This document shows positions 1-39,420 of a DNA stretch of 39,420 bases, one piece after another. How positions within the stretch are numbered: the first letter of the stretch is position 1; the number at the start of each line of letters is the position of its first letter. A program made the position numbers and the translations under genes. The DNA is from Gammaproteobacteria bacterium (GTDB taxonomy: Bacteria; Pseudomonadota; Gammaproteobacteria; Steroidobacterales; Steroidobacteraceae): NCBI GenBank assembly GCA_009692285.1, contig SHZO01000004.1, positions 1 through 39,420 of the forward strand, read 5' to 3'. The notes under the pieces are model-generated. The model was not told the DNA's origin. It saw only the letters and a program-made list of their open reading frames with translations, and did not search any database.

Positions 1-458
1 CAGATGCTGAAGATTTGCTCCGCTTTATAAGGCGTAGTCAAACGCAAAGTCTGTGTGCCTTCTTGTTAATGCGTCGCCCTGAGAGCACAGACAATCTAGA
101 GTCAAAGATAGATGCCTGCGTACAACTCGAGCGTAGGGAAACACAGGCCTACCTCGGTATGCTCACCGTACGCCCCAACTTGCAGGCTCAAGGATTAGGG
201 CGGGCCCTATTAAGTGCTGCCGAAGACTATGTCTGTCGTGAATGGCAATCGACTCAGATTACGATGACCGTCATCGTACAACGCGTCGAATTAATTGCTT
301 GGTATGCACGGCGCGGTTATGTGGCCACCGGAGAGCGCGCCCCATTCCCCTATGAAGATCTCCATTTTGGAATACCCAAACGTCAGGATCTGGAGTTTGT
401 CGTGTTATCCAAAGATCTCTCGCCGTTGAATAGATCCCAACTCAACAGCCCCTTGTAA
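1..458 (+). CDS. GNAT-family N-acetyltransferase, 5'-truncated by the window edge
   Basis: Frame is open to the left edge (..DAEDLLRFIRRSQ). Contains the acetyl-CoA binding motif V.PNLQAQGLGRALLSAAE and a typical YARRGYVATGE C-terminus. Confidence 0.8.
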   Translation, partial: DAEDLLRFIRRSQTQSLCAFLLMRRPESTDNLESKIDACVQLERRETQAYLGMLTVRPNLQAQGLGRALLSAAEDYVCREWQSTQITMTVIVQRVELIAWYARRGYVATGERAPFPYEDLHFGIPKRQDLEFVVLSKDLSPLNRSQLNSPL

Positions 459-624
459 TTGCCCGTCGCGGCGCGAGAGGGTTAACGGCCTTTAGCAATA
501 AATCACAATATCATGCAATTCAATATATGAACGGTCTAAGCGCGGAATAGCGAACCTATGCCGCACTGGGGGGGCGCAGGGCGTACTGAGCAATTTTCCA
601 GACAATGCTCCCGGGCGATCTTTT

Positions 625-659
625 AAAAAAAAGGCCCGGCAGTTACCTACCGAGCCTTT
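625..659 (-). terminator. Rho-independent terminator of the TonB-dependent receptor gene
   Basis: Minus strand reads AAAGGCTCGG-taggtaactg-CCGGGCCTTT followed by a T run: 10-bp stem with one mismatch, 10-nt loop, about 25 nt past the stop codon at 684. Confidence 0.85.
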
Positions 660-683
660 GCTCAAATCATCCGCGTGAACTGA

Positions 684-3275
684 TTAGAACTTGTAGCTTG
701 CCTCGATACCAATCTGGCGGTCTTGGCGTAACGCACCGAAGAAGGCACGAGGTGACCCGTACGCAGCAATGGCTGTCGAGGGCAGACCCGGATCCAAGGC
801 TTGGCCATAGTTTGGGCTCAAGTAGGTGTGTAGCCAACGGGTGACCCCTGCCGCTGAGTCTTCGTTCAATAGATTGCGTCCATAGACTCCAACGCTCCAG
901 TTATCTTTTTCAATCCCAAAGCGCGTGCCCAATAACAATGCTTCGCCAAAGTAAGCCCCGCCATGTACTTGCACGAACTTCTTACTCTCGTAGGAGAGTG
1001 TGCCGTTGACGTAGAGGTTGTAGTCCCCTCCCATCACCGGCTGCTTGTAATCGGCTGTGGTTGAAATTTTATGTTTGGCGGCCAACGGAAACTCTTTGCC
1101 CGCAATAGAGCAATCGCCTAATCCATTTAAGTTACGGGTTTGATCTGGCAAACCATTTATAAGTCTTAATATACCGCCACCACTGGTGAGGGTCCACTGC
1201 ATGTCATCGCAACCCTTGGTGTACATCGTATCAGCCAGAGAATAGTTTATGCCTAAGATCAGGTTGTCTGTGGCGGCAAACTTAGCTTCAATTTCTATTC
1301 CTCTTGCACGACCCGCGCCTTGGTTAGTAGCCAAAGATGACACGGTGTTCACTACGCCAGAGGCACTAGGCGGCAACAAAACAGGGGAAGTTAACTGAAT
1401 ATCCTCTAACTTAATATTAAAGATGCTGGCATTGAGACGCAGACGACGATCCATCCAAGTCGACTTGATGCCCACCTCGTAGTTAACCGAGGTTTCTTCC
1501 TTGAAGAATTCATATTCTGGAACCCCAAAGGAAATGGCGGAAACGCCATTCAGACCGCCGGGCTTGAAGCCTTTTGCATACACGGCAAATAAGATTAGAT
1601 CCGGGTTAACCTTGTAATTGAAGGTTACACGAGGGGTGGCTGAGAGAAACTTGCCGTTGCCACGTAAGCGAGAATTGTAAATCAAGAACTGCGGTCCGCC
1701 TTGATTATTCGTAATACCTGTAGAGGTGGTAGTTGCTGTAGCGCCATAATCTAACTCTGTCTTAAGTTCACGCGCCTTACGCCATTCAAACGTACCCTCA
1801 ATACGATCTGTGAAGTCGTACCCAATCGAGGCAAAGAATGAATCGTTCCTTATGTCATAAATAGCTTTGGGACGATCTTGACCATTCAAGCTTAAGAAAT
1901 CGATCTGAAAAGCTTTGCGCTCCCACTCAAAGTGATAGGCGCCCATTTGCCAACGAAAACGATCGGTCTGAGGTGAGGCAATTTTAACTTCCGTGTTCCA
2001 GTCGTTAAACACATCCAGATCAGCAGAATTAAAACTCGCGATTGGTTGCACCCCATTCACTGGGTTTCCAATAACGTTGGCTTGCGAATGATCGCTATCC
2101 GCGCCAGTTCTACGCCGATCTTTACGCTTGCCACCATCGATGGTTAACACGTAGCCTGAGCCTGCTATGTCGTAGGTGAACTTAAAGCTCGCCAAATCTA
2201 ACTTGCGCGCCACACCAGAGAAGGGTGTTGCGACCCGTGTGTCATAGAGACCTGCGCCTGTAGCCGGCAAGAGAGCCCCTGTTGGAAAATTCGCTGGAAT
2301 ACCAGGGATCAAAGCGACAGGCGTTATAGTCACTGGACCATCATTTAAGAAAATCTTATTGGCTTTCACTTCACCGCAGAACCACTGATTGGTGTTTGCG
2401 GTAGTGGTATTGAGGTAGGAACCGACTGAACGCGTACCTGGATAGCAGTTATTAAAAGCACCGGACTGAAAGAATAGGGGACGCGAACCATCGTTGTCAT
2501 CGTTATGCTGCAAACGCACACGTAATTCGATGTTATCTGTGGGAGTGAAGTTAAATGTTGCACTGATCGAATTTGTTTTTTCAAAACCGACCTTCTTGCC
2601 GGTGAGCTGGTTGACCCAACTATCTGAGCCATCAAATTTGTAGTAGCGGGCCGTTAAAGACGCCGCCAAGGATTCGCTGATACGCCCACTTAACGTGGAA
2701 TTGAGCCGCACTTCATCGGCATCAAAGTTGGCGCTGCTACGAGCATTCAATTCATCGCCGGGAGTTTGTGTAATAAAGTTAATTGCACCAGCGTAAGTGT
2801 TGCGTCCGTAGAGGGCACTCTGTGGGCCGCGGATCACTTCGATACGTTGCACGTCGCTAATATCTAGATCTTGAATATCACCAGGGTAGTACACACCATC
2901 GATGAAATAAGCGACGCCCGATTCAGCAGTCGCATTCGCAGCAGCCAAAATGCTGCCCATGCCGCGCATGACAGGACGCTCGCTTGTGCGACCAAACGCC
3001 TTACCAAAGACGAGGCCGGGGGTTAAAGCCGCGAGGTCATCCACGGTATTCAAACCACGATTGGCGATATCAGTCGCGCTCAACGCTGTAACAGACAGCG
3101 GCACTTGCTGCAGGGATTCTTCGCGCTTACGCGCCGTGACAATCACTTCCTCTAATCCGCCCACTTGAGCCGAATCAGCATTTTGTGCCAAGACAGTATT
3201 GCCGCTCAGTGCCGTGACACTCAGGGACAGTAGTAATGCTAAAGAACTTTTGGTATTAAACATACAAACCCTCAC
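684..3275 (-). CDS. TonB-dependent receptor
   Basis: 863 aa with signal peptide, TonB-box-like LEEVIVTARKREESLQQVPLSVTA, plug domain (DVQRIEVIRGPQSALYGRNTYAGAINFITQTP) and C-terminal beta-barrel ending in aromatic F. Confidence 0.95.
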   Translation of the reverse strand: MRVCMFNTKSSLALLLSLSVTALSGNTVLAQNADSAQVGGLEEVIVTARKREESLQQVPLSVTALSATDIANRGLNTVDDLAALTPGLVFGKAFGRTSERPVMRGMGSILAAANATAESGVAYFIDGVYYPGDIQDLDISDVQRIEVIRGPQSALYGRNTYAGAINFITQTPGDELNARSSANFDADEVRLNSTLSGRISESLAASLTARYYKFDGSDSWVNQLTGKKVGFEKTNSISATFNFTPTDNIELRVRLQHNDDNDGSRPLFFQSGAFNNCYPGTRSVGSYLNTTTANTNQWFCGEVKANKIFLNDGPVTITPVALIPGIPANFPTGALLPATGAGLYDTRVATPFSGVARKLDLASFKFTYDIAGSGYVLTIDGGKRKDRRRTGADSDHSQANVIGNPVNGVQPIASFNSADLDVFNDWNTEVKIASPQTDRFRWQMGAYHFEWERKAFQIDFLSLNGQDRPKAIYDIRNDSFFASIGYDFTDRIEGTFEWRKARELKTELDYGATATTTSTGITNNQGGPQFLIYNSRLRGNGKFLSATPRVTFNYKVNPDLILFAVYAKGFKPGGLNGVSAISFGVPEYEFFKEETSVNYEVGIKSTWMDRRLRLNASIFNIKLEDIQLTSPVLLPPSASGVVNTVSSLATNQGAGRARGIEIEAKFAATDNLILGINYSLADTMYTKGCDDMQWTLTSGGGILRLINGLPDQTRNLNGLGDCSIAGKEFPLAAKHKISTTADYKQPVMGGDYNLYVNGTLSYESKKFVQVHGGAYFGEALLLGTRFGIEKDNWSVGVYGRNLLNEDSAAGVTRWLHTYLSPNYGQALDPGLPSTAIAAYGSPRAFFGALRQDRQIGIEASYKF

Positions 3276-3544
3276 AAATAACCTAATAATTTAACTCCAA
3301 ACTATTCCGTATTCTGTAATAATTTTTCAAAAATTGCAGCTCCCTATACACAATGTTGCTAAAGCGCAACATAATGCCCTGATCAGCCCAGTTTACTATG
3401 CAAAGCTATAGAGTTAAAGCACATAAAACGCTTTAATAATAGTGAATTAAAGCCCTCGGGTAGGCAACTCAATAAAAATAAATAACCCCGGGGAAATAAA
3501 ACTATTAAGCTCGCCAGCGACTGCTAGACGGGCAAAGACAATGT

Positions 3545-5536
3545 CTATTGGCTTAACTGTTCAATGATTGCAGGATTCTCTAATGTTGAGATATCTGTAG
3601 TGATGGGTTCGCCCCTGGCAATTGAGCGCAGCAAACGGCGCATTATTTTTCCAGAACGCGTCTTAGGCAAACTCTCAGCAAAGCGAATGTCATCGGGCTT
3701 TGCGATGGCGCCTAACTGCTCGCCAACCCAATCTCGTAGTTCACGCGTGAACTCTGTGGTATCCCCCGTGGGGCGCACGCCATGGCATACGACAAAGGCA
3801 AACACCGACTCGCCTTTGATCTCATGCGCACGTGAGACTACCGCGGCTTCCACGATACGAGGATGTGCTACTAGCGCAGATTCAATCTCCATCGTTCCTA
3901 AACGATGTCCCGCCACATTTAAAACATCATCGATGCGGCCCATAATCCAAAAATTACCGTCTGCATCGCGCTGCGCGCTATCACCAGAGACATAGAAGCG
4001 ATTTTGAAATTTTTCCCAATAGGTTTTTAGATAGCGTTCATTATCGCCCCAAATGGTGCGTAGCATTGAAGGCCAGGGCTGACGAATGACTAAATACCCC
4101 CCCACATTAGGGGTGGAGACTGTATGTCCGTCATCATCGACGATATCAACGAAGATTCCTGGTAAGGCGTGAGTGCAAGAACCCGGTTTAGTGGCCGTGG
4201 CCCCTGGAATAGGCGAAATCATGATGGCGCCCGTTTCAGTTTGCCACCAAGTATCCACAATAGGGCAGCGCCCGCCCCCAATGACATGGTGATACCACAT
4301 CCAAGCTTCTGGATTAATCGGCTCCCCTACACTCCCAAGCAGTCTAATCTTTGATAAATCATATTGCCTCGGCAAGTCATCCCCAAATTTCATCAAGGCT
4401 CTAATTGCTGTAGGTGCCGTATAAAAGATAGTAACGCCGTGTTGTTGGCATATTTGCCAAAAACGAGCGCCGTGTGGAAAAGTTGGCGCGCCTTCATACA
4501 TTAAGAGTGTCGCGCCTGCCGCTAAAGGGCCATAGGCCACATAACTATGCCCAGTAATCCAACCCACATCTGCAGTGCACCAAAACACATCGCTGTCCTG
4601 AAGATCAAAGACCCAGCGATTTGTCAGCTTGGCATTTAAAAAATAACCTGCGCTTGAGTGTTGAATCCCCTTCGGTCGACCGGTAGAACCTGAGGTGTAG
4701 AGTAAAAATAAAGGATGCTCTGCATCAACCCACTCGGGCTCACACTGCGCCGGATTAATCTGTGTATTTTGTGCGGCAATCGCCTCATGCCACCACAAGT
4801 CACGGCCCGCTTTCATCGACACAGGGGCTCCGGTACGCCGCAAGACCAGTACGCTCTGTATGCTTGGACAGCCTGCGGATAAGGCTTTATCTGCAGCCGC
4901 TTTTAGTTCAACAATATTTCCTGTGCGATGACCTCCATCTGCGGTGATTAAACATATTGCCCCGGCATCTTCGATACGATCTTGAAGAGAGAGCGCAGAG
5001 AATCCCCCGAATACAACCGAATGAATCGCGCCCAAGCGTGCACAGGCTTGCATGGCAATAATTGCCTCGGGTACTAAAGGTAAATAAATCACCACCCGAT
5101 CCCCGCGTCCAACACCTTGCGCCTTGAGCACATTGGCAAATCGACAAACTTGATAATGCAATTCTTTATAAGTTAAGCGGCGCACATCTCCAGGTTCACC
5201 TTCAAAGATAATAGCAGTGCGTTCACCATGTTTTGCAAGATGCACATCTAGACAGTTATAGGAGATATTTAATTGGCCATCAGCAAACCAACGATAGTTA
5301 GGCGCTTGTGACGCATCTAAAGTTTCGGTGAATGGCTGACGCCAAGTAATTTCCGTACGCGCAAGATTTGCCCAAAAATTAATGGGGTCTAGTGCAGCCT
5401 GCACATGTAATGCGGCTAGATCCTGTGCATTAATCCGTGCTGTAGCTGCAAAGCTACTCGGCGGTGGAAAACTACGCGTTTCAATGAGCGTGGATTCTAT
5501 ATTGTGCGGGCTTATATCTTTTTGACTCATGCTCAT
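3545..5536 (-). CDS. acs: Acetyl-CoA synthetase (AMP-forming)
   Basis: 663 aa; AMP-binding motif [48 protein letters not shown] and the C-terminal acetylation-site motif [15 protein letters not shown]. Confidence 0.96.
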
Positions 5537-6432
5537 GATTCCCCATAATAATCAGGGTAATCAGGCGCTAGCCCCTTAAACCTTTTATGTAACCAAAGAT
5601 ACTGCGCAGGTGAACGTCGCACCTGAGCTTCAATCCAATGATGAAACGCCTCGGTATCAGCACTACTCTCAGGGCTGATACAGGCTCGATATCCCTGCGT
5701 ACCTGGTAGGCGCTCAACCGCGTAGTGCAGCACCGCCGCACCGGTCATTGCACTTAAGCGCGTAGTTGCTGTGTTGGTAGCAACAGGAATACCAAAGAAA
5801 GTTTGCATTTGCGCCCCTTTGCCACGAAAAGCTTGATCCGGTGCATACCACACAATGCCGCCATCTTTAAGTTCACGTACCATCGCACGAATATCATCGC
5901 TTGCGATGAGGCCTGCTGAAATTGCTCCTCGGTATCGCTTAAAAAACTTGTTTAATAATTTATTCTTAGATGGCTTATATACCGCATGCACATTACGCGT
6001 GGCCATGGCAAAACGCGCTCCGATTTCTAAGGTTGTAAAATGTGCTGCAAGTAAAATAACTCCGCGGCCACTTTGGGTTATAGCATCAAGCGTTTCGAGA
6101 CCTTCAAACTTAACTAGGGATAATAAATCCTCACGTGTAGCAAACCATGTTAGAGCTGTCTCAGGCAAAGTAATCCCCGCCTCTCTAAAATGAGCCCCTA
6201 ATAACTCATCGCGCTGTGCAACGGTGAGCTCCGGTAAACAGAGTTCGAGATTACGTCGAGCCACTTTGCGCTGCGGCGAGGGTAGACGAGACGCAAGGGC
6301 GCCAAGCGCTGCGCCGACATGCAATGCTTGGGGATAGCTTAAACGCCCTAATAATTTAAGCCCAGCTAAAGCGGCCCAAGTCGGCCAGTACCGTGGAGCA
6401 TAATCTTGCCATGAATAAAGGGATGAAGTCAT
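5533..6432 (-). CDS. LpxL/HtrB-family lipid A acyltransferase
   Basis: 299 aa; H-x4-E motif ([13 protein letters not shown]), [46 protein letters not shown]. Overlaps acs and xni by 4 nt at each end. Confidence 0.88.
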
Positions 6433-7319
6433 GACTGAATTAATTGCACGAGTCGCTCACTTTGACGGCGCAGCATCGGACCAAAATTATTGAGATCAAA
6501 GAAATTACTCAACCCAGTCATATCGGGTGCCCGCGGCTGCAATGCTTCACGCTGCGCCTCTATTGGCATATCACAGACAATCTGTGTCAGTCGGCGTGCC
6601 AGAAATGCGGCGTCTTTATGTGCCATCAGCTTTGCAGATAATTTTGCCGCGCCACGAATGGGTAAGGTAGCCACAGTCTCAAGATTGTCATAGAGTTCCT
6701 CTAAAGAGAAAAACTCTTTCATGAGTACGCCCGCAGTTTTCGGACCGACCCCTGGGACACCACGAATGTTATCCACAGCATCCCCTGTGAGGGCAAGATA
6801 ATCCGCATAGCGCTCTGGCGGAACCCCAAAGTGCTCTTCTATCTGATGATATTGTAGCTTTAGATTATCAGCGTAGCTCCAATAGATATCTCCCTCGCAG
6901 ATCAGTTGCGCCAAGTCTTTGTCGCGCGTCACCACCGTCGAGTGCACGCCTTGCGCGCGCAAGCGACTGTGCAAAGTGCCAATAATGTCATCGGCTTCGT
7001 ACTCACCACTAGCAAAATAAGCCACACCTAAAAGCTTACAAAACTCTTGGCACCGTAGAAATTGTAGCTTTAAATCAGCTGGAGCTGGATCACGGTTAGC
7101 TTTGTACTGTGGATCAATTCGATTGCGGAATGAGCTTGCAAGACTCTCATCAAAAGCTACGGCGAGGTACCGCGGCTTAGTGCGCTCCATCAAATCACAT
7201 AAGAAACGCGCAAAGCCAAACAAGGCATGCACTGGATTCCCTTCACGATCCACCATGTCAGGCGGCATCGAGTAATACGCACGAAATACATAAACCGAAG
7301 CATCAATGAGATAGACCAC
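6429..7319 (-). CDS. xni: 5'-3' exonuclease / flap endonuclease (XNI-like, PolA N-terminal-domain family)
   Basis: 296 aa; YLIDASVYVFRAYYSMPP, FRNRIDPQYKANR, EADDIIGTL, TRDKDLAQL, LTGDAVDNIRGVPGVGPKTA (helix-hairpin-helix) all present. Confidence 0.85.
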   Translation of the reverse strand: MVYLIDASVYVFRAYYSMPPDMVDREGNPVHALFGFARFLCDLMERTKPRYLAVAFDESLASSFRNRIDPQYKANRDPAPADLKLQFLRCQEFCKLLGVAYFASGEYEADDIIGTLHSRLRAQGVHSTVVTRDKDLAQLICEGDIYWSYADNLKLQYHQIEEHFGVPPERYADYLALTGDAVDNIRGVPGVGPKTAGVLMKEFFSLEELYDNLETVATLPIRGAAKLSAKLMAHKDAAFLARRLTQIVCDMPIEAQREALQPRAPDMTGLSNFFDLNNFGPMLRRQSERLVQLIQS

Positions 7320-7352
7320 GGGGAGAATTGTACCGGCGAATGCATCCTCACC

Positions 7353-8030
7353 TTAAGACATTAGTTTGTGAATCCTTTCATGTAAGGGGCTGGTACGCGG
7401 AAAGTGCGCCAGCAAATAAGCCATCTGGTCCACCAATACCCGTCGACCCTTAAGAAAGATGTACTCCGCATACGTGGGGGCAAAAGGCACTGCGAGTAAC
7501 TGCATTTTAGCCTGCTCGGGCGTGCGGGCTCCCTTAAAATTATTACACCGACGACAGGCAGTCACTACATTCATCCAAACATCCCGCCCACCTTGACTAA
7601 TTGGTCGGACATGATCACGAGAGAGTTCGCGAGCAGCCAGTCGATGCCCGCAATACATACAAAGATACGCATCACGCCGAAATAAGGTTTGATTATTCAG
7701 AGGCGGCACATAATCTTTACGTAAATTGCCAGGATTACTAGTATTGCCAACCGTAGCGACAATCGAATTAACCTCAAGTACGCTGCGATTTCCGGTCCGC
7801 GCGTTAGTCCCGCCATAGAGTGAAAAAATAGGAGAACCACAGGTATAGGCTATTTGGACTTGCGCATAAAGCCGCGCCGCTTCTCGGTAATCAATCCATT
7901 CTATGGGCATGCCAGCGATATCCGTGCGCAGAATCGGCTGCTGCAAAGACAGCCCCCCAAGCGGCCGAGCAAGAATCTGAAACCCCTCTGCGCGTCCCTG
8001 GTCTGCTACTTCGAGATCTATGCCGTTCAT
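7353..8030 (-). CDS. HNH endonuclease family protein
   Basis: 225 aa; CMYCGHRLAARELSRDHVRPISQGGRDVWMNVVTACRRCNNFKGARTPEQA has the CxxC...DH...N...CxxCN...K HNH architecture. Confidence 0.9.
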   Translation of the reverse strand: MNGIDLEVADQGRAEGFQILARPLGGLSLQQPILRTDIAGMPIEWIDYREAARLYAQVQIAYTCGSPIFSLYGGTNARTGNRSVLEVNSIVATVGNTSNPGNLRKDYVPPLNNQTLFRRDAYLCMYCGHRLAARELSRDHVRPISQGGRDVWMNVVTACRRCNNFKGARTPEQAKMQLLAVPFAPTYAEYIFLKGRRVLVDQMAYLLAHFPRTSPLHERIHKLMS

Positions 8031-8073
8031 TTCACCCTCTTATAACCTTAAGGCACTAAGATACGGTAACTTT

Positions 8074-9069
8074 ATGACAATATTCAATGCGTCAGCGCCT
8101 TGGCGAACGCAACACAGTCTCTTGACCCTCTTACTCTGCATAATGCTCACAGGCACAGTGGCGGCACAAGATGGTTTAGAGCCCATCGAAGAAGTAACTG
8201 TCTCGGGTGAGCGTGCTGGTCCGAGCCTTTGGCGCGTAACACACAAAGAGAACACCCTATATATTTTAGGCACTGTTACCGCACTGCCGAAGAAACTAGA
8301 GTGGCGCTCACTCGAAGTGGAGCGCGTGTTAGATCAAGCACAGCAGTTCATCCCCACCGGTAGCGATGTATCTGCAGATATTGGACCCATAAAGGCCGTG
8401 AAACTCTATTTACAATGGCGCAAGGTACGCAAAAATGATGCGGCAGCCAGTCTCGAAAGCGTTTTATCGCCCACCTTATTCGCCCGCTTTGAAGCAGCAC
8501 GTCTAAAATATGCTCCGAGTAATCGCAGCCTACTGGAGCGTCGCCCCGCACTGGCTGCCGCAGAGCTCTGGCGCGATGCGCTCTCACGCACAGGCCTGAC
8601 GGGTGGCAAAGATATCAATGCCCTGGTCGTAAAATTAGCCCGAGCACGTAAAGTACCTAGGATTCGACCACAACTGCGTGTTGATGACCCACAAGGTGCC
8701 CTGAGCGAAATTGGGCAAATTCCTTTAAATGCAGAGGTGGCCTGCTTAAGCGCTACATTGGACCGTCTGGAAAGTGATTTAAGTGATGCTCGTGAACGCG
8801 CTCGCGCCTGGTCTATCGGGGATATCAATGCTTTGAAAATTCAAGTCGGCGCAAGCCAACAAGAAGCATGCTGGTCTGCGTTACTCAGTGGTCCTAAGAT
8901 TTCAGCACTCAAAAATAATTATGATGCCGCATGGCTCTCCACTGCGAGCACTGCACTTGAAAAAAACCGCTCCACACTCGCGGTACTCTCAGTGGGTGAA
9001 TTACTCAAACCGAATGGAGCCCTAGAAAAATTACGTGCGCTGGGATACCAAGTGAACATTACGGAGTAG
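8074..9069 (+). CDS. TraB/GumN-family protein with signal peptide
   Basis: Probable start ATG 8074 (MTIFNASAPWRTQHSLLTLLLCIMLTGTVAAQDG). Domain core is SLWRVTHKENTLYILGTVTALPKKLEWRS. The ORF track extends to 8020. Confidence 0.75.
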   Translation: MTIFNASAPWRTQHSLLTLLLCIMLTGTVAAQDGLEPIEEVTVSGERAGPSLWRVTHKENTLYILGTVTALPKKLEWRSLEVERVLDQAQQFIPTGSDVSADIGPIKAVKLYLQWRKVRKNDAAASLESVLSPTLFARFEAARLKYAPSNRSLLERRPALAAAELWRDALSRTGLTGGKDINALVVKLARARKVPRIRPQLRVDDPQGALSEIGQIPLNAEVACLSATLDRLESDLSDARERARAWSIGDINALKIQVGASQQEACWSALLSGPKISALKNNYDAAWLSTASTALEKNRSTLAVLSVGELLKPNGALEKLRALGYQVNITE

Positions 9070-9829
9070 CATGAGTAGGCATGGGCCAAACTAAAGATAA
9101 ATCACGTACATGATAAATTTTGTCATAGCACAAAGAATTGCCCACACAACTTACCGTTAATTGCGCAAGGTCGGCTCGTGTCATCGGAGTAAGAACACTA
9201 GTATCTTCAGTAAGCTGTGCGTAGCCAGTGGCTGGAGTGCCTGCAGGATACAAACGTGCATTACGCATAATAGTGCTATATATGCCACTCGTACGCAGCA
9301 TCATCTCGCCGATACCCTGATCTTTGAGTTTCGGCAATAACCCTGGCACTCGCTCCCAACCTAAAGTTAAAAATTGACTAGCATTATCGCCTGCACCCAC
9401 AGCACTGTGATGCAAAATCTGTACAACGCCATTGGCCTTTGCCGCAGGCAATGTATTACCCATGACTTTTTCATAAAAATGCTCATCACCATCATCTACT
9501 CGCACAGCATTAATAATTGCAAAAAATTTTTTGGCGTATAGCGCGACAGCAACTTCTCTCTGGTTGAGTAAATTTCCCTCAAGAAAATCTACCGTCAATC
9601 CATTCAGTTTGCTTCGATCAGAATCCCTCCGAACATACACGCTCACATGATCACCTTGCTTGACTAGTAAACGCACAATTTCGGAGCCTAACTCTCCTGT
9701 ACCGCCTAGGACTAATATCTGGCGGCCAGAATCAGCCGATGTAGCCCCAAATGCGCTCAAGGAGCACAGCAAGATTGCAATCGCGCAAATAAACAAACCT
9801 ATAGCTTTATTAAATAATATTCGTTGCAT
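9059..9829 (-). CDS. NAD(P)-binding Rossmann (NmrA-like/atypical SDR) protein with predicted N-terminal signal peptide
   Basis: GRQILVLGGTGELGSEIVRLLVKQGDHVSVYVRR nucleotide-binding motif. Internal ATG at 9829 gives MQRILFNKAIGLFICAIAILLCSLSAFGATSA. Confidence 0.78.
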   Translation of the reverse strand: MQRILFNKAIGLFICAIAILLCSLSAFGATSADSGRQILVLGGTGELGSEIVRLLVKQGDHVSVYVRRDSDRSKLNGLTVDFLEGNLLNQREVAVALYAKKFFAIINAVRVDDGDEHFYEKVMGNTLPAAKANGVVQILHHSAVGAGDNASQFLTLGWERVPGLLPKLKDQGIGEMMLRTSGIYSTIMRNARLYPAGTPATGYAQLTEDTSVLTPMTRADLAQLTVSCVGNSLCYDKIYHVRDLSLVWPMPTHATP

Positions 9830-9878
9830 GGTTAAATTTAAGAATAAGCCTAAGGACACCGTGTCGTATAGTCGCAAT

Positions 9879-10730
9879 ATGAAATCAGCTCGCGCACGTG
9901 GCGTGGCAGCGATGTTTATCGCCGTCGCAGTTTTTTCCGTTATGGACGCCCTACTCAAATCACTCTCGACACACTATCCCCCCTTCCAAGTCGGAGCGAT
10001 CCGCGCTTTAGCGTCCCTACCCTTTGTATTAGGGCCACTGTGGTGGCGTAATCGGCTCCACGAAATCATACCGGTACGTTGGTCGTTACATCTTCTGCGC
10101 GGAATATGTGGCGTACTAATGTTGGCAGGATTCATCTACGCTTTGCGCGAAGGTTCTCTCGGGGCGGTGTACTCCCTTTACATGGCGGCTCCACTTTTGA
10201 TTCTTCTCCTGGCGGCATTACTGCTCGGCGAACGTATTTCGTTAAGTCATTGGGGCGCTGTTTTTCTTGGGCTCGCAGGGGTGTTAATCATTTTAAAACC
10301 TAGCTCTAGTGGGCTGCCTTTAGCCGCCGGGCTTGCTGCAACAGGCTCGGCGCTGTGCTATGCAGCAAGCGCTATTCTCACGCGCATACTGTCACGTACC
10401 GAGACCCCCGCAGCACTAGTGCTGTGGTTTCTCGTCATTATTGGGGTGGTATCCCTAGTGCTCAGCCTAGCCACTTGGGTCCCCATACGCAGCTCGCATG
10501 CGGCATTAATCTTTGCTATTGGCTTAAGTGGCGCACTTGGACAGCATTACATTACTCAGGCACTAACGTTAGCACCAGCCTCGGTAGTGGCGCCTATTGA
10601 ATATACCGCGCTGCTCTGGGGGGCAGGCATCGATTGGTTATTTTGGTCTACCAGTCCCAGTATTAGAATGCTCCCCGGCGCATGCTTAGTGGTTGCCGCT
10701 GGTATGTATGTGGCTTGGAGAGAAAGATGA
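9879..10730 (+). CDS. EamA/DMT-superfamily transporter
   Basis: About 10 hydrophobic segments (MFIAVAVFSVMDALLKSL...; GAVYSLYMAAPLLILLLAALLLGERISLSHWGAVFLGLAGVLIILKP). Likely start ATG 9879. Confidence 0.85.
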   Translation: MKSARARGVAAMFIAVAVFSVMDALLKSLSTHYPPFQVGAIRALASLPFVLGPLWWRNRLHEIIPVRWSLHLLRGICGVLMLAGFIYALREGSLGAVYSLYMAAPLLILLLAALLLGERISLSHWGAVFLGLAGVLIILKPSSSGLPLAAGLAATGSALCYAASAILTRILSRTETPAALVLWFLVIIGVVSLVLSLATWVPIRSSHAALIFAIGLSGALGQHYITQALTLAPASVVAPIEYTALLWGAGIDWLFWSTSPSIRMLPGACLVVAAGMYVAWRER

Positions 10731-10800
10731 GACACCCAACCTCGGATCGACGCAGTATTGTCATGCCTGCGTTAGCAACCAACATTTCTTTCGCACTCCT

Positions 10801-11709
10801 ATGAACCTATTAGGTACCTACGCAAAACTCATTGGTGTTGCTGCATTATGGGGAGGTACTTTTATTGCCGGTAGGATTGCTGCGCCACTTCTGCCGCACT
10901 TCACTTTATCAGCGTTACGCTTTTGGACTGCTTTCGGCTTATTGCTACCTGTTCTCTTCATCATTGAAAAGAAACTCCCTCGCCTATGTGTTCGTGATGG
11001 GCTATTTACACTGATGCTCGCGCTAGTAGGCTTAGTCATTTATAACTTACTGTTCTTAGGCGCACTCGAATTAATTCCAGCAAGTCGTACAGCTCTCGTC
11101 GTAGCCCTAAATCCTATTCTCACATCTCTAGGTATGGCCTTGGTTTTTCGTGAAAGACTTGCGCCCCATCGGTGGCTTGGAATTTTGCTTGCCTTAACCG
11201 GCGTTTGCGTCGTGCTAGCCAAAGGCAATCCACTACAAATACTACTTGGCCTAGGACAGGGCGAAGTGCTAATGCTCGGTGGCGCGATGTGTTGGGCTAT
11301 TTATACAATCCTCGGTCGCTTTGCACTTCAGAACGGCAGCTCACTCTCACCGTTGTCAATCACAACGTTCACTACACTGTGGGGGGCCTTAATGCTCTCG
11401 ATTGGAATTCCCTTCGAGTGGGATCAGTGGCAAATCGCCCAATGGGAAGCCGCGGGCTTGCGGCTGCAAGTGATAGGGGCAATTCTGTATCTCGGTGCCG
11501 GCGGCACAGCGCTTGCCTTCGTTTGGTACGCCCAAGGCCTCAAGAGGCTAGGGGCAGCCCACACTGCCGTCTTTAATAACTTGGTGCCGGTGTTCGGCGT
11601 ATTGTTAGGCGCTCTGCTGTTGAGCGAACCTTTGCTGCCCTCCATGATCCTTGGGGGGCTCGTGGCACTGCTGGGTGTGAGCCTCACCAATTGGAACGAA
11701 AAAAAATAA
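10801..11709 (+). CDS. EamA/DMT-superfamily transporter (second copy, divergent)
   Basis: AALWGGTFIAGRIAAPLLPHFTLSALRFW, ALNPILTSLGMALVFRERLAPHRWLGILLALTGVCVVL and duplicated EamA repeats. Likely start ATG 10801. Confidence 0.87.
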   Translation: MNLLGTYAKLIGVAALWGGTFIAGRIAAPLLPHFTLSALRFWTAFGLLLPVLFIIEKKLPRLCVRDGLFTLMLALVGLVIYNLLFLGALELIPASRTALVVALNPILTSLGMALVFRERLAPHRWLGILLALTGVCVVLAKGNPLQILLGLGQGEVLMLGGAMCWAIYTILGRFALQNGSSLSPLSITTFTTLWGALMLSIGIPFEWDQWQIAQWEAAGLRLQVIGAILYLGAGGTALAFVWYAQGLKRLGAAHTAVFNNLVPVFGVLLGALLLSEPLLPSMILGGLVALLGVSLTNWNEKK

Positions 11710-11935
11710 ATCAATCACTTGCAGAAGCAAGCGTATAAACCATGTCATCAATCTATTATAAATGACCCAGCTTAGTACCTCTTGAATTATTAACTATATG
11801 ATTTTAATAGCTTTAGTACAGGTGGTTAATTTTTGACCAAGCCAACAAAAAACTGCGGAAATCACTTAAATTTATGCCTTATTGAGGATGCTTTTAACAA
11901 CGTTATCCACACCCTCTGTGGACGAAATACCAACC

Positions 11936-14164
11936 ATGAATGAATTGATCATCAGAGTCGCCTTAGATACCCCCCTAAGACAACTATTCGACTATTTGCC
12001 CCCTGCAACAGGCTTCGCGGCTGATCCAGGTGTACGCGTGAGCGTCCCGTTTGGACAACAACAGCTCATTGGTATTATTATTTCAATAGAAAATCAATCA
12101 GCCGTTGATATAGCCAAATTAAGACGAATTAATAGGATAATTGACGAAAAACCAGTATTTGATACAGCCTTACTTGGGCTGCTGTCTTGGGCAGCGGATT
12201 ACTATCATCATCCTCTCGGTGAGGTGATCAGCACCGCCTTACCTAAGCTCGCCCGTGAGGGGGCAGCACTATGCGCGCAGTTCCAGTGGTGGAGTCTGAC
12301 CCATGCAGGAAAAACCGCACTTGCTGCAGGGGAGCCTCGCCGCGCCCCAAAGCAATTAGCACTGATGGCCCATTTGGCCCCCCTGTCTCAGGCGAACGTA
12401 GAACACCTCAACGCAAGTCTGCCAGGTTGGCGAGAACCCGCGCGTATGCTGCTGGCACGAGAATGGTTGCAAACAGAAACTCGCGCCATTGATCACAATC
12501 AGGCCACAAGGCCACCCTTGGCTGATGGCCCGAGCGTCTCCTTAATTACTCAACCCACCCCCTCACCCGAACAACAAGCCGCAATCGATGCCATTGGTGA
12601 TCATCAAGCCCCGAAGTATCAAGCTTGGTTACTGCATGGCATCACTGGCAGTGGCAAAACGGAAGTATATCTGCGGTTAACTAAGCAACATCTGGCGCGT
12701 GCACGGCGCGTTTTAATCTTAGTGCCCGAGATTGGTCTCACCCCGCAATTAGTCGGCCGCTTTGCAGCGCGCTTCCCTGACGCAAAATTAGCGATATTGC
12801 ATTCAGGGCTCACTGACAATGAACGCTTAAGTGCATGGCGCTCCGCGCACAGTGGCCATGCTCACATTGTACTTGGTACGCGCTCAGCGGTATTTGCACC
12901 AATCCCTAATTTAGGACTCATCGTCGTCGATGAGGAACACGATGCTTCATTTAAACAACAAGAAGGAGGCTTTCGTTATTCAGCGCGCGATTTAGCCTTG
13001 GTGCGGGCACAAGCTTTAGGCATACCCATTGTGCTGGGCTCTGCTACACCGGCACTGGAATCCTTGCAAAACGTTAAAACGGGTCGCTTCATTCGATTAT
13101 CACTACCGCGCCGCACTGCCAGCGCTCAACCACCGCTGTTGCGCTTAATTGATGTACGTAATGAAAAGGTGCATGCGGGTCTATCAAGTACAGCCATCGC
13201 CGCTATTAAACGTCACTTGGCAGCTGAGGGCCAAGTGTTGGTGTACATCAATCGACGTGGCTATGCGCCCACACTTGCTTGTACTGCCTGTGGTTGGGTT
13301 GCTCCCTGCACAGCCTGTGATGCGCGCATGACAGTGTATCGAAAATCGGACAGGCTGCGCTGCCATCACTGCGGCGCAGATAGGCATTTACCGCGCGAAT
13401 GCCCCCAGTGCGGGTATGCCGTCAAAACAGTAGGCCAAGGGACTGAGCGTGTTGAAGAGTCTTTGGCAGATACTTTCCCCGGTATCGTTATTGCCAGAAT
13501 GGACCGGGACGTAGTACGTCGCAGCGCTGATCTAGAAGCAGTCGTTGCGCAAATCGCCAGTGGCAATGTAAGAATCTTAGTTGGTACTCAGATGGTGGCC
13601 AAAGGGCACGACTTTCCTGCAGTCACGCTTGCCATTGTGCTGAATGCAGACCAAGGCCTGTTCAGTACTGATTTTAGAGCCTCAGAGCGCCTCGCCCAGA
13701 CAATCGTACAAGTAGCAGGAAGAGCTGGGCGTGGCGCCCGCCCAGGCGAAGTATTAATTCAAACGGAATATCCCGAACACCCTTTATTACAAGGTTTACT
13801 AAGCGGGGGCTACGAGGCATTTGCCGCCGCAGCACTGCAAGAACGCGAGGCCGCTACTTGGCCCCCCTTTTCCCATTTAGCCGCACTACGCGCCTCCGGC
13901 ACACAAATTACCGCTGCGATCGAATTTCTCGAAGCCGCACGACTTAGCGCCGGTGCCTACCCTACCCCAATTCGACTACTAGGGCCGGCACCCGCGGCTA
14001 TGGCTAAACGCGCCGACCGACATCACGCCCAATTACTCATTGAAAGTGCTGATCGTAGGGCACTGCACAGATTCTTGCGCGACTGGCTACGGCAAGTAGC
14101 GACACTACCTGAGGCGCGCCGCGTGCGCTGGGCGCTCGATGTGGATCCGCTAGAACTCTTCTGA
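11936..14164 (+). CDS. priA: Primosomal protein N' (replication restart helicase)
   Basis: GITGSGKTEVYLRL Walker A, VVDEEHDASFKQQEG, CTACGW...CTACDAR...CHHCG...CPQCG zinc motifs, ILVGTQMVAKGHDFPAVT. Likely start ATG 11936; the track extends to a TTG at 11882. Confidence 0.96.
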   Translation: MNELIIRVALDTPLRQLFDYLPPATGFAADPGVRVSVPFGQQQLIGIIISIENQSAVDIAKLRRINRIIDEKPVFDTALLGLLSWAADYYHHPLGEVISTALPKLAREGAALCAQFQWWSLTHAGKTALAAGEPRRAPKQLALMAHLAPLSQANVEHLNASLPGWREPARMLLAREWLQTETRAIDHNQATRPPLADGPSVSLITQPTPSPEQQAAIDAIGDHQAPKYQAWLLHGITGSGKTEVYLRLTKQHLARARRVLILVPEIGLTPQLVGRFAARFPDAKLAILHSGLTDNERLSAWRSAHSGHAHIVLGTRSAVFAPIPNLGLIVVDEEHDASFKQQEGGFRYSARDLALVRAQALGIPIVLGSATPALESLQNVKTGRFIRLSLPRRTASAQPPLLRLIDVRNEKVHAGLSSTAIAAIKRHLAAEGQVLVYINRRGYAPTLACTACGWVAPCTACDARMTVYRKSDRLRCHHCGADRHLPRECPQCGYAVKTVGQGTERVEESLADTFPGIVIARMDRDVVRRSADLEAVVAQIASGNVRILVGTQMVAKGHDFPAVTLAIVLNADQGLFSTDFRASERLAQTIVQVAGRAGRGARPGEVLIQTEYPEHPLLQGLLSGGYEAFAAAALQEREAATWPPFSHLAALRASGTQITAAIEFLEAARLSAGAYPTPIRLLGPAPAAMAKRADRHHAQLLIESADRRALHRFLRDWLRQVATLPEARRVRWALDVDPLELF

Positions 14165-14237
14165 GGCGGTAGAATTGCGGCTGTAACAATTATTTATTTT
14201 AAAATCCTCTTTTAAATTAATTAGAGAAGCCTCACGC

Positions 14238-16010
14238 GTGAAAATTGAACTTGAAAAAATACTGCAGCGTGCAGTTCACTCCTTAGAAGGCTCTCTACTG
14301 CCTTCGGCTATCGACCCGCAATGGATTACGGTCGAACGAACGCGGGATATACAACATGGCGATTTTGCTTCGAATATTGCCATGCGCTTGGCAAAGAGTG
14401 CGGCGCGTAGCCCACGCGAACTCGCTCAAGCGATTATTTCCGCACTGCCAATGAACTCAATGATCGAACGCACGGAATTGGCCGGCGCGGGTTTCATAAA
14501 CTTCTTTTTGCGTAAAGATATATTTGCGCATGAATTAGCTCGCGTGCATGAGTTAGGCGAAAATTATGGCCGCGTAACGTCGCCCACCCCCACCAAAGTA
14601 TTATTGGAATTTGTGTCAGCAAACCCTACAGGTCCAATGCATGTAGGCCACGGTCGACAGGCTGCTTACGGAGATGCTCTCGCGAATCTGCTTGCTGCAG
14701 CTGGTAATGAAGTTTCACGTGAATACTACATCAATGATTCTGGTCGACAAACTGAAATTTTAGCGGTCTCAGTGTGGCTACGCTATTTAGAAGTCTGCGG
14801 GGAGACTCTCAAGTTCCCCATGAACGGGTATCGTGGTGATTATATTTTGCCAGTAGCAAAAAATATCTATGAGTCTCAAGGTAATAATTTACGTCATCCG
14901 GCGCACATTGTCTTTACAGATCTCCCCTTAGATGCTCCACAAGGCGACAAAGACCAATATATTGATGCATTAATTACCCGCGCTCGCAGCTTAATTGGCG
15001 AGTCTTCGTGGCAATCACTACTCAGTTGTGCTTTGAGCGATATGATAGTTGAGATTCGAGAAGATTTAACCGCCTTAGGTGTCTGCTTCGATCGCTGGAC
15101 TTCGGAGCGCGAATTTGCTGCCAGCGGCGCTATTGACCGCGCTTTAGAACGATTGAGAACTAAAGACCTGCTCTACATTAAAGATGGTGCAGAGTGGTTT
15201 AGAGCCACTGCATTTGGCGATGATGAAGACCGTGTTGTCGTACGTGAAAATGGCGTCAAAACTTATTTTGCCTCAGATATTGCCTATCATTTGGATAAGC
15301 GTGAGCGTGGATATGACACCCTGATTGATGTACTTGGGGCTGATCACCATGGTTATGTCGCACGACTACGCGGTGGCCTACAGGCATTTGGCCATTCAGA
15401 GGAGTGTTTAGAAGTTTGTCTCATCCAACTTGTAAGCCTTTATCGAAACGGTGTAAAACTTTCGATGGGTAAACGTGAAGCCACTTTTGTCACACTGCGA
15501 AAATTACGCGAAGAAGTTGGTAATGATGCCTGCCGTTTATTTTATCTTATGCGTAGTAATGACCAACCGCTTGATTTTGATCTGGAACTTGCAAAATCTA
15601 AATCTAATGAAAATCCTGTCTTCTATATACAGTATGCGCATGCGCGAGTCGCTAGCGTCATGAAAGAACTCGGCGCCCGAGGAATTAGTTACGAGCCTAC
15701 GAAAGCACAGCAGTTGGTACTACGTCCTAGTAGTACTGTGCTGGCTAGCGAGCCAGCACAAGCCATGTTAGCTAGTTTGTCGCGTTACCCTGAAATGATT
15801 CAACATGCGGCTACGCAGCGCGCTCCTCATATACTGGTGCATTACTTGCGTGATTTAGCCACAACTTTGCATTCTTTTTACAACGCAGAGCGTGTGCTTG
15901 TGCCTGAAGACGACCAGCGATATGCGCGTGTTTACGCTCTACTCGGCGTGCAGAGAGCGTTAAGAAATGGTCTAGAAATATTAGGTGTCTCAGCACCGGA
16001 GTCTATGTGA
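14238..16010 (+). CDS. argS: Arginyl-tRNA synthetase
   Basis: 590 aa; EFVSANPTGPMHVGHGRQAAYGDALANLL (HIGH-type), VLGADHHGYVARLRGG, and an anticodon-binding C-terminus. Confidence 0.97.
   Translation: MKIELEKILQRAVHSLEGSLLPSAIDPQWITVERTRDIQHGDFASNIAMRLAKSAARSPRELAQAIISALPMNSMIERTELAGAGFINFFLRKDIFAHELARVHELGENYGRVTSPTPTKVLLEFVSANPTGPMHVGHGRQAAYGDALANLLAAAGNEVSREYYINDSGRQTEILAVSVWLRYLEVCGETLKFPMNGYRGDYILPVAKNIYESQGNNLRHPAHIVFTDLPLDAPQGDKDQYIDALITRARSLIGESSWQSLLSCALSDMIVEIREDLTALGVCFDRWTSEREFAASGAIDRALERLRTKDLLYIKDGAEWFRATAFGDDEDRVVVRENGVKTYFASDIAYHLDKRERGYDTLIDVLGADHHGYVARLRGGLQAFGHSEECLEVCLIQLVSLYRNGVKLSMGKREATFVTLRKLREEVGNDACRLFYLMRSNDQPLDFDLELAKSKSNENPVFYIQYAHARVASVMKELGARGISYEPTKAQQLVLRPSSTVLASEPAQAMLASLSRYPEMIQHAATQRAPHILVHYLRDLATTLHSFYNAERVLVPEDDQRYARVYALLGVQRALRNGLEILGVSAPESM
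15737..15760. repeat. Perfect inverted repeat inside argS
   Basis: TGTGCTGGCT-agcg-AGCCAGCACA: 10-bp perfect stem with 4-nt loop. Confidence 0.8.
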
Positions 16011-16594
16011 ACACACCGATCGGTCGCGACTTCAAACGTAGTCAAAAACGCAGTAGCTTTGAATTTAATTTTGGTAAAGAATTCTGGGCAGGGCTAATCA
16101 TAGGGCTAACGTTTGCCGCAACAGGTTTAATATTTCAACAACGAAATATAGATGCAAATTTACGAATAGCACGTGATGGCTTAAATCCCACAGATAGCCT
16201 GCGTGTCAAGGGAGTAGGAAATGACGCTGCGTTAGAACCCCTTGAAGATAATTCTCAGAAATTAGATTTTTATGATCGTCTGAAAACTTTAGAAGTTGTG
16301 ATACCAGAGATTGAAAATAACGTCCAAGGTGACCTCCCAAACAACCCTGTAGAGAGACCCGGTAGTTATGTTTTACAGCCAGGGGTCTACGCCAAGGAGG
16401 CCGACGCCGAGCGCCTTCGAGCGCAACTCCAGCGTCTCGGAGTAGAGGCAACCGTACAGCCACTCACCTTTGACACTAATGTATACCATCAAGTTCGCAT
16501 TGGACCCATGACAGATTTAAAGGTCTTGAATAGCATTCGTGCAAAATTAAATGCCGTACAAATACAGCCCGTTTTAATTCGATTGGGCGACTGA
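16007..16594 (+). CDS. SPOR-domain cell-division protein (FtsN-like)
   Basis: One TM helix (FWAGLIIGLTFAATGLIF) and C-terminal SPOR domain (YVLQPGVYAKEADAERLRAQLQRLGVEATVQPL...VRIGPM). ATGA overlap with argS. Confidence 0.85.
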   Translation: MNTPIGRDFKRSQKRSSFEFNFGKEFWAGLIIGLTFAATGLIFQQRNIDANLRIARDGLNPTDSLRVKGVGNDAALEPLEDNSQKLDFYDRLKTLEVVIPEIENNVQGDLPNNPVERPGSYVLQPGVYAKEADAERLRAQLQRLGVEATVQPLTFDTNVYHQVRIGPMTDLKVLNSIRAKLNAVQIQPVLIRLGD

Positions 16595-16609
16595 GAGATC
16601 TGAAAAACT

Positions 16610-17986
16610 TTAAAGCTTATCTTCTTCGCTTACACGGAAACTAATGCCTAAGGTACGCAACTTGCGGTATAAATGAGTACGCTCCATTTTTACACGCTTA
16701 GCTAATTGAGTGACCTTTCCATGACATAACAGCAGCTGTTGCTTTAAATAAGCACGTTCAAAATGCTCGCGGGCCTCACGTAATGGAAGTGAAAGTAAAT
16801 CCCGATCTAGAAAAGTAGCGCTTAACGGGATTTGCCTAACGAGCTGTTGATCAACTTCATCTAGACTGATCTCTTCTTGGCCAGTTTGTAATAACAAGCG
16901 ATGCACTAAACTACGCAACTCTTGCAAATTTCCTGGCCAAGGATAATGGCGCAACCTATTTTGTGCAGCCACGCTAAATCGCCTAAAAGGCACTCTTTGA
17001 TTTTCAACTAGAAAATCAATGTACTCGCTCAGAAGCGCAGAGACATCTTCCGGATGCGCACGGAGGGGCGGAACAATGACTATTAGCGTATTTAGTAAGG
17101 TTAATAAGTCATGGCGAACACAGAGCTGTTCCTTAATTTTACCAGTGCTTTCTTCCTGCAACATCACCCCCGGCACTGCCGAAGATAGCACCCGGGCGGT
17201 AAAGGGACGTTTTTGTGTTTCGCCAAGTCGCGAGAATTCACCAGTGCTTAATACACCAAACAATATACGTTGCGCTGCGGGAGGCAAATCGCCCAATTCA
17301 TTTAGGAATAAAGTGCCATCACAAGATTTTTCTAATAAACCTAATGCAGAGCCCTGCCCTAGAAGCAATACTTCTAAGTCAATTTCACGCAAAATACTAG
17401 CTACAACGCTAATAAAAGGGCCCTCCGCTCGTGCACTATTATCATGTAAAAACCGCGCAAAAGATTCCCGCCCTGTATTTGACTCGCCCACCAGCACTAC
17501 TGGCGCAACCCGAGTAGCGAAATCAGACAGTTGCAATCGTAGCTTCTTTATTAGGGGACTATGACCAATAGGTTTAGAGCTGATGTTTCGTAATTTATTT
17601 GCACCCAACTGTTTACGGTTAAACTCTAATGCACGTTGAACAGTACGCAATAACTTCGCTAGAGACAGTGGCTTCTCAACATAATCAAAAGCGCCTAAGC
17701 GAGTGGCATCAACGGCAGTTTCAATCGTCCCATGGCCTGAAATCATCACGATAGAGCAAGTTGAATGAGAGTCGTTCACCCACTCTTTTAATAACGTAAT
17801 ACCATCAATATCTGGCATCCAAATATCAAGCAATATTAGTTCTGGGGAGTAGTCAATTCGCAGCTTGCGTGCATGTTCTGCATTAGTAGCAACTTCAACC
17901 TCATAGCCTTCTTCAGAAAGAATTTCTTTTAATAAACTACGAATCTCAGACTCATCGTCAACAACTAAAATTTTTCCTAAGAACAT
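16610..17986 (-). CDS. ntrX: NtrX-like response regulator with degenerate AAA+ domain
   Basis: Receiver domain intact (ILVVDDESEIR, LILLDIWMPDIDG, SGHGTIETAV, EKPLS). Fis-type HTH present (VTQLAKRVKMERTHLYRKLRTLGI). Lies directly downstream of ntrY. Confidence 0.85.
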   Translation of the reverse strand: MFLGKILVVDDESEIRSLLKEILSEEGYEVEVATNAEHARKLRIDYSPELILLDIWMPDIDGITLLKEWVNDSHSTCSIVMISGHGTIETAVDATRLGAFDYVEKPLSLAKLLRTVQRALEFNRKQLGANKLRNISSKPIGHSPLIKKLRLQLSDFATRVAPVVLVGESNTGRESFARFLHDNSARAEGPFISVVASILREIDLEVLLLGQGSALGLLEKSCDGTLFLNELGDLPPAAQRILFGVLSTGEFSRLGETQKRPFTARVLSSAVPGVMLQEESTGKIKEQLCVRHDLLTLLNTLIVIVPPLRAHPEDVSALLSEYIDFLVENQRVPFRRFSVAAQNRLRHYPWPGNLQELRSLVHRLLLQTGQEEISLDEVDQQLVRQIPLSATFLDRDLLSLPLREAREHFERAYLKQQLLLCHGKVTQLAKRVKMERTHLYRKLRTLGISFRVSEEDKL

Positions 17987-18004
17987 ATTTTTTCCCTTAC
18001 TACG

Positions 18005-20194
18005 CTAGGACAGTCGCTCTGGAAGTGGCAACATAACACGAATTCGGGCACCGCCCGAAATTAAATTTTCTGCATAAATGTGTCCTCCGTGATCAGAAAC
18101 AATTTTTTTAACTATTGCTAAACCAAGCCCAGTACCTCGAGATTTACTGGTTACATAAGGATCAAAGATATGTTCGATCATCTCCAATGGGAACCCCAGT
18201 CCATTATCAGAGACACTAATCTGCGCAAAATACTGTTTTCCGACTTGGATCTGCTCACTAATGACCTCGAGACGAGCCGCTTTTACTGTCTCTAGCGCCT
18301 CAATCGCATTAGTGAATAGGTTGTTAAGCACCTGCCTGACTCGCCCCTGATCAGCGTGCAGCATTTCTAGGCCTGGATCTAATATAACTTGGATAACTAT
18401 TGCTGTTTCCTGAGTACGATATAAATCAAGTACTTCATTCACTAATGCATTTAAGTTAAATGGAGATACTTCTATGAGTGATCCTCGAGCGTATTCCGTG
18501 AAGTCATCCACCATCTTTTTGAGCGATTCCACTTGATTGATAATAGTCTGGGTTGAACGCTCCACAAGGTCAGTATCTGAAGCGCTAAGATTAGGTAACA
18601 AGCGACGCCGTATACGCTCAGCTGATAACTGGATAGGAGTCAAAGGATTTTTAATTTCATGCGCAAGTCGACGAGCAACTTCGCCCCAAGCTGCATCGCG
18701 CTGCGCATGCAGCAAATTAGTTACGTCATCAAAAACAATGACATAATGTTTCTTTTCCTTATTTACCTGCGGCAGCGCTACACAAGCACATACTAAAATT
18801 CTCGGCGATGCGGAGGCAGCATCTCCGCGTATTTCGATCTGTTCGCGCCACTCATCACGTCCAGCAGAAAAACGCTGGCTAATATCCTGTGCAAATTGGT
18901 GCAGACGATCATCGCTTCCACTAATCTGACTTAAGAAATGTCCTGCGCTTTTACCTAAATCTACGCCTAAAATACTGCCTGCTGCCTCATTTGCTATCTG
19001 AAGAACCAGATTTCTATCTATCGTAATCACGCCAGTTGAAAGCCGCGCTAATATAATGGCAAGTTGCGTCCTCTCACGCTCTACGACTTTTTGACTGCGC
19101 TCTGTTTCAGCTCGCGCTTGACTTAAACGAGTAGTCATATCATTAAATGAATCAACTAAGAACCCCATCTCATCCTTTGAAGTCACGGGTACTTTAGTAG
19201 ACAAATCTCCATCTGCTACAGCCCGTGTACCAATCATAAGATTGCGCACTGGACGAAACAGTACTTCTGCGAAATAAATAGCCCCATAGATACCTGCAAG
19301 CAACGTAACTAATAGCACTAAAGTAAGAGTAAAGCGAAAACTATATTTTAGCGGCTCACGCAAGGCCACTAAATCACCATACTGGGAGTAGGAACGCTGC
19401 ACTGCGTCAGTAAGCTCAGCAAATTGGCGTGGCAAGTCGTAAGTTACCATTACAAATCGTATTGCGTTATTCCTGGCATCGCTACTTTTAATTTGTGCCC
19501 CTGTACGAATTAAATAGAGAGAATCTTTAATAGGCTCCAAACTCACATATGTATTACTACCACTAATTTGTCTAACTAGATCTTCAGGTGCTCTTATAGA
19601 TTTCACATCCGACATAGTCACGCTGCTGATTCCAATAATCTGCTGATGTTCTCCGTACATAACTATTTCTGAAGCACCAGAACTGCGCAATTCTTCATCT
19701 AGCTTTAAAATAGATTCTGCTGTACTAAGACGCGCTATTTGTTGCGCAAAAGTCTCTGTACGCAAACCATATTCTCGCATACGTAACTCTAAGGCTGAGC
19801 GTGAAAGTTTCACCGCATCATTGAGTCCCTGCTTAATTTCAACTTTAAACCAACTATCGATCCCACGGTTTAGGAAACTAAGCGAGAAAAAATATACCGT
19901 TAGCAATGGTAATGCGACTAATATAATAAATGCACCCGTTGTCCGCGCCGTGAGTTTAGAGCCAGATACATTGTTCTGGTAAGCAATAAGTAGTTGGCGT
20001 GCTTTACGTAAAACTAATACTAATAGTATAAGTACAGCAACTGAACTACCTACCAAAAACCATAGTTGCAATCGACTAAATTGATTCGAATTCTGTGCTG
20101 AGAGCGACAGGCTCAATAATGAGCCAACCACTACAGCAATCCAAATCGTGGCTAGTACTTTTGGTTTATATCGAGTTAGCGTATCAACGGCCAT
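18005..20194 (-). CDS. ntrY: NtrY-like sensor histidine kinase
   Basis: N-terminal TM segments, HAMP (PVRNLMIGTRAVADGDLSTKVPV), PAS, H-box RRLAHEIKNPLTPIQLSAERIRRR, SRGTGLGLAIVKKIV. Likely start at MAVDTL; the track extends to 20221. Confidence 0.92.
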   Translation of the reverse strand: MAVDTLTRYKPKVLATIWIAVVVGSLLSLSLSAQNSNQFSRLQLWFLVGSSVAVLILLVLVLRKARQLLIAYQNNVSGSKLTARTTGAFIILVALPLLTVYFFSLSFLNRGIDSWFKVEIKQGLNDAVKLSRSALELRMREYGLRTETFAQQIARLSTAESILKLDEELRSSGASEIVMYGEHQQIIGISSVTMSDVKSIRAPEDLVRQISGSNTYVSLEPIKDSLYLIRTGAQIKSSDARNNAIRFVMVTYDLPRQFAELTDAVQRSYSQYGDLVALREPLKYSFRFTLTLVLLVTLLAGIYGAIYFAEVLFRPVRNLMIGTRAVADGDLSTKVPVTSKDEMGFLVDSFNDMTTRLSQARAETERSQKVVERERTQLAIILARLSTGVITIDRNLVLQIANEAAGSILGVDLGKSAGHFLSQISGSDDRLHQFAQDISQRFSAGRDEWREQIEIRGDAASASPRILVCACVALPQVNKEKKHYVIVFDDVTNLLHAQRDAAWGEVARRLAHEIKNPLTPIQLSAERIRRRLLPNLSASDTDLVERSTQTIINQVESLKKMVDDFTEYARGSLIEVSPFNLNALVNEVLDLYRTQETAIVIQVILDPGLEMLHADQGRVRQVLNNLFTNAIEALETVKAARLEVISEQIQVGKQYFAQISVSDNGLGFPLEMIEHIFDPYVTSKSRGTGLGLAIVKKIVSDHGGHIYAENLISGGARIRVMLPLPERLS

Positions 20195-20799
20195 GAGTAC
20201 CAACCAGAATCGCGGCTCCAATTATTAGTCCAGAACAACAGTGCTCGCAGCGCTCCAGTCAAATGTCTGCGGTACTGACTAGCTCTCAACCGCACAGTGT
20301 ATTCACCAGGTTCTGAAATTTGAGCGCTGACCATGATCGGCCATGCTTCAATTTTACCGAGAAACACTACTGCATCTTCGAGACTAGAATAGGAAGTCTG
20401 GTCACCAGTTGTAGTATTTTTTACTAAATAACGTTCGCTAACTGCATGAAAACTAAGCACTCGCCGCAAGGTAATACTGATCACTGTATTATCAAACCAA
20501 TAATTCTTTGCTTCAGCCACCTCGACATGAATATCATAGGCTAAAGAAACTCCATCGCGTAACGTGTTATTAATTTCCTCATTTTTTGGATATTGGATTT
20601 TCGCACTAACTTGATAGACCCCATTATTTACATTAATAGCAGCAGTCTCAACAATTATTTTATTGACTGATGCAGCTGAAATAGCACTTGTTGTCATATT
20701 TGACTCAATGTTTTTTTCTGTGCTTTGCGCCATTGAAATAGGTGATAAAACGTTTGCTGCAACCCATATGAGATTTAACAGCCAATAATTTTTAATCAC
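20176..20799 (-). CDS. DUF4390 domain protein
   Basis: Signal-like N-terminus, YDIHVEVAEAKNYWFDNTVISITLRRVLSFHAVSERYLVKNTTTG; positioned between rsmB and ntrY. Confidence 0.75.
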   Translation of the reverse strand: MIKNYWLLNLIWVAANVLSPISMAQSTEKNIESNMTTSAISAASVNKIIVETAAINVNNGVYQVSAKIQYPKNEEINNTLRDGVSLAYDIHVEVAEAKNYWFDNTVISITLRRVLSFHAVSERYLVKNTTTGDQTSYSSLEDAVVFLGKIEAWPIMVSAQISEPGEYTVRLRASQYRRHLTGALRALLFWTNNWSRDSGWYSWPLIR

Positions 20800-22139
20800 A
20801 GGGAGCTCTCCAATCCTAGACAGGCATAATAAAAGCCATCAGTCCCTGCAATCGTGCCTGGTAGCAACTGTACTCCGGCTTTTAACTGCAGTGCACCTGG
20901 AGGCATTACTAAGTGATCAGGCCAAGGCAATAGACAAGCTTCTGGGTTATTGGCCAAAAAACTCTGTATCTGGGTTTCGTTTTCTTCGGGTAAAACCGAA
21001 CAAGTAGCATAAACTAAACGGCCGCGAGGCGCTAAATGAGAGAAACAGCGCTCTAAGATATAACGCTGAATACCAGCCATCGCTGCAATATCTTCTTCAC
21101 GACGCAGAAGTTTAATATCTGGATGGCGCCTAATAACACCAGTGGATGAACATGGCGCATCTAACAAAATGCGATCAAAGAGCGGCTCATCCGCCAGAGC
21201 TTCGCTACGGGTTAAATCGCCACGACGCACACGCGCCTCGCGATTCAAGCGAGTCAAAGTACTACTGACCATCATCAAACGTCTTTCATCAGCATCCATT
21301 GCTAATACATCTTTTAGCTCAGATTCATACTCCAGAATATGACCCGTCTTCCCGCCCGGTGCCGCACAAGCATCAAGCACTCGCTGTCCTGGTTTGAGAT
21401 CCAATAAATGTGTGGCAAGTTGTGCACCCGTATCCTGCACTGATACACGCCCTTCACGAAAACCTGGCAATACATTAACCGATGCTGAATGTTCTAATTC
21501 AATGGCTCCCGGCATCCATTCGATAGCTTGAGCCGCACGGCCTTCTGCTGCAAGTTCGCGCAGATAACTCGCCACCGAGCCGCCGCGGGACAAATCGACA
21601 CGCAAAATCATCGGAGGATGCAGATTATTCGCAGCTAACAATTCTTCATGCTGTAGCGGCCAAGCCTGTGCAACCGCTCGCACAAACCAATCAGGATGTG
21701 CAGAGCGAGCTACGAGATCCGCATCTACAGCCGCAAATAGATCAATACGCTCTCGCACAAAACGGCGCAACACTGCATTTACAAACCCCGTAGCACGCTC
21801 TAAACCTAAGCCGCGTGCGGCATCAACAGCTAAATGCACGCTAACCTCATATGCGCCACGTGAATATTCAATTTGATGGGCTGCGGTTATCAATAAGGCG
21901 CGCAATGGCGGAGCTAAATCTGTTGCAGGACGATTTACCAAACGCGCTACCGAGGGGGCTAGCCGTAAATACCACCGTAATGTCCCTAAAGTAATCGCTC
22001 GAACTGCCGCACGATCTTTGCGCGCTTCAGCATGCGCCAACGCATCATCCGAGGAGAGCCCCTCGTGAGCAACAGCGGTCACTGCCTTAACAGCCGCAAC
22101 TAAAGTATCTGCGCCGGGTGCTAGTGTTGCTTCATTCAT
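20796..22139 (-). CDS. rsmB: 16S rRNA (cytosine967-C5)-methyltransferase
   Basis: NusB-like N-terminus, VLDACAAPGGKTGHILE, RILLDAPCSSTGVIRRHPDIK, LVYATCSVLPEENE. Confidence 0.96.
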   Translation of the reverse strand: MNEATLAPGADTLVAAVKAVTAVAHEGLSSDDALAHAEARKDRAAVRAITLGTLRWYLRLAPSVARLVNRPATDLAPPLRALLITAAHQIEYSRGAYEVSVHLAVDAARGLGLERATGFVNAVLRRFVRERIDLFAAVDADLVARSAHPDWFVRAVAQAWPLQHEELLAANNLHPPMILRVDLSRGGSVASYLRELAAEGRAAQAIEWMPGAIELEHSASVNVLPGFREGRVSVQDTGAQLATHLLDLKPGQRVLDACAAPGGKTGHILEYESELKDVLAMDADERRLMMVSSTLTRLNREARVRRGDLTRSEALADEPLFDRILLDAPCSSTGVIRRHPDIKLLRREEDIAAMAGIQRYILERCFSHLAPRGRLVYATCSVLPEENETQIQSFLANNPEACLLPWPDHLVMPPGALQLKAGVQLLPGTIAGTDGFYYACLGLESSL

Positions 22140-23077
22140 ATAAAAAACTCACCTTCTAAAGACACGCCGTTTGTAAACTCACGCGCCGTCACCAAGCGAC
22201 GTCCCGAACGTTGTAATTCTGAAATTCCTAAATAACCCGTACCGCAGGCAATCACTAATAATTCATGATGCAGTCCTAACACTGCGCCGGGCGTCATCTC
22301 GACTACACGACCCAATAGAGCATTATCAAACGGTGATGCCTTATGGATACGCAACTGCTCCCCTGCGTAGAGGGTCTCGGCAATTGGTCGTAATTGGAAA
22401 GCGCGTACTTGCTGATCAATCTGCTTCGCGCTATTGCGCCAATCGATACGCGCTTCATTTTTTTCAATCTTTGGAGCATAGGTCATCCCAACTTCAGACT
22501 GTGCTATGGGGCGTGCAATCAAGCCCTCTATGAGATCTAAAGTTTCAAGTAACGCTTCCGCACCTATTTTAGCTAAGGAAAAATGTAGCTCTGGGCTGCT
22601 CATATGTGGCGTAATATTTATTTTTTTCTGAAGCCACATAGGCCCCGTATCAAGACCCGCATCCATTTGAATAATAGTCACCCCGGTTTCAGTGTCGCCT
22701 GATAACAAAGCGCGTTGAATGGGCGCAGCGCCACGCCAACGTGGTAATAACGAAGCATGAATATTTACACAACCTAAGCGCGGGATAGTCAACGCAGCCA
22801 CCGGCAGTATCAGCCCATAAGCCACGACCACTAACAGATCGGGTTGCCAAAGATTTAAGGCAGCCAGCCCTTCAGGTGTGCGTAGAGTGACAGGTTGCGC
22901 AACAGGCAGCCCCTGCGCTAAAGCAAATTCTTTAACTGCACTAGCAGAAATTTTTCGCCCACGTCCTGCTGGTCGATCAGGCTGGGTGAGCACGCCAAGG
23001 ACTTGATGCCGCGAGCCCTGCAGCGCCGCCAAGGCAGGCACTGCAAACTGGGGGGTTCCCGCAAAAATTAAACGCAT
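22136..23077 (-). CDS. fmt: Methionyl-tRNA formyltransferase
   Basis: [62 protein letters not shown]. Confidence 0.97.
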
Positions 23078-23571
23078 TCACGTCTTTCTTTGATCAACTT
23101 ACGACGGATACGATCACGCTTGAAACTAGAGAGATAATCTACAAATAGCTTCCCCTCCAAGTGATCCATCTCATGCTGCAAGCACACTGCATTTAAACCT
23201 TCAAGCTCTAATTTAAAAGCTTGGCCATGACGATCTAAAGCACGGACAACAATTTTTTGTGCGCGCTCGATCTCATCAAAGATACCTGGCACAGACAAAC
23301 AGCCTTCTTCCATCCGGCCAATATCATCCCGCTGTAAAATCTCAGGATTAATAAATACCTGCGGCGCCGTGCGATCACCGGAAACGTCCATTACAAGCAA
23401 GCGAAGATGTACATCTATTTGAGAGGCAGCCAACCCAATACCAGGCGCCGCATACATAGTTTCAAACATATCATCAATGAGTTGAGATAAAGCCGCATCA
23501 AAAATAGTGACGGCTTGGGCGCGGGTACGCAGCCGGGGATCCGGGAATTCTAGGATTTCTAACAACGCCAT
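23068..23571 (-). CDS. def: Peptide deformylase
   Basis: [38 protein letters not shown] (HExxH). Confidence 0.97.
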
Positions 23572-24012
23572 GATGCAGGCCTCGGATCAAAGTAGTTCGT
23601 TAGCACATATTATATCAGGGCAAATAGAGCATATTTTGCACGAGCCAGAGCGCTATCCTGCAACGCTCGGCTCTATGTGTTCCTAAAGCACTTGCAAGCC
23701 CCTCTCCACCCACTCTTGAACCGAGCAAAAGTGCGCAGAAAGCCACCATAGCACGAAATATCTTGTTAAAAATTACTATTTTCTATAAAAAACAATAGGT
23801 TATATGCTTTAAAGCCTATTTGTCGATGGACAATTAGCCTAAAATCCTGTTAGATGTCGTACGCTTTGAGCTGACCAACAACGATACGCTCATCGCGATC
23901 ATCAGCCTCTCCAGCGTTGCTATAGCGTCCTTGCTCTCCCATCCCTCGAACTTGAGGGTTGAGTTGAATAAGATGCAGTGGCTCGTTATTACCGAGTGAT
24001 TGACATATAACC

Positions 24013-24495
24013 ATGACAGAAATTGATGGCAGTGTTCTCGACATCCTTATATACGTGTTCGACCGATACATGCTGGCCGATGCACCAGATGTCCCTGAGC
24101 GCGAAGAACTTGCCCAGGATTTAGAGCTTGCGGGCTTCACCTGCGACAACGTTGAGCGTGCGCTAGACTGGCTTGCAGATTTAGCTGGCGAACGCGATCG
24201 ACCCTCCCTAGCTGAAACCGGCGCACGCGCCATGCGTGTCTTTGCTGAATCCGAGCTCAATCATTTACCTAGCGAATGTCGTGGCTACCTTTTAACTTTA
24301 GAACGCATTGGCATTCTCTCGCCACAACAACGCGAAATTGTCATCGAACGATTACTCGCTTTAGATTCTGCTGAACTCGATGTTGACCAACTCAAGTGGG
24401 TCATTTTAATGGTGCTCTCTAGCCAGCCTGGGGAAGAGCTAGCCTGCGCTCGCATGGAAGACCTAGTGTTCGATTTACCTGAAATTCCGCACTGA
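24013..24495 (+). CDS. smg: Smg family protein (DUF494)
   Basis: 160 aa; DVLDILIYVFDRYM-like N-terminus (VLDILIYVFDRYMLADAPD), LTLERIGILSPQQREIVIERLLAL; directly upstream of topA. Confidence 0.9.
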   Translation: MTEIDGSVLDILIYVFDRYMLADAPDVPEREELAQDLELAGFTCDNVERALDWLADLAGERDRPSLAETGARAMRVFAESELNHLPSECRGYLLTLERIGILSPQQREIVIERLLALDSAELDVDQLKWVILMVLSSQPGEELACARMEDLVFDLPEIPH

Positions 24496-24520
24496 AAGTG
24501 CGCTTGCAATTTAAAAATAA

Positions 24521-27010
24521 ATGGCAGCTAATCTAGTTATTGTTGAGTCGCCAGCCAAGGCGAAAACAATAAAAAAATACCTCGGAAAAGATTTCGAGGT
24601 GCTCGCCTCGTATGGGCACGTACGCGACTTAGTACCTAAAGAAGGTGCCGTAGACCCATCAAAGAAATTTGCAATGAAATACGATATCATCGAACGCAAT
24701 GAAAAACATGTGGCGGCTATCTCGCGTGCGCTAAAGAAATCTAAGTTCCTGTATCTCGCCACTGACCCGGACCGAGAGGGTGAAGCCATTGCATGGCATC
24801 TGCGCGAATTGCTCGAGGCGCGCGGCGAACTTGAAAGCAAAACAGTACACCGCGTTGCATTTTATGAAATTACCCGTAATGCGGTACGCCAAGCTATCGA
24901 AGAACCACGCGAATTATCACTCGATCTAGTCAACGCCCAACAAGCACGACGCGCACTAGACTATTTAGTAGGCTTTAATCTCTCCCCGTTACTATGGAAA
25001 AAAGTCCGTCGAGGCTTATCCGCCGGTCGAGTACAAAGCCCTGCTTTGCGCATGATTTGTGAACGTGAGGCAGAAATTGCGGTATTTATCCCGCGCGAAT
25101 ATTGGAGCTTAGACGCCGCAGGCGAGTGTTCTGGTCAAAATTTTCCCCTACGCTTGATAGAATTTAACGGTCGCAAAGTTGAACAATTTAGTTTCACTTC
25201 AGCACTGCTCGCACGCGAAGTAGAAACTGCATTATGTGCTTCAACTGGTGCAAGCCAGCTCTCCGATGACCCGCTCCTGATCCCTACGGGTAGCTTGCGG
25301 GTATTATCGGTTGATCGTAAACAACGGAATCGAAATCCTTCACCGCCCTTTACTACTTCTACTTTACAACAAGAAGCCTCACGCAAATTAGGTTTCTCAG
25401 CGCAGCGCACCATGCGCTTAGCCCAACAACTTTATGAGGGTGTTGATTATGGCGAAGGAGCAGTAGGTCTCATAACTTATATGCGTACCGATGCAGTAAA
25501 TCTCGCCAATGAAGCGATTGGAGAAATTAGACAGGTCATCGCCAAACTCTTCGGTGAGGAGTCGGTCCCAGAAGCTCCGCGTTTTTTTAAAAATAAATCG
25601 CGTAATGCGCAAGAGGCGCATGAAGCAATTCGGCCAACTTCTGCTGCTATTACGCCACAATTATTAGAAGGACGTATCGAAGCCGATCAACAAAAACTCT
25701 ACGCCCTTATTTGGAAGCGCGCAGTGTCGTGTCAAATGACACCTGCAGTTTTTGATACTGTTGCAGTGGATCTACTTGCAGGCCCTAATAATAAAACGCG
25801 TCACTTATTGCGTGCTAATGGTTCTAATTTAGTAAAAGCTGGATTTATCGCTGTTTACCAAGAAGGCCAAGACGACTCTTCTGAAGATGAAGATGATCGT
25901 GTTCTTCCGCTCATGCAAGAAGGCGATGAGGTCAAACTTATATCACTGCGCGGAGCGCAGCATTTTACAGAACCACCCCCGCGCTTCTCTGAAGCCTCGC
26001 TAGTTAAGTCTCTTGAAGAACATGGAATTGGTCGTCCGTCCACTTATGCCTCGATCATCTCAACGCTTAAAGATCGCGAGTATGTTGATATGGATGCTCG
26101 GCGATTCATCCCTACAGATATTGGTAAAATTGTCAGCAATTTCCTAAGTGTGCATTTTGGTGAATATTTTGATTATGGCTACACTTCTGCAATGGAAGAT
26201 GAACTCGATGCAGTTTCCCGTGGCGAAGAAAATTGGATCGAACCACTGACTAAATTTTGGCAGCCATTTAAAGACTTGATTGATCATACCGAGAAAAATG
26301 TTACTCGCGATGAAGCCGCTCAGTCTCGTGCATTAGGCTTTGATCCTATTAGTGGCAAGCCAATGTCCGTACGTATGGGTCGTTTTGGACCCTTTGTTCA
26401 AATTGGCACTAAAGAAGATATTGATAAGCCTAAATTTGCTGGCCTACGGCCTGGGCAAAAAATGGATCTCATAAAATTCGATGAGGCCGTTTTACTTTTT
26501 CAGTTACCCCGTAAATTAGGCGAAAATGCAGAAGGGGAATTACTTGAAGCTAATATTGGTCGTTTTGGACCCTATATAAAGTTTGGGTCGAAATATGCCT
26601 CTCTTAAAGTAGAGGACGACCCTTATACCATTAGCCTCGAGCGTGCAATTGAAGTTGTAATTGCAAAAAAAGTTTCTGATGCAAATCGTATTATTCAAGA
26701 CTTTGGTATTGATGATATTCAAGTACTTAACGGTCGCTATGGCGCTTACATTACTGATAAAACTCGTAATGCTAAAATACCTAAAGATCAAGACCCTAAA
26801 ACACTCACTCTTGAAGAGTGCCGAGCGCTATTATCAGTTGCGCCTTTGCGCCCAGCACGGGGTCGCTTCGGAAAGAAAATTGTAGCTAAAAAAACTGTTG
26901 ATAAAAAGAAGCCCGTAGAGAAATTAATTAAAGCTAAAGCAAAGAAGAAGAAAAAGAAAAAGAGCACAACTAAAGTCAAGCCAAAGACTAAAATTAAATT
27001 TGTTAATTGA
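24521..27010 (+). CDS. topA: DNA topoisomerase I with lysine-rich C-terminal tail
   Basis: LVIVESPAKAKTIKKYLG, DPDREGEAIAWHL, GLITYMRTDAVNL (catalytic Tyr), C-terminal repeats GRFGPFVQIG / GRFGPYIKFG / GRYGAYITD. Confidence 0.97.
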   Translation: MAANLVIVESPAKAKTIKKYLGKDFEVLASYGHVRDLVPKEGAVDPSKKFAMKYDIIERNEKHVAAISRALKKSKFLYLATDPDREGEAIAWHLRELLEARGELESKTVHRVAFYEITRNAVRQAIEEPRELSLDLVNAQQARRALDYLVGFNLSPLLWKKVRRGLSAGRVQSPALRMICEREAEIAVFIPREYWSLDAAGECSGQNFPLRLIEFNGRKVEQFSFTSALLAREVETALCASTGASQLSDDPLLIPTGSLRVLSVDRKQRNRNPSPPFTTSTLQQEASRKLGFSAQRTMRLAQQLYEGVDYGEGAVGLITYMRTDAVNLANEAIGEIRQVIAKLFGEESVPEAPRFFKNKSRNAQEAHEAIRPTSAAITPQLLEGRIEADQQKLYALIWKRAVSCQMTPAVFDTVAVDLLAGPNNKTRHLLRANGSNLVKAGFIAVYQEGQDDSSEDEDDRVLPLMQEGDEVKLISLRGAQHFTEPPPRFSEASLVKSLEEHGIGRPSTYASIISTLKDREYVDMDARRFIPTDIGKIVSNFLSVHFGEYFDYGYTSAMEDELDAVSRGEENWIEPLTKFWQPFKDLIDHTEKNVTRDEAAQSRALGFDPISGKPMSVRMGRFGPFVQIGTKEDIDKPKFAGLRPGQKMDLIKFDEAVLLFQLPRKLGENAEGELLEANIGRFGPYIKFGSKYASLKVEDDPYTISLERAIEVVIAKKVSDANRIIQDFGIDDIQVLNGRYGAYITDKTRNAKIPKDQDPKTLTLEECRALLSVAPLRPARGRFGKKIVAKKTVDKKKPVEKLIKAKAKKKKKKKSTTKVKPKTKIKFVN

Positions 27011-27019
27011 TTCTTACTG

Positions 27020-27910
27020 GTGAAATATCGCCATATATATCATGCTGGTAACTTTGCTGATGTTCACAAGCATATAACCTTGCTAGCTTTACTACGTAGC
27101 TTAGCGCGTAAAGAAAAAGGTTTTTTATTTTTAGATACGCATGCTGGACGTGGTCTGTACGACTTAAGTGGTAGCGAAGCACGCAAGAGTGAAGAATCTA
27201 ACACTGGCATAATAAAAATTATCAGTGCATTAACTCCACCCAGCACTGATTCCATCTCCACAGTAAACTCTTCAACATTACCAGAGGAAATTAAAAATTA
27301 TTTAACTGTAGTGCGCAATACAAGAAAAGAAAGTCATTCTCGCAATGCCTACCCTGGCTCGCCTATCTTTGTCCTTCAATCCATGCGGAATCAAGATCGT
27401 GCTGTATTCATTGAATCACAGCACATTGAACACAAAGCGCTCCTTGAGACAGTCCGTAAACAGCCACATGTAACCGTAGAGTGCGCTGATGGTTACGAGC
27501 GCCTTAAAACTTGGTTACCACCCCTCGAGCGACGTGCTCTGGTTCTGATCGATCCTCCTTACGAAGATTCGCAAGTTGATTTTAAAAAAACTATTGTGGC
27601 TAGCGCGGAGATATTAGGTCGTTTACCAAACGCCATCATCGCGCTGTGGTTTCCTATTAAACACGAACGAGATAGCCAATACTGGATAAACCAACTGGCC
27701 AATACCATAGCTAAGCCGCTATTAGTCAGTGAACTATGGAGGCACCCGCGCGATAATCGTGTGGGCTTAAATGGAGGCGGCTTGATTATTATAAATCCAC
27801 CATTTCAATTCTCAGATCGTATGCGCGTGTGGCTGCCAATTTTGCATGCGGCCCTAGACCCAAGTCCTTCGCAAGGAGGCTATGAAGTACGCCTCTTGGG
27901 AGTGAGATAA
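27020..27910 (+). CDS. rlmJ: 23S rRNA (adenine2030-N6)-methyltransferase
   Basis: MKYRHIYHAGNFADVHKHITLLALLRSL, LDTHAGRGLYDL, ALVLIDPPYE. GTG start. Confidence 0.94.
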   Translation: MKYRHIYHAGNFADVHKHITLLALLRSLARKEKGFLFLDTHAGRGLYDLSGSEARKSEESNTGIIKIISALTPPSTDSISTVNSSTLPEEIKNYLTVVRNTRKESHSRNAYPGSPIFVLQSMRNQDRAVFIESQHIEHKALLETVRKQPHVTVECADGYERLKTWLPPLERRALVLIDPPYEDSQVDFKKTIVASAEILGRLPNAIIALWFPIKHERDSQYWINQLANTIAKPLLVSELWRHPRDNRVGLNGGGLIIINPPFQFSDRMRVWLPILHAALDPSPSQGGYEVRLLGVR

Positions 27911-27911
27911 C

Positions 27912-28760
27912 ATGACAGATATGCCATCCTTCTCCCCACAACCAAAAAAACCCGATTGCTACGGTGTCGTGGGCCACCCTATAGCTCATAGCTTGTCTCC
28001 ACAAATACATACTGCCTTTGCAGCAGCCACTTCGCAAAATATCTCCTATGAACGTTACGATATTGCGCCTGAGAACTTTACTAACCATGTAAATGTATTC
28101 TTTGCAGCGGGTGGGTGCGGATTGAATATAACGCTTCCACATAAAAAAGCCGCGGCGATGTTAGTACACACTCTCAGTCAAAGGGCGAAGAGCGCAGGGG
28201 CTGTCAACACACTTATTAAAAATTTAGATGGTACTTTGCATGGTGATAATACTGATGGCGCTGGACTCACTGCAGATCTTAAATTCTTAAATGTTTCCAT
28301 CAAAGCCCAGCGAATTTTGATCTTGGGGGCGGGGGGCGCTACACGTGGTATTCTTGCCCCTTTACTGGCTCAACATCCACACAGCATTACGATTGTTAAT
28401 AGGCGCTCTGACGGCGCGTTTGAACTAGCCGCTCAATTTAGCGACTTAGGATCGCTTATCGCTCATAGCTATGAAAGCCTCCCACAGTCTGCTTTTGACC
28501 TTCTGATCCATGCAACTTCCGCAGGCCTAAGCGGTGCATTACCGCCCCTGCACGCTGATTTGATTCATGAGAAATCATTTTGTTATGACCTGGGGTACAG
28601 CAAAAATACAACGCCATTCATACAGTGGGCCAAGCAAAAAGGCGCAGCCGCTACGGCACAGGGCTTAGGCATGCTAATTGAACAAGCCGCAGAATCTTTT
28701 TTCCTCTGGCGCGGCGTGCGGCCAGAAACGGCGGCTATTCGCGCTAGTCTAATTAAATAA
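27912..28760 (+). CDS. aroE: Shikimate dehydrogenase
   Basis: YGVVGHPIAHSLSPQIHTAFA, LNITLPHKKAA, GDNTDGAGL, ILGAGGATRGIL. Confidence 0.95.
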   Translation: MTDMPSFSPQPKKPDCYGVVGHPIAHSLSPQIHTAFAAATSQNISYERYDIAPENFTNHVNVFFAAGGCGLNITLPHKKAAAMLVHTLSQRAKSAGAVNTLIKNLDGTLHGDNTDGAGLTADLKFLNVSIKAQRILILGAGGATRGILAPLLAQHPHSITIVNRRSDGAFELAAQFSDLGSLIAHSYESLPQSAFDLLIHATSAGLSGALPPLHADLIHEKSFCYDLGYSKNTTPFIQWAKQKGAAATAQGLGMLIEQAAESFFLWRGVRPETAAIRASLIK

Positions 28761-28849
28761 AGTGAGCTAGAAAAACCTGCGGACTCCAAAGTCAGGTATT
28801 ACACCTGTCCTACCCCTATTAGCCTTAGTTCTTCGAGGTACATACATTC

Positions 28850-28878
28850 TTGACTTTATCTGCATTAATATGCATAAT
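28850..28878 (+). promoter_or_regulatory. Candidate sigma70 promoter for argR/arginine operon
   Basis: TTGACT (28850-28855), 17-nt spacer, CATAAT (28873-28878). Confidence 0.55.
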
Positions 28879-28895
28879 TTACGCATTATTATGCA
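28861..28895. promoter_or_regulatory. Tandem ARG-box-like operator
   Basis: TGCAT-TAAT-ATGCA (28861-28874) and CGCAT-TATT-ATGCA (28882-28895), 21 bp apart, overlapping the promoter and argR start. Confidence 0.6.
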
Positions 28896-29343
28896 AGCAG
28901 ACCTACTCCAAACTGAGCGACGAACCGCTATTCTGCGTATCCTGCGCGGCTCATCTGTGCGCAAACAGACTGAAATCATGCGGCTTTTACGTGCTGAAGG
29001 GCATGAGGTCACACAATCATCCATAAGCCGAGATCTTCGAGATTTAGGGGTCCTTAAGGCCGCCGGTCGTTACCTGCCCCCCTCTGATGAATCGAGCCGG
29101 ACGCAGGGGAACTTTAGCTCACTGAAACAATTTGTCCGCGGAGTTGCCGCTGCAGGAGCCTGCCTGACAGTCCTTCGCACTACCATCGGTGCGGCGCAGA
29201 GCGTCGCCACTGCCATTGATAACGCGCAGTGGGCGGAGGTGGTCGGGACAATCTCCGGGGATGACACCATCTTTATAGCCACCGCCACCGGTGCAGCGCA
29301 GGTGGCCCTAGTGGCGCGCTTGCACGATCTTTTTAATCTTTAA
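28891..29343 (+). CDS. argR: Arginine repressor ArgR-family regulator
   Basis: N-terminal winged helix (TEIMRLLRAEGHEVTQSSISRDLRDLGVLKA) and C-terminal oligomerisation domain (VLRTTIGAAQSVATAIDNAQWAEVVGTISGDDTIFIAT). Start may be ATG 28891 or 28870. Confidence 0.92.
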   Translation: MQADLLQTERRTAILRILRGSSVRKQTEIMRLLRAEGHEVTQSSISRDLRDLGVLKAAGRYLPPSDESSRTQGNFSSLKQFVRGVAAAGACLTVLRTTIGAAQSVATAIDNAQWAEVVGTISGDDTIFIATATGAAQVALVARLHDLFNL

Positions 29344-29375
29344 TTTTTACCCCGACAAAGACTTAAGAGCTCTTT

Positions 29376-30587
29376 ATGTTGAAACCGATTGTCCTTGCCT
29401 ACTCTGGCGGTCTAGATACTTCTTTCCTCGTGCCTTGGCTAAAGGAAAACCATCAGCGCCCGGTCATCACCGTCACAGTGGACACGGGGGGTATTGATCC
29501 GAGTGCAGCAAAACTGCTACATGAGCGCGCACTCGCACTCGGTGCTGTAGAGCATCACCAAATTGATGCGCGTACAGACTACTTTGATCAAGTTTTAAAG
29601 TTTTTGATAATGGGTAATGTGCGCCGCGGGCAGCTCTACCCTTTATGCGTTGGGGCAGAGCGTGTCATGCAAGCGCAGACTATTGCCTTGATGGCGCGCA
29701 AACTCGGCACTAGCAGTATTGCGCACGGCTGTACCGCAGCAGGCAATGATCAAGTACGCTTTGAGGTTGCATTACGTACTCTTGCCCCTGAGCTTGAAAT
29801 TATTGCCCCGGTGCGTGACAAGACTTTCAAACGACAAGAAGAATTAGATTTCTTGAAAGAACGTAATTTGCCCGTGCCACCCTTTGGGGCTGCTTATTCT
29901 ATTAATCGAGGTTTATGGGGCGTGACAATTGGTGGCAAAGAAACTTTAAACTCTGTCGGTTGTATTCCTGATGATGCGTGGGTGCTCTCTAAAGACGCCT
30001 TTAGCAAGCCCCATACACCACAGCGCCATGTGATTCACTTTGAACGAGGTATCCCCTGCGGAATTGACGGTAAGAGTCTCTCTCCTGTTGCAGTCATCGA
30101 GTTACTTGAAGCCCTTGCCGGACCCTATGGTATTGGCCGCGGCATACATTTAGGCGATACCATCATTGGTACCAAAGGACGCGTAGCCTTTGAAGCACCC
30201 GCCGCAGAAGTATTACTTAACGCACATCGTGAGCTTGAAAAACTCGTGCTCACAGGGCGCCAACAAAGAATTAAAGAAATGCTCGCCGGGCCTTATGGTG
30301 ATTGGGTACATGAAGGACAACTATTAGACCCTGTGTGCCGCGACATTGAGGCGTTCATGCTTCAATCGCAAGAACGTGTGACCGGAACAGTCAACGTATT
30401 GTTTCGACCTGGTGCAGTATTCATCGAAGGAGTGGAGTCTGCTTATTCATTAATGGCTGCCTCAAAAGGCGTCTATGGCGAATCAACAGGTGAGTGGACT
30501 GCCATCGATGCGGTTGGATTTTCACGCATTGTGGGACTAACCAGTATTTTTCATCGGCGAGCTGGAGAAAGGGATTCGAAGTCATGA
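29376..30587 (+). CDS. argG: Argininosuccinate synthase
   Basis: LAYSGGLDTSFLVPWL PP-loop, SSIAHGCTAAGNDQVRFEVA, YSINRGLWGVTIGGKETL. Confidence 0.95.
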   Translation: MLKPIVLAYSGGLDTSFLVPWLKENHQRPVITVTVDTGGIDPSAAKLLHERALALGAVEHHQIDARTDYFDQVLKFLIMGNVRRGQLYPLCVGAERVMQAQTIALMARKLGTSSIAHGCTAAGNDQVRFEVALRTLAPELEIIAPVRDKTFKRQEELDFLKERNLPVPPFGAAYSINRGLWGVTIGGKETLNSVGCIPDDAWVLSKDAFSKPHTPQRHVIHFERGIPCGIDGKSLSPVAVIELLEALAGPYGIGRGIHLGDTIIGTKGRVAFEAPAAEVLLNAHRELEKLVLTGRQQRIKEMLAGPYGDWVHEGQLLDPVCRDIEAFMLQSQERVTGTVNVLFRPGAVFIEGVESAYSLMAASKGVYGESTGEWTAIDAVGFSRIVGLTSIFHRRAGERDSKS

Positions 30588-31663
30588 GAACTATTGTTGT
30601 AGATAAAGTGGCCTCAGTCACACAGGCCTGCGCTCTAGGTCATGAAGTTCGTATCGCAACCGATAATTTACCTTCTGAAGAAGGCGTGGTTGTGGTGGTG
30701 GAAATCTTAAGTTCTAAATCTAACTACAACACCTTAGAGCTCACTAGCGGCCGCATGGCTAAGGTTAATAAAGGTGACATCGTGGTCGGTGCCCTCGGTC
30801 ATCGAAAAGCGTTATTTGGTTATTCCGGTCACGTCCCTATAACACTGAAATCGGGCGATATTATTCAAATGTTGAATATTGGCGGTGTCATGGGCCTGTG
30901 CGACTCTGCCAACCCGGATAAAGGGAAGCCCTTTGATTGCCGAGTGCTCGGTGTGGTGCTGACTTTTCCTTATTTAGGAGAGCGGATTGGTGTGCCAGCA
31001 CGAGCGGGATACCGAAAGTTAAATTATTCTGCCACGCTCGATACGCAAGGCATACCGGTCGTCGCACTCGCAGGCACTTGCATGGAAGCGGGGAAAACTG
31101 CCGCAGCCTGCGCAATGGTGAGTCGCATGCGACATCGCGGTCTTACTGTTGATGTATTTAAAGCAACCGGCGTGTCATTGCGACGCGATATTTTGGCCAT
31201 GGAAGATGCCGGTGCACGTCACTCTATGATTTTCACTGATCTTGGCATTATCTCCACCACACGTGAAGTAGGCCCCGCACTGACGCGTACTATGCTGACA
31301 GATCTTGCCGCCAAAAAACCAGATGTTATTGTCTTCGAATTGGGAGATGGTTTGCTTGGCACCTACGGCGTCGATTCAATACTAGAGTGTGAGGATATTC
31401 GTAAATCTATTACGGGTCTTGTACTCTCCGCGAACGATCCAGTAGCCGCGTGGGGCGGCGTCAAATTATTGCGTGAGCGTTTTCATGTCGAACCCTGCGC
31501 AGTCACTGGACCTGCTACTGACAACGCTGTAGGGGTTGAAATAATTCAACAGCAATTAAAAGTTGCCGCTTTCAATGCGCTCAGTGATGGGGTGGGGCTC
31601 GGCGATTGTGTCATTGAGGCCATCGGCTTAAGTGAAAAATTTCCAATTATCAGTAATGGTTAA
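30584..31663 (+). CDS. DUF1611-family P-loop protein; candidate N-acyl-glutamate synthase for this operon
   Basis: Walker-A-like VVALAGTCMEAGKTAAACAMV, FKATGVSLRRDILAMEDAGA, VFELGDGLLGTYGVDSIL. ATG 30584 overlaps the argG stop (ATGA). Confidence 0.8.
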   Translation: MRTIVVDKVASVTQACALGHEVRIATDNLPSEEGVVVVVEILSSKSNYNTLELTSGRMAKVNKGDIVVGALGHRKALFGYSGHVPITLKSGDIIQMLNIGGVMGLCDSANPDKGKPFDCRVLGVVLTFPYLGERIGVPARAGYRKLNYSATLDTQGIPVVALAGTCMEAGKTAAACAMVSRMRHRGLTVDVFKATGVSLRRDILAMEDAGARHSMIFTDLGIISTTREVGPALTRTMLTDLAAKKPDVIVFELGDGLLGTYGVDSILECEDIRKSITGLVLSANDPVAAWGGVKLLRERFHVEPCAVTGPATDNAVGVEIIQQQLKVAAFNALSDGVGLGDCVIEAIGLSEKFPIISNG

Positions 31664-31673
31664 GGAATCTGAC

Positions 31674-32756
31674 ATGAGCGCACAACCCATGACCAGCACT
31701 ATCAAAACTCCTGTCTTAGTGCTCGGTGGTACCGGCTATGTAGCAGGGGAAGTATTGCGCCTCGTATTAGGTCACCCTAATTTAAAATTAGCGGGCGTCC
31801 TCTCTGATTCATGCCCCGGTGAATTAGTGGCTTTATCATTCCCGCATCTCGTGGAAGTGTTGGGTGATACCTGCTTCAAATCACAAGCACAGATTGAGCA
31901 GCTCATTACAACCCTACCACAGAGCGCTGTTTTCTCAGCTGCGCCCCATGGGATCAGTGCCGCACTCATCGATCAACTCTTAAGAGTCGCTACAGCGGCA
32001 GGGACGCGCCCAAGCGTCGTGGATATCTCAGCAGATTATCGCTACGCCAATGCAGAAGATTATGAGGAAGTTTATAAGCATCCTCATGGCGCGCCAGCGC
32101 GCATCAAAGATTTTACCTGTGCACTTCCAGAGCATCTGTCAAAGATCACCACACCGCATGTGGCTCATCCAGGATGCTTTGCCAGCGCCACCTTACTGGC
32201 GAGCGTGCCGTTACTCGCTCTTAATTTAATTACTCCTACCTTATTCGTCAGTGGCGTCACAGGGAGCACCGGATCTGGAAGGACCCCAGTGGAGGGCACA
32301 CATCACCCGACGCGCCACAGCGATTTATACTCCTACAATGCGCTATCGCATCGGCATATTCCTGAAATTATCGCCTGCGCTGCCGCTGCTTCAGGGGTTC
32401 AAGCAGACTTTGCCTTTGTACCTCACTCAGGTCCATTTTCACGCGGTATTCATATCACAGTTCAGGCTACTTTAAAGAAACCAGTAGATAGCGCCGCCGT
32501 CATTGAAAAACTTCGGCAGTACTATCTGGACGCACCCTTTGTCCGTGTCTTCGAGACCGCCCCACACATCAAAAATGTTATCGCCAGCAACTATGCCCAC
32601 CTCAGTGCTACAGCTAATGGCCGTACACTCGCGGTGATGTGTGTGTTGGACAACCTAAATAAAGGAGCTGCAGGGGGCGCTATGCAATGGATGAATCGTT
32701 TGCTAGGTTTGCCTGAAACAGCAGGGCTTACTGCACCGGCTACTGGCTGGACCTGA
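31674..32756 (+). CDS. argC: N-acetyl-gamma-glutamyl-phosphate reductase (or acyl variant)
   Basis: VLVLGGTGYVAGEVLRLVLGHP, AHPGCFASATLLASVPLL (active-site Cys), SGVTGSTGSGRTP. Confidence 0.92.
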   Translation: MSAQPMTSTIKTPVLVLGGTGYVAGEVLRLVLGHPNLKLAGVLSDSCPGELVALSFPHLVEVLGDTCFKSQAQIEQLITTLPQSAVFSAAPHGISAALIDQLLRVATAAGTRPSVVDISADYRYANAEDYEEVYKHPHGAPARIKDFTCALPEHLSKITTPHVAHPGCFASATLLASVPLLALNLITPTLFVSGVTGSTGSGRTPVEGTHHPTRHSDLYSYNALSHRHIPEIIACAAAASGVQADFAFVPHSGPFSRGIHITVQATLKKPVDSAAVIEKLRQYYLDAPFVRVFETAPHIKNVIASNYAHLSATANGRTLAVMCVLDNLNKGAAGGAMQWMNRLLGLPETAGLTAPATGWT

Positions 32757-32772
32757 TTCGGATTTAAGAACT

Positions 32773-33909
32773 ATGACTCCTGCTGATCATCTCGCTCCCG
32801 TGTTTGCGCAATACCCCATCGAAGTCACCGATGCGCAGGGCGTATGGTTGCATACCAAAGATAATCGCCGAGTACTAGATTTATATGGTGGGCATGCAGT
32901 AGCTGCGCTGGGTTACAAACATGAGGCATGGACTCAAGCCGTGACTGCTCAAGCTAATGCGTGTAATTTTCAAAGCAACGCCGTCCCAATGGCGGTGCGT
33001 GTACGCGCAGCCACTAAGTTAATACGTTTCTCCGGTTCACATTTCGATAGCGTATTCTTTGTGAACTCAGGTGCTGAGGCCAACGAGAATGCGCTGCGCA
33101 TGGCATTCAAAATGACTCGACGTACCGGCATTGTGGCTATTGAAGGTGCCTTTCACGGTCGTACAGCCGCTGCAGGAGCAATCACTTGGGGTGCAGAAAA
33201 AAAATGGTATGAATTCCCTCGAGCACCATTTGATGTTTCCTACATCCCTAGACGAGATCTTAAAGCTATTGTCCATCAGGTGTGCGCAGAGACTGCGGCG
33301 GTCATAGTTGAACCCGTACAAGGCGTCGGTGGTGCATTTGATATGGGCACAGAGTTTTTAAGTGCGCTGCGTGCACGCTGTACGGCTGTTGGTGCATTAC
33401 TAATCTTTGATGAGGTACAAATTGGGATGGGCCGCAGTGGTCATCCATTTGCGGCTAACCTTTATGGCGTACTACCAGACATGATCACCACGGCCAAAGC
33501 ACTCGGTAATGGTTTTCCTTGTGGTGCATTATTAATGAGCCCTGAAGTCACGGCGTCATTAAAACTAGAAGGCTTAGGCACTACTTTTGGCGGGGGCCCT
33601 ATGGCCTGTGCAGCAATTGAAGCGGTGATTGATGCCATTGAGAATGAAGATCTTATGACTAATGTTCGGCGGGTAGCTCAATACATTCGTGACACCTGCA
33701 CCGTTGGGCCAGTCATAGGACATCAGGGGGCGGGGTTCTTACACGGACTAAAAACTTCGCAGCCTGCTAAAGAAATACAAGCTCTGCTTTTAGAGCGCAA
33801 CATACTGACTGGGACCAGCGGCGACCCCAATGTAGTGCGTCTGCTACCTCCTTATATCCTCAAGGAAAAACATGTCGATCTTCTTCGAGAGGCGTTGCAG
33901 TCAATATGA
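32773..33909 (+). CDS. argD: Acetylornithine aminotransferase (class III PLP)
   Basis: VLDLYGGHAVAALGY, NSGAEANENALRMA, FHGRTAAAGAIT, LIFDEVQIGMGRSG, TTAKALGNGFPCGALL. Confidence 0.93.
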   Translation: MTPADHLAPVFAQYPIEVTDAQGVWLHTKDNRRVLDLYGGHAVAALGYKHEAWTQAVTAQANACNFQSNAVPMAVRVRAATKLIRFSGSHFDSVFFVNSGAEANENALRMAFKMTRRTGIVAIEGAFHGRTAAAGAITWGAEKKWYEFPRAPFDVSYIPRRDLKAIVHQVCAETAAVIVEPVQGVGGAFDMGTEFLSALRARCTAVGALLIFDEVQIGMGRSGHPFAANLYGVLPDMITTAKALGNGFPCGALLMSPEVTASLKLEGLGTTFGGGPMACAAIEAVIDAIENEDLMTNVRRVAQYIRDTCTVGPVIGHQGAGFLHGLKTSQPAKEIQALLLERNILTGTSGDPNVVRLLPPYILKEKHVDLLREALQSI

Positions 33910-34904
33910 AAAACTTCCTCGACCTGGCTGATTTTAAACGCGAGGAGATTCTAGATCTGCTGGCTCTTGCGCGGCACTTAGATAAACACCCTGAGCCTAA
34001 AGCATTGATTGGTAAAATCTTAGGCTTAATATTTTTTAACCCATCTCTGCGCACACTTGCGTCATTTCAAGTAGCTATGATGCGCTTAGGAGGCTCATCT
34101 TATGTCATTACACCGGGCCAAAGTACGTGGTTGCTCGAAACACGTCACGGCGAGGTAATGAATGAAGCTGCTGCAGAGCATATTAATGAAGGCTTGCCGG
34201 TACTAGCCTCTTATTGTGATGCACTTGGTATCCGCTCTTTTCCAGAAGGCAAAGATTTAGCTCATGATTTAGCAGAAACTACTTTTAAGGCGATGTCCTC
34301 TGTCATTAATAAACCACTGATCAATATGGAATCAGCTACAAGCCATCCTTGCCAATCTTTGGCCGACTGGAAAACCATGGATGATTTAAAAATTCCACAG
34401 CGCAGTAAGTTTGTTCTAAGTTGGGCAAATCACCCACGCAGCACCCCGATTGCTGTACCAGCATCAACGGTACACATGGCAGCACAGCGCGGCATGGAGG
34501 TAGTTGTACTACGTCCAGAGGGTTTTGCGCTGCCTAAGGAAATCATGCAAAAAGCACAATTCGCAGCAGCTACCTCAGGAGGTAGCGTACGCGAGAGCAG
34601 TGACCGTAATGAAGCCCTTCAAGGAGCCCAGGTGGTTTACGCCAAAGAATGGGGCTCTACTACCCACTACGGCAATGCGGAGAAAGATAGCGTCTTACGT
34701 GCTAACTTAAATGATTGGTGCCTCACGGAAAGTTGGTTTTCCAATTCACAGCCCGACTGTAAATTTATGCACTGCTTGCCCGTACGGCGCAACGTTGCTG
34801 TAGCGGATGAAATCCTTGATGGCTCGCGCAGCGTCGTACTGCAAGAAGCTCATAACCGCTTGCCTGTCCAAATGGCAGTCTTACATCGCCTGCTTGCATC
34901 CTAA
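33906..34904 (+). CDS. argF': N-acylornithine carbamoyltransferase (acetyl/succinylornithine class, ArgF')
   Basis: FFNPSLRTLASFQ, WLLETRHGEVMNEAAAEHINEGLPVLASYCDALGIRSFP, SHPCQSLADW, FMHCLPVRRNVAVADEIL; resembles AOTCase/SOTCase rather than canonical OTCase. Confidence 0.88.
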   Translation: MKNFLDLADFKREEILDLLALARHLDKHPEPKALIGKILGLIFFNPSLRTLASFQVAMMRLGGSSYVITPGQSTWLLETRHGEVMNEAAAEHINEGLPVLASYCDALGIRSFPEGKDLAHDLAETTFKAMSSVINKPLINMESATSHPCQSLADWKTMDDLKIPQRSKFVLSWANHPRSTPIAVPASTVHMAAQRGMEVVVLRPEGFALPKEIMQKAQFAAATSGGSVRESSDRNEALQGAQVVYAKEWGSTTHYGNAEKDSVLRANLNDWCLTESWFSNSQPDCKFMHCLPVRRNVAVADEILDGSRSVVLQEAHNRLPVQMAVLHRLLAS

Positions 34905-34929
34905 TTTTTTTGATTGGAGGCCGCTTAAG

Positions 34930-35880
34930 ATGATTACCCACCGAACTGACTCTGCTGCTGTAATTCACGCGCTGCGCAGCGCTGCTCCCTATATTCGTCT
35001 TTACAAAGGAAAAACTTTTGTAATTAAAGCGGGTGGTGGTGTTTTTGGTGATCCAGCGGCCACGCGCGCTCTGATTGAGCAAATAGCAGTACTGCATCAC
35101 TTTGGTATTCGTGTGGTATTTGTTCATGGAGGTGGTCCACAACTTACGCAAGTCACTGAACAACTTGGCGTACCCACTCAAATCATTGAAGGCCGCCGGG
35201 TAACTGATGCGCGCTCTATCGATGCTACTGCTATGGTACTCAGTGGTCTGATTAATACGCGCATTCTTGCGGTCTGCCGTGAGCTTGAAATCCCTGCCAT
35301 TGGCATCAGTGGTGTCGATGCCGGGCTAGTACAAGCACACAAGCGCTCACCCGTTAAATTGCAAAGTAGCGACGCGACCGTAGATTATGGTTTTGTGGGT
35401 GACATCGACTATATCGATACAGATGTTTTAAAAAAATTACTAGATAACGGTTTGATGCCTGTAATTTCGCCTCTCTCTAGCGATGATCAGGGTACGTTAT
35501 TAAATATCAATGCCGATACCGTGGCTGCAGCTATTGGCGCAGCCCTGAGTGCAGAGAAGCTGATTCTATGTACCGGTGCGCCAGGTATTTTAGAAAGACT
35601 TGAAGATCCTACTTCAATTATTTCTTTTACAGATCTAGCTGGCATTAAACGACTACGCAAAGAAATGCGTATAAATGATGGAATGCTACCTAAAGCAACG
35701 GCTATTGAAGCAGCCATACAAGGGGGGGTGCGACGCGTTCACGTTATTTCTTATAAAACTGTGGATGGAATCTTAGCGGAGGTCTTCACTAATGAGGGCA
35801 CCGGTACTTTAATTGTCGCAGATACCAAAGCACTCGCTCCCGCTGAATTAGCTGCGGGAAACAAAGGAGGTAAAACATGA
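34930..35880 (+). CDS. argB: Acetylglutamate kinase
   Basis: FVIKAGGGVFGD, VVFVHGGGPQLTQVTEQLG, ISGVDAGLVQAHKR, INADTVAAAIGAAL. Likely start ATG 34930. Confidence 0.94.
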   Translation: MITHRTDSAAVIHALRSAAPYIRLYKGKTFVIKAGGGVFGDPAATRALIEQIAVLHHFGIRVVFVHGGGPQLTQVTEQLGVPTQIIEGRRVTDARSIDATAMVLSGLINTRILAVCRELEIPAIGISGVDAGLVQAHKRSPVKLQSSDATVDYGFVGDIDYIDTDVLKKLLDNGLMPVISPLSSDDQGTLLNINADTVAAAIGAALSAEKLILCTGAPGILERLEDPTSIISFTDLAGIKRLRKEMRINDGMLPKATAIEAAIQGGVRRVHVISYKTVDGILAEVFTNEGTGTLIVADTKALAPAELAAGNKGGKT

Positions 35881-37076
35881 CGCGCTTATGGGACAAAGGC
35901 GCTCCTCTGGATGAGCGTGTACTTGCCTATACAGCCGGCGAGGACTACACCTTGGATGAACGCTTGGTCTCCTATGATGTTCAAGCCTCGATTGCCCATG
36001 CACAAATGTTGCACGCACAATCTTTGCTCTCTAAAGCAGACCTCTTAGCTATCAAAGAAGGTCTCGAGGCTCTAGCTGCGGCACATGCGCTTGGGCAATG
36101 GACCATAGAACTGGCCGATGAAGATGGTCAAACTGCTTTGGAGCGTCGACTCATCGCAAAAATTGGTGTCCCTGGTGGCCGAGTTCATTTGGGTCGCTCA
36201 CGGAACGACCAAGTCCTAACAGCACTTCGTTTGTATTTGCGCGATGCGCTTGTAGAAGTAGCTCAGGGGGCGAGCGATGTAGCAGCAGCACTCGATCGGC
36301 TCGATGCGCGCCAAGGGACACTCGCCTTACCGGGCTACACACACATGCAGCAAGCTATGCCTAGTTCGGTAAGTCTGTGGGCTCAGGGTTTTGCAGCAGA
36401 ATTACGCGATGATGCACAAGGCTTAACCGGTGCCGAGCGGCGCCTGAGTCGTAGCCCCTTAGGTTCTGCAGCAGGTTATGGCACCCCTGGCTTACCTATT
36501 GATCGCACAGCTACGCAACAATCACTTAAGTTTAATTCGGTACAAACTCCGGTGACTTCAGTACAGCTCTCACGTGGCAAGGCAGAAGCGCAGGTACTTT
36601 TTGAGATTACGCTACTGATGCAAGATCTAGGACGCTTCGCTGCAGACGTACTTTTGTTCTATACGCAAGAATTCGCGTTTATAAGTCTGCCCGATGCATT
36701 TACTACTGGCTCATCGATCATGCCGCAAAAAAGAAACCCTGATATTTTTGAGTTACTACGTGGAAGAACGGCAACAGCTCAGGCATGTTTGTTGGAGGCA
36801 TTAAGTATCTTCGCTAAACTTCCCTCAGGATACCAGCGCGATCTGCAGTTATTAAAACAGCCTCTTTTCAGGGGCATTGATCTTGCATTAGCAAGCACTG
36901 CAATCTTGGTGCCGGCGATTGATGCCATTACTTTTCAGCCTGAAAAAATTAGGCTCGATCCAACTATTCATGCAGCTGAGCGCGCCAATGAAATTGTAGT
37001 TAAAGAAGGTATTTCTTTTCGCGCAGCCTACCAGCGTATTAGCGCAGCACTGGCCACAGAGAAAAATAGCACTTGA
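35877..37076 (+). CDS. argH: Argininosuccinate lyase
   Basis: VHLGRSRNDQVLTALRLYLRD, PGYTHMQQAMP, GSSIMPQKRNPDIFELLRG. ATGA overlap with argB. Confidence 0.96.
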   Translation: MTRLWDKGAPLDERVLAYTAGEDYTLDERLVSYDVQASIAHAQMLHAQSLLSKADLLAIKEGLEALAAAHALGQWTIELADEDGQTALERRLIAKIGVPGGRVHLGRSRNDQVLTALRLYLRDALVEVAQGASDVAAALDRLDARQGTLALPGYTHMQQAMPSSVSLWAQGFAAELRDDAQGLTGAERRLSRSPLGSAAGYGTPGLPIDRTATQQSLKFNSVQTPVTSVQLSRGKAEAQVLFEITLLMQDLGRFAADVLLFYTQEFAFISLPDAFTTGSSIMPQKRNPDIFELLRGRTATAQACLLEALSIFAKLPSGYQRDLQLLKQPLFRGIDLALASTAILVPAIDAITFQPEKIRLDPTIHAAERANEIVVKEGISFRAAYQRISAALATEKNST

Positions 37077-37540
37077 AAACCTCAGCTGAAAAAAACAATA
37101 GGTCTCCTATTTGGCGCCCAGAGGTAACTCTAGAGTTATGTAATGCGATGAACGAAGGCACAATGATGCAGCACATCGGCCTAGTATTTATTGAGCTTGG
37201 CGAAAATTTTCTTCGCTGTACTATGCCGGTTTCAGAGCGAACATGCCAACCGATGCGAATATTGCATGGCGGCGCATCAGTAGTTTTAGCCGAAACATTA
37301 GCGAGTGCTGCAGCTTTTTGTATTATCGATATTAATAAATACATCTGCGTAGGCCAAGAAATAAATGCTAATCATTTACGCTCTGCAGCACTTGGTACTA
37401 TTGTAGAAGGAACAACTAGACCCTTTCATATTGGCTCACGAAGTCAAGTTTGGGGCATCGAGATTGTCAATGAACGCAAAGAATTAGTCTGCGTGTCCCG
37501 CATTACCCTAGCGGTCATTAATCGTCCTACAAAATTATGA
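37073..37540 (+). CDS. PaaI-like hotdog-fold thioesterase
   Basis: HIGLVFIELGENFLRCTMPVSERTCQPMRILHGGASVVLAETLAS...GQEINANHLRSA. TTG start overlapping the argH stop. Confidence 0.85.
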   Translation: MKTSAEKNNRSPIWRPEVTLELCNAMNEGTMMQHIGLVFIELGENFLRCTMPVSERTCQPMRILHGGASVVLAETLASAAAFCIIDINKYICVGQEINANHLRSAALGTIVEGTTRPFHIGSRSQVWGIEIVNERKELVCVSRITLAVINRPTKL

Positions 37541-37639
37541 GCCTATGTTGCCTGCTAGACAGGACAGATCCTATGCAACTGACACAACAGCGCTACTGTG
37601 GCAATCTAGCTGCAGAGAATCTAGAGTATATCCCGCAGT

Positions 37640-38026
37640 ATGACTGAAGCATCTAACGAATTAGTCGGCTACACCCATATTATTTATGGGTTACATGCAC
37701 TTTCAGTGCTCATTGGTATTACGGGTGCCGGCTCAATCGTGGGCGGGTTTATATTTGGTGTGCCTTCAATTATTGCCGTCATCATGAATTACAGTCGGCG
37801 TAGTGAGGTGCGCACTACGTGGCTAGCCACTCATTTCCACTGGCAAATCCGCACTTTCTGGTTTGCCTTACTGTGGGTGATTGCAGTGCTTGTTATCTCG
37901 GCGCCACTGGTACTGCTTGTAGTCGGTATTTTCACCGCGTGGTTCGGTTTATCTCTAGTGGGTTTATGGGTGATCTACCGAGTTGCTCGCGGCTGGCTCG
38001 CATTACGTGCGGGGAATTCACTTTGA
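37640..38026 (+). CDS. Small membrane protein, DUF4870-like
   Basis: Three hydrophobic segments; ...HFHWQIRTFWFALLWVIAVLVI...GLSLVGLWVIYRVARGWLAL. Confidence 0.75.
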   Translation: MTEASNELVGYTHIIYGLHALSVLIGITGAGSIVGGFIFGVPSIIAVIMNYSRRSEVRTTWLATHFHWQIRTFWFALLWVIAVLVISAPLVLLVVGIFTAWFGLSLVGLWVIYRVARGWLALRAGNSL

Positions 38027-38190
38027 AAGCACTCTACTTACTGGTGGGCAGCTTATGCTTGAGTGCTTGCGGCCAACTTGGCCCTTTGTACTTACCAGAT
38101 ACAGGGGGGGAGGTTATTACCCGTCCAAGCACTGAGCAGGTTGCTGTCCCTCAGAAATCATTGCTGCCATTACAACAATCCCATGAGTAA
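38023..38190 (+). CDS. lptM: LptM (YifL)-like LPS-assembly lipoprotein
   Basis: TTG start overlapping the previous stop; lipobox LSAC followed by the characteristic CGQLGPLYLP. Confidence 0.75.
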   Translation: MKALYLLVGSLCLSACGQLGPLYLPDTGGEVITRPSTEQVAVPQKSLLPLQQSHE

Positions 38191-38210
38191 AAAGAGTGCT
38201 CTTAAGAGAG

Positions 38211-38216
38211 TATAAT
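38211..38216 (+). promoter_or_regulatory. Candidate -10 element upstream of the HiPIP gene
   Basis: Exact TATAAT, directly preceded by palindrome CTCTTAAGAG (38199-38208). No good -35 seen. Confidence 0.35.
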
Positions 38217-38260
38217 AATCTCATCCATAGAGTATTTTTTATCACCCAGGAATTTAGAAC

Positions 38261-38620
38261 ATGTCATCAGACAAACTAACACGCCGCACCCTCCTCAGCG
38301 TATCGCTTTTAGGAGTCACGGGTCTCTCATTGGTGACCGATGCGGCATCAGCGCACACTAAGGTGCCCGCGGCGAGCTCAGCGCCGCTGTTAAGCCCTGC
38401 AGACCCGACCGCTAAGGCGCTTGGTTATATTGAAAATGCTCAGAGTGTCAATGCTAAAAAGAACCCCACTTACAAAACGGGACAGATTTGCGCTAACTGT
38501 TTGCAGTGGATGGATAAAAATCGTACTGCTGCACTCGCTAAGTGCACCCTCTTCCCTGGCAAGATGGTCAAGAATAAAGGGTGGTGCAAGGTGTGGGTCA
38601 AAGCACCCGGCGTTGCGTAA
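38261..38620 (+). CDS. High-potential iron-sulfur protein (HiPIP), Tat-exported
   Basis: Twin-arginine leader TRRTLLSVSLLGVTGLSLV; CANC...C...GWCKVW cluster ligands. Confidence 0.93.
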   Translation: MSSDKLTRRTLLSVSLLGVTGLSLVTDAASAHTKVPAASSAPLLSPADPTAKALGYIENAQSVNAKKNPTYKTGQICANCLQWMDKNRTAALAKCTLFPGKMVKNKGWCKVWVKAPGVA

Positions 38621-38622
38621 TA

Positions 38623-39267
38623 ATGTTTAAAACTCGTTGGGCAGTTGCCGCACGCGTACTGTCCAGCGCCTTTACCAGGCTTTTACTTGCTGCGCTCACT
38701 GTTATCTTGATAGTGGCTTGTAGTGCGCCACCGCCTGAATCCCAGACCGCGCCCTTTTATTCCACTGAAGTGTCTGGGCTCGATTATGGTCGCGGTATCC
38801 ATATGCTTGACACCGAAGCTCACTTACGCGGTTTGGAAGATTTTAAAGGCAGTGTTGCCATACTTTTCTTTGGTTTCACTAGTTGCCCAGATGTCTGCCC
38901 AACCACTTTAGCCAAGCTCAAAGCTGTACGTACAAATCTTGAAAAAGATGCGGAAAGAATTCAAGTAGTCCTAATTAGTGTTGATCCTGAGCGTGACAGC
39001 GCTGCAAAACTGCGCAACTACGTCAAATCCTTTGATCCTTCATTCATTGGTTTGCGACCTGAGCCTGCGGCCTTAAAAAGTGTTCTTAAAGAATTTCGTG
39101 CCATTGCAGAGAAAGCCCCCTCCATTGAAACGCCCGATCTGTACACGGTCGATCATTCTGGGGCGGTGTATATTTATGATCGTAGCAACCACCTGAAATT
39201 AATCACTCAATATGACTTTAAAGTCTCAGAATTAACTGCTGATCTGAGTCGCCTGATACGGGAATAA
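38623..39267 (+). CDS. SCO1/SenC-family copper chaperone/thioredoxin-like protein
   Basis: Lipobox-like [21 protein letters not shown] (CxxxC), [13 protein letters not shown] (conserved His). Confidence 0.93.
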
Positions 39268-39272
39268 AATCT

Positions 39273-39420
39273 ATGGCTGACTTAGTGCTGGTCGACGGAT
39301 CTTCTTATCTGTATCGCGCTTTTCATGCGCTACCACCCTTCACAAATTCGCAAGGTGAACCCACCGGTGCGGTACTGGGTGTGATTAACATGTTGAATAA
39401 ACTGCTTCGCGAGCAAGCAC
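39273..39420 (+). CDS. polA: DNA polymerase I, N-terminal 5'-3' exonuclease part, truncated by the window edge
   Basis: Starts ATG 39273: [49 protein letters not shown]. Not in the ORF track because it has no stop in the window. Confidence 0.92.

Follow-up and report, generated by a model that had tools for sequence, protein, structure and literature searches.

We analysed a stretch of 39,420 nucleotides (hereafter, the window) from contig SHZO01000004.1 of a Steroidobacteraceae metagenome-assembled genome (GCA_009692285.1). The window carries an arginine operon in the order argR-argG-X-argC-argD-argF'-argB-argH, in which X is a translationally coupled gene (Table 1). The reading frame of X is open throughout; its ATG lies within the argG stop codon, with an ATGA overlap (GTCATGAGA), and 10 nt separate its own stop codon from the argC start. 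A preliminary description of this DNA had placed X in this way and had regarded it as embedded between argG and argC-argD-argF'-argB-argH. The frame coordinates bore out the placement, and Pfam and NCBIfam matches verified the neighbours. Comparison with the copy of a congener revealed 52/22/226 differences at codon positions 1/2/3, which marks X as a genuine gene subject to strong purifying selection. The argB start was picked from a GGAGG motif and the length of its relatives; the frame also opens at 34807. Promoter and terminator predictions gave counts not above those in shuffled sequence. The 4HBT thioesterase gene is found 3' of argH in 30 of the 80 loci that we fetched; in two genomes without X (G028 and G039), a homologue (L080:10996-11439; L081:6929-7357) lies directly 3' of an extra knotted transcarbamylase, whose specificity sites are A/K-P-S.

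Table 1. Genes and sites of the arginine operon, in window positions
Feature	Position	Strand	Remarks
argR, arginine repressor	28870..29343	+	Pfam PF01316/PF02863; first gene of the conserved block
argG, argininosuccinate synthase	29376..30587	+	TIGR00032 above cut-off
gene X	30584..31663	+	359 aa; predicted N-succinyl-L-glutamate synthase, non-GNAT, with BioD-like P-loop domain and novel N-terminal beta domain
P-loop of X, residues 164-172 (GTCMEAGKT)	31073..31099	+	K171 and T172 unchanged across X and its remote homologues
argC, N-acyl-gamma-glutamyl-phosphate reductase	31674..32756	+	TIGR01850 above cut-off
argD, N-acylornithine aminotransferase	32773..33909	+	PF00202; best NCBIfam match TIGR00707
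argF', knotted N-acylornithine carbamoyltransferase, predicted succinyl type (SOTCase)	33906..34904	+	NF003384 above cut-off
ArgF' Ala90 codon (AOTCase Glu92 site)	34173..34175	+	succinyl-type residue
ArgF' Pro181 codon (AOTCase Asn185 site)	34446..34448	+	succinyl-type residue
ArgF' Ala298 codon (AOTCase Lys302 site)	34797..34799	+	not acetyl-type Lys; outside the published V/I/E list
argB, N-acylglutamate kinase	34930..35880	+	TIGR00761 above cut-off; kinase only, NAT domain absent
argH, argininosuccinate lyase	35877..37076	+	399 aa; TIGR00838 above cut-off; without C-terminal GNAT extension
4HBT hotdog thioesterase, coupled to argH	37073..37540	+	PF03061

We examined the family to which X belongs. 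It had earlier been labelled a DUF1611 protein, a label that had to be dropped. The match of X to the Pfam DUF1611 model (PF07755) reached 17.4 bits (E=0.003), below the gathering cut-off of 25 bits, and covered residues 155-196, which is the P-loop region only. The N-terminal domain is a different one: the Rossmann-like DUF1611_N domain (PF17396), present in a true DUF1611 protein (L170), had no match in X. Moreover, hhalign comparison with two true DUF1611 proteins of the same order returned probabilities of 2.4% and 3.4%, and true DUF1611 genes are encoded separately in sister genomes (E about 1e-70). On these grounds, we rejected DUF1611 membership. The family of X has no Pfam or NCBIfam model, neither collection matched a GNAT domain in X, and a PDB sequence search with X alone returned nothing.

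We then relied on structure prediction. A first model, based on 14 close orthologues, had a poor N-terminus (pLDDT 75) and was replaced by a model based on 35 sequences (pLDDT 95, pTM 0.91). In the latter, the N-terminal ~150 residues form a beta domain, and the C-terminal half adopts a SIMIBI P-loop fold, with dethiobiotin synthetases (BioD) at ranks 1-4 of the structural matches (E about 1e-6; TM 0.34-0.38 on X and 0.52-0.59 on BioD). The DUF1611 structure 2obn ranked 20th (TM 0.39-0.41), and SRP and FleN, of the SIMIBI GTPase and regulator types, were also among the matches. Those listed span about 200-240 columns, so that none was seen to match X over its whole length. Homologues with as little as 24-30% identity still retain G170, K171, T172, K193, T195, G196, D202, D219 and E252 of X without exception. 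In BioD, the counterpart site comprises the P-loop Lys/Thr, Lys37, Asp54 and Glu115. By this analogy, the invariant residues of X look like an intact Mg-ATP carboxylate-activating site, which would allow X to act as an ATP-dependent ligase, a CoA donor being equally conceivable.

We analysed the distribution of X and its gene neighbourhood. Of 40 genomes from the order, 31 contain a full-length orthologue; 24 of the 40 belong to the genus of the window, and X accompanied by argG occurs in eight families of the order. A contig scan of species-level genomes identified 419 places related to X, the named records being mainly from Steroidobacteraceae, Nevskiaceae and unclassified gammaproteobacterial metagenome-assembled genomes, together with the cultured Povalibacter uvarum. 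Metagenome-assembled records titled Klebsiella pneumoniae or Janthinobacterium lividum (L090, L098, L161) also carry the operon, with X at 77-87% identity; these titles are probably misassigned. A neighbour survey, proposed earlier for DUF1611 and run here for X, placed X directly after argG in 80 of 80 fetched loci and before argC wherever the contig continues. argR is kept upstream of argG in most loci, and the complete order seen in the window is kept across the families whose contigs cover the region.

Outside the order, 291 genomes sampled from the class included three (G082, G162 and G286), from two other families, that carry X at ~44% identity. All three retain the argG-X-argC trio, within a rearranged operon (argD-argF'-argB-argH-argG-X-argC) in G082 and G162 and on a short contig in G286. 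In G583, which belongs to another class, argR, X, argC and argB form a compact cluster in that order (L200:4953-8098); its X is 69% identical, which suggests horizontal transfer. The carbamoyltransferase of G583 is an ordinary ornithine carbamoyltransferase encoded elsewhere in the genome. This association of X with argC and argB, apart from the carbamoyltransferase, points to X acting at the outset of the pathway, alongside the genes that use acyl-glutamate. The conservation of X is similar to that of the core arginine enzymes, and its pairwise distances co-vary with theirs (r 0.90-0.96).

Next, we searched for known enzymes of the first arginine step. The operon was earlier said to lack ArgA, ArgJ and any ArgA fusion, and this holds: ArgB consists of the kinase alone, and ArgH lacks a GNAT tail, which also rules out an ArgH-fused N-acetylglutamate synthase (NAGS). 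ArgJ (PF01960) had no match in X, in the 40 genomes of the order or in 5 further genomes with X. ArgA (TIGR01890) gave nothing over cut-off in genomes with X, near-complete ones included, the sub-threshold matches being the ArgB kinase or a weak lone GNAT. Thus, the genome-wide search that the preliminary description had called for returned no ArgJ or complete ArgA in the window genome and 39 relatives; as the window genome is only 83% complete, the absence rests on the relatives. These whole-genome searches covered ArgA, ArgJ and the PF04768 type of NAGS, with the GNAT-type ArgA2 (BT3761/Cabys_1732) outside their scope. A Bacteroidetes plasmid region that we examined contained a carbamoyltransferase, and argA2 was not found there. 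In G029, a genome with X, the M20 genes encode DapE and one further peptidase, which makes ArgA3, the M20-type NAGS (PMC9026213), unlikely there. The Steroidobacter papers that we consulted document no arginine prototrophy.

The Xanthomonas-type NAT domain (PF04768) was absent from the genomes of the order that carry X and was present, as a NAGS/kinase fusion, in exactly 6 of the 40. X was thus found in 31 genomes, the fusion in 6, both in 0 and neither in 3, where genomes counted as lacking X have no orthologue at the level of similarity seen in the operon. The three genomes with neither also had no ArgB match, so the arginine pathway is probably absent there, and within the set ArgB is always accompanied by X or the fusion, never by both. 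At the family level, eight families with X and six with the fusion showed zero overlap (Fisher p=0.0003, uncorrected for phylogeny), an exclusivity that may partly reflect phylogeny within the order.

To predict the acyl group, we inspected the specificity residues of ArgF'. Acetyl-type carbamoyltransferases have Glu92, Asn185 and Lys302, whereas succinyl-type enzymes have A/S/P/V/Q, P and V/I/E at these sites (PMC4581275); GapMind likewise applied the rule for the first site (site 90) to Bacteroidetes (PMC7311316). At the sites of Xanthomonas AOTCase E92, N185 and K302, the window ArgF' has A90, P181 and A298, in agreement with the succinyl rule at two of three sites. The other genomes of the order with X have A-P-A or A-P-V, and the 67 loci scored in the contig scan comprised 65 with A-P-A, one with A-P-V and one in which the third site was unaligned. 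In distant families with X, ArgF' has P-P-E and V-P-E, which, like A-P-V in relatives, are succinyl-type at all three sites; a Bacteroides control carbamoyltransferase has P-P-I. All six NAGS/kinase genomes have the acetyl-type E-N-K or E-N-Q in the ArgF' of their arginine cluster. Since the rule separates genomes with X from those with the fusion, succinylated intermediates are predicted to accompany X, and the acyl group is probably succinyl rather than acetyl. The ordinary ornithine carbamoyltransferase of G583 means that succinyl specificity may not be universal among genomes with X.

The operon with X lacks a deacylase as well as a known synthase, so gene context alone cannot tell which gap X fills. 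In the acetyl-type cluster examined (G028, L082), argE' (PRK08737) adjoins the NAGS/kinase fusion. No dedicated N-succinylcitrulline desuccinylase was found in the operon with X, and the M20 proteins found in G029 (1.6 Mb, 98% complete) were DapE and a 480-aa peptidase of the PRK09133 type. DapE already takes succinyl off an amino acid derivative, which makes its sharing with arginine synthesis an economical hypothesis and suggests that DapE removes the succinyl group in genomes with X.

We also examined remote homologues of X. A subtype with the P-loop GTSMSAGKTT belongs to a conserved set of three genes, the other two encoding an M20 peptidase and a flavin-reductase-like protein (L029:5911-8749; L032:5932-8776). 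On the Priestia megaterium plasmid NZ_CP085446, a remote homologue (L241:5899-6960) is clustered with genes for an OTC, two ATP-grasp proteins, the halves of a TPP enzyme, an M20 peptidase and a PEP-mutase-family protein, suggesting a phosphonate natural product pathway. The pairing of remote homologues with M20 enzymes would fit acyl protection followed by deprotection. Another subtype (GTSMNAGKTTT) is located directly 5' of an ABC transporter gene (L195:5845-8606; L242:5926-8696); its Sulfitobacter copy is annotated as DUF1611.

Judging from sequence and predicted structure, we consider it likely that X is a non-GNAT N-succinyl-L-glutamate synthase and the first arginine enzyme in these bacteria. 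In this scheme, X would attach an acyl group, most likely succinate, to the alpha-amino nitrogen of L-glutamate, yielding N-succinyl-L-glutamate. ArgB, ArgC and ArgD would then act on succinylated intermediates, the succinyl-type ArgF' would produce N-succinylcitrulline, a desuccinylase, probably the DapE common to lysine synthesis, would free citrulline, and ArgG and ArgH would complete arginine synthesis. The acyl donor would likely be either succinyl-CoA or succinate that ATP has converted to an acyl phosphate, in the manner of BioD-fold ligases. The view that X replaces ArgA as an N-acyl-L-glutamate synthase was put forward in the preliminary description; synteny, exclusivity and the absence of ArgA and ArgJ in near-complete relatives strongly support it, without the family label on which it had leaned, and the choice between acetyl and succinyl, left open there, now tends to succinyl through the ArgF' residues. 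More tentatively, X might define a new class of N-acyl-amino-acid synthases as an ATP-dependent succinate:L-glutamate ligase that proceeds via succinyl phosphate in a BioD-type site, in which case one DapE would serve both lysine and arginine, and the remote homologues would share the protect/deprotect chemistry; we regard this fuller scheme as possible but doubtful. Complementation of an E. coli argA mutant may fail even with a working X, because E. coli ArgB and ArgE may refuse succinylated intermediates.

X could instead be the first-step enzyme with N-acetyl-L-glutamate as its product, the ArgF' residues being misleading. This would agree with the third ArgF' site, where the window and its closest relatives have alanine and not V, I or E, and with the co-occurrence of X with an ordinary ornithine carbamoyltransferase in G583. 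We nevertheless hold it unlikely, given that the first two sites are succinyl-type wherever scored, up to the P-P-E and V-P-E of distant families, that all NAGS/kinase genomes are acetyl-type at those sites, that GapMind relied on the same site-90 rule for Bacteroidetes, and that no argE'-type acetyl deacetylase is found among the M20 genes of G029.

The two other alternatives take X away from the first step. It seems quite improbable that X is an accessory or regulatory P-loop protein, with step 1 performed by an uncharacterised GNAT or a moonlighting DapD: exclusivity with the NAGS/kinase fusion and conservation equal to that of core enzymes both fit an enzyme, and the neighbours of remote homologues include amino-acid ligation and M20 genes, even though SIMIBI proteins that resemble X in fold include GTPases and regulators (SRP, FleN), and the sequence searches covered ArgA, ArgJ and PF04768, a set to which ArgA2-type GNAT proteins do not belong. 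X might also be the missing N-succinylcitrulline desuccinylase, paired with an unrecognised synthase elsewhere, such as a GNAT; its operon has neither synthase nor deacylase, whereas the acetyl-type cluster of G028 has both. Such a role is very hard to reconcile with the intact P-loop and a fold that is BioD-like and not that of a hydrolase, with the clustering of X in G583 with argC-argB and not with the carbamoyltransferase, with remote homologues that adjoin M20 deacylase-type genes instead of replacing them, and with the availability of DapE.

If X is indeed an N-succinyl-L-glutamate synthase, the arginine-pathway gap would be closed in hundreds of Steroidobacterales-type genomes, and the succinylated pathway, described for Bacteroidetes, would extend to Proteobacteria. 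A non-GNAT fold would join the acyl-glutamate synthases, a P-loop family without a Pfam or NCBIfam model would gain its first functional handle, and automatic auxotrophy predictions, together with the acetylornithine carbamoyltransferase label of argF', would be corrected in this group. In the literature that we searched (subscription papers and preprints aside), neither a P-loop family acting at this step nor a succinyl pathway in these bacteria was described. What is new is the protein family of X; the biosynthetic step is already known.

Known replacements of ArgA are the GNAT protein ArgA2 of Bacteroidetes and the M20-like ArgA3 of Veillonella and Dialister (PMC9026213). Cabys_1732 of Caldithrix abyssi is a GNAT-type synthase (PMC5317091), to which BT3761 is >50% identical (PMC7311316). 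Like X, these ArgA2 proteins (ArgA2/BT3761/Cabys_1732; N-succinyl- or N-acetylglutamate synthases) are assigned to the same inferred step, are encoded in an arginine operon, and are accompanied by a succinyl-type carbamoyltransferase (for X, a predicted one) in the absence of ArgA and ArgJ. However, ArgA2 is a GNAT protein, whereas X combines a BioD-like P-loop domain with a different N-terminal domain and occurs in Gammaproteobacteria and one genome of another class.

BioD is the best structural match of X and shares its P-loop pattern, and its ATP-dependent carboxylate chemistry serves as a mechanistic model; yet the two proteins are only 12-15% identical, X has an additional N-terminal domain of ~150 residues, and the pathways differ. 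DUF1611/DgcN proteins resemble X in their distantly similar P-loop domain, similar length and proposed glutamate N-acylation, DgcN having N-acetyltransferase activity with acetyl-CoA. They differ in their P-loop (GTDCxVGK, against GTCMEAGKT in X) and in the DUF1611_N Rossmann domain, which X lacks. DUF1611/DgcN is placed in D-glutamate catabolism, as cited in PMC12363236. Finally, sister families of the order carry out the corresponding step with the Xanthomonas-type NAGS/kinase fusion (PF04768), which has no homology to X and belongs to an acetyl pathway with an AOTCase-type ArgF'.
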